Positions 1-57,115 of a DNA stretch of 57,115 bases are shown piece after piece. Numbering within the stretch: the stretch's first letter is position 1; each line of letters begins with the position of its first letter. Origin of the DNA: Pseudomonadota bacterium (GTDB lineage: Bacteria > Desulfobacterota > Desulfobulbia > Desulfobulbales > CALZHT01); NCBI GenBank assembly GCA_018823135.1, contig JAHJJF010000043.1:1-57115 (forward strand), written 5' to 3'. The notes under the pieces are model-generated. The model had not been told where the DNA came from, ran no database searches, and was given only the letters and a program-made list of their open reading frames with translations. The translations under genes were made by a program, and so were the position numbers.

Positions 1-884
1 CGCTTGAGGATCTCAGTGATGGGGTGGCGGTCTTCCTGGTGGATGGCCATGAAAATGCGCGGCATAAGCGGAAAATGAAAGGCCATGTGGCATTCATCGC
101 CATCGCCGAAATAGGGCCGCACGTCTTCCGGCCACTGGTTGGCCTCAGCCAGAAACATGCGATTGTCATAATGGCGGTCGAGCTGACGGCGGAATTCCTT
201 GAGCACCTCGTGCGTTTCCGGCAGATTCTCGTTGTTGGTCCCTTCCCGGACGCAGAGATAGGGCACCGCATCGAGCCGCATGCCGTCCACCCCCATGTCG
301 AACCAGAAGCGCATGACCCGGCAGACGGCCTCCACGACCCTGGGATTGTTGAGATTGAGGTCGGGCTGGTGGGAAAAGAAGCGGTGCCAGTAATAGGCCC
401 CGGCCACCGGGTCCCAAGCCCAGTTGGAGGATTCGCTGTCGGTGAAGATGATCCGGGTTTCGGCAAACTTCGTATCCGTGTCGCTCCACACGTAGAAGTT
501 GCGGCGGGCCGACCCGGCTTTGGCGCGCCGTGCCGCCTGGAACCAGCCGTGCTGATCCGAGGTATGGTTCACGACGAGTTCGATGATTACCTTCATGTCC
601 CGCTGGTGGGCCTCCCGGACAAAGGCGCGGAAGTCCCGCAAGGTGCCATAATCGGGATGAATGCCGCGATAGTCGGCGATGTCGTAACCATCGTCCCGTA
701 GCGGGGACGGATAAAAGGGCAGCAGCCAGATGGCGGTTATGCCGAGATCCTGGAGATAGTCAAGCTTTTGGCGCAGCCCGCGGAAGTCGCCCATGCCGTT
801 GCCGTTGCTGTCGCAGAAGGCCTTGACATGCAGCTCATAAATGATGGCATCCTTGTACCAGAGGCTGTCTTTTTTCTTGATCAT
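1..884 (-). CDS. treS: Trehalose synthase TreS, N-terminal part (cut by window edge)
   Basis: GH13 enzyme that interconverts trehalose and maltose; it can feed maltose to a maltokinase and then GlgE. The reading frame is open from the ATG at 882-884 to base 1, giving 294 codons of a protein usually 550 residues or more. Visible GH13 signatures are [13 protein letters not shown] near residue 103, [13 protein letters not shown] with the nucleophile Asp205, and [12 protein letters not shown] with the acid/base Glu247; the last two read as TreS rather than a plain amylase. AAGGA lies about 11 nt before the ATG. It sits downstream of glgE on the same strand, separated by a REP-like repeat. Whether a maltokinase domain is fused at the C-terminus lies outside the window. 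Confidence 0.9.
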
Positions 885-930
885 AACAGTATGAATCCTT
901 TACATAATTTGGTGATCTCATTCGTAACCC

Positions 931-1073
931 CGGGAGACAGATTTAATTTTTCCGGAAGTCTGCGGGGACTGAATTTTTTTAGCGTCTTTTCGGAGTCTTC
1001 ACTTCGTTCCGCTTACCTGCGAAAATTATTCTGTCCCCGGCTTAGAGAAAGGGAAAAATAAAATCAGTCCCCT
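931..1073. repeat. REP/MITE-like nested inverted repeats
   Basis: Two interleaved inverted repeats fill the glgE-treS spacer. The first pairs GGGAGACAGATTTAATTTTT (932-951) with a near-complement at 1020-1040. The second pairs GGGGACTGAATTTT (964-977) with AAAATCAGTCCCC (1060-1072). GGGGACAGA/TCTGTCCCC ends of this type are common beside REP-associated Y1 transposases in Deltaproteobacteria, but no transposase gene is present here. Probably a mobilised remnant; it could also form RNA structure between the two genes. Confidence 0.55.
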
Positions 1074-1095
1074 CCCAACCTATCTACCTGAATTT

Positions 1096-3111
1096 TCACA
1101 TGAAATATTCAAAGTCCCGCTCGGTGCGGACCCGGCGGCGGAGCCTATAGACCTGGGCCGGGCTCTCGGCCGGATCAAGACGCACGTAATTGCGCCGTCC
1201 CTGCCAGAGGTAGCGCCCTTCCCCGATGAGGTCGTGAACCTGGTAAACCTCGCTTGGGCCGATGCCCAGTTCTTCGAGGGGCACCTCCACCCAGCCCTCG
1301 TGCACGTGATGCGGGTCGAGATTGATCACCACCAGGATGATGTTGTCGTGGTTCGGCGTGGTCTTGCCGAAAAAGAGCAGCTGTTCGTTGTCCACCGGAT
1401 AGAAGTCAAGGCCCTTGTTGGTGTGGAGTGCCGAATTTTCACGACGTATCCGGTTGACCAGAGCGATATATTCCCGCAGGCTTTCCGCCCGGTTCCAGTC
1501 CCGATGCCGGAGCTGATATTTTTCCGACTGGTGGTATTCTTCCGAACCCGGTATGGCCTCGTTTTCGCAGAGTTCATACCCGCTGTAGATGCCGTAGCTC
1601 GCTCCCAGGGTGGCAGCCAGCACCAGTCGGGAAAGAAAGGCCGGGCGGCCGCCGAACTGGAGAAATTCCGGCAGGATGTCCGGCGTATTGGCAAAAAAAT
1701 TGGGCCGGAAGAACTCGCGCACCCCGGAGCGGGTGAGGGCAGTCACATATTCGATCAGTTCGTGTTTGGTATTGCGCCAGGTGAAGTAAGTATAGGACTG
1801 GCTGAAACCAGCCTTAGCCAGGGCATGCATGATTTTCGGCCGGGTAAAGGCCTCGGCGAGAAAGACCGCATCCGGAAAGCTTTTTCGCACTTCGGCGATA
1901 ACCCACTCCCAGAAGCAAAGCGGCTTGGTATGGGGGTTGTCCACCCGGAAGACTCGTACTCCCCTTGCGGCCCAGAAGACGATGACATCCTTGAGCTCGT
2001 GCCAGAGTGACTCCCAGGCAGGGCTCTCGAAGTTGAGGGGGTAGATGTCCTGGTATTTCTTGGGCGGGTTTTCCGCGTATTTGATGCTGCCGTCGGGACG
2101 ATGCCGAAACCATTCCGGATGTTCTCTGACGTAGGGATGGTCCGGCGAGCATTGAAAGGCAATGTCGAGAGCCACCTCAAGGCCGTGGCCGGCGGCTGCC
2201 GCCACAAAAAAATCAAAATCTGCCAGGGTGCCGAGATCCGGATGGACCGCCTTGTGCCCCCCTTCCGGACCGCCGATTGCCCAAGGGCTGCCGGGGTCGT
2301 CCGGTCCGGCCGCGAGGGTATTGTTCGGCCCTTTTCGATGGGTGTGGCCGATGGGGTGAATGGGCGGCAGATAGACGACGTCAAAGCCCATCTCGGCGAT
2401 GTAGGACAGATGCCTTGCGGCATCACTGAAGGTGCCGCTCTGCTTGGGGCCGCTGCCGGTCGAACGTGGGAACATCTCGTACCAGGCGCCGTATCTGGCC
2501 CGGATACGTTCCACAATAACCTGCAGAGCCTGGCGGTAACGGGAGCTCTGCGACCGGTCCGGATAACGGTTCATAAAGGCGGTGAGATCCGGCGACAGCC
2601 CGCGCTCCACGCGCTCACCCTGGGCTGCCTGGGATTTGAGGAGAAGCGCGATATTCGTCAGCCAGCCGCAGTCGGGCTCCACCGCCCGCCCGGCCGCTTC
2701 CTCGATCAGAGCAGCGCCCTCCAGAAGTTCACTCTCGATATCCTGGCCGGCCTGGTGTTTTTTTCGGACTTCGTCCTGCCAACTGGCAAAATGGTCGACC
2801 CAGGCTTCTATGGTGTATTCATAAGGCTCCAGGCGTTCTACGCTGAAGCGGCCCGCCCAGGCATCGTTCACCCGCGGTTCCATGCGCACCTCATGCCATG
2901 CGGCCTCGGAGAGGGGACGATAGCGGAGCACGGCGGCCAGAAGATCATGACCGTCGGCCAAAATGTCGGCCGTTACCAGGACATCTTCTCCCACGCATCG
3001 CTTGATCGGAAACCGGCCGGCATCAACTGTCGGCTGGACATTCTCTATCCATACCCGGCGTGCGATTTCCGGGTCGATCCTTCCTTGCAGGTCCTGGCTG
3101 GCATGATCCAT
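1096..3111 (-). CDS. glgE: Alpha-1,4-glucan:maltose-1-phosphate maltosyltransferase GlgE
   Basis: Transfers maltosyl units from alpha-maltose-1-phosphate onto growing alpha-1,4-glucan in the cytosol. The 671-residue length matches the family. An N-terminal beta-sandwich/helical part (about 1-200) precedes a GH13_3 barrel. Catalytic residues by position: nucleophile Asp391 in VRVFRVDNPHTKP, Glu420 in DAVFLAEAFTRP, and Asp478 in FFANTPDILPEF, corresponding to Asp394/Glu423/Asp480 of the Streptomyces enzyme. The companion gene glgM on the same strand, 183 nt upstream, makes its substrate, and treS follows. This defines a GlgE-type glucan pathway. Confidence 0.95.
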   Translation of the reverse strand: MDHASQDLQGRIDPEIARRVWIENVQPTVDAGRFPIKRCVGEDVLVTADILADGHDLLAAVLRYRPLSEAAWHEVRMEPRVNDAWAGRFSVERLEPYEYTIEAWVDHFASWQDEVRKKHQAGQDIESELLEGAALIEEAAGRAVEPDCGWLTNIALLLKSQAAQGERVERGLSPDLTAFMNRYPDRSQSSRYRQALQVIVERIRARYGAWYEMFPRSTGSGPKQSGTFSDAARHLSYIAEMGFDVVYLPPIHPIGHTHRKGPNNTLAAGPDDPGSPWAIGGPEGGHKAVHPDLGTLADFDFFVAAAAGHGLEVALDIAFQCSPDHPYVREHPEWFRHRPDGSIKYAENPPKKYQDIYPLNFESPAWESLWHELKDVIVFWAARGVRVFRVDNPHTKPLCFWEWVIAEVRKSFPDAVFLAEAFTRPKIMHALAKAGFSQSYTYFTWRNTKHELIEYVTALTRSGVREFFRPNFFANTPDILPEFLQFGGRPAFLSRLVLAATLGASYGIYSGYELCENEAIPGSEEYHQSEKYQLRHRDWNRAESLREYIALVNRIRRENSALHTNKGLDFYPVDNEQLLFFGKTTPNHDNIILVVINLDPHHVHEGWVEVPLEELGIGPSEVYQVHDLIGEGRYLWQGRRNYVRLDPAESPAQVYRLRRRVRTERDFEYFM

Positions 3112-3190
3112 CTTATTTTCTCCCTTTACCCTTTTAGACCCTAAGTCCGAAACATCTGCGTTTTTGCGTAGATCTTAACGGGTGCTTTTG

Positions 3191-3280
3191 AACCGCAGAA
3201 TATCGAACAAGGAATATCGAATGTCGAAGTAACTGAAAAACTTCATCATTCTGCGGTTTCTTGTTCGATATTCGACATTT
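3191..3280. repeat. Word-repeat spacer (CCGCAGAAT / TATCGAA / AATGTCGAA)
   Basis: The glgM-glgE spacer carries the same short words in both orientations: ACCGCAGAAT, ATATCGAACAAG and AATGTCGAA near 3191-3230, and their complements at 3241-3280. The words are shuffled rather than forming one clean hairpin. It resembles the low-complexity heptamer spacers elsewhere in this window (6.8, 52.7 and 53.6 kb). A TCCGGC-TTC-GCCGGA hairpin follows directly at 3280-3294, abutting the glgM stop codon. Confidence 0.55.
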
Positions 3281-3294
3281 CCGGCTTCGCCGGA

Positions 3295-4497
3295 TTAGGT
3301 CACCATATCGTAGACAGCAAGCACCTTTTCGGCTACCGCAGCCCACCCGAACTGCGAGACCACCCGCTCCCGCCCCTTGCGGCCCATTTCCCGGCGCAGG
3401 TTCTCGTTGGCGACGAGCTCGTTTATGCGCGCCGCAAGCTCGGATGCGAACCTCTCCGGCTCGGCCGGTTCAAAGTCATCCGGAGCGGCTGGCGCAAATT
3501 CCACGAGAAAACCGGTTTCTCCCGGCACCACGACATCCTTGATGCCGCCGACACGGCTCGCCACCACCGGCGTTTCGCAGGCCATCGCTTCGAGGTTTAT
3601 GATGCCGAAAGGCTCGTAAATGGAGGGACAGCAGAACACTGCGGCGTGGGAATAGAGTTCGATGGCCTCGGGGCGCGTGACCATTTCCTGTAACCATATC
3701 ACATTGCCCCGTTCCTTTTGCAATGTTTCCACGGATTTTTTTATTTCCAGGGCGAACTCTGGGGTGTCGGGGGCCGAAGCACAGATGACCGCCTGGATCT
3801 CCGGCTTGAGTTGCCGGCCGGCCGCGATGAAGTGGGATATGCCTTTCTGGCGGCTGACCCGGCCGAGAAAGAGCACATAGGGGCGGTCGGGGTCAATGCC
3901 GTATTTCTCAAGGGCCGAGGTGGTGGTTACCGGCCTGTATTGGCTGGTATCGATGCCGTTGGGTATAACCTGCAGGCGGTTTTTCGCCACCTGAAAACGG
4001 CTCGCTATTTCCCGTCGATCGCTTTCCGAGACCGCAATCACCGCGTCGGCCATCTCGATGGCGGTCTTCTCTACCCAGGTCGAGAGATCGTAGCCGCGGC
4101 CGAGCTGCTCACGCTTCCAGGGCCTCAGAGGCTCCAGGGAATGCACGGTGATCACCAGCGGCACGCCGTAACAGATCTTGGCGAGGATGCCACCCCACAT
4201 GGAATACCAGGTATGGCAGTGCACGACGTCCGCCTCTACGGGCGCAGCGTTGAAGTGCAGGCAGCTCTGGAGCACCATGAGCGCCTGGCGCACACGGCGC
4301 GGGTTGCCCTCGAACATGTCGCTGCCAAAGGGGTAGCCGTGCACGGACGGGTTGTCGAAGTCGAGTCGTTGCTCGCCGAAGCATTTCACCTCCACGGTGG
4401 CCATGCGGGCCAGTTCCCGGGCGAGATATTCCACGTGCACCCCGGCGCCTCCATAGACGTGCGGCGGGTACTCACGAGTCATGATGACGACTTTCAT
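3295..4497 (-). CDS. glgM: Glycogen/maltose-1-phosphate synthase, GT4 (GlgM/actinobacterial GlgA type)
   Basis: GT4 glycosyltransferase of 400 residues. The N-terminus MKVVIMTREYPPHVYGGAG, followed by VHVEYLARELA, is the signature of the corynebacterial 'GlgA' family. Mycobacterial members make alpha-maltose-1-phosphate from ADP-glucose and glucose-1-phosphate. The donor-site motif is SIYEPFGIINLEAMACETPV, near residue 312. The start codon overlaps the glgX stop by 4 nt (ATGA), so translation is coupled. With glgE next door, the maltose-1-phosphate synthase role is favoured over elongation of glucan from ADP-glucose; that choice is inference from context. Confidence 0.88.
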   Translation of the reverse strand: MKVVIMTREYPPHVYGGAGVHVEYLARELARMATVEVKCFGEQRLDFDNPSVHGYPFGSDMFEGNPRRVRQALMVLQSCLHFNAAPVEADVVHCHTWYSMWGGILAKICYGVPLVITVHSLEPLRPWKREQLGRGYDLSTWVEKTAIEMADAVIAVSESDRREIASRFQVAKNRLQVIPNGIDTSQYRPVTTTSALEKYGIDPDRPYVLFLGRVSRQKGISHFIAAGRQLKPEIQAVICASAPDTPEFALEIKKSVETLQKERGNVIWLQEMVTRPEAIELYSHAAVFCCPSIYEPFGIINLEAMACETPVVASRVGGIKDVVVPGETGFLVEFAPAAPDDFEPAEPERFASELAARINELVANENLRREMGRKGRERVVSQFGWAAVAEKVLAVYDMVT

Positions 4498-6692
4498 GTG
4501 GATGTCTCCTCCTCTTTGTTGTTGGTGTTGGGAGATTTTTCCGGTCCCTGGCAGAATGAATCGGATTGGTCGGCCAGCAGCCAGACAAGAGACCGGGCCT
4601 GCAGCACGTAAGGCTCCCGGCCCTGATACAGGCCGGTTGGGGCGTTGTCAGGCGAGGTATTACTGGTGTCAAACACCGTTTGCCATGACCTCGCGGCGAG
4701 AAGCGGCGGGAGCTGGAAGGCGATTTCTTCGTGGTGGGCGTTAAAGAGCAGAAGATGGTCGCAGTCCCTGATACGGCGGCCGCGGCTATCGGATTCATCG
4801 ATGGCATCGCCGCCCAGGTACATGCCGAGACAGCGGGCGTATGAATCCCCCCATTCCTCGTCGGACATTTCCGTGCCGTTCGGCTGTAGCCAGAGGATAT
4901 CCTTGATGCCGGCGCCTTTCAGCCGTCGGCCAAGAAAAAAGTTTTGCCGACAAAAGGCCGGATGACGTTTGCGCAGGGCGATGAGCCGGCGCACGAATTC
5001 CAGGAAGCCCTGCTCCTCGTCATCGAGTTGCCAATTATGCCAGCTGAGCTCACTGTCCTGACAGTAGGAGTTATTGTTGCCGCCCTGGCTGCGGCCGATC
5101 TCATCGCCGGAAAGAATCATCGGTACGCCTTGGGAGAGGAGCAGGGTGGCCATGAAATTGCGTTTCTGCCTGGCCCTGAGGGCCTTGATCCCGGGATCGT
5201 CGGTGGGGCCTTCAACGCCACAGTTCCAGCTGAGGTTGTCATCCGAGCCGTCGCCGTTGTTCTCGATATTGGCCTCGTTGTGTTTGTGGTTATAGCTCAC
5301 GAGATCATGCAGGGTGAAGCCGTCATGGCAGGTGACGAAGTTGATGCTGGCATATGGCCGCCGGCCGCTCTTTTCGTAGAGGTCACTCGATCCCGTGAGG
5401 CGGTGGGCGATTTCGCCGATATGGCTGTCGTCACCTTTCCAATAGGCGCGTACCGTGTCCCGGTATATGCCGTTCCATTCGGTCCAGCCAACGGGGAAGT
5501 TTCCTACCTGATAGCCGCCTTCGCCGAGATCCCATGGTTCGGCGATGAGTTTTACCTGGGAAATGATCGGATCCTGATGGATGATATCGAAAAAGGCGGA
5601 TAGTCGGTCCACTTCGTGAAGCTCCCTGGCCAGCGCTGAAGCAAGGTCGAAACGGAAGCCGTCCACGTGCATCTCCAGCACCCAGTAACGAAGGCTGTCC
5701 ATGATGAGCTGCAGTACCCGGGGGTGACGCATGTTGAGGGTGTTGCCGCAGCCGGTGAAATCCATGAGATAGCGGGGATCATCAGGCATGAGCCGGTAAT
5801 AGGAGGCGTTGTCTATGCCCCGGAAGCAAAACGTTGGTCCGAGATGATTGCCCTCGGCCGTATGGTTGTAAACCACGTCCAGGATGACCTCGATGCCGGC
5901 TGAATGGAGGGCCTTCACCATGGTTTTGAATTCACTGATGTGACCAGTTGCGGAATAGCGCATTTCCGGGGCGAAAAAGCCAATGGAGTTATACCCCCAG
6001 TAATTCTTGAGTCCCTGCTCCACGAGATGGCGATCGTCGACAAAGGCGTGTACCGGCATAAGCTCGACCGCGGTGATGCCAAGCCGTTTCAGGTATTCCA
6101 CACTCGGGTAAGTGGCGAGACCGGCATAGGTACCGCGCAGCGACGTCGGCACCTCTGGATTTTGCCAGGTGAACCCCTTGACGTGGAGCTCGTAGATGAT
6201 CGTATCATGCCACGGGGTGTGGGGCGGTCGATCATCGCCCCAGGTGAAAGCGGTTTCTACCACCCGGCATTTCGGCATTCCCGCAGCGCTGTCTCGTCTG
6301 TCCCGGGCAAGATCGCCGCGGGGGCTGCCTACCCGGTAGCCGAAGAGCGCGTCGCTCCACTTGAACTCCCCCCACAGTGCTTTAGCGTAGGGGTCCAGAA
6401 GGAGCTTGTGAGGATTGAAGCGATGGCCGCGTCCCGGATCGTAAGGGCCGTGTACCCGGTAGCCATAGAGCTGATGGGGGCGGGCCTCGGGGAGATAGCA
6501 GTGGAAGATTTGATCTGTCTGCCAGCGCAGGTCGATACGTTCGATCTCCTGGCGTCCTTTGGTGTCGAAAAGGCAGAGCTCAACTTTTTCCGCATTTTCC
6601 GAAAAAATGGAGAAGTTAACCCCTTCGCCGTTCCAGGTGGCGCCGAGGGGATATGGTTCACCCGGCCACACGGTCATCTGTTTTTTTTCCAT
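4494..6692 (-). CDS. glgX: Glycogen debranching enzyme GlgX/TreX
   Basis: GH13_11 isoamylase-type enzyme that hydrolyses alpha-1,6 branches of glycogen. The N-terminal CBM48-like domain begins with PGEPYPLGATWNGEGVNFSI. The barrel carries VILDVVYNHTAEG near 269, MHVDGFRFDLASAL with Asp349, LIAEPWDLGEGGYQ with Glu385 and NFVTCHDGFTLHDLVSYNHK with Asp457. The 732-residue length is normal for GlgX. It is the first gene of the glgX-glgM pair (4-nt overlap). It lies about 250 nt downstream of treT on the same strand, so a longer transcript is possible. Confidence 0.94.
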   Translation of the reverse strand: MEKKQMTVWPGEPYPLGATWNGEGVNFSIFSENAEKVELCLFDTKGRQEIERIDLRWQTDQIFHCYLPEARPHQLYGYRVHGPYDPGRGHRFNPHKLLLDPYAKALWGEFKWSDALFGYRVGSPRGDLARDRRDSAAGMPKCRVVETAFTWGDDRPPHTPWHDTIIYELHVKGFTWQNPEVPTSLRGTYAGLATYPSVEYLKRLGITAVELMPVHAFVDDRHLVEQGLKNYWGYNSIGFFAPEMRYSATGHISEFKTMVKALHSAGIEVILDVVYNHTAEGNHLGPTFCFRGIDNASYYRLMPDDPRYLMDFTGCGNTLNMRHPRVLQLIMDSLRYWVLEMHVDGFRFDLASALARELHEVDRLSAFFDIIHQDPIISQVKLIAEPWDLGEGGYQVGNFPVGWTEWNGIYRDTVRAYWKGDDSHIGEIAHRLTGSSDLYEKSGRRPYASINFVTCHDGFTLHDLVSYNHKHNEANIENNGDGSDDNLSWNCGVEGPTDDPGIKALRARQKRNFMATLLLSQGVPMILSGDEIGRSQGGNNNSYCQDSELSWHNWQLDDEEQGFLEFVRRLIALRKRHPAFCRQNFFLGRRLKGAGIKDILWLQPNGTEMSDEEWGDSYARCLGMYLGGDAIDESDSRGRRIRDCDHLLLFNAHHEEIAFQLPPLLAARSWQTVFDTSNTSPDNAPTGLYQGREPYVLQARSLVWLLADQSDSFCQGPEKSPNTNNKEEETST

Positions 6693-6794
6693 GCTCTTTC
6701 CTTAGGCGCTTTGTGGAATCATATAACAAATTTATTTGTTATGGTGCGTTTTTAATTTTAAAATCAGCTTGTTACAATTGATGTCGCGCCAGTA

Positions 6795-6870
6795 TCCAGG
6801 AGCCAGAAGTCAGAATGAAAACATTATAAAAATATTTTTTCTTTTCTTCTGGATTCTGACTTCTGGATTC
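6795..6870. repeat. Inverted word repeat CCAGAAGTCAGAAT / ATTCTGACTTCTGG
   Basis: A perfect 14-bp inverted repeat (6803-6816 with 6853-6866) encloses an A/T-rich loop. Extra copies of the words TCCAGGA and TTCTGGATTC flank it. It lies in the treT-glgX spacer and resembles the degenerate heptamer-type spacers found elsewhere in the window. Confidence 0.6.
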
Positions 6871-6907
6871 TCATATATCAAGTTTGAGAAAACTGCCCAC
6901 CGGGCCT

Positions 6908-6935
6908 CTTGTTCCAAACAAAGTTTTGAAACAAG
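6908..6935 (-). terminator. Possible treT terminator hairpin
   Basis: CTTGTTCCAAA (6908-6918) pairs with TTTTGAAACAAG (6924-6935) with one mismatch and a 5-nt loop, 11 nt after the treT stop codon. The stem is A/T-rich and no clear U-run follows, so terminator strength is doubtful. Confidence 0.35.
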
Positions 6936-6945
6936 CGTAGCCCCT

Positions 6946-8187
6946 CTAGCCCAGCTTAATACGGTATTTCGATTCATCTTGCAGGCCGACCATCAGGGTC
7001 AGATACTCCCTGAGGTGCCGGGTCAGGAGAAAATTTTCCCGTACAAAGTGCTTTGCCTTGGCTCCTATGTGCGCCAGCATCTCCTGGGAGTGCAGCAGAT
7101 ACCGAATGCGCAGGGCGGCGCCTTCAGGGGTGTGGACCAGGAACCCGGTATGGTAGTTGACCACCTGCAGGCGAATGCCGCCGGTATCGCCCCCGATCAC
7201 CGGCTTGCTTTTCCACATCGCCTCGGTGACGGTCAGGCCGAAACCCTCTTTGGTAGATTTCTGCAAAACAATATCGGCGGCACGCTGCAGGGCATTGATG
7301 GTGCGGTGTGCATCCGGCGGCAGGAGCAGCACGTGAATATCGGGGTCATTGCCGGCGGCTTCGCGGACTTCTCCTAGCACCATCGCGCCTTCCGGGTCAT
7401 CGGAAGCAGTTCCGCCGGCAAGGACTAATTGCAGTTCCGGCACAAATTTTTTGGCCAGCCGGTATGCGCGGATAACACCAACCGGGTCCTTAAACCGGTC
7501 GTAACGGGATACCTGGACAATAAGATGCCGGTCCGGATCCAGATTGAAATCACTGTAGACCTTGGCGGCTTCCTCGGGCGGCAGATCGATATTCTTATCG
7601 CTCAGTGGATCGATACTGGGCGGGATGATATATTGCAGATGCTGCAGGGGTTGGGCAAAAGCCGGTAAAGAGAAGATACTGGCATCATAAAGACCGACAC
7701 TTTTTTGCAGATATTTCCATACCGGCCGATAGGGATGGCTGGCATCGATATGACAACGCCATATCCATTTGCCGCGACGATTGGGATAATGATTTATAAG
7801 GGCTGCCGGCTGCGGATCGTGGATAATAACGAAGTCCGCCTCTTCCAGAACCGGTCGCAGCTTTTCAGCGTTGGCCAGGTTGGTCTGTTCGTAAAGCTTA
7901 AGCAGCGCCGGGGAAATATGCTCCTGTTTTCCCTGGAGGGCGTTGTGCATCGATTTCGTGCATTCATAGAAACCAGCTTCGCCGGTAATGACCTCCCATT
8001 GGGTCGCAATGCCCAGTTCGTTCGTTAAAGGCACCAGTTTTTCAAGTATTTCCGCAACACCGCCACCGACCTTGGTCGAGTTGACATGCACCACCTTCAT
8101 ATTGAGCAGAGGCTTTGCCAGTTGCCGGAGCTGATCAATGACATCGTTGCCGGTGATGGCTGCGTAGGATTCAAGCAGAGAAGTCAT
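6946..8187 (-). CDS. treT: Trehalose glycosyltransferring synthase TreT (GT4)
   Basis: GT4 retaining transferase that makes trehalose from NDP-glucose plus glucose, or runs in reverse. At 413 residues it matches TreT of Pyrococcus and Thermotoga type. Family signatures: VVHVNSTKVGGGVAEILEKL near 33, FVIIHDPQPAALI near 119, IWRCHIDASHP near 142, IIPPSIDPLSDKN near 188, VSRYDRFKDPVGVI near 227, and the donor-site motif KEGFGLTVTEAMWKSKPVIG near 315. Its start overlaps the upstream DUF5752-like gene by 4 nt (ATGA), so the two are translationally coupled. It adds a second trehalose route beside TreS. Confidence 0.9.
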   Translation of the reverse strand: MTSLLESYAAITGNDVIDQLRQLAKPLLNMKVVHVNSTKVGGGVAEILEKLVPLTNELGIATQWEVITGEAGFYECTKSMHNALQGKQEHISPALLKLYEQTNLANAEKLRPVLEEADFVIIHDPQPAALINHYPNRRGKWIWRCHIDASHPYRPVWKYLQKSVGLYDASIFSLPAFAQPLQHLQYIIPPSIDPLSDKNIDLPPEEAAKVYSDFNLDPDRHLIVQVSRYDRFKDPVGVIRAYRLAKKFVPELQLVLAGGTASDDPEGAMVLGEVREAAGNDPDIHVLLLPPDAHRTINALQRAADIVLQKSTKEGFGLTVTEAMWKSKPVIGGDTGGIRLQVVNYHTGFLVHTPEGAALRIRYLLHSQEMLAHIGAKAKHFVRENFLLTRHLREYLTLMVGLQDESKYRIKLG

Positions 8188-8849
8188 GATAATCCTCCGG
8201 TAAAATACGTTTGAAAGAGAACTGTCAGCTCAGTTCGAATCTGGCTGAGACTTGAAAAATAGGGATCGATAGCGGCAAGCTGGGCGCAGAGACCCTGGTG
8301 CTCATCCCCCAGGCCGGTCAGCCAATGGCAGAAATCATCGCCACCCTGATCAAGCCTGCGGCGTGCGTCTATAAAGTGATAAAAGATGGAGCTAGTTGAC
8401 AGGAGCGGGATCTGCACAGCCAGGTCTTCCGGTTTTTCGAGGCGGCGATTGGTGTCAAAAACCACCAGCTGCGACCGGATAAATTCAAACTGCCGGTACC
8501 CCCTCGTCCATTCGACGTTTTCATTTTCATCAAGCCGTTCCTCAATAAGATCGAGCAGATTTTGGCGCAGTTCTTCAAGGTTGCCGCTTGCCGACGGATC
8601 GATTGCCGCCAGCCTCTCGGCCAGCACCGGGTCCCGAAGACTGTGCCGCACCCAGCCGGCAAAATCGTTATTGAACTCCCGTTCCTCAAAGCGAGGGACC
8701 AGCAGCCCACCCCAGAAATGATGGTAGATGCTGTCCAGTGAAACGAGGGTCAGATTGTTCCGCAGTTCGGCAAGGGTCATGGCCTTTTGGCCAGTGGCGA
8801 TGGAAATAAGGGCGCAGTCATTGATCAGGAAAATGGAGGTGTCGGTCAT
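8184..8849 (-). CDS. DUF5752-like protein, internally duplicated
   Basis: A 221-residue cytosolic protein without signal peptide or membrane segment, recalling DUF5752-family proteins seen beside trehalose synthases. The two halves look like a duplication. Residues about 5-105 contain SLDSIYHHFWGGLL, then FAGWVRHSL and LAAIDPSASGNLEELRQNLL. Residues about 120-217 contain STSSIFYHFIDARR, then FCHWLTGLG and LAAIDPYFSSLSQIRTEL. Each half keeps the order S-I-(Y/F)-(H/Y)-H-F, W, then LAAIDP-L-(E/Q)-R. No catalytic motif is recognised. The 4-nt overlap with treT points to a partner or regulator role in trehalose synthesis. Start ATG is preceded by GGAGACTC. Confidence 0.7.
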   Translation of the reverse strand: MTDTSIFLINDCALISIATGQKAMTLAELRNNLTLVSLDSIYHHFWGGLLVPRFEEREFNNDFAGWVRHSLRDPVLAERLAAIDPSASGNLEELRQNLLDLIEERLDENENVEWTRGYRQFEFIRSQLVVFDTNRRLEKPEDLAVQIPLLSTSSIFYHFIDARRRLDQGGDDFCHWLTGLGDEHQGLCAQLAAIDPYFSSLSQIRTELTVLFQTYFTGGLS

Positions 8850-9244
8850 GGTGAGTCTCCTGGAGCGGTGGGATCTCTCCCGCTGCTGTTAAACGTAGAT
8901 ATATTTTTCAAGTCCTTATGGGCCGGTTCCATTTTGATGAGCGCAAATCAGCGGGGTGATGGGCCGGGGGAACCTTGCTGATTTTTCGGTAAATCCCCTC
9001 ATCACGGTGATAACGGGAATCATATGAATAATATTAGCAAAAGGCATGCCGGCGTACGAAGTCAGGGTGAAAGAAGCTGGCGAAGCCCTAAGTCAGAGAG
9101 ATGAGAGGAAGCGGCGAAAAGAGAAGAGAAGACAGAGAGGATCTGTCATGCCTCAACATGTGGTGGGGCCTCAACATGTTGAGGGAATTAGCTATTTAGC
9201 GCAACCTCATCGCTGTCCCTATAAGTTCGTTTGAACAAAAAAGC
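8850..9244. other. Intergenic region with a 16-bp perfect palindrome
   Basis: 395 bases between two minus-strand genes. It holds a direct repeat CCTCAACATG at 9151-9160 and the perfect palindrome CCTCAACATGTTGAGG at 9169-9184. A purine-rich stretch lies at about 9060-9140. No coding frame looks convincing. The palindrome could be an operator; its role is unknown. Confidence 0.4.
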
Positions 9245-10822
9245 CTATCTTTCTTTATTTTTGTGCATAACCTGTAAAATGATCGCCAGCCCCGCAGACA
9301 ACAGACAGAGGACTGCCGCCATGGTGAATGCCGCGGCGTAGCTGTCGGTCAGGACTTTTGCGAAGTTTCCTGCCGCAATCCCTACTACGCCTGCAATACC
9401 ATATGAGGTGAAAACCCAGCCATAATTTGCCCCGAGATTTTTTGCCCCGAAGAGATCCGCGGTTGCGGATGGGAAGAGTGCGAAGTTGCCACCAAAATTA
9501 AAACCGACCAGCGCCGCTCCGATACTGAGCGCCGCTTCCGTTTTCATACCGGCAAGAAAAAACATAATGCCCGCCTGGAGAAGAAACATGGCAACAAAGG
9601 TCGCAGTACGGCCGATCCGATCCGAGATAAAACCCCAGAATATTCTGCCCACCGCGTTGAAAATGGCAAGCAGTCCGACGGCAGCAGCCCCCTTCAGCAT
9701 CAGTGCGTTTGTTTCCGATGCACTCAACTTCCTGCCAGCCTCGCTGGCCGCAGCCACCAGCTGCTCACCGGCAAAGACCTTGATGATCCCTATGACCATA
9801 AGCCCGGCCACAGCACCGCTGAAGAACATCAACCAAAGGAGATAAAATGCCGGATCTTTCAGTGTCTCCTGCCAGGTTGAATTCTGCACTGTCCTGTCTG
9901 TCAAGGGCGCAGCCGAGGGAGGGTTACACAGAAGGAGCGCGCCGGCAGTGACGACAACGATGCAGACAATGCCATGCATAATAAAGAACGGGAATATTCC
10001 CTGTTTGCCGATATAGCCTAATGCCCCCCATTTCTGGCTGAAAAGATAGGCACCCATGCCGAATCCGGCTACCGCAATCCCGCTTACCAATCCTTTATGT
10101 TCAGGAAACCATTTCACCAGAGCGGCAATGGGGCAGACATAAGCAAATCCGGTCCCGGCACCGGCCATGAAACCGATCGTACCCCAGAGCAAGAGGAGCC
10201 TGTCAATTTCCGCAAGCTTTCCGACATACTGGTTGCCCATCATGATACCAGCCACAATGCACGTCGTCATAATACCCATGGGTGCGTAACGTACAATGAC
10301 CGACTCTTCGCCCAAATGGCCGAAAAATGCATGAAAAACCATGAGGATGAGAACTGTCACCACTCCGGCAAAAATCGCGTGGGCGAGATAAAAGACAATG
10401 GCGTTTGTCATGAGTCCGGCATAGATGAATCCGCTGCCAATCAATAGGCCGCCAATGATTGCCGGCACCCGGGGACCCTTGATGTCCTGCACGCGTCCGG
10501 CAATGACCATGACCGCCGCAAAACTCAAGATACAGATCGAAAAGGCATACTTCAGGATTCCCTGCTGTTTTGCAATCTCCATCTTAACCGCAACGGCATC
10601 CCGAACCACAATGACAACATCTGCAGGGGTCCCCGCAGCAAGCTGCGCAGCTTGCTGTTCCTCTGTGATCACCGGCGGGAAGATATTTGAGGTCAAGGGT
10701 TCCCAGAAAATGCTGTAGCCATAAACCGTACCCAGGACGAGCTGAACAAGGATCGCTCCTGCCAGAACCTGAAAGCGCTTACCTTTTCCGATTTCTGCTA
10801 AAGTAGATGCCTGAGTTGTCAT
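9245..10822 (-). CDS. MFS transporter, oxalate/formate antiporter (OFA) family
   Basis: Inner-membrane carrier of the OFA branch of the major facilitator superfamily; substrate probably a small carboxylate, not fixed by sequence. The start MTTQASTLAEI is chosen because GGAGGTG lies about 12 nt upstream; a longer in-frame start exists at 10885 but lacks support. About 12 helices are visible, with VYGYSIFWEPLTSNIF in helix 1, FAGVVTVLILMVFHAFFGHL, and FNAVGRIFWGFISDRIGRT, the conserved OFA/MFS loop 8-9 motif. Two hydrophilic, alanine-rich insertions stand out: about 40 residues between helices 1 and 2 (ITEEQQAAQLAAGTPADVV) and one after VIGIIKVFAGEQL. It appears monocistronic. Confidence 0.82.
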   Translation of the reverse strand: MTTQASTLAEIGKGKRFQVLAGAILVQLVLGTVYGYSIFWEPLTSNIFPPVITEEQQAAQLAAGTPADVVIVVRDAVAVKMEIAKQQGILKYAFSICILSFAAVMVIAGRVQDIKGPRVPAIIGGLLIGSGFIYAGLMTNAIVFYLAHAIFAGVVTVLILMVFHAFFGHLGEESVIVRYAPMGIMTTCIVAGIMMGNQYVGKLAEIDRLLLLWGTIGFMAGAGTGFAYVCPIAALVKWFPEHKGLVSGIAVAGFGMGAYLFSQKWGALGYIGKQGIFPFFIMHGIVCIVVVTAGALLLCNPPSAAPLTDRTVQNSTWQETLKDPAFYLLWLMFFSGAVAGLMVIGIIKVFAGEQLVAAASEAGRKLSASETNALMLKGAAAVGLLAIFNAVGRIFWGFISDRIGRTATFVAMFLLQAGIMFFLAGMKTEAALSIGAALVGFNFGGNFALFPSATADLFGAKNLGANYGWVFTSYGIAGVVGIAAGNFAKVLTDSYAAAFTMAAVLCLLSAGLAIILQVMHKNKER

Positions 10823-11246
10823 GATTTTCTTTTTCACCTCCAATTTGAAGATGTCTGCCATATTCCTCGCCTGTTTCCACCACATAATTGTTGATGTTCA
10901 CACGGAAGGTCAAATCAAGTCAAGCCTGGATTAATGCAAAAGGATAAAATGAGAATCATATATGTTTTGTTGGGGGAGTGACGGAAAGGTGCGTAACGAT
11001 TGGCATTGAAGATGGGGGCCACAACACCTTCCAGCAAGTTTTTATTTCAACCTATAATTTGTACTGAAATAATTCGGTTTTGCTTTTTCCCCGTTTTTTT
11101 CAAAAGGGAGTCTTTCTTTTCCGCTATTCCAAAAAATTTGACCCGGATTTTTTTTCTTCACTGGAAAATACCCCCTCAACAAAACCAGTTAAATTAACAT
11201 AAGATTATCTGTCGTTGAATAATCTATTGAGACTCCTACACCAGCC

Positions 11247-11285
11247 TTGACATATTGCCTGAAAAAAAATGTAATACTTTAAGTA
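11247..11285 (+). promoter_or_regulatory. Sigma-70 promoter for katA, with palindrome at +1
   Basis: TTGACA (11247-11252), a 17-bp spacer and TGTAAT (11270-11275) give a good sigma-70 promoter about 90 nt before katA. The palindrome TACTT-T-AAGTA (11275-11285) covers the predicted start of transcription and could be an operator. Confidence 0.55.
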
Positions 11286-11330
11286 CACCTTAAAATACCG
11301 TATTTCCATCGCTGATCTTTTCCCCAACCG

Positions 11331-11357
11331 TTTGAAATATAATTATAATTTTGAAAT
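11331..11357 (+). promoter_or_regulatory. A/T palindrome between TTTGAAAT repeats, PerR-box-like
   Basis: TATAATTATA (11338-11347) is a perfect palindrome flanked by two direct TTTGAAAT words (11331-11338 and 11350-11357), just before the katA start. It partly fits the PerR box (TTATAATnATTATAA). A PerR-like regulator is encoded at 43.5 kb. The match is imperfect. Confidence 0.35.
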
Positions 11358-11368
11358 GCAGGTGTCAC

Positions 11369-12877
11369 ATGTCTGAGAGAAAAGTCCTCACCAGTAATTT
11401 TGGAGCGCCGGTCGGCAACGACCTGAATACCATAACCGCCGGACTGAAAGGTCCTGCTTTAATGCAGGATGTTCACCTGCTGGAAAAACTCGCTCATTTC
11501 GACCGGGAACGCATACCGGAACGGGTGGTCCATGCCAAGGGCGCTGGAGCCTTTGGCTATTTTGAAGTCACCAATGACGCGAGCCAGTATACCAAGGCCA
11601 AGTTTCTCTCCAAGGTCGGAAAGAAAACCGATCTTTTCGTCCGATTTTCCACCGTGGGTGGCGAAAAAGGCTCTGCTGATTCAGAACGCGACCCCAGGGG
11701 GTTTGCCATCAAGTTCTATACCGAAGAGGGAAACTATGACATGGTGGGCAACAACACCCCGGTGTTTTTTATCCGCGACCCACTGAAATTCCCGGACTTC
11801 ATCCACACTCAGAAAAGAAATCCCGCCACCAACCTTAAGGATGCCGACATGTTCTGGGATTTCCTGTCACTGACCCCGGAATCAATTCATCAGGTGACCA
11901 TTCTCTTTTCCGACCGCGTCACCCCCAGAAGTTTGCGCCACATGAACGGCTACAGCAGCCACACCTTTAAGTGGTATAACAAAAAAGGTGAATATTACTG
12001 GGTCCAATATCATTTCAAGACCGAGCAGGGAAATCTGACCTTCACCGCCGAAGAGGCGGATCGGATGAAAAGCATTGATCCTGACTGTGCAACCCGCGAC
12101 CTTTATGAATCGATAGTCCGGGGTGAATATCCATCCTGGCGACTGGAATTACAGATCATGACCCCGGAGCAGGCTAAAGATTACCGGTTCGATCCGTTTG
12201 ATATCATCAAGGTATGGCCTCATGCGGACTTTCCGCCCATGGACGTCGGCCGCATGGTTCTTAACCGCAATCCCGAGAATTATTTTGCCGAGGTGGAGCA
12301 GTAGGCGTTCTCACCCGGCAACTTTGTCCCCGGCATTGCGGCCTCCTCCGACAAAATGCTGCAGGGCCGGCTGTTCAGTTACCACGACACCCATCGGCAC
12401 CGCCTGGGCGCCAACTACCATCTATTGCCGGTGAACTCTGCCAAAGCCTGCCCGATGCACAACTACCAGCGGGACGGTGCCATGCGCTCCGATAATAACG
12501 GTGGTGGCGGCCCGAATTACTGGCCCAACAGTTTTGGCAGGCCAAACCCCAAGGCCGATGCAAATGAGCCTGCCGCGGATTTATCCGGCCAGGCGGATCG
12601 CCATGCGTACGCCCTTGTGGATGATGATTTTGTTCAGGCAGGTGATTTGTACCGCAAAGTTATGAAAGATCAGGACAGGACAAACCTGATAAACAATATT
12701 GTCGGGCACTTGAAAGGTGCTCAGACCCGCCTCCAATTACGCCAGACCGTACTTTTTTATAAGGCAGACCCGGATTACGGCAGCAGAGTTGCCAAAGGAC
12801 TGGGCCTTGATCTGAAAAAAATCAAGCTACTTGCCTCGCTGTCCCAGGAAGACCGGGTCAAGGCCACCGCAGCATAA
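11369..12877 (+). pseudogene. katA: Clade-3-type haem catalase, interrupted by in-frame amber codon
   Basis: Catalase (2 H2O2 to O2 and water). Start ATG at 11369 ([15 protein letters not shown]). Active-site His55 lies in [17 protein letters not shown] and the distal Asn in [13 protein letters not shown]. At codon 312 (12302-12304) [11 protein letters not shown] is followed by TAG, then AFSPGNFVPGIAASSDKML continues in the same frame for 190 more codons, including haem-ligand Tyr338 in RLFSYHDTHRHRLG. Total 502 codons, the normal family length. The truncated product would lack the haem ligand and be inactive. Options are a recent nonsense mutation, readthrough or sequence error. No frameshift or further decay is seen, so the lesion is recent or tolerated. 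Confidence 0.88.
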
Positions 12878-12893
12878 GGCTGATACAGCACAA

Positions 12894-12930
12894 CCGTTGG
12901 CTTCGGTCAGACTTAGACCGAAGCCAACGG
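12894..12930 (+). terminator. Strong hairpin after katA
   Basis: CCGTTGGCTTCGGTC (12894-12908) and GACCGAAGCCAACGG (12916-12930) form a perfect 15-bp stem with a 7-nt loop, 17 nt after the catalase stop. No U-tract follows, so it may work by RNA 3'-end protection as well as termination. Confidence 0.65.
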
Positions 12931-13215
12931 CGTATCGTGACTCATCCTTCTGCTTTAGCACTTCAAGTACAAAAATAAAAACATCGACCTGGTCAATTCA
13001 GCTACGCAGAACCAGAGAATATTCATCAGTTACACCTGAGCTTTCAACCGGTTGACCAACCGGCACCCAGTAGCTGTGCTTTTCACCTGCGCACATTGAT
13101 AATCATAACTAAAAATTACTGATTTTTAAAAAAAACTTTCTTGCCGTACACGGAAAGGTGTATACCGAAAGCAGATACGAAAATTTTAATTCTTTTTATG
13201 AGCGAGGGTCTGATT
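12931..13215 (+). other. Intergenic region upstream of the lipoprotein pair
   Basis: About 285 bases, A/T-rich in its last third (ATTACTGATTTTTAAAAAAA near 13115). An ACCGGTTGACCAACCGG inverted repeat is visible near 13048. No gene is recognised. A promoter for the lipoprotein pair should lie here but none is clear. Confidence 0.3.
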
Positions 13216-13449
13216 ATGAAAATAAATATCCAGCTTATCATCATTGCCCTTATTGTTCTCCTCTTCTACGGCTGTGCGGTGCGCAGACCGCCTTTTTCTC
13301 CGAGGCGGTATAACACCGACGCCCATAAACAGGCCCAGACCATGGAAGACTGCATTGAATGCCATTCCGGCGACAAAGCTCCGCCCCACGGCCTTAAACG
13401 AGGCAATTGCCTCAGTTGTCATCAACTCGAGAGGGGGTCATTACCATGA
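13216..13449 (+). CDS. Small lipoprotein with two CXXCH haem-binding motifs
   Basis: A 77-residue protein. The start MKINIQLIIIALIVLLFYGC is chosen over an upstream TTG because GAGGGT precedes it and it gives an immediate lipoprotein signal with lipidated Cys20. Two covalent c-haem motifs follow: C46-I-E-C-H50 and C65-L-S-C-H69, with His37 and His58 as possible distal ligands. It would be a very small periplasm-facing, membrane-anchored dihaem cytochrome, presumably passing electrons. Its stop overlaps the start of the next lipoprotein gene (ATGA). No close named family is recognised. Confidence 0.75.
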   Translation: MKINIQLIIIALIVLLFYGCAVRRPPFSPRRYNTDAHKQAQTMEDCIECHSGDKAPPHGLKRGNCLSCHQLERGSLP

Positions 13450-14027
13450 AATATTTTCGAACTCTCCTTGTGCTTGCGCTGCTTTTCATTTTAGCGGGAT
13501 GCGGCCCGATAATCGGCCAGCTGATGCGTATGTCCGAAGGCATAAAAGACTTTACCGTTGTGTCCGGAAATCTGGGGACAGTCAAGCCCGGCATGGATAT
13601 CGTCGTGGTCGGTCCTTTTGACCTCAAAGAAGGTGCCTATTCCATTGCCAGAGGCGATGAAGCAGTGATTCTTGCTGATAAACTGAAAAGGCACCACCTG
13701 TTTGACACCGAAATTTATTTCCTGCGAAAATACGGCACCCTGACCAAAGACATCATGGAAATGAAGTCCGAGAGCGCCGCCAAACTCCAGAAAAGACTGG
13801 GGCGGGATGGCGGCTTGCCCGATTTGATTCTCTTCGGCACGATCGTCAGCAGGGATACCATTGTCGCTCCCACCAGGGGGCTGATCACCGAAGTAAAATT
13901 TCTTCTGGATTTCTATGATCCGGCGCAGAAGTCTTCGGTGGTTGTGGAGATCACGGTGCGGGATCTGTTCCGGGATTATATCGACACGGTTATTGAGGAA
14001 TTACAGAACAGGATGAAGGCAAAATAA
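13446..14027 (+). CDS. Lipoprotein of unknown function, coupled to the dihaem lipoprotein
   Basis: 193 residues beginning MKYFRTLLVLALLFILAGCG, a clear lipoprotein signal with lipidated Cys19. The rest is mixed alpha/beta: VKPGMDIVVVGPFDLKEGA, a helical SESAAKLQKRLG segment, then DLILFGTIVSRDTIV and a C-terminal helix. The pattern recalls small outer-membrane lipoproteins of the CsgG/GNA1162 type, but that resemblance is weak. GAGAGGGGGT acts as ribosome binding site inside the end of the upstream gene, so the two products are probably made together. Function unknown. Confidence 0.7.
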   Translation: MKYFRTLLVLALLFILAGCGPIIGQLMRMSEGIKDFTVVSGNLGTVKPGMDIVVVGPFDLKEGAYSIARGDEAVILADKLKRHHLFDTEIYFLRKYGTLTKDIMEMKSESAAKLQKRLGRDGGLPDLILFGTIVSRDTIVAPTRGLITEVKFLLDFYDPAQKSSVVVEITVRDLFRDYIDTVIEELQNRMKAK

Positions 14028-14035
14028 GAAAAGTG

Positions 14036-14061
14036 GTAAGGGGCCGATTTTGGCCCCTTAC
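14036..14061 (+). terminator. Hairpin terminator of the lipoprotein pair
   Basis: GTAAGGGGCC (14036-14045) pairs perfectly with GGCCCCTTAC (14052-14061) around GATTTT, 9 nt after the stop codon. The downstream stretch is only weakly T-rich. Confidence 0.65.
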
Positions 14062-14206
14062 TGTCTCTGCTTCTTACAGGTTCCTTTACGTTTCACATGC
14101 AATGACATACATGAACCCTCGCCAAACACGCCATATTTATTGACGCCGGCATATGTTTTTGGTAGCCCTTACCTGTAAATAAAAAAAACTTAATAAGGGC
14201 CTTGAC

Positions 14207-17188
14207 ATGCCGCATAAAAATTATCATGGCGCCCCGTTTTTTGCTTTTTCCTTTTTTCTTTTTTTGACGATTTCAATCGCCCAGACATCTGCCGCTGAAA
14301 AACCCACATTAATCATTAATACCGCTGGCCATAACAGCAGAATCCATGAGCTGATATTCACCGCAGACGGCAAGCAGCTGATCTCCGCCTCGGAGGATAA
14401 AACAGTTCGCCTCTGGGATCTTGCAACCGGCGAGACAGTGCAAATCTTCCGTGCTCAAATAGAACCGGGACCGGGGGGAAAAATTACCTGTGCTGCATTG
14501 TCGCCGGATAATCGTTATCTGGCAATTGCCGGGGCAGGATATCAAAAAAAGCAAAAACGATTTGCACCAATACTTATCTTTGAAATGGAATCCGGGAATA
14601 TCATCCGGACATTAGCCGGTCATGAAGATCCAAGCGGATCGAAAACCGTTTCTTCAACCATCCTTGATCTGGCCTTTTCTCCTGACGGCAAAAAAATCGT
14701 TTCCGCAAGCAAAGACGGCTCCGCTAAAGTATGGGATTTTACCACCGGTAATCACCTTGCCACCCTGAAAGACCATAAGGACGCGATTTTCACAGTCGCC
14801 TTTTCTCCTGACGGCAAACATATTGTTACCGGAAGCGATGACAACAACCTCTGCCTCTGGGACAGTACAAACGGGCGACTCATCAAAACCATGTCCGGCC
14901 ATTCCGAACCGGTTCGAACTGTCGCCTACACTCCTGACGGGAAGATACTATCAGGCAGCAGCGACAAAACTGTTCAATTGTGGGCTGCGGACGGGACACA
15001 CTTAAAAAAAATTGCCAACTTTAATAGTAGAATAAGGGGAATTTCCATAAGCCCGGATGGAGGCACCATAGTTGTCGGAAATGCCGCCAGAAAAGAGCCT
15101 TTCAATTGCGTTTCCATCAAACTCCCTGAAGGGGAAAAGCTATCCACATTTAAAGAACATAAATCTTTTGCCCCTGCTACAGCCATTTCTCCTGACGGCT
15201 TAACCGCAGCAAGCGGTGACAATGAAGGAAAAGTCCACCTCTGGGATATTAATACAGGCAATCTCATTCAAACCCTGGAAGGAAATGGCAGGCAAGTCTG
15301 GTCCGTAGGATTTGCCAAAGACGGACGATCCATTGCCTGGGGCCATACTCGAAAAGAATTTAATATATTTTCATACGGTCCGCTGCAACAGGCATTTCAG
15401 CTTTCCACCTCGCAGAATTTTTTCGATCCTTCCCTTAAACCGGAATTACTGTCTTCGACTAAGTATGCACAGGGACTTAAGTCATCAGGCCCCTGGCAGG
15501 TCCGGACTGAAAGAAACAAGCCCGATACAGCTTTGACAATTTTAAAATACAGCACCCCCCTTTTCACAATTACTCGAACCGAAACAAACGGCGCAGTCCA
15601 TAAAAGCGTCACTCTGACCCCGGACGGAAAAACCTTGATCAGCGGCGGCAACGGCGGCAAACTTGAATCCTTTGAAACAACAACCGGGAAAAAACTCAAT
15701 AAATTCATTGGCCATGAAAGTGATGTCTGGGCGTTGGCCGCATCCCCGGACGGGCGGCTCCTGGTTTCCGGTTCTTCCGACCAGACCGTACGGCTCTGGG
15801 AAATAGCCTCGGCCAGATTATTGCTGACAATTTTCTGCGCCAGAGATAACGAATGGATTGCCTGGACTCCTGAGGGATTCTTTGTCAACTCGGAAAACGG
15901 CAGCAGGTATATCGGTTGGCATGTGAATCAGGGTATTTCAAAAGCTGCCAAATATTTTCCAGCCTCACGCCTGTATGATCAATTTTATCGGCCGGACATA
16001 GTCCAGGCAATACTTATGGGAAAAGACGAGGCAAAGATTCTTGAGGCTTCTTCGCGATTTAATCTTGATCAGACCCTTGAAAGCGGTTCAGCTCCGGTGG
16101 TAAAATTTCTCGAACCCGTTCTTAATGAAACTTCTCAGAGGGATATCAAGGCTGCCATCGCTTTAATCGATCAGGGAGGAGGTGTCGGCAAAATCATCTG
16201 GAAACTCAATGGGGTCACCATCGGCGTTGAAAAGGACGGAAGGGGCATTACTGCTCTCCCCAGGAAAACAAAGACCGCCCAACAAATTTTCAGCCTCACC
16301 AAACTCCTGACTCTCAGCCCGGGCAACAACACCATCGAGGTGGTTGCGTATAATAAAACCGGCAGCATCGCTTCAGATCCGGCAAAGATGTCCCTCCTGC
16401 TGAAAGATATGATTTCAGAACCCCCATCCCTTCACATTCTGGCCATCGGCATCAACCAATACCGTGACAAATCCCTTTGGCTGAAATTTGCGGTTCCGGA
16501 TGCACAAAGCCTGGTTGCTAAAATTACTGAAACATCTCACACAATATTCAAAGATATTTCCGTAACTGAGCTTTACGATGCCAAAGCTACAAGTCAGGGG
16601 GTCCTTGAAGCCATCAATCAAATCGCCCAAAAAGCCCAAAGCAACGATGTATTCATGCTTTACCTGGCAGGTCACGGCATTACTCTTGACGGCCGCTATC
16701 ATTTTCTGCCGGTTGATTTTCGTTATCATAATGAAGATTCAGTGCGGGATAAGGGGATCAATCAAGACCATCTGCAGACCTGGATGAGTCAGGTATCCGC
16801 CCAGAAAAGCCTTATCCTGCTCGACACCTGTAATAGCGGCTCCTATGTCATGGCCCAGGCAGCAACTCGCGGGATTGCAGAAAAAACAGCAATTGACAAA
16901 CTCACCCGCGCCACCGGTCGGGCGATTATCGCCGCTTCGTCGGATTCCCAGGTCGCCCTTGAAGGATACGAAAACCACGGGGTTTTCACCTATGCCCTGC
17001 TGGAGGCCCTTTCCAGGGCGGATCACCAAAACGGCAATCGCGACGGCTTTACCAGCACCGGCGAAATCGCCTCATACATTAATGAGCAGGTCCCGGAGAT
17101 AACTTATAATAAATGGGGATATGAACAGGTTCCGCAGGTAAATCTTCTGGGCCGGGAATTTCCTATCGGCATGGCATTACGAGAATAA
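14207..17188 (+). CDS. Exported WD40-repeat protein with C-terminal caspase domain
   Basis: 993 residues. The N-terminus has a Sec signal (FFAFSFFLFLTISIAQTSAA, cleavage near 30). Residues about 35-545 carry eight or more WD40 blades, several with clear D-K-T-V-R-L-W endings (SEDKTVRLWD near 63, SSDQTVRLWE near 523). A linker of about 560-735 looks Ig-like. Residues about 740-985 are a peptidase C14 (metacaspase-like) domain with catalytic His823 in MLYLAGHGITLDGRYHFLP and Cys875 in LILLDTCNSGSY. The substrate is unknown; caspases of this kind often cut after basic residues. The periplasmic location is unusual. It seems to be transcribed alone. Confidence 0.88.
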   Translation: MPHKNYHGAPFFAFSFFLFLTISIAQTSAAEKPTLIINTAGHNSRIHELIFTADGKQLISASEDKTVRLWDLATGETVQIFRAQIEPGPGGKITCAALSPDNRYLAIAGAGYQKKQKRFAPILIFEMESGNIIRTLAGHEDPSGSKTVSSTILDLAFSPDGKKIVSASKDGSAKVWDFTTGNHLATLKDHKDAIFTVAFSPDGKHIVTGSDDNNLCLWDSTNGRLIKTMSGHSEPVRTVAYTPDGKILSGSSDKTVQLWAADGTHLKKIANFNSRIRGISISPDGGTIVVGNAARKEPFNCVSIKLPEGEKLSTFKEHKSFAPATAISPDGLTAASGDNEGKVHLWDINTGNLIQTLEGNGRQVWSVGFAKDGRSIAWGHTRKEFNIFSYGPLQQAFQLSTSQNFFDPSLKPELLSSTKYAQGLKSSGPWQVRTERNKPDTALTILKYSTPLFTITRTETNGAVHKSVTLTPDGKTLISGGNGGKLESFETTTGKKLNKFIGHESDVWALAASPDGRLLVSGSSDQTVRLWEIASARLLLTIFCARDNEWIAWTPEGFFVNSENGSRYIGWHVNQGISKAAKYFPASRLYDQFYRPDIVQAILMGKDEAKILEASSRFNLDQTLESGSAPVVKFLEPVLNETSQRDIKAAIALIDQGGGVGKIIWKLNGVTIGVEKDGRGITALPRKTKTAQQIFSLTKLLTLSPGNNTIEVVAYNKTGSIASDPAKMSLLLKDMISEPPSLHILAIGINQYRDKSLWLKFAVPDAQSLVAKITETSHTIFKDISVTELYDAKATSQGVLEAINQIAQKAQSNDVFMLYLAGHGITLDGRYHFLPVDFRYHNEDSVRDKGINQDHLQTWMSQVSAQKSLILLDTCNSGSYVMAQAATRGIAEKTAIDKLTRATGRAIIAASSDSQVALEGYENHGVFTYALLEALSRADHQNGNRDGFTSTGEIASYINEQVPEITYNKWGYEQVPQVNLLGREFPIGMALRE

Positions 17189-17208
17189 GAAACGACAATA
17201 TCATACCA

Positions 17209-17312
17209 AGTTACATTCAAAGAGATACGGCGGCAATATCAGGCCCCGGAGGCGTACATTGAAATACGTCGAGGAACCGACGACGCAGCCTGCTCATGGA
17301 ATTTGAATGCGA
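17209..17312. repeat. About 100-bp element with CATTCAAA/TTTGAATG ends (copy A)
   Basis: TTACATTCAAA (17211-17221) and TTTGAATGCGA (17302-17312) bound a GC-richer core that has its own ACGTCG-AGGAAC-CGACG hairpin. A related element occurs at 22046-22150 with the same ends and shared core words (AATACG-CGA-GAA, CCGAC, CAGC). It looks like a small non-autonomous dispersed repeat placed at gene ends. Confidence 0.55.
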
Positions 17313-17319
17313 CGAGGGA

Positions 17320-17985
17320 TCACATTCTTTTTAAATAAATCTCCCCTTCATTCTCATAGGCGGAAAATCCATAGGATGAGAGAAAAATAAAGACCGGACG
17401 CCCGAAAAGAAACATCTCGACTTCCATTGTTATGCCGTATTCTTCATTGGCCCTGGCACGGATGGCAAGGTCTTTTCTGACTATTTTGTTGAGTTCTTCA
17501 AGGGTTTCCTGATCGCCATTGCTCTGCAAAACCCTCACCGCCAATCCATCGATAATTACGCAACCACATTCCTGATCATGCTCTTGTAGCAACCCGATGA
17601 TCGGGTCATCGGGATGAATTATGTCCAGCCGGGAGATTAAATCCTTATTAATGACTCCCAGAAGCTCATCAGGGTCCCAACACTTCAGCAGGCGGCATTC
17701 AAGGGGACGGTTCCCATAAATACCGCACAATAAATCCTCGCCAATGAAACGGCAGGTCCATTCCCCTTCCTTGCCACTTATCTTGACCAGCTCCTGTTCG
17801 ATGGGTTCAATTTTACCGGTCAACGGCGAGTATGCCCGTTCCCCTTTGCGCAATGTAACAAGATCCCGGTAGGAAATATTCCCGGCAAGAAGAAGCTCTT
17901 TGTCCTGAATATGTAATGCCGGCCCTCCCTTGTGGCAGCAGGTCCCGCATCTTTGACACTGATTAATTATTACTTTGTTTTCCAC
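17320..17985 (-). CDS. YkgJ-type cysteine-cluster protein
   Basis: 221 residues. The N-terminus carries INQCQRCGTCCHKGGPAL, the CxxCxxCC-type cluster of the YkgJ/Fe-S-Zn family. More cysteines follow in WTCRFIGEDLLCGIYGNRPL and ECRLLKCW, a set that could bind one Fe-S cluster or zinc. The C-terminal 90 residues have no recognised motif. Soluble, cytosolic, no signal. Biochemical role not known; family members are often near redox or tRNA-modifying enzymes, but no such neighbour is obvious here. Monocistronic between element A and the DUF2914 gene. Confidence 0.75.
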   Translation of the reverse strand: MENKVIINQCQRCGTCCHKGGPALHIQDKELLLAGNISYRDLVTLRKGERAYSPLTGKIEPIEQELVKISGKEGEWTCRFIGEDLLCGIYGNRPLECRLLKCWDPDELLGVINKDLISRLDIIHPDDPIIGLLQEHDQECGCVIIDGLAVRVLQSNGDQETLEELNKIVRKDLAIRARANEEYGITMEVEMFLFGRPVFIFLSSYGFSAYENEGEIYLKRM

Positions 17986-18072
17986 TTTTCGCTCAGTTCC
18001 CGGGCATAATAAAGGGCAGCGCTAGATAGAAATCTATACCGCCGCCCCCTTGCTTTTCAATAGTATAGCTGA

Positions 18073-18483
18073 TTATTCCACTGTAAACGCTACAGTTTTC
18101 AGCACAGTCCCCTCAGTATCCTGAAGTTCAACCTTCCAGGCCCCGGTCCGGTTTCCAAGTTTCTTACTTGAATATGTCCGCCAGCGGTTACCTTTACGGA
18201 TTGTCAGAGGAACAACCGCCGTTTGAATATCGTTATGCATCCAGACAAAACGGATCTCAGTGTCTGCATCAATATCCTTGGCCTCAAGGTAACCATACAC
18301 CGCCCCCAGAGATAGTGGAAACGTCTCCCCGGCGCCAACCGGTTCACGGTCTGCAACGTCTTCACAAACAACCATCCTGGCTACAGTGAAACCAGGGGCA
18401 TCTTGAGCAAATGCTGAATTAACTGTTATTCCCAATAAAACCATCACTGATAACGCGGCAATTACATTTAGAACTTTTTTCAT
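18073..18483 (-). CDS. Secreted DUF2914 domain protein
   Basis: 136 residues from MKKVLNVIAALSVMVLLGIT; this start is preceded by GGAGG, better than the longer frame to 18513. The signal peptide ends near SAFAQDA. The mature part is a single DUF2914 beta-domain: VARMVVCEDVADREPVG, FVWMHNDIQTAVVPLTI, and RTYSSKKLGNRTGAWKVEL, ending VAFTVE. DUF2914 occurs in exported or membrane proteins of Deltaproteobacteria; function unknown. Confidence 0.8.
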   Translation of the reverse strand: MKKVLNVIAALSVMVLLGITVNSAFAQDAPGFTVARMVVCEDVADREPVGAGETFPLSLGAVYGYLEAKDIDADTEIRFVWMHNDIQTAVVPLTIRKGNRWRTYSSKKLGNRTGAWKVELQDTEGTVLKTVAFTVE

Positions 18484-19015
18484 ACGTGATCCTCCTGTTG
18501 TATAATTTAACAATCCCTAAGATATTCTTGAGCTTGCTGTGAACATTCTGTCTTTTGGTAATTATTCGCCCACCTGAAATGTACCAAGTTATTTCCAAAT
18601 TAGATGATATAATCCCCTCTGTCAATATCGACAATTTCTCGGCGCAAATCGGGCAGACCTGCCAGGCTTGCAGCCATGGTCAGCAAAAAAACTGAAACTC
18701 CCCGAGGTTTGGGGTCACTCCTTTCATGCCATGGAGAGGATCAATTCAAAGGAAATGAAACCAGCTCACTTCATCAGATTATCATACTGTTAGATGAGCA
18801 TTATAAGGGGCCCATTCATTAGGATTCCAACGCAATTAAAGCCAACAACGCTTATCTCCACATCTCTGGGAGGGAATTCAGGCTAAAATCCGCGGATTCA
18901 TAAAAGCATGCTTTTATTGTAACTATCACACAAATCGCGTCAATAGCAAGAACCCATCCAGGAAAAGAAGTACTGCTTCTGCCGAAATTAAATCAATCAC
19001 ATCGCATATTTTTAT
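18484..19015. other. Long intergenic region between divergent genes
   Basis: About 530 bases holding regulatory DNA for the divergent DUF2914 and ABC exporter genes. A perfect 16-bp palindrome TAAAAGCATGCTTTTA lies at 18901-18916. An imperfect inverted CCCCGAGGTTTGGGG sits near 18697. No convincing small gene or known RNA family was recognised. Confidence 0.4.
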
Positions 19016-19044
19016 TTGACGAAGGCAGTATCCGGTTATACTGT
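19016..19044 (+). promoter_or_regulatory. Sigma-70 promoter candidate for the ABC exporter
   Basis: TTGACG (19016-19021) is followed by TATACT (19037-19042; 15-bp spacer) or TACTGT (19039-19044; 17-bp spacer), about 80 nt before the ABC ATPase start. Confidence 0.45.
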
Positions 19045-19122
19045 TTTTCAAAAGTTTTTTTGTTGACTTCGCCACGGCTCTAATCAGGCCAGGATAAAAT
19101 ATAACCCGCCCTCGACCACGAC

Positions 19123-20007
19123 ATGAATCACCTTTTAGAAATAATCAACCTTGTTAAAACCTTTCCCGAGGTGCGCGCCGTGGACGGTATCAGCTTTCAT
19201 ATCGAAAGCGGTGAATGCTTCGGCCTCCTGGGCCCCAACGGCGCTGGAAAAACCACGACAATCGAAGTGATCGAGGGAATTTCCAAACCCACTTCAGGAG
19301 AAATCCTCTACAAAGGCAAACCCCGAGAAGTTACCTTCAAGGAAGAAATCGGCATCCAGCTCCAGAACACCGAATTACCCCAGTATCTCACCGTCAAGGA
19401 AACCCTTGAGACCTTTCGGAATCTCTATAACAAAAAGGCTGACCTGGATGAACTGGTCTCCAGCTGCCGCCTTGAAGATCTCCTGAACAGGGACAACCGC
19501 AAAATTTCCGGCGGCCAGAAACAAAGGCTGCTGCTGTCAATCGCCCTGGCCAACGATCCGGAGCTTGTTTTTCTCGATGAACCGACAACCGGGCTCGACC
19601 CCCAGGCTCGCCGCTATCTCTGGGATATTGTCCGAAAAATCAAGGCAAACAACAAAACGGTTGTCCTGACCACCCATTACATGGAAGAGGCGCAGATTCT
19701 CTGTGACCGGATTGCAATTATGGATAACGGCAAAATTATCGCCATGGGTTCCCCCAGGGAACTTCTCGAAAAATACTGCAAAGGCAGTTCAATTATCCTG
19801 CGTGGAGACATTGCCGATGCAAGCCTCGACAAACTGCCGTGCACCTGGTTCCGCATCGAGGACAGAATTGAAATCCGGACCGAGGCGGCCAATGAATGCA
19901 TAACCCACTTGATGGAATTGGATATTGATTTGACATCGATGACGGTCCGCGCCCAGAACCTGGAAGACCTTTTCCTGAAACTTACCGGCAAGGAAATTCG
20001 GAGCTGA
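19123..20007 (+). CDS. ABC-2 exporter ATP-binding subunit
   Basis: 294-residue ATPase of the CcmA/DrrA/NatA type. Walker A GPNGAGKTT at 37-45, Q-loop IGIQLQNTELPQY near 77, signature KISGGQKQRL near 127, Walker B ELVFLDEPTTGLDP near 147, and H-loop TVVLTTHYMEEAQ. A C-terminal extension of about 80 residues is normal for DrrA-like subunits. It energises the permease encoded 6 nt downstream. Substrate unknown; such pairs export drugs, lipids or polysaccharide precursors. Confidence 0.9.
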   Translation: MNHLLEIINLVKTFPEVRAVDGISFHIESGECFGLLGPNGAGKTTTIEVIEGISKPTSGEILYKGKPREVTFKEEIGIQLQNTELPQYLTVKETLETFRNLYNKKADLDELVSSCRLEDLLNRDNRKISGGQKQRLLLSIALANDPELVFLDEPTTGLDPQARRYLWDIVRKIKANNKTVVLTTHYMEEAQILCDRIAIMDNGKIIAMGSPRELLEKYCKGSSIILRGDIADASLDKLPCTWFRIEDRIEIRTEAANECITHLMELDIDLTSMTVRAQNLEDLFLKLTGKEIRS

Positions 20008-20013
20008 TACTTC

Positions 20014-21039
20014 ATGTGGAGACGAATCTGGACAATTTTTGAGGCCCGCAATAAAGAATTTTACCGGGACAAATCAGCCCTGGGCTGGAATTTTCTTTTT
20101 CCGTTTCTGATTATCATCGGCTTTAACCTGATGTTCAGCGGCGATCGCCAGAACATCTATAAAGTCGGTTATGTCGGGGACACGACCTCCATTGAATACA
20201 CAACGGAGTTTAAAGCTTTTCAGCAAACAAAATATATCGAATTCATCACCTTTGACTCCAGGGAATCGGCACTTGACAAGCTGCTGCATCACAGAATCGA
20301 CCTGCTCATTCATCCTGCCGAAGGTAAATACTGGGTCAGCAGTTCATCTCCCAAAGGATATGTTGTCGAGCAGCTCCTCAAAGCACAAAACGGCGGCCAA
20401 TCGATTTTCCTCAGGCAAAGTGTCAATGGTCGGGAAATACCCTATGTGGAATGGCTTTTCCCGGGAATCCTCGGGATGAATATCATGTTCAGCTCACTCT
20501 TCGGGGTTGGTTTTGTCGTGGTCAGATACAGGAAAAACGGCGTGCTGAAACGCTTGAGCGTCACACCTACAAGACCTTATGAATTCCTCACTGCCCAGGT
20601 AATTTCAAGAATGTTTCTGCTGATGGCCACAACCGCCATTGTGTATACGGGCTGTGCAATGCTCTATGGCTTTCAGTGCCGGGGTTCCTATCTTACCCTG
20701 ATCCTGGTTTTTGCACTGGGTGGCTTCAGCATGATTGCCCTTGGGCTGCTCATTGCATCAAGGAGCAGCAGCGAGGAATTTGCCGGTGGGATATTAAATC
20801 TTACCACCTGGCCCATGATGTTTCTTTCGGAGGTGTGGTTTTCTCTGGAAGGTGCTGAGCCCTGGGTGCAGAAGCTGGCAAGGATCTTTCCACTCACCCA
20901 TATGATAGACAGCGCCAGAAAAGTGATGAACGACGGGGCAAGCCTGTATGATATCCGCTACCAGATCATAACTCTTATCGCCATGTCATCTCTTTTCCTG
21001 CTCTTTGGATCATTGCTTTTCAAGTGGCAGAAAGACTGA
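20014..21039 (+). CDS. ABC-2 type permease
   Basis: 341 residues, membrane partner of the preceding ATPase. One helix near 27-43 (FLFPFLIIIGFNLMFSG) is followed by a large periplasmic domain of about 110 residues, then five helices (from LFPGILGMNIMFSSLFGVG onward) and a short basic tail. The loop after SVTPTRPYEFLTAQ matches ABC2_membrane permeases of the YhhJ/NatB kind. It starts 6 nt after the ATPase stop, so the two form an operon. Confidence 0.88.
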   Translation: MWRRIWTIFEARNKEFYRDKSALGWNFLFPFLIIIGFNLMFSGDRQNIYKVGYVGDTTSIEYTTEFKAFQQTKYIEFITFDSRESALDKLLHHRIDLLIHPAEGKYWVSSSSPKGYVVEQLLKAQNGGQSIFLRQSVNGREIPYVEWLFPGILGMNIMFSSLFGVGFVVVRYRKNGVLKRLSVTPTRPYEFLTAQVISRMFLLMATTAIVYTGCAMLYGFQCRGSYLTLILVFALGGFSMIALGLLIASRSSSEEFAGGILNLTTWPMMFLSEVWFSLEGAEPWVQKLARIFPLTHMIDSARKVMNDGASLYDIRYQIITLIAMSSLFLLFGSLLFKWQKD

Positions 21040-21108
21040 TTCTGTCATTCTATTCAGGGTCTGTCCGAATGGAATCCCGGTGTCATTTCTTGCTCAACAG
21101 GACACCAA

Positions 21109-21999
21109 TTACAACTCAAGGATCTTCTGATTGATATCAATCGCCGCAACAGCGCCCCGTCCGGCGGCGATGATCGCCTGAGAGCTTCCGGTCCTGATTG
21201 CGCCAACCGCATACAGCCCCGGGCAGGAGGACTCTCCCTTGCTGCTCACGGTAATTTTCCTGATAGAGTCCCGATCAAGGGCGAGATCATTTAAATAATC
21301 ATCATTTAAAATATAACCGAAGCTTGCAAGAATCACCTCACACGGCACAAATTCACCAGTGTCAAGCTGCATGCCCGTCAGCTGATCCTCACCTTCAAGC
21401 TCAACGGCCTTGCCGTATTTGAGGACGATGCCGTCCTCCCCAAGCATTTCAACAAAATCGTCCGGAGGAATAAAGTTGTCAAGAATCAGGGTGATGTCTT
21501 TGGTGAACATCTGCTTGACTGCAAAAGCAAGACGCACGGCATTGATCGAAAGCCCGAGAATAACCAGTTTTTTGCCTTTCGTCCTGTATCCGTCGCAGTC
21601 GACACAGGTAAAATAACTCTTGGCAAAAAAACGATGCAGGTTGGCGATTCTTGGGAGATTTTCAGTGGCGCCGGTGGAGGCAATAACAAACTTTGAAAAA
21701 AAATTCTTTTCAGGTGTGCGGACTTCAAATAACTCTTTTTTAAGAACTTTTGAAACGCGCAGCCGCGCTATTTCAACCCCGAAATTTCGTACCTGGTCAA
21801 AACCTCCCTCAATCAACTCCCGCCCGGTAACAAGTTCTCTGCCGAGATAGTTCTCAATGTGGGATGCATGCCTGGTCCTGCCGCCCCCCTTGTCAAGAAC
21901 CAGAACTCTCCGGTTAAACCTGGCAAGATGAAGCGCCGCCTGTAAACCGCCGGGGCCGCCGCCAGTTACGATGCAATCATATGGATTTTCATTTTTCAT
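21109..21999 (-). CDS. Thioredoxin-reductase-like FAD oxidoreductase
   Basis: 296 residues. FAD-binding IVTGGGPGGLQAALHLARF at about 10-28, redox motif FTCVDCDGY (Cys132, Cys135) in the place of the TrxR CATC motif, and C-terminal FAD site CPGLYAVGAIRTGSSQAII. The second nucleotide-binding loop reads LVILGLSINAVR instead of the usual GGGDSA/GGGxxA, so NADPH binding may be weak or replaced by another electron donor such as ferredoxin. It stands alone, so the partner thioredoxin or glutaredoxin is not evident. Confidence 0.8.
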   Translation of the reverse strand: MKNENPYDCIVTGGGPGGLQAALHLARFNRRVLVLDKGGGRTRHASHIENYLGRELVTGRELIEGGFDQVRNFGVEIARLRVSKVLKKELFEVRTPEKNFFSKFVIASTGATENLPRIANLHRFFAKSYFTCVDCDGYRTKGKKLVILGLSINAVRLAFAVKQMFTKDITLILDNFIPPDDFVEMLGEDGIVLKYGKAVELEGEDQLTGMQLDTGEFVPCEVILASFGYILNDDYLNDLALDRDSIRKITVSSKGESSCPGLYAVGAIRTGSSQAIIAAGRGAVAAIDINQKILEL

Positions 22000-22045
22000 G
22001 TATTAACATGCCTGGCACCTGATATTCCTCACCATATACCAGCTT

Positions 22046-22150
22046 GCATTCAAAGAGGTAATAAGGAGGCAAAGAGGGCGGCCCAGAAGGATAAATACGC
22101 CGAAGAAGCTGCCGACAGCAGCAATTGCAGCGAAGTTATAATTTGAATGC
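22046..22150. repeat. 105-bp element with GCATTCAAA/TTTGAATGC ends (copy B)
   Basis: GCATTCAAA (22046-22054) and TTTGAATGC (22142-22150) form a perfect 9-bp terminal inverted repeat. The core shares words and spacing with copy A at 17.2 kb. The right end touches the vanY stop codon at 22151. Confidence 0.6.
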
Positions 22151-22822
22151 TCAGGTATCACATCCTGTATAACGCCAATGCCATGGCTCCCAGAGAAAAC
22201 CATCCCGCAGATCCTCAGGATAACTTTCCTCAAAGCAGAATTTATGGGCATTTCCTTCAAGCCATTTCCTGGACTCGGTTTTTACAAAAGAAGAATTGCT
22301 CGGCACCATATCAAAGGCTATTCCAAGCATATGCTCGGAATAGCCGGGCGGGGCCGTCCCCCTTCCGGCAATCTCCTCAAAGGTCTTCCCCTTTGCAATG
22401 AGTCTCATAAATACCTGCCGCTGATAATACATGCTCCGATAGCCGGAATCGACTTTAAGCTCAATACCTTCAAGTGCTGCGGCATTGGCCATCCTGACAA
22501 ATGCGTCCCGGGTCTTTCTGGTCACATAAATCTTGCTTTCCTCAAAAGAAAAATCAATTGGCACCTTCACAAGGTCCATGGATTTCGGATTATCTTTAAT
22601 GCCGAAAACGTGTCCTTTCCAGGGCAGCTGCACCGGATAGGTTTCGCCGTTTATTGTCACGAACTCTTCCGCAGGAGTGTCAGTCTCAACCAGAGAGTTA
22701 TGCTCCCATTTCATGTTATCTAAATCCGCTGCACTCACAAACCCGGACAAAAGAAAAATTATACATGGAAACAACCATATGGAAATAAATAGCAGACAAA
22801 ATTTTGGTTTAAGCGAAATCAT
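22151..22822 (-). CDS. VanY-type D,D-carboxypeptidase (peptidase M15B)
   Basis: 223 residues. An N-terminal signal or anchor (FCLLFISIWLFPCIIFLLSG, about 8-27) sends it to the periplasm. The zinc site is complete: SGYRSMYYQRQVF near 125, GYSEHMLGIAFDM with His and Asp of HxxxxxxD, and EPWHWRYTG with catalytic Glu and the third zinc His. It would trim D-Ala-D-Ala stems of peptidoglycan. No vancomycin-resistance neighbours are present, so a housekeeping wall role is likely. Confidence 0.87.
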   Translation of the reverse strand: MISLKPKFCLLFISIWLFPCIIFLLSGFVSAADLDNMKWEHNSLVETDTPAEEFVTINGETYPVQLPWKGHVFGIKDNPKSMDLVKVPIDFSFEESKIYVTRKTRDAFVRMANAAALEGIELKVDSGYRSMYYQRQVFMRLIAKGKTFEEIAGRGTAPPGYSEHMLGIAFDMVPSNSSFVKTESRKWLEGNAHKFCFEESYPEDLRDGFLWEPWHWRYTGCDT

Positions 22823-22866
22823 TTGAACAGAGTAAACTCTTCCATAAAAGGTTTTTTGATCATCGA

Positions 22867-23238
22867 TTACAAGAAAAAAAACAGATAAAAAATTATACCG
22901 GCAAGTGAAACAATGCCCAGCATTATTAAAGATATAATGAATTCATCGTTTCTGCGACGATGCCTTTTTAAATTTATGACAATCCCAGCCAGACTGAGAA
23001 ACAGTCCGACAATCATAAGATAGAAAAGGTAATTTGCCAATTCGATATTCCATTCAGCTCGCAAAGGCACATTAAACTTGGTATCAATGTAGGTCTGAAT
23101 CTGCGGTCTTGCCTTGCCGAAAAGCACCAGGGCTGCAAACATCAGCGCCCAGCTCACAACACTCAGCCACCCAAGGGTTTTAAGCCACAGGTCTGCACCC
23201 TTCCTTCTATCTGAGCTTTTCCCAGGTATATAAGTCAT
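22867..23238 (-). CDS. Small membrane protein with three helices, unknown
   Basis: 123 residues from MTYIPGKSSDRRKGADLWLK; this start has GGGATTGGGAAA just upstream, while the longer frame to 23304 has no support. Three hydrophobic segments: TLGWLSVVSWALMFAALVLF, ANYLFYLMIVGLFLSLAGIV and FIISLIMLGIVSLAGIIFYL, joined by a basic HRRRND loop that should face the cytoplasm. No motif recognised. Confidence 0.6.
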   Translation of the reverse strand: MTYIPGKSSDRRKGADLWLKTLGWLSVVSWALMFAALVLFGKARPQIQTYIDTKFNVPLRAEWNIELANYLFYLMIVGLFLSLAGIVINLKRHRRRNDEFIISLIMLGIVSLAGIIFYLFFFL

Positions 23239-23515
23239 TTTCCCAATCCCATTCTTATACAAACCGAGCAATCCAAAACAAAAAATCAAGTTTTGCCGGA
23301 GCAACCATTCATCTCAGAAAATGAATATGGTACCATCCAGCGACTAACTTCAGTCCACCTGTAATCTACAAAAAGATAACCATTACTGATAGTAATATCA
23401 TTTATATAACAAAACTTCATCCCATAACAAAAAAATAAAGCGTATGTTTTAAAATAATTTATAGTAATCTGTATATCTATCAGGCGTAAGCCTTAAAGCC
23501 TTGGGACAGAGGATT

Positions 23516-23533
23516 ATGGATAAACAAGCATGA
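23516..23533 (+). other. Five-codon upstream ORF overlapping the HDOD start
   Basis: ATG GAT AAA CAA GCA TGA begins 14 nt before the HDOD start and its stop overlaps that start as ATGA. GAGGA precedes the mini-ORF closely, whereas the HDOD ATG itself lacks a well-placed ribosome binding site. This could couple translation, or be chance. Confidence 0.3.
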
Positions 23534-24396
23534 CCAGCACGAATAACAGAGTTTTCGACATAATCCGCAACAAAAGGACCCAACTCCCCACATTGCCTGT
23601 GGTCGCAGGCAATATCCTCAAAATTACCAGCGATGATAGCACTTCGGCCAGGGACCTGGCTGATTTCATCATAAACGACCAGGCCATTGTCAATAAACTC
23701 TTAAGACTCGCCAATTCAGCTTATTACGGATTGATCAAGAAGGTCGACAATATATCCCGGGCCATAACGGTCATCGGTTTCAGCGATGTAACCAGTCTTG
23801 CCATCGGCATGAGTGTTTTTTCCTCTTTTGACCTCAAGGGGGTTGACAAGGTTGTCAGCATGCACGACTTATGGCTGCACTCCATCTGCTGCGCAACTGC
23901 TGCAAAATCCATCGCCACAAAAATCAACCTCCCTGTTGATGAACAGATATTCTTATGCGGCTTGCTCCACGACATGGGTAAAATCATTTTTGCGATCCAT
24001 TTTCCCGAAGAGTATAAAGAGGTGCTTGACCAGGCCAGGATCCAGCAAAAACCCCTGTTCATGGTTGAACATGAAATCCTCGGAATCGAGCATGCCACCA
24101 TTGCCGGATACCTGATGGAGCAATGGAATTTCCCGGATAAGCTGCTTGTCCCCTGCAAGTATCATCACAATCCCTTCAAATGCCCTGATGAACATAAAAA
24201 ACAGGCGATGTTGCTTGAAGTCGCTGATTTCGTCTGCCTCAAATCCGGCATCGGATTAAGTGGCACTCCCGAATTGAAAGATGTGAAGATTACCGCCAAA
24301 AACCTGGGACTCCAGATTGATGATCTTAAAAAGATCGCCATGGATTTGAACCGTCAACGCTCAAAAATGGAAGAATTTCTGAAATTCCTGGATTGA
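23530..24396 (+). CDS. HDOD domain signalling protein
   Basis: 288 residues, essentially one HDOD domain: LPTLPVVAGNILKITSDDS near 19, DLADFIINDQAIVNKLLRLA near 42, YYGLIKKVDNISRAITVIG near 65, then LHDMGKIIFAIHFPEEY near 147. HDOD proteins are catalytically inactive HD-fold scaffolds in stress and motility signalling. Although an H-D pair remains (LHDMGK), the family lacks the full phosphodiesterase site. It lies 6 nt before the hybrid kinase gene, so the two probably act in one pathway. Confidence 0.88.
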   Translation: MTSTNNRVFDIIRNKRTQLPTLPVVAGNILKITSDDSTSARDLADFIINDQAIVNKLLRLANSAYYGLIKKVDNISRAITVIGFSDVTSLAIGMSVFSSFDLKGVDKVVSMHDLWLHSICCATAAKSIATKINLPVDEQIFLCGLLHDMGKIIFAIHFPEEYKEVLDQARIQQKPLFMVEHEILGIEHATIAGYLMEQWNFPDKLLVPCKYHHNPFKCPDEHKKQAMLLEVADFVCLKSGIGLSGTPELKDVKITAKNLGLQIDDLKKIAMDLNRQRSKMEEFLKFLD

Positions 24397-24402
24397 AGTC
24401 AT

Positions 24403-26532
24403 ATGCCTGGAGATAGGATAAAACAACTTGAGAAGGAAAACAAACTTCTCCGTGAGCAGGTAACCCGGATACAGGGCCGGTTCGAGGACAAGATCGCCGA
24501 ACTCTCCATGGTCCGCGAAATCGGCATGTCCCTGCTCTACGTCAGGAGCTTTGAGGAAACCTGCCGCTTCCTTCTCGATGTGATTATCAATAACACTATT
24601 GCCCAGAATTGTTCGGTGATGCTCCTGGACAAGGACCTGAACCGTCTTTTCCTCGCCTGTGCAACCTCTCCGGGTAAAGAGCCGTTCATTCTTTCCAGCC
24701 AGAATGTCTTTTCCAAAGAACATGTCGATTACAGCTTCAAACTCGGTGAAGGCATTGCCGGCCAGGCCTTAAAGGACAAAAAACCTATTCTGGTGGATGA
24801 AGTCGGGGCTGCCGCTTTTTTTTCTGCTGACCATAAAAGCAAGGTCGAGGTCGGCAGTCTTCTTTCTTTGCCGCTGCTGGTTGAAGATGAACCCATAGGC
24901 GTTCTCAATTTGAGTCATGCGGGCAAAAAAATCTTCAAAGAAAACGATGTCAATCTCTTGCAGATAATCACCAATTTTGTCGCTCTTTCCATCCACGGCA
25001 CCCTTGAGCACGAGCAGCTGCTGTATTCCGAAGCCAAATACAGGGCCCTTTCGGAAAACTCAAGCGACGCCATTGCGATTATTCAGGACGGCACCCACAT
25101 TTATGCTAATCCCCGATATCTTGAGTTCACCGGGCTCAGTTTTAAAAAACTCCAAACCACCACCTTTGTTTCTCTTCTTGAACGAAAAGGGAGATCCGGC
25201 GAGCTTGACTCTTTGCTCAGGGGCGAAAAAACCAACATCCAGTTTGAAGATGAAATTTCCCATAAAAGCGGCTCAACCTTGCCGGTTGAGATAAATTGTT
25301 CATCCATTATTTATAACGGCAAATATGCGGCGATCATTGCCGCCCGCGACCAGAGCAACAGATTGAAGCTTGAAAAACAACTCCGTCATGCCCAGAAAAT
25401 GGAGGTTATCGGTACCCTGGCCGGAACCGTTGCCCATGACCTGAATAACATCCTCACCGGACTGGTCAGTTACCCGGAACTCCTGATTATCGGCCTGCCC
25501 AAGGATAGCCCCCTGAAAAAACCACTTCAGACCATTCAGAATTCCGGCATGAAAGCTGCGGCTATTGTTCAGGACCTCCTCGCTCTTGCTAGAAGAGGGG
25601 TCACCGTATCAAAAGTTATCAATCTCAACACCATCATCGCTGATTATATTGAAAGTACGGAATATAAAAGCATAAAGAAACAATATCCCAAGATCAACAT
25701 TGATGTTATCACCGACGACACCCTGTTCAACATCAACGGCGCGCCGTTTCAGCTTTCCAAGGTTATCATGAACCTTCTTTCAAACGCCGCCGAGGCAATG
25801 CTCGGGGAAGGGACAATCCGGATAACCACTGAAAACAGATATGTTGAAATGCCCCAGGATGATGATGCCAAAATCAAGGAAGGCGAATATGCCATCCTTG
25901 CCGTATCGGATACCGGTATCGGCATCCCGGCAGAGGAGATCGACAAAATTTTTGAACCATTTTACACCCGGAAAGAGATGGGAAAAAGCGGCACGGGCCT
26001 TGGCCTTGCAGTCGTTCAGGGAACCATTTCCGATCATAACGGCCACATAGAAGTCCAGACATCGCCGGGCTTAGGGACAACCTTTACGATGTATTTTCCG
26101 GCGGTCAGAGCATCGATAGATCAAAATTCAAACATTTTTTCCATTGAAGATTACATGGGCAATGGCGAATCTGTTCTGGTCATTGATGACATGGAAGAGC
26201 AGCGGGAGATCGCTAAAGACATGCTGGAACTGATCGGCTACACGGTAAACACCGTAAGTTCCGGGGAAATGGCCATTGAATATCTTAAAGAAAATACCGC
26301 GGATATTCTTGTACTCGATATGATCCTCGGACCAGGCAAGACCGGACTTGACGCCTTCAGGGAAATCCTCAAAATCCATCCCGGCCAGAAGGCAATAATT
26401 GTCAGCGGCTTTTCCGAATCCTCCGATGTGAAGGAGACCCAGAAACTCGGCGCCGGGTCCTATATAAGGAAACCCTATCTCCTGAGGGACCTCGGTCTCG
26501 CCCTGCAGCAGGAACTTTCCAACAAAAAATAG
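24403..26532 (+). CDS. GAF-PAS hybrid sensor histidine kinase with C-terminal receiver
   Basis: 709 residues, no membrane helix, so a cytosolic sensor. Short coiled coil (RIKQLEKENKLLREQ, 5-19), GAF domain (about 37-200), PAS domain (about 210-320), HisKA with His345 in AGTVAHDLNNIL, HATPase with N461 (MNLLSNAAEAM), VSDTGIGIP and GTGLGLAVVQG, and receiver (about 590-705) with acidic pair VIDDME and phospho-acceptor Asp639 in ILVLDMILGPG. The HDLNN H-box is the NtrB/PAS-type subclass. The output is probably relayed within the protein or to an unlinked regulator. Co-transcribed with the HDOD gene. Confidence 0.92.
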   Translation: MPGDRIKQLEKENKLLREQVTRIQGRFEDKIAELSMVREIGMSLLYVRSFEETCRFLLDVIINNTIAQNCSVMLLDKDLNRLFLACATSPGKEPFILSSQNVFSKEHVDYSFKLGEGIAGQALKDKKPILVDEVGAAAFFSADHKSKVEVGSLLSLPLLVEDEPIGVLNLSHAGKKIFKENDVNLLQIITNFVALSIHGTLEHEQLLYSEAKYRALSENSSDAIAIIQDGTHIYANPRYLEFTGLSFKKLQTTTFVSLLERKGRSGELDSLLRGEKTNIQFEDEISHKSGSTLPVEINCSSIIYNGKYAAIIAARDQSNRLKLEKQLRHAQKMEVIGTLAGTVAHDLNNILTGLVSYPELLIIGLPKDSPLKKPLQTIQNSGMKAAAIVQDLLALARRGVTVSKVINLNTIIADYIESTEYKSIKKQYPKINIDVITDDTLFNINGAPFQLSKVIMNLLSNAAEAMLGEGTIRITTENRYVEMPQDDDAKIKEGEYAILAVSDTGIGIPAEEIDKIFEPFYTRKEMGKSGTGLGLAVVQGTISDHNGHIEVQTSPGLGTTFTMYFPAVRASIDQNSNIFSIEDYMGNGESVLVIDDMEEQREIAKDMLELIGYTVNTVSSGEMAIEYLKENTADILVLDMILGPGKTGLDAFREILKIHPGQKAIIVSGFSESSDVKETQKLGAGSYIRKPYLLRDLGLALQQELSNKK

Positions 26533-26580
26533 TTGCGCCGGCCGGGTTCACAGACCCAACAATAGTAAAACCAATCGCAC

Positions 26581-27819
26581 CTACTCAATGGAATCAATAA
26601 AACGGTCCAGGTCTTTGATCATTTCAGAATAAAGCGGGTTGAAGGTGAGGCGGCGCAGGAGATACCTGTCAAGATTTTCCGGACTTCGTTCGCCGTACCA
26701 GATGTCATTGCCGGTCTGGCAGGTTGTTTGTTTCTCTTTATCCCCTTTATAATGCAGACAATTTTTATAATCGCCGTTTCTGCCGTAATGGGGGTCATCA
26801 GGAGAAATAATCACTGCCAGGTGTGAAAAGTCGATGATTTTCTCCTGGGGCAGATAGCTGTTTAATCTATGAATATTCTCTGCCAAATCAGGCGATGTTC
26901 CATCTTTTGCAGTGAATAGAACAATCCGGTTATTGACTGCCTGTTTCCTGATAAACCCCAGCGCCTTATCAGGATCAATCGTAAAATCCTCGGCACTCAA
27001 AGCCATGAATACCGGCATGCTCCTCAAGAGCCCCTCCCTGTCTTCAGCCTTGGCATCAATATCCTTGATCAACGCATTGATCTGCACCCCGGCATTGGTT
27101 GCAAAAGACTCATACTTCGCATAATCAGCATCGGCATGGATATCAAGCCAGCTCTTGAATAAATTGACAATCCCGGCGAGTTTGGCAAATTTACTTCTGA
27201 TTCCCAGGGCGGGAGCAAAAAGAAACAGGCCCTTAACGTCCTGGTGCTCCAAGGCATAATGCACCCCTAAGGCACCGCCAGTTGAAAAACCACCGATGTA
27301 AACTTCTGAAGCCTGCATCCGCAAACGATTCATGCCGTATTCGGTAGCCTTAATCCAGTCCTGGTAACTGACATGCAGGAGATCAGCGGGGACAGTGCCA
27401 TGACCGGGCAGCAAAATCCCTCGAACAAAAAACCCTTTGCTCCTGAAATGACCGGCCAGGGATTTCAAGTGATAGGGGGAATCGGAAAGTCCGTGAATGA
27501 GCAGAATGCCCTTTTGATATTTGCCATTTTGCTGTTTAGGAAATTTAAGGCTGTCCGGCGCCAACTGAAACGGGCTGTTGGCCTCCACCACCGTCTGCTT
27601 CGGGTGAATATCAAAATCCTGCCGCGCCAGGGTTATCATCTCCCGGGTTTTGGCAATGTAATCCGCAAAAGAAATATCCTCGGCAAAGGAAAAATCTCGG
27701 TTGATACCTGATTCATGCAGACGGGGTGGGTTTTGGCCGCAGGCGCACGACAGAAGTAAAAAAGCTACGCTGCAACAAATGAAACAAAGTTTTTTGAAGA
27801 TGCTTTTTTGATAAATCAT
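26581..27819 (-). CDS. Alpha/beta-hydrolase lipoprotein
   Basis: 412 residues from MIYQKSIFKKLCFICC; the longer frame to 27903 adds no signal. The N-terminus resembles a lipoprotein signal (VAFLLLSCACG). Hydrolase motifs: oxyanion loop GILLIHGLSDSPYHLKSL, nucleophile elbow VYIGGFSTGGALGVHYALE, candidate Asp in ALSAEDFTIDPDKAL and late histidines including IIDFSHLAVIISP. The cap has two helical stretches. It resembles thermostable monoglyceride lipase-like proteins with a long C-terminal extension (HYKGDKEKQTTCQTGND). An envelope esterase or lipase is likely; substrate unknown. Confidence 0.75.
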   Translation of the reverse strand: MIYQKSIFKKLCFICCSVAFLLLSCACGQNPPRLHESGINRDFSFAEDISFADYIAKTREMITLARQDFDIHPKQTVVEANSPFQLAPDSLKFPKQQNGKYQKGILLIHGLSDSPYHLKSLAGHFRSKGFFVRGILLPGHGTVPADLLHVSYQDWIKATEYGMNRLRMQASEVYIGGFSTGGALGVHYALEHQDVKGLFLFAPALGIRSKFAKLAGIVNLFKSWLDIHADADYAKYESFATNAGVQINALIKDIDAKAEDREGLLRSMPVFMALSAEDFTIDPDKALGFIRKQAVNNRIVLFTAKDGTSPDLAENIHRLNSYLPQEKIIDFSHLAVIISPDDPHYGRNGDYKNCLHYKGDKEKQTTCQTGNDIWYGERSPENLDRYLLRRLTFNPLYSEMIKDLDRFIDSIE

Positions 27820-28114
27820 ATTCAGGTTACAAAACCAGCAAAATTTGGCTCCTCGTTGCTCAAAAGCTCTATGCGCTGAATCCAGCACGCCTGGATATTT
27901 CACGAGCTAAACAGGCTGAAGAGCAAATAAAAAAAATTCAAAGAAACACTCTTACAAAAAATAGGCTGATTGCTTTGAAGCGCTGTATATTCGCCTTGAT
28001 CAGCACCCCCTCCGGGTGTGAAATTTCGGAAGTAAATAGCCCTTAGTCGTTCCGGACAAATTGGCTTTTGGAACACGTTATTGCAAGGCTATTAAATGTT
28101 CGTGTAGCCTCCGA

Positions 28115-28828
28115 TCATTTATTGCCGTGCCCCTTAAGGGCTGCAAGCCAGGAACCGAATAATGCCTCATAATCCGCCTGACCTTTCTTGACGATGGTTT
28201 TAAGATAATCCACCTCTTTCTCATTGACAACGAGGTTGGCGCTGTTTGCCAGGGCTTCGAGATCATACAGGGTGTGGAAATCCGGTCCGACAAGAACATA
28301 ATAAATATAACGGCGGCGTGACATGGCCATGTTTTTCATATATTTGTGAAAAACCGAATTTTCAAGGGAACCGCCTTCAAACCCGGAATGGAGAATAACC
28401 GCGGAAAAATTAACAAAGCGCATTTTGCCCATGGCCTGTTCCGCTGTCTCGGCATAAACCGGCTGATAAAACAATTCAATAAAACTCCCGGCCACCGAAT
28501 CCCTGAGATCACCCTCCTTCATCAGAAACAGGGCCATGGGAATATCCTTAATCTCATCACCCTCCCCCACAGTGGTGGTGGAGGCAAGCCATTTTAGATC
28601 AGGAGGGGCCGGCGGCGACAGTTTACTGACTGCTCCCTTGATTTTTTGTTTCGTTCCGCCTGAGCCGGCAAGGGATCCGTCCTTTCCCAGTTCCATGGAC
28701 TTATTGCAATGGGGACAATTCAGCTTGAGTGATCCGGACTGAAGGCGGTCGAGAGCGTTTTCAACCTTCTCAATCTGTGCGGGTTTAAGGTTTAAAGACT
28801 GATTACAATGCGGGCATTGAGAAATCAT
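28115..28828 (-). CDS. Zinc-ribbon protein with receiver-like C-terminal domain
   Basis: 237 residues, start preceded by AGGAGG. Two zinc knuckles at the N-terminus: C5-P-H-C8 and C38-P-H-C41, joined by a helix. After a Ser/Pro-rich linker, residues about 96-225 follow the pattern of a response-regulator receiver: strand MALFLMKEGD, strand after YQPVYAETAEQAMGKM, strand FSAVILHSGFEGG and strand YVLVGPD, then ANSANLVVNEKEVDYLKTIV. The phospho-acceptor Asp is replaced (His147 at the end of strand 3) and the acidic pocket is absent, so it would be a pseudo-receiver. It follows pilT on the same strand, so a role in pilus control is possible. Confidence 0.6.
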   Translation of the reverse strand: MISQCPHCNQSLNLKPAQIEKVENALDRLQSGSLKLNCPHCNKSMELGKDGSLAGSGGTKQKIKGAVSKLSPPAPPDLKWLASTTTVGEGDEIKDIPMALFLMKEGDLRDSVAGSFIELFYQPVYAETAEQAMGKMRFVNFSAVILHSGFEGGSLENSVFHKYMKNMAMSRRRYIYYVLVGPDFHTLYDLEALANSANLVVNEKEVDYLKTIVKKGQADYEALFGSWLAALKGHGNK

Positions 28829-28960
28829 CTATTCCTCCTCTTAATCCAAATGACAGGCAACGACGAATGGCGCATTATTCTTCCTCATCTTATAATCCCG
28901 TTAAGGCTTCTTTTATACATCTTGCACATGCAGGGCACATCACATCTCATTCTTCGCGGT

Positions 28961-30136
28961 TCAGAAGCCGGACTTCCTCTCATCTTCTTTCTGATCCATC
29001 TTCAACCCGGTAATATGACTGGTTGCCTCGCCTCTGGCCGCCTTGATCTGATCAAGGCCACGACCGAGCGCGCTTCTTCTGGAACAGTAATTCATTGCCA
29101 CTTCCTCGGTAACCAGTCCTTCCTCAAACAGATGAAGAATATGCTGATCAAAGGTCATCATCCCCTGCGTGGCGCCGCTTTCGATAATTTCATAATAAGT
29201 CTTGCCTTCTGACTCGCCATTTATGATAACTTCCTGAATCCGCAGATTCATACCCATTACTTCAAAAGCCCCGACACGGCCACCACCGATCTTTGGCAAC
29301 AATCGCTGACAGACCACCCAGCGCAGAGTCTCCTGAAGCCGGCTGCGTACCTGATCATGCTCTTCCTTGTCAAACATACCAATAACGCGGTTGATGGTCT
29401 GGCCCGCCTCAATAGTATGCAAGGTGCTGAAAACCAGATGGCCGGTTTCAGCAGCGGAAAGGCCGATCTCCATGGTTTCACGGTCACGCATCTCACCCAC
29501 CAGAATAACTTTTGGCGCCTGCCTTAAAGCGGCACGCAATCCTGAAGCGAACGCGTCAAAATCATTGCCCAGTTCTCGTTGATTAAAAGTTGCGACGCTA
29601 TGAGGATGTACGTACTCAATGGGGTCTTCAAGGGTTACAATATGAACCGGCTTTTCATCGCCGATTTTGTGAAGAAGTGCGGCAAGGGTGGTTGATTTAC
29701 CGGAACCGGTGGCACCGGTAACCAGGACCATGCCATTTAATTCCTCAGCCATTTTATTGAAGACCGGCGGCAGATTCAGCTTATCAATAGTCGGAATGGT
29801 TGTTTCAAGTTTTCGCAAAACCGTTGACAAATTGTTCTTTTGAGAAAAAATATTGACCCTGAACCGGGCCTTATCGCCCAACCAGTAGGACATGTCACAG
29901 GAGCCGGTGGAGGCGAGATCGTCCAGTAAACGCTGATTACCGCTGAGCAGATTCAGGGCAAAAGTTTCAGCCTGAAAAGGGGTCAGGGTCTTGACATCAG
30001 GTTTCACTCGAACCGGCTTGAGTTCTCCGGCCGACTCCACCTGCAACGGCATGCCCACGGTAATATTCAGATCTGAAACATTGCCGTGTGACTCCAGCAT
30101 TGAAGCTATCCAATAATCGATCTCAGGTTGTTTCAT
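28961..30136 (-). CDS. pilT: Type IV pilus retraction ATPase PilT-family
   Basis: 391-residue GspE-superfamily ATPase. Walker A VTGATGSGKSTTLAALLHKI near 138, Asp box IVTLEDPIEYVH, Walker B KVILVGEMRDRETMEIGLSA and His box HLVFSTLHTIEAGQTINRVI. Total length and the absence of the GspE zinc domain indicate PilT/PilU. It would drive pilus retraction at the inner membrane. No other pilus gene is within the window, so it is an isolated copy, perhaps a PilU or second PilT. A zinc-ribbon gene follows 132 nt downstream. Confidence 0.9.
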   Translation of the reverse strand: MKQPEIDYWIASMLESHGNVSDLNITVGMPLQVESAGELKPVRVKPDVKTLTPFQAETFALNLLSGNQRLLDDLASTGSCDMSYWLGDKARFRVNIFSQKNNLSTVLRKLETTIPTIDKLNLPPVFNKMAEELNGMVLVTGATGSGKSTTLAALLHKIGDEKPVHIVTLEDPIEYVHPHSVATFNQRELGNDFDAFASGLRAALRQAPKVILVGEMRDRETMEIGLSAAETGHLVFSTLHTIEAGQTINRVIGMFDKEEHDQVRSRLQETLRWVVCQRLLPKIGGGRVGAFEVMGMNLRIQEVIINGESEGKTYYEIIESGATQGMMTFDQHILHLFEEGLVTEEVAMNYCSRRSALGRGLDQIKAARGEATSHITGLKMDQKEDERKSGF

Positions 30137-30236
30137 GTATCGCCCCCCGGCTAAGCCGCTTTTCTCTCAAACAGCATAGGTCATGTTAGATTTGCCGGCC
30201 GCGAAACGGGCCCGGCTTCGATTTTATACATAGCGA

Positions 30237-30359
30237 CATAAGTTCGAGGCGCTTGATCAGGCAAGGAACGAACGAGGAGGCCGGCGGAGCAGCCTTGCCG
30301 CGCTGTGAGCAGGCCACCGCAATGAGTGACGCAGCCCGTCAAGATGGATCGGACTTATG
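30237..30359. repeat. 123-bp element with 11-bp terminal inverted repeats (element C)
   Basis: CATAAGTTCGA (30237-30247) and TCGGACTTATG (30349-30359) are inverted repeats with one mismatch. The core is GC-rich. It lies in the spacer between the pilT and mltA genes. No transposase is nearby; it looks like a non-autonomous repeat unrelated to copies A and B. Confidence 0.5.
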
Positions 30360-30402
30360 GCATTGTGTATGAATTCTACAATCAACCGGCAATACCTGGC
30401 AA

Positions 30403-31569
30403 CTATTTCTTTTGCAGGAGAACATAGAACCTGCCCGGGTGTTTCATCATCCCCGCAGCAGTTTCCGCATAATCTCCCCGGCCCCAGAAAAAATCCAGCC
30501 TCCCCGGGCCCTTTATTGCCGACCCGGTATCATGATTGAGTACGAAACGTTTCATCGGCAGCCAGCTGACCACATTTCCCGCTTTATCGGTAACGGGTTT
30601 TTCCGTGACCAGATAACCCAACATCCCGGGTGGAAAGTAGGCCTGGTCAAGGGCAACCGACCTTTCCGGAGTAAGCTCTTCATCCAATACCCCCCTGGGG
30701 CCGGATTCCCCCCATCTGAAAAAAATATACGATTCGTTGTGATACAGAATGCGCTTTCTTTGTTCAGGATGTTCCTTAAGGTAGGCAATGATCGAAGGAA
30801 GATTCACCTGCTCCAGTTCCATCCGGCCCTCGTCAACCAGGAGTCTGCCGATACTGCTGTACTCCCTGCCGTTTTTTGCCGCATAATGAATCCGGCGGGT
30901 TGTACCATTTTCAAACCGGATAGTTCCGGACCCCTGGACATGAAGGATGAATGCTTCAACCGGGTCAGCGAGATAGACCAATTCCCGACCAGCAAGCAGT
31001 TGCCCCTCCTCGATTTCGGCGCGTGTCCAATACGGAACATCCTTACCGTTCTCCATACGGCAGGATTTTATTCCTTCACCCCCATCCTTTTTAATCAGGT
31101 CCAGGGGTTGCTCATATAAGGGGTAAAAATAGGGGTGTTTCCGTTCAAGGCTCCCCCGATAAACCGGTTCAAAATAGCCGGTCACCAGAATTTCCTCTGC
31201 TTTCTCGGTGCTTTCGGCCTGGCATATCTGAAAATTTTCCTGAACCAGACGATTGAATTCTGCAGGTGAGTGATGTTCTTGAAGGAGTTGTTCAAAAAAT
31301 TTCAGGGAGTCGGCAATATCTCCGGCGCGAACAATACTACCACAGACTTTATACTCCCTGTCTTCAGGAATGCACGCCAGATACTGCAAACTTGAAGACA
31401 GGGCTTCGTGCAAAGATTGCGGAGTATAATCGTCGGAAAAATTCAGGAGCCTGTGATTTTTCCCCTGCGAAAAACCCTGGGCCCTTACTTCTGCCGGATT
31501 TAACTGGGAGAAAAAAATGAAGAGCAGGGTTACAAGTGTTGCGAATCGAACCATCCCCAGTGCCTGCAT
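30403..31569 (-). CDS. mltA: Membrane-bound lytic transglycosylase A (MltA)
   Basis: 388 residues with a signal peptide (FATLVTLLFIFFSQLNPAEV, cleavage after about VRAQG). MltA domain motifs: TGYFEPVYRGSLERKHPYFY, HVQGSGTIRFENGTTRRIHY, and the 3D domain FVLNHDTGSAIKGPGRLDFF followed by WGRGDYAE, including the conserved catalytic Asp in GRLDFFWG. It cleaves peptidoglycan to 1,6-anhydromuropeptides in the periplasm. No lipobox cysteine is seen, unlike the E. coli protein, so it may be soluble. Last gene of the lptD-dhh-mltB-mltA row. Confidence 0.92.
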   Translation of the reverse strand: MQALGMVRFATLVTLLFIFFSQLNPAEVRAQGFSQGKNHRLLNFSDDYTPQSLHEALSSSLQYLACIPEDREYKVCGSIVRAGDIADSLKFFEQLLQEHHSPAEFNRLVQENFQICQAESTEKAEEILVTGYFEPVYRGSLERKHPYFYPLYEQPLDLIKKDGGEGIKSCRMENGKDVPYWTRAEIEEGQLLAGRELVYLADPVEAFILHVQGSGTIRFENGTTRRIHYAAKNGREYSSIGRLLVDEGRMELEQVNLPSIIAYLKEHPEQRKRILYHNESYIFFRWGESGPRGVLDEELTPERSVALDQAYFPPGMLGYLVTEKPVTDKAGNVVSWLPMKRFVLNHDTGSAIKGPGRLDFFWGRGDYAETAAGMMKHPGRFYVLLQKK

Positions 31570-31666
31570 AAAAATTAGTCCGTCCGGTCTTTGAAAGAAG
31601 CTGAAAACCTCACATTTCCAGCCTATCCTGCCTTTTTATAAAACGCTTGATGGACAACACGTCGCA

Positions 31667-32710
31667 TTACTTTTTATAGTTCGCGGCAAGTTCCGTCACT
31701 GCCATGGCGTAACGATTGGAATTGTTCCATTTTGTAATGGCCTGAAAATTAGGATAACCGACCACATAGCGCATCGCGCCATTTTCAAGTTCAAGGCCGA
31801 CAATACTGACCGCTTTATTGTCCGGAGAAGCCGGCAAATCGAGACCCTGGGCTTTTGCAACATCCTCAAGCGCCATAAGCCCCTTCCTGCCATTCTTATA
31901 GGCGTCTTCAAGTTTCTGTTCCTTGAGTAAAGTGCCGATCTCCCCATAAATCGGCGCTCCGTAGGTCCAATCAAAATTCTTCAGATAATTTGCAATGCTT
32001 GCCAGAATATCGGGGATTGAATTCCAGACGTCTCTCTTGTTGTCTCCGTCAAAATCAACGGCATAGGCCCTGAAACTCGAAGGGATAAACTGCGTCTGGC
32101 CGAATGCGCCGCCATAGGAACTTGTTACCGACTGGGGTTCAACCCCATTTTCTCTGCAAAGCAGCAGAAATTCGACAAGCTGTTTCCGATAAAAATCCCT
32201 TCTTCTGGGATAGGCATCAAACATTGTGTTCAAGGTTCTAAACAGGTTGAAAGCCCCTTCATATTTGCCGTAACGCGTTTCAATACCCCAGATGGCAATA
32301 ACGATTTCACGTTCTACACCAAACTTTTCCTCAACCCGGTCAAGGAGCAACCGATATTTTTCAAGATTATTCCTTCCTTCCTTAATCACATCCCTGGTAA
32401 TAAAGCGAGGGTAATACTCATAATAGGGCTTGGCTTCCCACTGGGTGTCCATCAATTCCAGAACCCGTTTTCGAATCGTCACTCCTTTGAAAATACGATC
32501 AATTTCTTCCTGTGAAAAATTATGGCGAAGCCTAAGTTCCTTAAAGACACCTTTATATCTCGGGGTGGCAAGGTCAATTAACTGCCCATCTTCAACAAGA
32601 TCCGCAGCAAGGGGTGCCGCCCCGGGTTCAGCAGATGAAAAATCCGGCGTAAAAAAAACAAACCAGAGAAGAGCCGCAAACCATTTCCAACTGTTACAGT
32701 GCTTTTTCAT
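31667..32710 (-). CDS. mltB: Lytic murein transglycosylase B (MltB)
   Basis: 347 residues, signal peptide at 1-27 (FAALLWFVFFTPDFSSAEP). GH103-type catalytic motif VIAIWGIETRYGKYEG carries the catalytic Glu. Further family blocks are SSYGGAFGQTQFIPSSFRAY, followed by DFDGDNKRDVWNSIPD and IANYLKNFDWTYG. It attacks the glycan backbone of peptidoglycan. The start overlaps the stop of the DHH gene by 4 nt, and mltA follows 97 nt later, so two different transglycosylases are probably co-expressed. Confidence 0.92.
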   Translation of the reverse strand: MKKHCNSWKWFAALLWFVFFTPDFSSAEPGAAPLAADLVEDGQLIDLATPRYKGVFKELRLRHNFSQEEIDRIFKGVTIRKRVLELMDTQWEAKPYYEYYPRFITRDVIKEGRNNLEKYRLLLDRVEEKFGVEREIVIAIWGIETRYGKYEGAFNLFRTLNTMFDAYPRRRDFYRKQLVEFLLLCRENGVEPQSVTSSYGGAFGQTQFIPSSFRAYAVDFDGDNKRDVWNSIPDILASIANYLKNFDWTYGAPIYGEIGTLLKEQKLEDAYKNGRKGLMALEDVAKAQGLDLPASPDNKAVSIVGLELENGAMRYVVGYPNFQAITKWNNSNRYAMAVTELAANYKK

Positions 32711-33672
32711 CCTGCAAAAACCTCATCAAATGAGTGTATGAAATCGCCCAGCATTTCAGGGGGTAATGCATTGAGCCCCGCCGCTGCAGAACGCCCGCCA
32801 CCAGTCGGAAATGCCCGGCAAAGGATATCAGCACCCTGCTTGTTTTGCAAAGGGGCTCTGACACTAATCAGAAAGGTGCCGTCCGGATTGTCAACTATCA
32901 AGGCATGGGCGAGGTCCGGCTTTTCCCGCGCCTTTTCATTACTGAAGACCCCGGCAGTTCTCCTGGCCCAGGACTCGCATGGAAAACGAAAAACCCTGCC
33001 ACCAAGACTCACATGAATCGGATCATGACTTCGAGCCGACCGCATGTCTCCATGAAACCCGTCGCGAAGCACGGCAAAAACCTGGGATTTATCATAAAAC
33101 TCAAGAGGGTCCTCATAGGGTTTCAACGCCTCATAAAGTTCAATCGGGGTAAAATGCAGATCCTCCATGGATGAGCCATACCCGTTGTAATTCATTAATT
33201 CCCCTATTTCTCTTAAAACTGCCAGCTGCTCTTCCGAACAGAATCCCTGAGCCAGAGCCGCTGCACTTTCATGGAGATTGTCCCCAAATGCAGCAGCAAC
33301 TGCCCAACCTCTGTGTTTACCCTTTAACCGCCGGTCAACAATCATCGATGTGCAGACATCGGCGCCTGGATCAATATGTGATATGAGATTGCCTGAATCT
33401 GGTATTTGTCCTGCATAATGATGATCATAATAGTTTATCGTGCAGGTCTCAAGAAGATCATCGAGATATTCACGGTTGCTGTCCAGTGAAATATCAAAAA
33501 CCGTTAACACGGCGTTTTGCACCCCGACTAAATGCCTGAGGAGCTTAATGTCCCGTTTTACCCCGGTTATCAATTGCGCCGGCTTGGGATCATCAAGTCT
33601 GAGCTGGTGCAAGGCGCAGATTCCGTCTGCGTCCCCGTTGAAAACATCGTAATGCTGTTGAACCGCGGCCAT
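32707..33672 (-). CDS. DHH-family phosphoesterase, variant motifs
   Basis: 321 residues, cytosolic. Motif I is YDVFNGDADGICALH, with Asp14 and Asp16 but Asn instead of the usual leading His. The family triad is at 83-85 in NYYDHHYAG, an Asp-rich strand is TVFDISLDSN, and SHIDPGADVCTSMIV is present. The C-terminal DHHA1 signature is FPTGGGRSAAAGL, with Arg294 in place of the His of GGGH. DHH enzymes hydrolyse short RNA or cyclic dinucleotides; the altered motifs leave the substrate open. It is coupled to mltB by a 4-nt overlap. Confidence 0.8.
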   Translation of the reverse strand: MAAVQQHYDVFNGDADGICALHQLRLDDPKPAQLITGVKRDIKLLRHLVGVQNAVLTVFDISLDSNREYLDDLLETCTINYYDHHYAGQIPDSGNLISHIDPGADVCTSMIVDRRLKGKHRGWAVAAAFGDNLHESAAALAQGFCSEEQLAVLREIGELMNYNGYGSSMEDLHFTPIELYEALKPYEDPLEFYDKSQVFAVLRDGFHGDMRSARSHDPIHVSLGGRVFRFPCESWARRTAGVFSNEKAREKPDLAHALIVDNPDGTFLISVRAPLQNKQGADILCRAFPTGGGRSAAAGLNALPPEMLGDFIHSFDEVFAG

Positions 33673-33727
33673 TATTTAATTCCTGTCGGTTATCCATTCT
33701 TTACCAAATGTTGGTGAGAAATGCAGG

Positions 33728-35953
33728 TTACAAATTATCCTTGCCCCATTCAAAGGCTTTGCCGAATCCTGAGAGTGTGAACAGAAATATAATCCGCTGA
33801 TCATCCGAGGTCTTGGAAAAATTAATTTCCACCTGCCAGCAATGAGGCGCGTATATAAGCCCGATTTTTTCACTCACCGTCCGGTCATAGAGCAATGATC
33901 GTGTCGTGTCACCTTTGATTTGCAGATCCTGAGTCACCTTGACAGTCAATGTGCCGGTCAGATCCCTTGCGGTGCCGGGCACATAATTATAGTCAAAAGT
34001 GAGATTATCGCCCCTGGTGTCGGTATAGGCTCCCTTGAACTGGTATCTTTCAATCCGGTCTTCATAAATATCCCAGGCCGTATGGTACTCAAGGGAGAGC
34101 CTGTTCAACGGCTGGATGTTGAGATCAAGAAGGATATCTGAAAAAGGCCGGCGTTCATCGTTGGAGTTGGTTTTGAGTTGTCGCCTGGCCTCGGCAATGT
34201 CATAGGTCTGGCTTATTTTCAGTTTACCGATGTAGCGTTCGGAGAAGATACCTTCATCGAGAATACTACCGACACTGAAATAATTATTTAATTCATAGGT
34301 AAGGCCGTTTGCCAGTGAAATCCTGTCAAAGCTGTCGAGATTCGGCAGCTCCTTTTGTGTTCTGGAATTAATATAGCTGTATTGAATATTCGGCCGGAAT
34401 GTATGATTTACGAAGCGCAGTGAACCAATATCCATCTCGTAATCTTTAGTCAGAACTGTTGCGGCGTTTATGTCAAAATCCACAATCGTCCGGTTTTTAC
34501 TGTCACCTTCCTCCCAGGGATCAGCGCTTTCCCCGTTGTTTTCTATTAAATAAAGGGTCTCACGTACCCCAGCAGACATCTTGCCTTCAACAAGACTTCC
34601 CAGGGGCACAGGAATACTGAGCCGCGGATGGGTGTCAAGCCGTTGGTAGCCATAATCCTCTTCGCGCCAATAATAGACATATTCGGTATCCCAGTCGAGG
34701 CTGACAGGCAGGAAAGTAAAAATGGGATGATTATTGAATATCAGCCGCGGCAGGGTGTGCACCGGCTCAGACAAGGATTTGTCGCTCCGGGCATCATCCA
34801 CGGCACGCATTTCACCGCCAAGCACCGTGGAATTCCAGGATTTTGACAACTCCACCGTTGACTCCCGCAAAGGAATACTTTCTTCCTGAAAGCCTCGATT
34901 AAACCCTTTGACAAAATCGGCATTGCTCTTGCTGTAGCCGGTCATTCCTTCACGATATTCTATCAGATAATCCCAATCAGAAACGAGATCGAGATCAAAT
35001 CTCAATATTAAATCCTTTGCCAGATTCTGGTCAATTTTCCCTCGGACCCAATAGCGATCATGAAGATCCCTGAACTTGCCGTCACTACGATAATCAATAT
35101 TGCTATCATTAGGATCAGCAGGATCCTTTTGATAATCAGTGGTTTCGTCCTCCAGGTAATTTATCGCAAAAGTTCCTCTGGAATAGGAATCAGCCACATA
35201 ACGAAACTCTACAGCCGAGGCAACACCCCTTTTACTCAAATATCCTGGATACAGAGTTATATCCATGCTTGGCGATATATCGATAAAATAAGGCGCCATA
35301 AACCCGGAGCCGTCTCTATTGGAATGCAATATTTCCGGGAAAAGAAACCCGCTCTCGCGCTTGGTCTTTACCGGGAAAATGAGGTAGGGGGTATACGCTA
35401 TGGGCCAATCCTTGATCCGGAAAGTGGCGTGCTTCAAAACGGCAAAATCGTCCATGGTCACCCGCGCCTCCTTACTTCTGATACACCAGGGAGCAGTGCC
35501 ACCGGGCGGGGTATCGCAGGCGCTGACCCAGCCGTCCTTGAACGAATAGGTCAGTTCTCCCTCTTTTTTTACCGACTCACCGGTAAAATACAGATTCTGC
35601 TCTTTGATATACAGTGAAATTCTATTGAGCACCCCGGTCTGCGTATCAAGATTGAGCCTGGCTTTGTCGGAATAGATGGTTTCCTCTGGAGAAAGAATGG
35701 AAATATTGCCGATGGCATCAATGGTACTCGTTTTTTTATTATAGAAAATTTTGTCGGCTTTAATGGTGATCGCCTTGACTCCGGGCTGTTCTTCACGGCT
35801 GAAGATAACATTTCCTTCGGCAATTACCTCTTCCGATTCCTGGACACTTGTAATCCGATCCGCTTCAAGCTGCCATGGTTCTGGGAGTATTTCTCCTGCA
35901 ATCGCATATGAAGGCATGAGAAATACAAAACTCACGAAAATAACGCGCCGCAT
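33728..35953 (-). CDS. lptD: LPS-assembly protein LptD
   Basis: 741 residues. Start MRRVIFVSFVFLMPSYAIAG gives an immediate signal peptide; the longer frame to 36028 begins with TTG and has no signal. The N-terminal OstA/LptA-like beta-jellyroll spans about 27-140 (EVIAEGNVIFSREEQPG, TIKADKIFYNKKTSTIDAIG). The rest is an outer-membrane barrel with RIKDWPIAYTPYLIFPVKTK, then FLFPEILHSNRDGSGFMAP and alternating aromatic strands to the end. It inserts LPS into the outer leaflet. It stands 55 nt before the DHH gene, on the same strand. Confidence 0.92.
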   Translation of the reverse strand: MRRVIFVSFVFLMPSYAIAGEILPEPWQLEADRITSVQESEEVIAEGNVIFSREEQPGVKAITIKADKIFYNKKTSTIDAIGNISILSPEETIYSDKARLNLDTQTGVLNRISLYIKEQNLYFTGESVKKEGELTYSFKDGWVSACDTPPGGTAPWCIRSKEARVTMDDFAVLKHATFRIKDWPIAYTPYLIFPVKTKRESGFLFPEILHSNRDGSGFMAPYFIDISPSMDITLYPGYLSKRGVASAVEFRYVADSYSRGTFAINYLEDETTDYQKDPADPNDSNIDYRSDGKFRDLHDRYWVRGKIDQNLAKDLILRFDLDLVSDWDYLIEYREGMTGYSKSNADFVKGFNRGFQEESIPLRESTVELSKSWNSTVLGGEMRAVDDARSDKSLSEPVHTLPRLIFNNHPIFTFLPVSLDWDTEYVYYWREEDYGYQRLDTHPRLSIPVPLGSLVEGKMSAGVRETLYLIENNGESADPWEEGDSKNRTIVDFDINAATVLTKDYEMDIGSLRFVNHTFRPNIQYSYINSRTQKELPNLDSFDRISLANGLTYELNNYFSVGSILDEGIFSERYIGKLKISQTYDIAEARRQLKTNSNDERRPFSDILLDLNIQPLNRLSLEYHTAWDIYEDRIERYQFKGAYTDTRGDNLTFDYNYVPGTARDLTGTLTVKVTQDLQIKGDTTRSLLYDRTVSEKIGLIYAPHCWQVEINFSKTSDDQRIIFLFTLSGFGKAFEWGKDNL

Positions 35954-36126
35954 TATCAGGAAACAGGAGTGAAGCGGATTCTCAATCAGATGTAAGGGTG
36001 AAATAAAGCTCAAAATATTTGCGCACAAGCCTTTGATTTATACTCTCTTAAATCCCTCAACCCAGTTGGGAGTCTGAGCCTATCGTAGTATGGTGTAACT
36101 TCCGGTCCAGCAGAGCCACGGGTAAT

Positions 36127-37788
36127 TTACTTCAATCTCGCCCCGGTACTTCCTGAAGTCACTTGCCTTGCGTAACGTGCCACATAACCGCTGGTTATCT
36201 TCGGAGGCAGCGGTTTCCATGAAGCTTTTCTTTTTTCAAGCTCTTCAGGAGACACATCAAGGGTCAGGATGTTGCCTGGAATATCAATAATTATTCTGTC
36301 CCCTTCATGGACAAGACCAATGGGGCCGGCTTCTGCCGCTTCCGGTGAGACGTGGCCGATACAGGCCCCTTGCGTCCCGCCGCTGAACCTGCCGTCGGTG
36401 AGCAGCGCCACACTCTTACCAAGCCCCATGCCGATTATCGCCGAGGTGGGAGACAGCATTTCCGGCATGCCCGGACCGCCTTTAGGTCCGCAATATCGGA
36501 TAATCACCACATCGCCGGGATTAATCTTGTTGCCAAGAATCGCCGCCTGGGCCTCGTCCTCAGAATTAAAAACCCTTGCCGGCCCGGTGTGCTTAAGCAT
36601 CTCCTCCGCCACCGCCGACTGCTTGACAACCGCGCCGTCCGGTGCCAGATTGCCGTACAGTACGCCGATCCCACCTACCTTATGATAAGGAAACGCCACA
36701 GGCTTAATGACATTCTGGTCACGAACTGAAGCCTTGGCCAGATTTTCTTTTAAAGTTTTGCCGGTTGCGGTCATAACATCGGTGTTCAAACCAGCCTCAG
36801 TGTTGAGCAACTCCTTCATGACCGCCTGAACACCACCCGCCTCGTCCAGTTGCTGGAGACTGTGAGGCCCGCCGGGAATCAAGCTGCAGAGATGCGGTGT
36901 TTTTCGGCTGACCTGATTGAACATCTCCAGAGAAAGATCCACATCCGCTTCCGCTGCAATGGCCGGGACATGGAGGACCGTATTCGTCGAACAACCCAGT
37001 GCCATATCAACCGCCATGGCATTTTCAAAGGCCGCCAACGTTGCAATATCCCGTGGGCAGATGTTTTCCGAGAGCAAATTCATTATTGCCATGCCCGCCT
37101 GCTTGGCTAGCCTGATGCGCGCGGCTGACACCGCAGGTATTGTGCCGTTACCGGGCAATCCCAAACCAAGGGCCTCAGTGAGGCAGTTCATGGAATTTGC
37201 CGTAAACATACCGGCACATGAACCGCATCCGGGACAGGCGCAATCCTCAAGCTCATTGAGTTCTTCTTCTGTCATGGTGTTGGCTTTCACCTTGCCGACT
37301 CCCTCAAAGACACTGACCAGATGAACATCTTTGCCCTGAAAACGGCCGGTGAGCATCGGGCCGCCACTGACCATGACTGCCGGGATGTTCACCCGCAGCA
37401 TTGCCATGAGCATCCCCGGAACCACCTTGTCGCAATTGGGCACCAGCACCATGGCGTCAAAAGGATGCGCACGGGCCATGATTTCTACTGAATCCGCAAC
37501 TATCTCACGACTGGCCAGGGAATATTTCATTCCTGAATGATTCATCGCAATGCCATCACAAACCCCTATTGTCCCGAATGCAACCGGAGTCCCGCCTGCC
37601 AGGAGAACTCCCGCCTTGACCGCATCGACTATTTTATCAAGGTGGATATGGCCGGGAATTATTTCATTATGTGCATGCCCGATACCGATCAATGGGCGGC
37701 TGATTTCCTCATTGGTATATCCCATGGCTTTAAAGAGAGAACGATGAGGTGCCCTTTCCAATCCTTTTTTCATTGCATCACTGCGCAT
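36127..37788 (-). CDS. ilvD: Dihydroxy-acid dehydratase
   Basis: Converts 2,3-dihydroxy-isovalerate and -3-methylvalerate to 2-keto acids in valine/isoleucine synthesis; a cytosolic Fe-S enzyme. 553 residues is the normal length. Fe-S cysteines are in [14 protein letters not shown] and [20 protein letters not shown], plus [17 protein letters not shown]. The C-terminal block [20 protein letters not shown] is diagnostic. Start ATG has AGGATAG upstream. No other ilv gene lies in the window. Confidence 0.96.
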
Positions 37789-38469
37789 TTTTTCTATCCT
37801 GTTTGTAATTTATGAATTGAGTGATTATTAGTTAGTGCCTGTCCATAAATGGTCTCTTCGACATCTCGCAGATAAGCGGGGTGAAACGAATACTTCGGGC
37901 TCGTTTCTCTATCCTGTCTCAGGGCAACTGAACTGCTCCTATTGCAAGGAGTCTATTAATTACATTGAAGCGCCTCGCGGCAGGACAGCAAGGACTCCAC
38001 GCCACGTGGCAATTGAACACTTAACCTAACTATACTTAACTATTGTCGGACTCGCTCATTGCCCCCGTAGCAAGAAGCTACGGGAATGCACGCGCAGTTG
38101 ATGTTCATTTTCTCCGGAATGCGGTCGGAAACACCCAACGCTTAACACATCAATTTCTTTTTTATTCCAATATGTTAAGGTAAACAATAAAATCGAGTAA
38201 ATTCCAGCATTTTATTGTAGAATGAAGAATCTACGCTTCTCATGGATGAGTGTCAAGGCAAAATTGCCGGCATCCGAAAAACACACTGCGGAGAACTAAA
38301 ACGCTTCTAACTTATTGAAATTATTAGGGGTGACAATCAGTTTAACAATGAGCTGCCCCCCTTAGAATTTTTATTACAACAGATTGATATTCTTTAATTA
38401 ACATTGATCCTGCCATGCAAACCGCATCAGTGTATCAACCTAAACAATCCAATAACAACTTTTTAATAA
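37789..38469. other. 681-bp intergenic region between divergent genes
   Basis: It holds a hairpin CCCGTAGC-AAGAA-GCTACGGG at 38064-38084. The half nearest ilvD (about 37830-38030) is GC-richer and carries a 64-codon open frame, which has no ribosome binding site or recognised homology and is not called. The half next to the radical SAM gene is A/T-rich and probably holds its promoter. No RNA family was recognised. Confidence 0.35.
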
Positions 38470-39402
38470 ATGAAATATATTTTTGGACCTGTCAACTCAA
38501 GACGGCTCGGCCGATCCCTTGGAATTGATCTTTTTCAGACAAAAACCTGCAATTTTGATTGCATATATTGTGAGGTCGGCCCAAATTCCCTTTTCACCGA
38601 TAAACGCAAGGAATATGCACCGGTCAAGGAAATCCTTGCTGAAATCGATGCTATTCTTGCAGACGGCAAAAAGCTTGAATCAATCGATGTTTTCACCCTC
38701 ACTGCTTCAGGAGAACCGACCCTGCACTCGGGACTTGAGGCAATAATCTCCTATCTCAAAACCAACACTGACAAACCAGTAGTTGTGATAACCAATGGCT
38801 CCCTGTTGCACAGGAAAGAGGTAAGAGATTCCCTTCTCCTGGCGGATATCGTTATTCCTTCCCTGGATGCAGTACTACCCGACAGTTTCAGGAAAATAAA
38901 CCGCCCGGTTTCCGGCACTGACCTTGAGCGGATAATCACCGGTCTCGAAGTTTTCGCAAAGGAGTTCAAAGGAAAAATATGGCTTGAAATATTGTTGGTT
39001 AAAGGAGTAAACGATAGAAATGAGGATATTGTCGCGCTCAACAAAATCCTCCAAAGCATTTCACCGGACCGAATTCAGCTGAATACTGTTGCAAGACCGC
39101 CCCTGGAAAAATTTGCTGTTTCCTTAAGCAATGCTGAAATGATCCGAATTAAAGATCAGCTTTCGGGACCGGTGGAAATAATCGCATCATTCAACTCCGG
39201 ACATGAGAATAATTCCATAAACGTAACTGAAAAAGATATAGTTGATTTAATTAAAAGAAGACCTTGCACGGCAAAGGAAATAAGCCAGGCACTCAACCTG
39301 GACATTAAATCAACCGATAACCACCTGAAACTACTATTAAAAAAATCATCCATAACGAAAACTAATCATAATGACAACGAATACTACCAAACCACAAACT
39401 GA
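38470..39402 (+). CDS. Radical SAM protein with C-terminal winged helix
   Basis: 310 residues. The N-terminal block IFGPVNSRRLGRSLGIDLFQ, then TKTCNFDCIYCEVGPN, gives the three cluster cysteines (CxxxCxxC) typical of the COG0731-like radical SAM group. SAM-binding GEPT lies in LTASGEPTLHSG. A TIM-barrel part runs to about 235. The last 65 residues look like a helix-turn-helix (ITEKDIVDLIKRRP-like start, TAKEISQALNLDIKSTDNHL). Reaction unknown. The 3' end overlaps the RNase E/G start by 32 nt, suggesting co-expression and a possible RNA-linked role. Confidence 0.82.
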   Translation: MKYIFGPVNSRRLGRSLGIDLFQTKTCNFDCIYCEVGPNSLFTDKRKEYAPVKEILAEIDAILADGKKLESIDVFTLTASGEPTLHSGLEAIISYLKTNTDKPVVVITNGSLLHRKEVRDSLLLADIVIPSLDAVLPDSFRKINRPVSGTDLERIITGLEVFAKEFKGKIWLEILLVKGVNDRNEDIVALNKILQSISPDRIQLNTVARPPLEKFAVSLSNAEMIRIKDQLSGPVEIIASFNSGHENNSINVTEKDIVDLIKRRPCTAKEISQALNLDIKSTDNHLKLLLKKSSITKTNHNDNEYYQTTN

Positions 39403-41251
39403 CAACAAGAATCAACAGACCTCTGAAGAGGAAAATGCAGGCTCACTGCTTTCCAGAATCGGACAATGGTTTACCCCCAAGAAAAAAAAGACTGATTTAC
39501 AAACAGTGCATCTCGAGGATGCTCCACAGGTCCAGGACCAACCGGAAGGAACAAATAAAGACCCTGAAAAGCGGAACAAAAAGTACCAACGCACTGGCCG
39601 CCCACCTAGAAAAAGATCCGGACCGACTCCTGCAAGGAAGCCCCAAAAAAGAGAAATCACGAAACCTTCTGCCAGTGCAGCAAAGGAAACCGTTGAAGTA
39701 AATGAGTCAACATCGAAATATACACTGCTGATCAATACGGATGAGCCCGAAGAATGCCGCATTGCCCTTCTTGAGGATGGCAAGGTCGAATCCTTTCAGG
39801 TTGAAACCGTTGTCCATACACAAACCAAGGGCAATATCTATAAGGGAAAAATTGTAGCGGTTGAGGCCAATCTGCAGGCGGCTTTTGTTGATATAGGAGA
39901 AGAGAAAAACGGCTTTCTGCCGTTCAGCGATATTCACCCGGAATACTATAATCCTGAAATCAAACCGGGCGCCAACTGGAAACAGCTCAACATCAAAGAT
40001 GCAATCAGTAAAGGCCAGGAAGTGCTTGTCGAGGTCGTCAAAGAGGCTACCGGCAATAAAGGCGCCAACATGACCACCTACCTTTCTTTGCCGGGGCGTT
40101 ATCTGGTTTTGATGCCGGGAAGCGACAGCGCCGGAATCTCGCGAAAAATCGACGATGAGGCCGAGCGTGCAACGCTCAGAAGCATGATCAACAGCGTCAA
40201 GCGCCCTGAAGGTATCGGCTATATCGTCAGAACCGCCAGTAAGGACATCACCAAGACATCCCTGTCCCAGGACATGAAATACCTGCTCAATCTCTGGAAT
40301 GAGATCAAACAAAAAGGTCAGGACGCGCCCTCTCCTTCATTAATTTACAAAGAGCAGGATATCATATCGCGATTCTTGCGTGATTATTTCACCCCGGATA
40401 TTGACGAAATCCTGGTGGACAATGAAGAAGCCTATCAGAAAGTTGTTCGCTTCCTTGACCTGCTGCCCGCAAAGCAGAAACGGACCAAGGCTCGCCTGCA
40501 CAAAGATTCCAGGCCGATTTTTTCCCACTTTGATGTTGAAAAACAGATCGAGCAGATTTACCAGCCAACAGTCCAATTGCCTTCCGGTGGCTCAATTGTT
40601 ATCAGTCCCACCGAGGCGTTGGTGGCAATAGACGTAAACTCCGGCCGGACAGGTAAGGATAAAAGCTTTGAAGAAAGTATTTTTATTGCCAATATGGAAG
40701 CGGCGGAGGAACTGGCCAGACAGTTACGACTCAGGGATCTCGGTGGCCTCATTGTCGTTGATTTCATCGACATGCGCAATACCCGCCACATACGAGAGGT
40801 GGAAAAACAAGTCAAAACCTGCATGAAACGGGACAAGGCCAAAGTGGATATAAGCCGGATTTCCAAGTTCGGACTTTTGCAGATTTCACGGCAAAAAATG
40901 GCCTCCCCGGTCCAGCGGGGCAGCTACCGGGTATGTGAGCATTGTCAGGGGCGGGGCATGGTCCGGTCCGTAGAAACCCTGGCGCTGGTTTATCTCCGGA
41001 GAATTCAGACCAGCGCTTCCCGCAAAAGAGTAGAGCGGATCAAATGCCGCCTGCCTCTTGAAGCCGCCCAATACCTGTTAGACAATAAACGCGACGAAAT
41101 CCAGGAACTGGAAAAAAAGAACAACGTCCGTATTTCCATTCAAGGGGATCCCGACATAAAACCGTCAGAAGAGGAAATCAGAATAATCAAAAAGGAACGC
41201 CCAGTGACAAAAGACCGAGAACAGAAGACCGAAGACAAAACAACATCCTGA
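39371..41251 (+). CDS. Ribonuclease E/G family
   Basis: 626 residues. A basic, low-complexity N-terminal extension of about 110 residues (GRPPRKRSGPTPARKPQKRE) precedes the S1 domain (GNIYKGKIVAVEANLQAAFV, then DIGEEKNGFLP). DNase-I-like catalytic domain: ALVAIDVNSGRTGKDKSFEE and GGLIVVDFIDMRNTRHIREV with the two metal-binding Asp residues. Zn-link CEHCQGRG follows. No C-terminal degradosome scaffold of E. coli RNase E size, so closer to RNase G with an N-terminal tail. It cleaves single-stranded A/U-rich RNA in mRNA decay and rRNA processing. Confidence 0.92.
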   Translation: MTTNTTKPQTDNKNQQTSEEENAGSLLSRIGQWFTPKKKKTDLQTVHLEDAPQVQDQPEGTNKDPEKRNKKYQRTGRPPRKRSGPTPARKPQKREITKPSASAAKETVEVNESTSKYTLLINTDEPEECRIALLEDGKVESFQVETVVHTQTKGNIYKGKIVAVEANLQAAFVDIGEEKNGFLPFSDIHPEYYNPEIKPGANWKQLNIKDAISKGQEVLVEVVKEATGNKGANMTTYLSLPGRYLVLMPGSDSAGISRKIDDEAERATLRSMINSVKRPEGIGYIVRTASKDITKTSLSQDMKYLLNLWNEIKQKGQDAPSPSLIYKEQDIISRFLRDYFTPDIDEILVDNEEAYQKVVRFLDLLPAKQKRTKARLHKDSRPIFSHFDVEKQIEQIYQPTVQLPSGGSIVISPTEALVAIDVNSGRTGKDKSFEESIFIANMEAAEELARQLRLRDLGGLIVVDFIDMRNTRHIREVEKQVKTCMKRDKAKVDISRISKFGLLQISRQKMASPVQRGSYRVCEHCQGRGMVRSVETLALVYLRRIQTSASRKRVERIKCRLPLEAAQYLLDNKRDEIQELEKKNNVRISIQGDPDIKPSEEEIRIIKKERPVTKDREQKTEDKTTS

Positions 41252-41296
41252 TCCTTCTGGTTATTTGTCGGGATTTTTCCTCCTGGCAGCAGTTAT

Positions 41297-41350
41297 TTTA
41301 CATAAAAAAACCGCCGGCCTCATTCGGGCTCGACGGTTTTTTTATGTAAA
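41297..41350. terminator. Bidirectional intrinsic terminator
   Basis: TTTACATAAAAAAACCG (41297-41313) and CGGTTTTTTTATGTAAA (41334-41350) are perfect 17-bp complements around a GC-rich interior, with U-runs on both strands. It ends the RNase E/G transcript and could stop read-through from the ferritin side. Confidence 0.85.
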
Positions 41351-41676
41351 TGGTTTGTATCTCATCCCGGAAAATTCACCAGTGGACCCCGCCAATCTAC
41401 AGTATCCTAAGAAGACATTTATTTTCCCTAAACACCCTCCTGGAATTTTCAGGCTTGATAGACTCGCAAAAAATCAATCGCAAAGTCTTAGGCTGGCTCA
41501 TTAGATAGCGCAGTCTTCGAAAAATTTACATACAGGGAAGCGCGGACCTGAATACTCTGAGGAGTCGCTTCGCGAAAGCGGTGGCATCCATTATAAGCAT
41601 GCCGAGCCTTTTGCAAACCCAGACCCCGCAACACTGTAACGACGAAATAGAGCGACCTGTCACGACTCCGTCAGGA
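41351..41676. other. Spacer between rne/rng and ferritin
   Basis: 326 bases between convergent genes. A small CGCTT-CGCGA-AAGCG hairpin lies near 41565. The words GACTCGCAAAAA and ATCGCAAAGTC near 41460-41495 look like a degenerate direct repeat. No gene recognised. Confidence 0.35.
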
Positions 41677-42186
41677 TTATGCCTTTACCGGCAGTGCAAA
41701 CACCCGCTGGCCGAGTTCCTTATCAAGAACAAACAGGCCGCTTGCGTCTTTTTCAACAAGCTTTGCCTTGTTTAAAACGTCCCCTGCCGTAGCTTCTTCC
41801 TCAACCTGTTCGGAAACAAACCATTGCAGGAAAATATTTGTTGCATGATCCCGTTCATCAAGGGCCATATTGACCAGACCATTAATAAGCCCGGTCACTT
41901 TCTGCTCATGACTGAGAACATTTTTGAAAACATCAACAACCGACTTCCATTGGGCGGGTGGTTGATCTATGGCGGCAAGCAAGACCCTGCCTCCCCTTTC
42001 ATTGACGAAATCATACATCTTCATGGCATGGAACATCTCTTCCTGGGCCTGCATCTTCATCCAGCTCGAACTTCCAGAAAGCGAAATAGAAGCAAAGTAC
42101 GCACTCATTGAAAGATACAGATACGATGAGTACATCTCTGCGTTGATCTGGTTGTTCAGCGCTTTTTCAATAGTTTTGCTCAACAT
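41677..42186 (-). CDS. ftnA: Bacterial non-haem ferritin
   Basis: 169-residue four-helix ferritin storing iron as ferric mineral in the cytosol. Ferroxidase ligands are in NAEMYSSYLYLSMSAYF, MQAQEEMFHAMKMYDFVNER and VNMALDERDHATNIFLQWFV, the last with QVEEE. The length and lack of a haem-ligand Met indicate Ftn rather than bacterioferritin. It starts 2 nt after the desulfoferrodoxin stop and forms the end of the oxidative-stress row with dfx and rbr. Confidence 0.93.
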   Translation of the reverse strand: MLSKTIEKALNNQINAEMYSSYLYLSMSAYFASISLSGSSSWMKMQAQEEMFHAMKMYDFVNERGGRVLLAAIDQPPAQWKSVVDVFKNVLSHEQKVTGLINGLVNMALDERDHATNIFLQWFVSEQVEEEATAGDVLNKAKLVEKDASGLFVLDKELGQRVFALPVKA

Positions 42187-42188
42187 AG

Positions 42189-42563
42189 TTATGCCTTCCA
42201 GTGTCCGTGCAAATTACAGTAAGCCCTGGCTGCAACCTGGGCGTCATTTACCATAAACATCGCTTCAGGTTGATCACCTGGATTAAGGAATTGGACATAT
42301 GCTTTTCCGCCGGCAATCAGTTCAATCCATTCAATATAGTGCTCAGCAGTCATCGGATGGGGCACTTCACCCAGTTTAACTTTATACCCACCGGCAATTT
42401 TCTCTATTACCGGCACATGTTTTTCTTTTGCGGCATCAACCGTATTTTCTTTCTGCAACGTCATGGGCTGACCGCAACAGACGAGGTCCCCTGCGCCTGC
42501 ATGTAGAACCTCGACTATATTGCCGCACAGCTCACATTTATAAACACCTAGTTTTTCAGCCAT
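42189..42563 (-). CDS. dfx: Desulfoferrodoxin (superoxide reductase, class I)
   Basis: 124 residues. Reduces superoxide to H2O2 without making O2. The N-terminal desulforedoxin centre is Cys10, Cys13, Cys29, Cys30 ([15 protein letters not shown]). The neelaredoxin catalytic iron is held by His49, His69, His75, Cys115 and His118 ([30 protein letters not shown]). All ligands are present and numbered as in the Desulfovibrio protein. Immediately upstream of ferritin and 81 nt after rubrerythrin, so the product H2O2 can be removed by Rbr while iron is stored. Confidence 0.96.
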
Positions 42564-42644
42564 GATTCACCTCCGTGCTCATTAAATTCATATTAATTTA
42601 GACCCCGCCGCAGAACGACGGGGATAATGATCACCTTTCATCCA

Positions 42645-43220
42645 TCAGTAATTTTCACCAAGAAGTTCAAAATGAGCCTTGGCGTGGAGACAGGCGGGAC
42701 ATTTATCCAGGGCCTCTTCACCTTCATGGACATATCCGCAATTCCCGCATTGCCAACGTACCTTTTTATCCCGCTTAAAGACTCGCTCTGCCTTTATATT
42801 CGCAGCCAAGGCCCTGTACTGCTTCTCATGTTGCTTTTCCGCTTTAGCAATAGCCTCAAATGCCTCGGCAATTTCATCAAGCCCCTCTTCCCGGGCAATC
42901 CTGGCAAAACCGGGATACATTTCGCTATGCTCATACTTTTCTCCTGCGGCGGCCTCTTCAAGATTGTCAAAAGTGGCTCCTACTACACCTGCAGGAAAAC
43001 TTGCGGTTATTTCAACTTCGCCGCCCTCGAGAAACTTAAACAATCGTTTTGCATGCTCCTTTTCCTGATTTGCGGTGCGCTCAAAGAGATTGGCTATTTG
43101 AACAAATTCCTCTTTTTTTGCCTTGGAAGCGAAATATGTATAACGATTCCGCGCTTGAGACTCCCCGGCAAAGGCAGTTAGAATATTTTTTTCTGTCTTC
43201 GTTCCAGATAATCTTCCCAT
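42645..43220 (-). CDS. rbr: Rubrerythrin
   Basis: 191-residue peroxidase of anaerobes. Di-iron four-helix part with AFAGESQARNRYTYFAS, NQEKEHAKRLFKFLEG and AIAKAEKQHEKQYRAL; C-terminal rubredoxin domain with CGNCGYVHEGEEALDKCPAC. It reduces H2O2 with electrons from rubredoxin or NADH systems in the cytosol. AGGAGG-type ribosome binding site (GGAGGTTTTTAAATG) upstream. A palindrome 24 nt before the start is a likely PerR site, and the regulator gene is next upstream. Confidence 0.95.
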   Translation of the reverse strand: MGRLSGTKTEKNILTAFAGESQARNRYTYFASKAKKEEFVQIANLFERTANQEKEHAKRLFKFLEGGEVEITASFPAGVVGATFDNLEEAAAGEKYEHSEMYPGFARIAREEGLDEIAEAFEAIAKAEKQHEKQYRALAANIKAERVFKRDKKVRWQCGNCGYVHEGEEALDKCPACLHAKAHFELLGENY

Positions 43221-43243
43221 TTAAAAACCTCCTGATATCATAA

Positions 43244-43260
43244 ATTTCTTATATAGAAAT
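43244..43260 (-). promoter_or_regulatory. Palindrome before rbr, PerR/Fur-like operator
   Basis: ATTTCT-TATAT-AGAAAT: 6-bp perfect arms around a 5-nt A/T centre, 24 nt before the rbr start. Placement fits a repressor site for the neighbouring PerR-like protein; the sequence does not match the Bacillus PerR box closely. Confidence 0.45.
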
Positions 43261-43463
43261 ACCAAAATACGACAAATAGTAATCGAATTTATTGAAAAAA
43301 ATATTTTATTACAATTAAAAATAGAATGAGAGAACAGGTCTGAAAGGAACTCATCCACACCTAGTCATTACCCGGAATGAAGCTATGCAATATACCTTTG
43401 GACCCTGACCTGCGGAATCAACCATTTCTATAAAAATCTGATCAGGTGACTACTAATTGGCAA

Positions 43464-43877
43464 TCAGGACATTTTTTCTTTACCTGAGTGGTTGCACTGA
43501 GGGCAGATGCCCAAAAATTCCACATGGTGTCCAATGATTTTGTAATCAGTAAGTAGTTGCGCCTGGAGATTGACACTCTTTTCTGGTTTGATATGCACAT
43601 CGTCAACCCTGCCGCAGCTTCCGCACCGAACATGAGAGTGGGGATTAATATTCCCGTCAAACCGTTTCTGGGTGCCTCCCACCGATACTTTCCAGATTAC
43701 CCCGCAGGATGATAAAATTTCAAGATTACGATAAACAGTTCCGAGGCTTATTTTGGGCATTTTCCTGCGAACCATATGATAAATCTCATCCGCGGTTGGA
43801 TGACTGGTAACCTTCTGCAATTCCTCAAGAATCAGCTGCCTCTGCTTTGTCATTCGCATTTTTTGCATGTCAATCAT
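43464..43877 (-). CDS. perR: PerR-like peroxide regulator (Fur family)
   Basis: 137 residues. Winged helix (TKQRQLILEELQKVTSHPTA, KISLGTVYRNLEILSSCGVI) then the dimerisation domain with structural zinc CGSCG and CPQC. The metal site keeps Asp in KRFDGNINPHSHVRC, two His, and Asp in GRVDDVHIKP, the PerR pattern (Asp where Fur has Glu). It probably represses rbr-dfx-ftn and perhaps katA, and is released when peroxide oxidises the iron-bound His. A strong palindrome lies just upstream, consistent with autoregulation. The start could be any of three Met codons at 1, 4 or 7. Confidence 0.85.
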   Translation of the reverse strand: MIDMQKMRMTKQRQLILEELQKVTSHPTADEIYHMVRRKMPKISLGTVYRNLEILSSCGVIWKVSVGGTQKRFDGNINPHSHVRCGSCGRVDDVHIKPEKSVNLQAQLLTDYKIIGHHVEFLGICPQCNHSGKEKMS

Positions 43878-43897
43878 GTGACTTCCTCTTACTGAGA

Positions 43898-43915
43898 ATA
43901 ATTACTAGTTATTAT
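43898..43915 (-). promoter_or_regulatory. Palindromic operator upstream of perR
   Basis: ATAATTACTAGTTATTAT: ATAAT-n-ACTAGT-n-ATTAT with only the two n positions unpaired, 21 nt before the perR start. It resembles a PerR box with a longer centre. Confidence 0.55.
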
Positions 43916-44220
43916 ATGTTTACCAGTTTCAGAACAGTATTTGCAAGATAAAAAATTCTATCAGGCAATACTCCCAAAATACAAATATTTTCTTAAAACT
44001 TTGCTTTCTTTCTAATTGGCCCTTGACGAAGTGGTCTTCCGGGGGTAATTAAGCAAAAGGTTGATTACGCTTAATGCAATAACTCATTTGGATAACATCG
44101 TTTTTACCATATTTACAACTAGAATTTACAAGAAAATCAAATAGAGAGAATTTGGGCAGATATCATCGCTTCCTGAAATGAAGGTTTCGGGTACAATCCA
44201 CTTTTTGGACATACAAAGAA
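43916..44220. other. Intergenic region between perR and the SAM hydrolase gene
   Basis: 305 A/T-rich bases between divergent genes. No hairpin, small gene or known RNA recognised; promoters for both neighbours should be here. Confidence 0.3.
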
Positions 44221-45054
44221 ATGCCAGGCGAAATTGACAATAATATCATAACACTGACGACTGACTTCGGACTGCATGACGAATATGTGGGCATCGTTAA
44301 AGGTATTATTTTATCACGCCGCCCCGAAGTGTCCATCGTCGACCTGTGCCATACGATTAATCCATATAATATTTTACAGGCGGCATATTGTATTGAAGCG
44401 GCTTTTCCTTTTTTTTCTGCGGGCACACTTCATGTGGTGATCGTTGACCCAGGTGTGGGATCAGCCAGAAAAATTATTCTACTATGCGCCCACCGGCAGT
44501 TTTTTTTAGCACCAGATAATGGTGTACTGACCTGTATTCTTAAAAAAGGCGTCTGTGAAAAAGCCTTTGAGGTGACCAACAGCGAACTTTTCCTTCACCC
44601 TATAAGCGGTACTTTTCATGGAAGGGACATTTTTGCGCCGGTGGCTGCCGCTCTCGCATCGGGACTGGCTCCCGAAAAGCTCGGAAAAGAAATTCCGCTA
44701 TCCGAACCAACGGTTATATCTCTTCCTGCAGTCTTTTTTGATAGCCACAGCAATTCATTATCGGGCAACATCATTCATTCCGATCATTTCGGGAACCTGA
44801 TAACCAATATTCATCGAGACGATCTAAAACCACATAACGACGAACAACTTCAACGCGCATCCGTATCAATCGGCAGCGCCACTGTTTGCGGAATTTCAAA
44901 ATACTACGCTGCCAAATCATCCGGAGAAATCATTGCGCTTATCGGCAGCAGGGGCTATCTGGAAATTGCCGTAAATCAGGGAAGCGCCTTAAAGCGGCTC
45001 GTCACAACAAATCTGGAACAGATCCCGGTGTCAGTGGACTTTGGCCAAAAATGA
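44221..45054 (+). CDS. SAM hydroxide adenosyltransferase (DUF62 family)
   Basis: 277 residues of the fluorinase/chlorinase-like family whose widespread members hydrolyse S-adenosylmethionine to adenosine and methionine. Motifs: ITLTTDFGLHDEYVGIVKG near 10, HTINPYNILQAAYCI near 42, VVIVDPGVGSARK near 72, FLAPDNGVLT, GTFHGRDIFAPVAA and the C-terminal HSDHFGNLITNI. The loop specific to fluorinases is not apparent, so SAM hydrolysis is likely. The ribosome binding site is weak. It precedes the ArsR gene by 117 nt. Confidence 0.9.
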   Translation: MPGEIDNNIITLTTDFGLHDEYVGIVKGIILSRRPEVSIVDLCHTINPYNILQAAYCIEAAFPFFSAGTLHVVIVDPGVGSARKIILLCAHRQFFLAPDNGVLTCILKKGVCEKAFEVTNSELFLHPISGTFHGRDIFAPVAAALASGLAPEKLGKEIPLSEPTVISLPAVFFDSHSNSLSGNIIHSDHFGNLITNIHRDDLKPHNDEQLQRASVSIGSATVCGISKYYAAKSSGEIIALIGSRGYLEIAVNQGSALKRLVTTNLEQIPVSVDFGQK

Positions 45055-45115
45055 AGCGGCAGAATACGAACAACATAACGCAACAAACCGATAAGGCTAA
45101 AACAGAAAAAATATA

Positions 45116-45146
45116 TTGACAAGAGTAAATTAAGTATTAAGTTAAT
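45116..45146 (+). promoter_or_regulatory. Promoter/operator region of the ArsR gene
   Basis: TTGACA at 45116-45121 is followed by the A/T repeat TTAAGTA-TTAAGTTAA (45130-45145), which covers the expected -10 region. ArsR proteins usually bind such A/T-rich dyads over their own promoter. A clear -10 hexamer is not obvious. Confidence 0.4.
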
Positions 45147-45171
45147 CTCTAAACTACCACGAGGGAATATC

Positions 45172-45456
45172 ATGAAATCTGAGGATGTTGACGCTGTTGC
45201 CGCTCTTTTAAAAACCATGTCCCACCCGATCAGATTAAAAATTCTTTGTCTTCTGGAGGACAAGGAACTTACAGTTGGAGATATCAGGGCTGAAGTAAAA
45301 ACAACCAAAGCCAATGTTTCGCAACACCTTACAATTCTCAGACATCAAGGGGTCATCGACTTCAGAAAAGATGCTAATTTCATTTATAACCGCATTGCTG
45401 ATAAACGGGTCCTCAAACTCATAAAAAACATGCGGGAATTGTTTTGCCATGAGTAA
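45172..45456 (+). CDS. ArsR-family regulator with persulfide-sensor cysteine spacing
   Basis: 94-residue winged-helix repressor. Recognition region TKANVSQHLTILRHQGVI, wing VIDFRKDANFIYNRI. The metal motif ELCVCDL of arsenic or cadmium sensors is missing (it reads ELTVGDI). The only two cysteines, Cys26 (RLKILCLLED) and Cys92 (ELFCHE), are 66 residues apart and sit where SqrR and BigR have their sulfide-responsive pair (Cys41/Cys107 in SqrR, also 66 apart). A reactive-sulfur sensor is therefore likely. The promoter box upstream suggests autoregulation. The RND operon begins 300 nt downstream. Confidence 0.75.
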   Translation: MKSEDVDAVAALLKTMSHPIRLKILCLLEDKELTVGDIRAEVKTTKANVSQHLTILRHQGVIDFRKDANFIYNRIADKRVLKLIKNMRELFCHE

Positions 45457-45755
45457 AAAAACGTAACCACTCAGTATGGACTCAAAATTACATCAAACTT
45501 CAGGCTGCAACAGCTCAACATTGCTCCAGAAGCCTATATGCCGAGCGGCGGATCCTGCCTGATTGTGCAAAGATGGGATACTGCTGGACATTTATAAAAA
45601 ACAGTTATTGTAAAAAAACTTGACCGGGCTCCATCTTTTTATCAATGCTTAAATATGTCCGGATCTAATCCGGCCTTTCCCCTGATCTCCAACTCTCATC
45701 TCATGCTTTTCAACAGATAAAACTAAAACAACTGTTCTCACTGGAGAGAATAAAA

Positions 45756-48365
45756 ATGGCTCCCTCAAAATTCATCGGTTTTTCAATGAAAAGGCCGAAA
45801 ACGGTCACCGTCATAATGATCCTGGCAACCTTGCTTCTGGGATCTTTAATCAGCACAGTGCATGTTGACACCGACCCGGAAAACATGCTTTCCAAAGAGG
45901 AAGCGGTCCGCGTCTTTCACAACAAAGTCAAACAGGAATTCTCTCTCCATGATGTAGTGGTTGTCGGTATTGTCAACGAAGAACATCCTGACGGGGTATT
46001 CAACCCGGCCACCCTGAAAAACATCCAGAGCCTGACGGAATATTCACTGAACCTTTCTTCTGAAAAAGATCCGCAAAAAAGGGTTGTCACCCAAAATGTC
46101 ATTGCTCCGGGAACCGTCGACAACATTGAGCAGGCAGGGATGGGCCAGGTCCGCTTCGAATGGCTGATGAAAGAAGCCCCGACCTCTCGCGAAGGCGCCC
46201 TTGCAATCAGAGACAATGCGATGTCCAATCCTTTACTCAAAGGCACTCTGGTCTCTGAAGACGGCAAGGCTCTCTGTATATATCTGCCGATTACTGCAAA
46301 AGATTTTGCCTATGAACTTCGAACCCTGCTCCTTGATAATATTAGAACATTAGACACCTCGAACGGCGATAAATTTTACATTACCGGTCTTCCTGTTGCC
46401 GAAGACACCTTTGGAGTTGAAATGTTTATCCAGATGGCGGTATCCGCGCCCCTGGCCATGCTTGCCATCTTTATCCTCATGTTTATTTTCTTCAAAAAAA
46501 TCAACATGATCATTTCTCCGCTGATCATCGCCATGGTCTCGGTAATTGCAACCATGGGGCTATTAATCGGCGCGGGAAACACGCTTCATATCATGAGTTC
46601 CATGATCCCTATTTTCCTGATGCCCATTGCTGTTGTTGACAGTATCCATATACTTTCGGAATTTTTTGACAGATATCCGTCAATCGGGGACCGGCGAAAA
46701 ACTCTTGAACATGTCATGGACCAACTGTTCATGCCCATGTTCTATACTTCCCTCACCTCTGCGGCAGGTTTTTTGTCCCTTGCCCTTACCCCGATTCCGC
46801 CGGTGCAGGTATTCGGCATTTTTGTCGCTTTCGGAATCATGCTCGCATGGCTGTTAACGATTATTTTTGTTCCGGCATACATAATGATGCTGAAGGAGGA
46901 AAGCCTTTCCGGATTTGGCGCAGCCGTGCATGGCAATAAAAACGTCCATAGCGGGTTTCTGTCAAGACACCTGCGCTGGCTCGGCAAACTCACCTATAAT
47001 CAATCCAAACTTATCTTGGCCGCCACATTGATGATTCTTATCGTTGCCGCCTGGGGAATCACCAAAATAAACATCAATGACAACCCGGTAAAATGGTTCA
47101 AAAAAGACCACCCCATCCGCGTAGCAGACAAGGTCCTCAACCATCATTTCGGCGGCACCTATGAGGCCTATCTGGTGCTTACCGGCCAAGGAAGAGACAT
47201 GAGTGTTTCAGAAACAGCGGCACTCATAAACGAACAAATTAACAACGTCATTCCTGGCGGCGAAAACAGTCCGATCAGGGAAGACGCCGCTTTATCCCTT
47301 GATGAGATGCAAAAAACCAGCGGAACCCCCGAAGAATTGTTCAGGAAACTGACCGGGAATTTCGAAGAAAAAATGAATGCTGCAAATGACGCCGACTACG
47401 AGGTCTGGGGGAATATTCTTGACTCAGTTGCACAGGTAAAAAACCGTGGCCAGATTTTCAAACAACCGGAAATGCTGCGTTATATCGAAAAACTGCAAGC
47501 ATCGCTCGTGGAATCAGGCGCTGTGGGCAAAAGCAACTCTGTCGCCGATGTGGTCAAAAAGGTTTACCAGGAATTATACGAAGCAAATCCGGAATATTAT
47601 CGTATCCCTGACACCAGCAATGCCGTTGCCCAGAGTTTGATCTCTTTTCAGAACAGCCACAAACCCGACGATCTCTGGCATCTTGTCACCCCTGATTATA
47701 CAAAGGCAAATATCTGGGTACAGCTTAAAAGCGGCGACAATCAGGACATGGAAAAAGTTATCATCAAAATGGACGTTTTTTTTAAAGAAAATCCTCCTCC
47801 CATGGAAATCGAATATCAATGGGCCGGACTCACATACCTGAACGTCGTATGGCAGGATAAAATGGTCAATGGCATGCTGAAGTCATTTATGAGCAGCTTT
47901 GTCGTGGTCTTCATAATGATGGCTTTTCTTTTCCGTTCCCCGCTCTGGGGCCTGCTTGCCATGGTTCCGCTTTCCGTCACCATCGCGTTTATTTACGGAA
48001 TTATCGGCATTATTGGAAAAGACTATGACATGCCGGTTGCGGTGCTTTCGTCGCTTACTCTGGGGCTGGCGGTTGACTTTGCAATCCATTTCCTTGAACG
48101 ATCAAGGATGGTTTATAAAAAAACCGGCTCATGGAAAGCTGCAATCGAGGAGATGTTTGAAGAACCTGCCCGGGCGATCACCAGGAATGTAATCGTCATC
48201 GCCATCGGTTTCACCCCGCTCCTTGCGGCGCCGCTGGTTCCATACCAAACCGTTGGGGTTTTCCTGGCCAGCATAATGGCGGTGTCCGGTGTTGCCACGA
48301 TGATCATCCTGCCCGCTCTGGTGGCGACATTTGAACCCTGGCTGTTTAAAAAAAGTAACAAGTGA
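45756..48365 (+). CDS. RND/MMPL-family exporter
   Basis: 869 residues, inner membrane. Start has GGAGAG upstream. Topology is the duplicated RND plan: TM1 (TVTVIMILATLLLGSLI), a periplasmic loop of about 180 residues, helices at about 225-380 (AMLAIFILMFIFFKKINMII, MPIAVVDSIHILSEFFDR with the SSD-like conserved Asp), second TM group from LILAATLMILIVAAWGI, second loop, and final helices (VVFIMMAFLFRSP, LTLGLAVDFAIHFLERSRM). Proton-driven export of lipids or hydrophobic compounds is typical (HpnN/MmpL-like). It is followed by a LolA-like protein and an outer-membrane barrel, suggesting a trans-envelope route. Confidence 0.88.
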   Translation: MAPSKFIGFSMKRPKTVTVIMILATLLLGSLISTVHVDTDPENMLSKEEAVRVFHNKVKQEFSLHDVVVVGIVNEEHPDGVFNPATLKNIQSLTEYSLNLSSEKDPQKRVVTQNVIAPGTVDNIEQAGMGQVRFEWLMKEAPTSREGALAIRDNAMSNPLLKGTLVSEDGKALCIYLPITAKDFAYELRTLLLDNIRTLDTSNGDKFYITGLPVAEDTFGVEMFIQMAVSAPLAMLAIFILMFIFFKKINMIISPLIIAMVSVIATMGLLIGAGNTLHIMSSMIPIFLMPIAVVDSIHILSEFFDRYPSIGDRRKTLEHVMDQLFMPMFYTSLTSAAGFLSLALTPIPPVQVFGIFVAFGIMLAWLLTIIFVPAYIMMLKEESLSGFGAAVHGNKNVHSGFLSRHLRWLGKLTYNQSKLILAATLMILIVAAWGITKININDNPVKWFKKDHPIRVADKVLNHHFGGTYEAYLVLTGQGRDMSVSETAALINEQINNVIPGGENSPIREDAALSLDEMQKTSGTPEELFRKLTGNFEEKMNAANDADYEVWGNILDSVAQVKNRGQIFKQPEMLRYIEKLQASLVESGAVGKSNSVADVVKKVYQELYEANPEYYRIPDTSNAVAQSLISFQNSHKPDDLWHLVTPDYTKANIWVQLKSGDNQDMEKVIIKMDVFFKENPPPMEIEYQWAGLTYLNVVWQDKMVNGMLKSFMSSFVVVFIMMAFLFRSPLWGLLAMVPLSVTIAFIYGIIGIIGKDYDMPVAVLSSLTLGLAVDFAIHFLERSRMVYKKTGSWKAAIEEMFEEPARAITRNVIVIAIGFTPLLAAPLVPYQTVGVFLASIMAVSGVATMIILPALVATFEPWLFKKSNK

Positions 48366-48430
48366 CAAAATTTAACCACGAAGATCTCCGCGATCACCGA
48401 TTTTCTTGAAAACGTTAGAGGAGTTTAATC

Positions 48431-49228
48431 ATGAAAAAGATAGCCGCTATAATACTGGGAATTATCCTTTCAGCAGCCCTGTTATCCTCCCAGGGATTTG
48501 CAGAACAAGCCCTTTCTGTTGATGAAATCGTCAACAGAGCAAACCTTGCCGCATATTACGCCGGGAATGACGGACGTTCGGAAGTATCAATGACGATTAC
48601 CGACTCCCAGGGAAGAATTAGAAACCGCGAATTCGTCATCCTCAGACGAGATGTCGCAGATGGCGGCGACCAGCAATTCTATGTCTATTTCCAGAAACCC
48701 AGCGATGTCCGGAAAATGGTCTTCATGGTCCACAAACATATAGACAAGGACGACGACCGCTGGTTGTATCTACCGGCCCTCGACCTGGTAAAACGCATTG
48801 CTGCCGCGGACAAGCGAACCAGTTTTGTCGGCTCCCATTTTTTATACGAAGATGTATCCGGGCGATCGGCAACCGAAGACAACCACGAACTCATCGAAAC
48901 CACAGACTCCTCATATGTTCTTAAAAATATCCCCAAAGATCTGAAAAGCGTAGAATTCAGTTCTTATACCGTCTGGATAGATAAAAAAACTTTTCTGCCG
49001 ATGAAAGCCGAATACTTTGACAGCAACAACAAAAAATACCGCACCGTTGAAGCGCTCAAAACCGATACTATTCAGGGTCTCCCCACGGTTCTTTCTTCAC
49101 GGGTGCAGGATCTGAATTCAGGCGGGAACACGGTTACGGAGTTCACCAAAATACAATATGATATCGGCCTGGCCGACAACATCTTCACGGAACGCTATCT
49201 CCGGCGCGCGCCCAGAGAAGTGAGATAA
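48431..49228 (+). CDS. LolA-like outer-membrane lipoprotein-sorting protein
   Basis: 265 residues with a Sec signal (IILGIILSAALLSSQGFAEQ). The mature part has the LolA/LolB-like half-barrel pattern: VDEIVNRANLAAYYAGNDGR, EVSMTITDSQGRIRNREFVI, KMVFMVHKHIDKDDDRWLYL and the middle block SFVGSHFLYEDVSGR. It would carry a lipid-like substrate across the periplasm between the RND pump and the outer membrane. AGGAG lies 8 nt before the start. Gene order RND, LolA-like, barrel is repeated in many proteobacteria. Confidence 0.85.
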   Translation: MKKIAAIILGIILSAALLSSQGFAEQALSVDEIVNRANLAAYYAGNDGRSEVSMTITDSQGRIRNREFVILRRDVADGGDQQFYVYFQKPSDVRKMVFMVHKHIDKDDDRWLYLPALDLVKRIAAADKRTSFVGSHFLYEDVSGRSATEDNHELIETTDSSYVLKNIPKDLKSVEFSSYTVWIDKKTFLPMKAEYFDSNNKKYRTVEALKTDTIQGLPTVLSSRVQDLNSGGNTVTEFTKIQYDIGLADNIFTERYLRRAPREVR

Positions 49229-49234
49229 CGGATC

Positions 49235-50524
49235 ATGTATTATCGCCAAAACACATTAGTAGTCCTGACTGCCCTTTTATTCTTCATGCCCTTGCCGGTA
49301 TTCGCGATGGGCGTGTCAACGGCACAGGACTATCTGTCTGATAAATATCAGATAGATTTCAATGGTTTTATCGAGGCCCGGGCCGGCGGCAGAATAGACA
49401 ACACTGTCGATGAAAAGGATGCATCAATCGCCGAAACGCGTCTGCAGCTGGATTTCGGGAAAAATGCCACATGGGGAACCCTGAAATTGAAAGGCGATAT
49501 TCTGGGCGATCTTGTAACCGAAGAGCTGACTGCTGAACTCCGGGAACTCAATGTTGTCTCCTCTCCCTTTGATACAGTGGATATCAAGGCAGGACGTCAG
49601 GTGCTTACCTGGGGAACCGGCGACCTGCTGTTTATCAATGACCTTTTCCCAAAAGACTGGGAGTCCTTCTTCATCGGCCGGGATGACGAGTATCTTAAAG
49701 CGCCCAGTGATGCGATCAAAACCAGCCTGTTTCTTGACGCCTTCAACCTTGACTTGGTTTATGTTCCGGTCTTTAACGGCTCTAAATATATCGATGGATC
49801 GCGCATTTCTTACTGGAACTCGATGCAGAGCAGAATTGCCGGACGCGACTTCATCTTTACCGACCAGGAAAGAAACCACTTTTCCCGGGACAGCGAATAT
49901 GCCCTGCGGCTCTCGAAAAACCTCAATGGCACCGAACTTGCCCTTTATTTCTACAACGGCTTCTGGAATACTCCTGAGGGCGTTGATCCCCTTGCCATGG
50001 AACTCATCTATCCGCGCCTTTCCGTCTACGGTGCAAGCGCCAGGAAAGCCATATTGGGCGGAATCGGCAATACCGAAATCGGCTATTACGATTCACGACA
50101 GGACCCCGGCGGCGACGACCCGTTGATCCGCAACAGTGAAATCCGTTTTCTTGCCGGCTATGAAAGGGAGATTGCCAGAAACTTTTCCGGTGGCTTGCAG
50201 TATTATCTCGAGTACATGGAGGATTACGCGCAATATGAAAGCAGCATGCCGGCCGGTGCCCGGAAAAAAGATGAATACCGCCATTTAATCACCCTGCGCC
50301 TCACCAAACTGCTGATGAACCAGAATCTGCGCTTATCGGTTTTCACCTACTTTTCCCCATCTGACGAGGATGCCTATATTCGCCCCAAAGCAAATTATAA
50401 GCTTAACGATAACTGGTCAATCGAAGCCGGTGGCAACCTGTTCCGGGGAAAAAACGATCATACCTTCTGGGGACAGTTTGAGGACAACACCAATATCTAT
50501 GCCGGGACCCGCCTGAGTTTTTAA
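49235..50524 (+). CDS. Outer-membrane beta-barrel protein (DUF1302-like)
   Basis: 429 residues, signal peptide to about residue 24 (VVLTALLFFMPLPVFAMG). The rest alternates amphipathic strands ending in TNIYAGTRLSF with C-terminal Phe, the usual outer-membrane signature. Early blocks are FNGFIEARAGGRIDN, RLQLDFGKNATWGTLKLKGD and DTVDIKAGRQVLTWGTGDLL, as in DUF1302-type porins. It begins 6 nt after the LolA-like gene, so the two are co-translated. Likely the outer-membrane exit or sink of the RND system; cargo unknown. Confidence 0.83.
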   Translation: MYYRQNTLVVLTALLFFMPLPVFAMGVSTAQDYLSDKYQIDFNGFIEARAGGRIDNTVDEKDASIAETRLQLDFGKNATWGTLKLKGDILGDLVTEELTAELRELNVVSSPFDTVDIKAGRQVLTWGTGDLLFINDLFPKDWESFFIGRDDEYLKAPSDAIKTSLFLDAFNLDLVYVPVFNGSKYIDGSRISYWNSMQSRIAGRDFIFTDQERNHFSRDSEYALRLSKNLNGTELALYFYNGFWNTPEGVDPLAMELIYPRLSVYGASARKAILGGIGNTEIGYYDSRQDPGGDDPLIRNSEIRFLAGYEREIARNFSGGLQYYLEYMEDYAQYESSMPAGARKKDEYRHLITLRLTKLLMNQNLRLSVFTYFSPSDEDAYIRPKANYKLNDNWSIEAGGNLFRGKNDHTFWGQFEDNTNIYAGTRLSF

Positions 50525-50595
50525 GCACAACTCCCTATACTCTTTACCGTTTACTCGTCACTCATCACTATTTACTGACTTTAAAGGAGCTCAAC

Positions 50596-50820
50596 ATGAT
50601 TGTTAACGACTGGATCCATTCTATTGCCGGATCATTTATTCTCATAAGCCTGGCCCTTGGCACCTGGGTCCATCCCTACTGGTATTTTTTCACAGCGTTT
50701 GTTGGTGCAAATCTTCTCCAATTCGGCTTTACAAAATTCTGCCCCATGGGCATCATCCTAAAAAAACTCGGCATACCTGAAACAAAATCTTCCTGCTGTG
50801 CATCCCCGAAAAACACCTGA
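50596..50820 (+). CDS. DUF2892 (YgaP-type) small membrane protein
   Basis: 74 residues. Two helices: IHSIAGSFILISLALGTWV and WYFFTAFVGANLLQFGFTKF, joined by HPY. The DUF2892 signature GFTKFCPMGIILKKLG is present, and the tail adds SSCCASPK with two cysteines. DUF2892 helices are fused to rhodanese in E. coli YgaP and recur beside sulfide or thiosulfate genes, so a sulfur link is suggested. AAAGGAG ribosome binding site. It follows the barrel gene by 71 nt. Confidence 0.85.
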   Translation: MIVNDWIHSIAGSFILISLALGTWVHPYWYFFTAFVGANLLQFGFTKFCPMGIILKKLGIPETKSSCCASPKNT

Positions 50821-50951
50821 TCGGATATTTCAAAAAACGACACAGATCTGGGGGAGCAAAACATTTGATTACAACCTGGCCATTCTTTGTTAATTTGAGC
50901 TTTGAACCTTCTTTTTTGTAAAATACCCCCACCTCAAATTGGGAAACAAAC

Positions 50952-52676
50952 ATGCCGGACCAAAACACTCCCCTGAAGTCGGCCGACTACTCCGAAAGCC
51001 TGCTGGTTCATTTCAGACGCATCGAAAGCCTCCGCCAGGAAGCCCTGTCTTTTCCGGCAATCGACCTGAACCACCGCCAGCTCTGCGACCTGGAAATGCT
51101 GTTGAACCGAGCTTTTTATCCCCTTAGAGGCTTCATGAATAAAGGGGATTACGAAAATGTGCTTGCAAACATGCGCCTCGCCGATGGCACCCTCTGGCCC
51201 ATGCCCATTTGCCTTGATATTGATGAAAAAACAGCCACGTCAATAAAGCCCGGCCAACAACTGGCGCTGAACGACCAGGAAGGATTCATGCTGGCGGTTC
51301 TCACCGTTGAAAGCATCTGGAGACCTGACAAAAAACTCGAGGCTGAAGCTGTTTTCGAAACCGATGATCCGGACAAACATTCCGGAGTCAGAAATCTTCT
51401 GGAGCAGACCGAATCCTGGTATGTGGGCGGCAGTCTGGAGGGACTCCATCTCCCCCTGCATTTTGATTTCAAGGAACTCCGCCTCACTCCTTCTGAAACG
51501 CACCGTTTCTTTTCACAAAGCGGCTGGCGGCAGGTTGTCGGCTTTCATACGGATAAATATCTTCATTGCGCTCACAAGGAAATGATCCTGCGCGCCGCCC
51601 GCGAAGCCGGGGCAAATATCCTCCTGCAACCGGTTGTCGGTTTGGGCCATCCAGGAAATCTTGATCATTATACCCATGTCCGTTGCTACCAGGAAATTGC
51701 CAAACAATTCCCCAAAAACATGATCCTTCTGGGCTTGCTTCCCCTGGCCAGCCGCATGGCCGGCCCCCGTGAAGCCCTCTGGCATGCAATAATCAAAAGA
51801 AACTATGGTTGCAGCCATATCATTATTGCCGAGGACCACGGCGATCCCAACGCCAACAACAAGAGCAACGGCCCCTTGTATACACGAGGATCGGCTCAGG
51901 AGCTTGTAAAGAAGTATGAGGAAGAAACCGGCATCATCATGGTGCCGCTCAGAAACATGGTCTATGTTGAGGATAAGGCCCAGTATGTCCTGGAGGATGA
52001 GGTACAGGAAGGCATGACCGTAAAGAATATCACCTCAACCGAACTCAAGCGCCGCCTGGAAAACGGCCTTGAGATTCCTGAATGGTTTTCTTTCCCCGGA
52101 GTGGTAAAAGAGCTGCGCTACGCCTTTCCGCCCCGCTCCAAACAGGGTTTTACAATCTTTATCACCGGCCTGTCCGGTGCAGGAAAGTCCACTATTGCCA
52201 AGGCCTTGATGGTGAAATTCCTGGAAATGCGCGATCGCCCGGTTACTCTGCTTGACGGCGATATTGTCAGAAAAAATCTTTCCAGCGAGCTCAACTTCTC
52301 CAAAGAACACCGGAATCTCAACATCACCAGAATCGGTTTCGTGGCAAGCGAAATCACCAAGAACGGCGGCATCGCCCTCTGTGCGCCCATCGCGCCCTAT
52401 GAGGAATCACGACAGATAAGCCGGAAGATGATCAGCCAGTACGGCGGCTACATTGAAGTGTTCATGTCAACCCCCATGGAAGTCTGCGAGCAGCGCGACA
52501 GAAAAGGCCTTTACGCAAAAGCCCGGGCCGGAAAAATCAAGGGAGTCACCGGAGTCTCCGATCCGTATATCCCGCCCTCAAATCCTGAAATCACCATCGA
52601 CACCTCGACAATGACCCCGGCCGAGGCAACCCAGGAAGTCCTGCTGTATCTTGAAGAACAGGGGTATATAAAATAG
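50952..52676 (+). CDS. Sat-CysC-type fusion (ATP sulfurylase/APS kinase) with altered active site
   Basis: 574 residues, aligning by eye end to end with the Aquifex fusion enzyme. Sulfurylase part 1-395 keeps RAFYPLRGFMNKGDYENV, HPGNLDHYTHVR and ASRMAGPREALWHAIIKRNY. The canonical QTRNP is HTDKY (199-203), leaving H205xxH208; GRDHA is AEDHG (293-297). Both substrate-binding arginines are thus Asp or Glu. The kinase part 396-574 has Walker A GLSGAGKSTIAKAL, LLDGDIVRKNL and APYEESRQISR, but LNFSKEHRNLN where FSxEDR is usual. Sulfate chemistry is doubtful; a different adenylyl or phosphoryl transfer is possible. A heptamer array abuts the stop. Confidence 0.82.
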   Translation: MPDQNTPLKSADYSESLLVHFRRIESLRQEALSFPAIDLNHRQLCDLEMLLNRAFYPLRGFMNKGDYENVLANMRLADGTLWPMPICLDIDEKTATSIKPGQQLALNDQEGFMLAVLTVESIWRPDKKLEAEAVFETDDPDKHSGVRNLLEQTESWYVGGSLEGLHLPLHFDFKELRLTPSETHRFFSQSGWRQVVGFHTDKYLHCAHKEMILRAAREAGANILLQPVVGLGHPGNLDHYTHVRCYQEIAKQFPKNMILLGLLPLASRMAGPREALWHAIIKRNYGCSHIIIAEDHGDPNANNKSNGPLYTRGSAQELVKKYEEETGIIMVPLRNMVYVEDKAQYVLEDEVQEGMTVKNITSTELKRRLENGLEIPEWFSFPGVVKELRYAFPPRSKQGFTIFITGLSGAGKSTIAKALMVKFLEMRDRPVTLLDGDIVRKNLSSELNFSKEHRNLNITRIGFVASEITKNGGIALCAPIAPYEESRQISRKMISQYGGYIEVFMSTPMEVCEQRDRKGLYAKARAGKIKGVTGVSDPYIPPSNPEITIDTSTMTPAEATQEVLLYLEEQGYIK

Positions 52677-52800
52677 TGCTGAGTGCTGAGTGCTGAGTGC
52701 TGAGTGCTGAGTGCTGAGTGTTGAGTGCTGAGTGCTGAGTGCTGAGTGCTGAGTGCTGAGTGCTGAGTGAGGGGTGAGGGGTGAGGGGTGAGGGGTGAGG
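52676..52800. repeat. Heptamer tandem repeats (GTGCTGA)n then (GTGAGGG)n
   Basis: About 13 copies of GTGCTGA (one GTGTTGA variant) from 52676 pass directly into about 4-5 copies of GTGAGGG, to 52800. The array starts inside the stop codon of the Sat-CysC-like gene and fills most of the spacer to bioD. Such 7-bp repeats expand and contract readily and resemble the short tandem heptamers of cyanobacterial spacers. Confidence 0.95.
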
Positions 52801-52830
52801 AAAAGTATTTTGACCGCGTGAGAAAGTCAA

Positions 52831-53547
52831 TCAGCCTTGAGCTTTCAGCTCCTTCACAATTCTTTCCCCAATTGGCCTGAAGAATCCATAGGCATCATCA
52901 AGATTTTCACACCAGGGTATTCTTCCGAAGACTTTCACATCCCCTATTTCAACAATACTCCGCATATTATCTTCCACCAGGTGTTCATTTTCATCCGGCG
53001 AGGAATCGGAAAGAATCACTCCGGTTATGGGAATGTCCCTGTTTCGTAGTGCTTCAAGGGTCAACAGGGTGTGGTTCAACGTTCCAAGGCCGCTTCTGGC
53101 CACAACAAGTGTCCGGAACTTACACCCTGAGATAAGATCGGCAAGGAGCAGATCGCGCCGTAACGGCACAAGCACACCACCGACGCCCTCAAGGAGGACA
53201 ATCTCGTACTTTAACGCCAAACTCCTGGTGCAGTCTATAAGTACCGCAGAATCAATGGCCCGTTTATCTGTTTCCGCAGCAAGATGCGGCGAAGCAGGCA
53301 GGGAGAACCTGTATGGTGAGAGTTCGTCAAGATTGATTGATTCTTTATTAATCCCGGCAAAATCAAGACACCGGAACAGATCTCCAGAAATCTCGGCACT
53401 TCCGGTGCTCACCCATTTCTGATAGCAGGCATCAATGCCTTTTTCCCGGAAAAACCGCAGCAGCAAGGCGCAAACAAAGGTCTTTCCCACATCCGTGTCC
53501 GTGCCGGTGATGAATATAACGTTATGTGTTTTGTTAATCGTATTCAT
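52831..53547 (-). CDS. bioD: Dethiobiotin synthetase BioD
   Basis: 238 residues. Makes dethiobiotin from 7,8-diaminopelargonate, CO2 and ATP. P-loop FITGTDTDVGKTFVCALLLR near 13, the substrate loop QKWVSTG near 43 (Trp in place of the usual Pro-Val of KPV), metal/phosphate motif VLLEGVGGVLVPL, and LVVARSGLGTLNHTLLTLEA. Length normal. It lies downstream of the BioH-BioC fusion on the same strand with a word-repeat spacer, so both supply biotin synthesis. bioA, bioB and bioF are not in the window. Confidence 0.92.
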   Translation of the reverse strand: MNTINKTHNVIFITGTDTDVGKTFVCALLLRFFREKGIDACYQKWVSTGSAEISGDLFRCLDFAGINKESINLDELSPYRFSLPASPHLAAETDKRAIDSAVLIDCTRSLALKYEIVLLEGVGGVLVPLRRDLLLADLISGCKFRTLVVARSGLGTLNHTLLTLEALRNRDIPITGVILSDSSPDENEHLVEDNMRSIVEIGDVKVFGRIPWCENLDDAYGFFRPIGERIVKELKAQG

Positions 53548-53567
53548 TCGTTACCAAAAAACATCTG

Positions 53568-53760
53568 CTCAAAGCTGAAAGCTCAAGGTTCAAGAAAAAA
53601 ACGAACTTGTGAAACGAGATGTGTTAATTTCCTTTCCGCTTTGACCTTTCAACTTCCATCTGTTCGCTTTCAGCTCTGCCCCTTGACCTTTAAGCTGTCC
53701 TTTCCAGCTTTTGCCTTTCAGCCTTGAGCTTTGAGCCATCTGTCATCAGCCTTCAGCTAA
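53568..53760. repeat. Word-repeat spacer (CTTTCAGC / CTTGAGCTTT)
   Basis: Between bioD and the BioH-BioC gene the words AAAGCTGAAAGCTCAAGG, CTTTCAGC, CCTTGAGCTTTGAGCC, CTTGACCTTT and CAGCCTTCAGC recur in both orientations. It is low-complexity, with no coding signal. Confidence 0.65.
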
Positions 53761-53766
53761 AACCTT

Positions 53767-55236
53767 TCACCTTCTCGCCACAATATAAATAATCTCATAA
53801 CTCATACAATACCCCCCATACTGCTCTGTAAACCATGCATCAAGAGCAGCCAGCCTTTTTCTTGTCAGAACCAGAGGCGCCGACGCCTGCCAGCCGCCGG
53901 TTCCGGTCATTTTAATATGGGCCATGAGATCCAGAAACGAACTGTATTGCTTCCTGACAAATTCACTTTCAACTGATACGGTCTGGAAATGTGGCTCAAA
54001 AAAAATTTCCAGTTCGTTCTTTCCGTGAAATTTCCTGGCCGGTAGATCAACATCGCGATTCATAATTGCTGAAAGCCCCTTGCTCACTTCCTCAAGGGAT
54101 CGAGGTCCAAAAAAAGAGCCGGTAAAGCTGCCGCCCGGTTGCAGAATCCTGCTGATGCCTTCTACTGCCTGCCTGGTATCATCGAACCACTGCATGGTGG
54201 CATTGGAGGTTACAAAATCAAACTTTTTTCCTGTCTGCCTCAGGAAACGCTCCCCGTCCTCGCAGAGAAACTTGACGCGCGCCTTGCCGGAACATTTCTT
54301 TCGAGCTTGAGCAATCATCGCTTCTGAAAAATCAAGCCCGGTAATATCTGCCACAGGAAATTTTTCTGCCAGCATCAATGTATAATTTCCAGTACCGCAG
54401 CCGATTTCCAAAACCGTCTTAACAGTGGACGATTGTTGAAACTTTGTGTTCAATTGAAGAGCAACATCATTCTGGACCCGGGAATATAAATCATAGGTGC
54501 CAGCCGCTTTGGAAAATCCTGCCTTGATTTTTTCTTTTTTGGATGAAGGAGACACAGAAAGAAGTTTGCTAAACTGCTCTGCCAAAAAAACCGGATGCCC
54601 GCAATGTTCAACGATCTCAGTGCGACATCCTGGAAAGCCCGGCATCTGTTCAACCGGGGCGATGATATCCTTTTTGCCATGGAGCAGAATCGTCTCGACC
54701 CCCTGCACAGGAATAACTTCATCTTTATGGAGATAATCCATCCCCATGGCAAGGAGTTCTGGGTCAATCTTCGCCAGAAGCTTTTCTTGATGAATAGTTT
54801 GAAATTTCCTGTAAGCGTCCTTATGACCTAAAAAACATTTCCGGTAAAATGATCTCAGAAAAACCTGATAGTCTTCAGCAAGTCCGGCCTTGATATCCTC
54901 AACCTCCTGGAGCGGCCAACTTTTTCGCAATGACAACAAAATAAGTTTTGAAACCCTTTCAGGATAAACCTTGGCAAAATCAAGGGCAAGATTCGCGCCC
55001 ATGGACCAGCCTGCAAGAATAATGCGGTCAATCTTCTCTGAATCGAGAAATTCCTGCAGATCGCTCACGAAACTCGTCGGATCAACAAAAATTTCCGGGT
55101 GATAAAAAGAATTTTCCTGACCGGCAAGGCCCACACTTTCGAACGTAAAGCCCCAGCCCGGGATAAAAAAAACCGGAAGGCCCGAAAAATTTTCAGGCCC
55201 TGTTCGACTGAATTTATGTTGCACAGTTTCTTTCAT
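53767..55236 (-). CDS. BioH-BioC fusion: pimeloyl-ACP esterase plus malonyl-ACP methyltransferase
   Basis: 489 residues from MKETVQHKFSRTG; a longer frame to 55383 starts with TTG and spans a palindrome, so it is not used. N-terminal alpha/beta hydrolase (about 20-225): FFIPGWGFTFESVG, nucleophile Ser78 in LAGWSMGANLALDFAK, Asp190 in LHGKKDIIAP and His214 in EHCGHPVFLAE, matching BioH. C-terminal SAM methyltransferase (about 235-489): IKAGFSKAAGTYDLYSRVQ, VLEIGCGTGNYTLML near 275, SNATMQWFDD, as in BioC. BioC caps malonyl-ACP and BioH removes the cap after elongation, so the first and last steps of pimelate synthesis share one chain. bioD follows. Confidence 0.88.
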   Translation of the reverse strand: MKETVQHKFSRTGPENFSGLPVFFIPGWGFTFESVGLAGQENSFYHPEIFVDPTSFVSDLQEFLDSEKIDRIILAGWSMGANLALDFAKVYPERVSKLILLSLRKSWPLQEVEDIKAGLAEDYQVFLRSFYRKCFLGHKDAYRKFQTIHQEKLLAKIDPELLAMGMDYLHKDEVIPVQGVETILLHGKKDIIAPVEQMPGFPGCRTEIVEHCGHPVFLAEQFSKLLSVSPSSKKEKIKAGFSKAAGTYDLYSRVQNDVALQLNTKFQQSSTVKTVLEIGCGTGNYTLMLAEKFPVADITGLDFSEAMIAQARKKCSGKARVKFLCEDGERFLRQTGKKFDFVTSNATMQWFDDTRQAVEGISRILQPGGSFTGSFFGPRSLEEVSKGLSAIMNRDVDLPARKFHGKNELEIFFEPHFQTVSVESEFVRKQYSSFLDLMAHIKMTGTGGWQASAPLVLTRKRLAALDAWFTEQYGGYCMSYEIIYIVARR

Positions 55237-55306
55237 TAGAATATTAAATTTCTGTTGTTTTCCCCAAGGCATGGGGAGAAGATTTCCATCTTTGACAAAG
55301 TACGTT

Positions 55307-55335
55307 TTCCGGGAATCCGGTCCGGATTCCCGGAA
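55307..55335. repeat. 29-bp near-perfect palindrome upstream of the BioH-BioC gene
   Basis: TTCCGGGAATCCGG (55307-55320), a single T, and CCGGATTCCCGGAA (55322-55335): perfect 14-bp arms. It lies 71-99 nt before the chosen start, in the 5' leader, and may form RNA structure or an operator. Confidence 0.7.
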
Positions 55336-55438
55336 ATAATCAGGGTGATTCACCCCATCCTCTGCGTCTCCGCCCCTAAGCAAAAGTGTAACATGTTGAT
55401 ATAACTTTTAAAAAAAAGATTACACACCTCGTCGTTTA

Positions 55439-55456
55439 TTGGTGCAACTTTTGCAT
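55439..55456 (+). promoter_or_regulatory. Sigma-54 promoter of the PEP-CTERM gene
   Basis: TTGGTGCAACTTTTGCAT has GG (55441-55442) and GC (55453-55454) exactly 10 nt apart with TTGCA at -12, the sigma-54 pattern. The predicted start of transcription is near 55466, 68 nt before the ATG. PEP-CTERM genes are often under RpoN/PrsR control. Confidence 0.7.
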
Positions 55457-55533
55457 CAGATTATCATTGAAATATATTCATTTCTCATTATCTATACTTT
55501 ACTTCACCTTAAAATTTAATCAGGAAAAGCATC

Positions 55534-56283
55534 ATGTTAGAAAAAAAATTCAGTAAAATAATCGCCATCCTTTTTGTTTTGACATTAGGGACACTGCCTG
55601 TTTCTCCTAAAGCAGAGGCAGTCCCGCTCTTACAAATCTACATGGAAGGCGCAACATATGACTCTTCAACCGAATCATGGACCATAGACTCCGCTGACCC
55701 GTTCAAACTCTGGGTTATAGGGAATACTGGCGGTTCAGAAAACAAGGGTCCTCTTTCTGGCGTGAAACTCTCCGCTGCGGTCCTTACTTCAGAGTTAGCC
55801 ACCGGATCTATTTCATTATCTTCAACAACGACAAGCGTGGTGACAGATCCCTCAATCCCTGTTGCCCCGAACCTGAATACATCAGACCCCTATGACAATG
55901 ACGGCAAAATTCCACTTGACTCCCGTGGCAAAGCCTTACCGAGCCATGGAGAATTGGGCAAAGCAGGGGTGAGCTTTTTTGAATGGAGTCTCGGCGACCT
56001 GACTTTAACAGATTCACCTGTTGGAGACTTCATCGGTGGCTTCCCATCAACTTTTCCAGCCACCGGGCAAATTAATGTGTATACCGTGACCATCGCTGGA
56101 TTTTCAAGGGTCCACTTCGACGCCTATGGTTTTTATAATCTAGGGAAGAAAAACAATGAAAACATCGTGGCTCCTTTTTCCCATGATGCAGAAAGCCATG
56201 ACGTTCCCGAACCAGGCACGCTGTTTCTTTTCGGCACCGGACTTGTCGGCCTTGCGTTAATCGGCAAGCAGAAGAAAAAATAA
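55534..56283 (+). CDS. PEP-CTERM sorting-domain secreted protein
   Basis: 249 residues. Signal peptide FSKIIAILFVLTLGTLPVSP, cleavage near AEA. The mature domain starts VPLLQIYMEGATYDSSTESW and resembles 'choice-of-anchor' secreted proteins. The C-terminus VPEPGTLFLFGTGLVGLALI plus GKQKKK is a complete PEP-CTERM signal: motif, one helix and basic tail. Exosortase (EpsH) should cleave it for display in the extracellular matrix. GGAA ribosome binding site. No exosortase gene is in the window. Confidence 0.9.
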   Translation: MLEKKFSKIIAILFVLTLGTLPVSPKAEAVPLLQIYMEGATYDSSTESWTIDSADPFKLWVIGNTGGSENKGPLSGVKLSAAVLTSELATGSISLSSTTTSVVTDPSIPVAPNLNTSDPYDNDGKIPLDSRGKALPSHGELGKAGVSFFEWSLGDLTLTDSPVGDFIGGFPSTFPATGQINVYTVTIAGFSRVHFDAYGFYNLGKKNNENIVAPFSHDAESHDVPEPGTLFLFGTGLVGLALIGKQKKK

Positions 56284-56303
56284 ATATTTGTATTTGTATC
56301 CTG

Positions 56304-56360
56304 CCCCTTGCATGGTATTGTTTAACTTCACTTCTTACTAAACAAACCCCTGCAAGGGGT
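56304..56360 (+). terminator. Possible terminator/leader structure after the PEP-CTERM gene
   Basis: CCCCTTGCA (56304-56312) can pair with TGCAAGGGG (56351-56359) over a 38-nt loop, or ACCCC-TGCAA-GGGGT (56346-56360) can form alone. The two hairpins exclude each other. No U-run is close. Confidence 0.35.
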
Positions 56361-56385
56361 AGGTGTTTTACCCCGATTTTCTCTC

Positions 56386-56808
56386 ATGAAAAAAATACTT
56401 CTCATCCCGCTATTCATTTTTTTTTCCATTTCCTCATGCGGGGGCGGCGGGGGAGATGATCCTTCAAGCCCAGTAAAAACCTTAACCATAACTTTCACCT
56501 ATGACTTGACTATGGTGCCAAACCTTACCGGTTTCCGTTTTTATAGTGATTCAAACAAGCTCCTTTTATATAGCGATAGAAACAACACCATATCACTGGA
56601 CACAGCAAATTTTCCATCCCACTTCGATATCGATTACTACAAAAACCGGACTGACCAGCAAAAACCCATAGAGCTGAAAATACCCATGTCAGCTTTCACA
56701 AATCCTGTAATCGCAAAAGATTTAAGTTTTGTCATGACCGCCTATGTAAAATACAGTGATAACACCGAGGATGAGAGTGCTTTCTCATCCCCTCTAACTA
56801 TTCAGTAA
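56386..56808 (+). CDS. Small secreted lipoprotein, unknown
   Basis: 140 residues. The signal LIPLFIFFSISSCGGGGGDD has a lipobox-like SSC with Cys18. The mature part is beta-rich: TLTITFTYDLTMVPNLTGFR, then ELKIPMSAFTNPV and FVMTAYVKYSDNTEDESAFS, a pattern like a fibronectin-III or immunoglobulin-type fold. It lies 102 nt after the PEP-CTERM gene on the same strand and may be secreted with it. Family not recognised. Confidence 0.65.
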   Translation: MKKILLIPLFIFFSISSCGGGGGDDPSSPVKTLTITFTYDLTMVPNLTGFRFYSDSNKLLLYSDRNNTISLDTANFPSHFDIDYYKNRTDQQKPIELKIPMSAFTNPVIAKDLSFVMTAYVKYSDNTEDESAFSSPLTIQ

Positions 56809-56823
56809 CCCCCCGGATCAGAC

Positions 56824-57115
56824 TCAACCTGCCAAACCAAATCGCTTCATCTTCTTGTATAATCCCTGCCGGGTAATTCCGAGTACTGCCGCCGCCTGAA
56901 CCTTGTTTCCCTTTGAATCCTCAAGTGCTTTTTTTATCTCTTGTATTTCAAGGGCGGAAATTTGTTCCGGTAATGTCCCGGACGTCTCCTTTTCGCTCTG
57001 TAGTTGCGGACTCGCCCCCTTAACTTCATCAGAACAGCGTTCAACCGTGATCGGTTTTCCCTCAGGTGTAAGGGCAACCAGTCGCTCTATTTCCCTTTGC
57101 AATTGCCGGATATTC
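56824..57115 (-). CDS. Sigma-54-dependent activator, C-terminal part (cut by window edge)
   Basis: About 96 residues remain. The open end reads NIRQLQREIERLVALTPEG, the last block of the NtrC AAA+ domain (usual GNVRELQNxIER). After a linker comes a Fis-type helix-turn-helix: EIQEIKKALEDSKGNKVQAA, then VLGITRQGLYKKMKRFGL. It binds upstream sites and activates RpoN promoters. The likely target next door is the PEP-CTERM promoter at 55.4 kb; PrsR-type regulators have this structure, but the receiver and AAA+ parts are outside the window. Confidence 0.88.
   Translation of the reverse strand, partial: NIRQLQREIERLVALTPEGKPITVERCSDEVKGASPQLQSEKETSGTLPEQISALEIQEIKKALEDSKGNKVQAAAVLGITRQGLYKKMKRFGLAG

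Follow-up and report, generated by a model that had tools for sequence, protein, structure and literature searches.

The open reading frame at positions 50952-52676 of the window (the whole stretch of DNA analysed, 57,115 nucleotides) is very probably the gene of an APS kinase that carries a conserved, catalytically dead sulfurylase-like scaffold as its N-terminal half. The protein is a widespread and real variant of an already known enzyme type; what is new is the breadth of its lineage, the repeated loss of the sulfurylase site and the set of clade-specific residues fixed in the dead cleft. A literature search covering open-licence papers found no description of the clade.

According to the proposed mechanism, a separate canonical ATP sulfurylase (Sat) would make APS, which would also feed dissimilatory sulfate reduction, the C-terminal kinase of the window protein would phosphorylate APS to PAPS, and this PAPS would be passed on to sulfotransferases. 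The N-terminal half, having lost APS synthesis, would be retained as an oligomerisation or allosteric scaffold keeping the kinase active, on which the kinase may depend for assembly or turnover; precedents are the enzyme of Entamoeba, where such dependence was measured, and, among bacteria, that of Thiobacillus denitrificans. The sequence, the lost site residues, the intact kinase motifs, the second canonical Sat, the single APS kinase and the purifying selection were observed directly; we infer that sulfurylase activity is lost, that the N-terminal half acts as a scaffold and that PAPS reaches sulfotransferases.

Domain architecture and the altered sulfurylase site

The open reading frame is uninterrupted, lies on the forward strand, starts with ATG and encodes 574 amino acids. 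The features assigned to it are the following:

50952..52676, forward strand: predicted gene of a two-domain APS kinase (pseudo-ATP-sulfurylase fused to APS kinase), from the intact ORF, the Pfam and NF004040 matches and an AlphaFold2 model
51006..51446, forward strand: PUA-like N-terminal domain, residues 19-165 (PF14306, PUA_2, E 7e-46)
51474..52118, forward strand: former ATP-sulfurylase catalytic subdomain, residues 175-389, predicted inactive (PF01747; active-site residues lost)
51546..51584, forward strand: altered QxRN/HxxH motif HTDKYLHCAHKEM, residues 199-211, from the alignment (C206, H208, E210 and M211 fixed in the clade, H205 nearly so; 201 and 202 variable)
51828..51851, forward strand: altered GRD loop AEDHGDPN, residues 293-300, from the alignment (D298 and P299 fixed in the clade, 294 variable)
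52032..52055, forward strand: altered SGTxxR (pyrophosphate) motif TSTELKRR, residues 361-368, from the alignment (S362 fixed in the clade)
52143..52601, forward strand: complete APS kinase domain, residues 398-550 (PF01583)

The PUA_2, ATP-sulfurylase and APS_kinase domains all score far above the Pfam cut-offs, and the PUA plus ATP-sulfurylase fold lies N-terminal to the APS kinase, which is the architecture of the two-domain APS kinase of T. denitrificans. The AlphaFold2 monomer model (mean pLDDT 85.8) has as its closest PDB folds by Foldseek those of Penicillium 1I2D/1M8P (the best match), Aquifex 2GKS and T. denitrificans 3CR8. The protein also reaches 877 bits (cut-off 669) against NF004040, 'bifunctional sulfate adenylyltransferase/adenylylsulfate kinase', a model that is blind to active-site residues and whose cut-off, when exceeded, says nothing on them.

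Alignment with Aquifex 2GKS and Penicillium 1I2D places HTDKY (residues 199-203) opposite QTRNP and AEDHG (residues 293-297) opposite GRDHA, in agreement with the original prediction; over residues 199-208 the canonical QTRNPxHRAH reads HTDKYLHCAH. A fusion from another genome of the same family (L150) also carries HTDKYLHCAH and AEDH, so the changes are not sequencing noise. They extend beyond the two arginines to the equivalents of Q199, N202, P203, R206, M267, M269, G293 and F333, as well as to the lid, where the Lys and Asp of GxxKxxD are replaced (GLGHPGN); T200, H205, H208 and the His of the GRD loop are retained.

The role of these positions can be read from the structure of the A. vinosum enzyme (PMC3779200), the residue numbering of that paper nearly coinciding with that of the window protein: Gln199 and Arg201 bind sulfate through its oxygens, the alpha-phosphate is held by Thr200, Arg201 and Asn202, the ribose is met by Gly295, Arg296 and His298, and the pyrophosphate is handled by Asn202, His205, His208 and Arg365. 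In the window protein the sulfate- and phosphate-binding residues are replaced (Q199H, R201D, N202K, G293A, R294E), as is characteristic of the T. denitrificans type, and the intact QxRN and GRD of a bifunctional PAPS synthetase give way to HTDK and AED. Because the first three of these residues and the GRD loop are lost, the N-terminal half should not make APS; as far as can be judged from sequence, the binding and activation of sulfate should fail at this site, its sulfate and alpha-phosphate residues having gone together with the loop. Against a dead scaffold speaks the retention of H205 and H208, both needed for sulfurylase catalysis.

It is very unlikely that we are dealing with a normal bifunctional PAPS synthetase working with unusual residues: NF004040 names the protein bifunctional, and both the fold and the HxxH are kept, but nearly all the side-chain contacts to sulfate and phosphate are lost, and the T. 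denitrificans protein, with fewer changes at these contacts (QARQP, GGEH), is reported to have no sulfurylase activity.

Distribution, variation and selection in the clade

Within the class to which the source genome belongs, 101 of 258 genomes contain a close fusion (E <= 1e-150), and the nearest named contigs belong to metagenome-assembled genomes labelled Desulfobulbaceae, Deltaproteobacteria, Desulfohalobiaceae and similar. Fifty-seven sequences carry LHCAH[KR]EM together with DP after the former GRDHA. On a maximum-likelihood tree of 97 proteins, calculated with the motif columns left out, the altered state represents four changes, at least three of them forced by well-supported branches; T. 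denitrificans 3CR8 falls outside the clade of the window protein, on a long branch whose placement is unsure. Several other lineages have lost the sulfurylase site independently, some of them being very divergent or devoid of part of the GRD loop (L028, L026). At one locus (L130; G326:C187:1-6614) two divergent paralogues of the degenerate fusion, some 50% identical to the window protein, adjoin each other in opposite orientation, and the same genome has a third copy which is closer to the window protein.

Within the 57-member clade, position 201 is occupied by E (26), D (18), R (8), Q (2), K (2) or G (1), and position 294 by D (20), E (13), P (10) or A (9), with T, C and N in the remainder; no more than 25 of the 57 are acidic at both. 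The original prediction had treated the two replacements as coordinated, had read them as suggesting a different, perhaps cationic or neutral, substrate, and had anticipated a clade sharing the motifs. A large clade does share altered motifs, but its acidic pair is not fixed, and the coordination disappears with it; since positions 201 and 294 vary, with R, K, Q, P, A and N among their residues, there is no support for a swap of charge that would suit a new substrate, and the idea was discarded. The separate canonical Sat, the intact kinase and 3CR8, less altered at these contacts and reportedly inactive as a sulfurylase, speak against it as well.

A new adenylyltransferase of the kind suggested in the original prediction, with the acidic pair receiving a substrate that is cationic or neutral, is extremely unlikely. 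It would agree with the retention of H205 and H208, on the nucleotide/pyrophosphate side, and with the purifying selection on the domain, but not with the minority of members in which both positions are acidic; moreover, the protein lacks N202, a ligand of the alpha-phosphate, as well as the G and R of the GRD loop on the ribose side, and therefore ATP binding itself should be weakened.

The former sulfurylase subdomain is kept by purifying selection. For residues 173-390, dN/dS in close clade pairs is 0.046 (L163/L127), 0.091 (L116/L119), 0.040 (L049/L051), 0.055 (L157/L169) and 0.118 (L050/L052), and 0.016, 0.048 and 0.077 in canonical pairs; it is low in both halves of the fusion. The NG86 values of distant pairs (e.g. 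L122/L135) were disregarded on account of saturation and base composition. A domain decaying on its way to loss, which the original prediction had already doubted, is scarcely credible: independent site losses in several lineages, together with the very divergent or partly GRD-less sequences mentioned above, might point that way, but the subdomain ratios of about 0.04-0.12, near the range of the canonical pairs, led to its rejection, and 74 positions are nearly invariant between residues 25 and 390 of the clade.

Fixed residues of the cleft and comparison with known enzymes

All 57 clade members have L204, C206, A207, H208, E210, M211, D298, P299 and S362, while H205 is found in 56 and H199 in 53; C206 was among the features by which the clade was defined. 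In canonical enzymes position 206 is R, position 298 is in most cases G or S, and position 362 is usually G. Half of the newly fixed residues (8/16) lie in the five loops of the former active site, which together account for 50 of the 366 positions (P 4e-4, or 0.001 without C206); the loops were picked from the published description and are partly our own choice, and phylogeny is ignored in the test, which makes the enrichment a lead and not a proof. It suggests that something new now constrains the former cleft, be it packing or a ligand not bound before, and such a share of fixed residues in dead-cleft loops is not expected of a pure scaffold.

It is conceivable, though rather unlikely, that the cleft has been repurposed to bind another ligand (e.g. 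APS, PAPS, ATP, pyrophosphate or a metal) and to control the kinase allosterically, without catalysis. This would account for the way in which H199, H205, C206, H208, E210, M211, D298 and S362 are fixed or nearly fixed in 57 diverse members while the sulfate-binding residues vary, and for the concentration of new residues in the loops; in fungal ATP sulfurylase, conversely, it is the kinase domain that is dead and has been retained as a regulator (PMC2275785). On the other hand, the fixed residues may merely pack together in a rigid core, and the choice of loops and the neglect of phylogeny weigh on the enrichment. With the same reserve, the dead cleft, rebuilt into a new binding site around the fixed or nearly fixed H199, H205, C206, H208, M211, D298 and S362, might act as a sulfonucleotide, pyrophosphate or metal sensor regulating PAPS synthesis in sulfate reducers; the protein, if this is true, would mirror the fungal enzyme. 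The reason for the clade-specific fixed residues in a dead cleft is the point of interest here.

The preferred reading, a dead scaffold joined to an active kinase, finds its bacterial counterpart in T. denitrificans 3CR8 ('Hexameric APS kinase'; Gay et al. 2009, PMC2756168), a two-domain hexameric protein with an active kinase and, as the title of its paper and other papers report, no sulfurylase activity. It has the same domain order as the window protein, the two kinase domains are 63% identical, and FSKAHR of T. denitrificans corresponds to FSKEHR of the window protein. The T. denitrificans protein differs in that it keeps R at 201, but with Q at 202 and 208 (QARQP) and GGEH for GRDH; it has fewer changes at the sulfate/phosphate contacts, it is without the clade signature C206, M211 and D298, and it groups apart on the tree.

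The APS kinase of Entamoeba histolytica shares the architecture and also has a dead N-terminal sulfurylase-like domain, which is needed there for full kinase turnover (PMC13213808): its deletion lowers kcat about 100-fold, with a warning of aggregation by the authors, and point mutations at the interface lower it 21- to 60-fold (PMC13213808). The enzyme has an E90-Y133 contact. Unlike the window protein, that enzyme is eukaryotic and shorter, with a sulfurylase-like domain of 293 residues from which the substrate-binding loop is wholly absent (PMC13213808). Why a dead sulfurylase half persists was left open by the T. denitrificans and Entamoeba structures, and the clade offers many natural sequences with which to ask the question.

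As regards the active enzymes, bifunctional Aquifex aeolicus 2GKS agrees with the window protein in fold (TM-score by target length, 0.90) and in the order of domains but keeps QTRNP, HRVH and GRDHA. Fungal ATP sulfurylase (Penicillium 1I2D/1M8P) shares the architecture and likewise has one catalytically dead half; it represents the mirror case, with an active sulfurylase and a regulatory kinase-like half (PMC2275785), its P-loop and DGD being broken whereas those of the window protein are intact.

The kinase, APS supply and gene neighbourhood

The kinase half retains its P-loop (GLSGAGKST, 406-414), DGD (435-437) and RDRKGLY (515-521), and across the clade the P-loop, DGD, the HRxxN region, RDRKGLY (RDxKGLY) and TGxxDPY are invariant or nearly so. 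The sequence FSKEHR, regarded in the original prediction as unusual against FSxEDR, turned out to be the usual one in bacterial fusions, with H at position 453 in 88 of the 97, among them 12 of the 14 whose sulfurylase site is fully canonical, as well as in T. denitrificans; the supposed anomaly was dropped, and the prediction was most likely wrong on the kinase and on the new substrate alike. The window gene is the sole PF01583 (APS_kinase) match in its genome, and the fusion is the only such match above 100 bits in 22 of 24 degenerate-fusion genomes; in two genomes (G407 and G119) a separate APS kinase gives a strong match, and in three (G542, G277 and G213) a weaker one.

A separate, stand-alone Sat with QLRNPMHRSH and GRDHA is encoded on contig C89, which also carries dsrA and, beside it, a second and weaker dsrA-like match, presumably dsrB. 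QxRN and GRDHA were found in all 21 stand-alone Sat copies inspected. Of the 86 genomes whose fusion is degenerate, 82 contain a second PF01747 gene, the four showing no second Sat being all draft assemblies; two other genomes (G220 and G263) have no second copy, and their fusions have the canonical site. The link between second Sat and degenerate fusion (82/86 vs 5/7, P 0.06) is no more than suggestive. In one genome (G308:C65:7244-9254) two ATP-sulfurylase matches stand side by side, in open frames of 444 and 376 amino acids, and the degenerate fusion lies elsewhere.

Since NF004040 labels the fusions as bifunctional, pathway reconstructions of sulfate reducers would count an extra sulfate-activating enzyme, and this second enzyme is probably dead.

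On the side of PAPS use, the genome of the window has three sulfotransferases in a polysaccharide cluster on contig C92. PF13469 sulfotransferases are found in 74 of 101 fusion-bearing genomes, and thus in all but 27, as against 63 of 157 without the fusion (P 2e-7, phylogeny not corrected). In six related loci (L045, L048, L049, L051, L131 and L132) the fusion adjoins a gene of the inositol-monophosphatase family (Inositol_P), which includes CysQ; the neighbour in L051 was assigned to this family by its clustering with the others. The clade suggests that a dedicated kinase, tied to sulfotransferases, can draw off respiratory APS for the synthesis of PAPS.

In L131, the gene beside the degenerate Sat-CysC fusion (3237-4589, reverse strand) is itself a fusion, combining Sulfotransfer_4 with a CysQ-like domain of the inositol-monophosphatase type.

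Among the fusion's own neighbours in the window (MMPL, LolA-like, DUF1302, bioD and BioC), neither a sulfotransferase nor CysQ was found; this speaks against the proposed scheme, as do the four degenerate-fusion genomes showing no second Sat and the 27 fusion-bearing genomes showing no PF13469 hit. Directly upstream, at 45756-50524 (forward strand), lie genes for an MMPL/RND transporter, a LolA-like and a DUF1302-like protein; the trio is also upstream in L150, and its last two members in L152. As these genes recur only there, the operon was dropped as a functional clue; other clade members have two-component genes nearby or nothing in common.

Downstream, bioD (52831-53547, reverse strand) adjoins an open reading frame of 538 amino acids (53767-55383, reverse strand) in which an alpha/beta-hydrolase (BioH-like) half is fused to a BioC-like methyltransferase half. 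A similar long frame is found in L150, while L153 and L034 appear to have separate frames.
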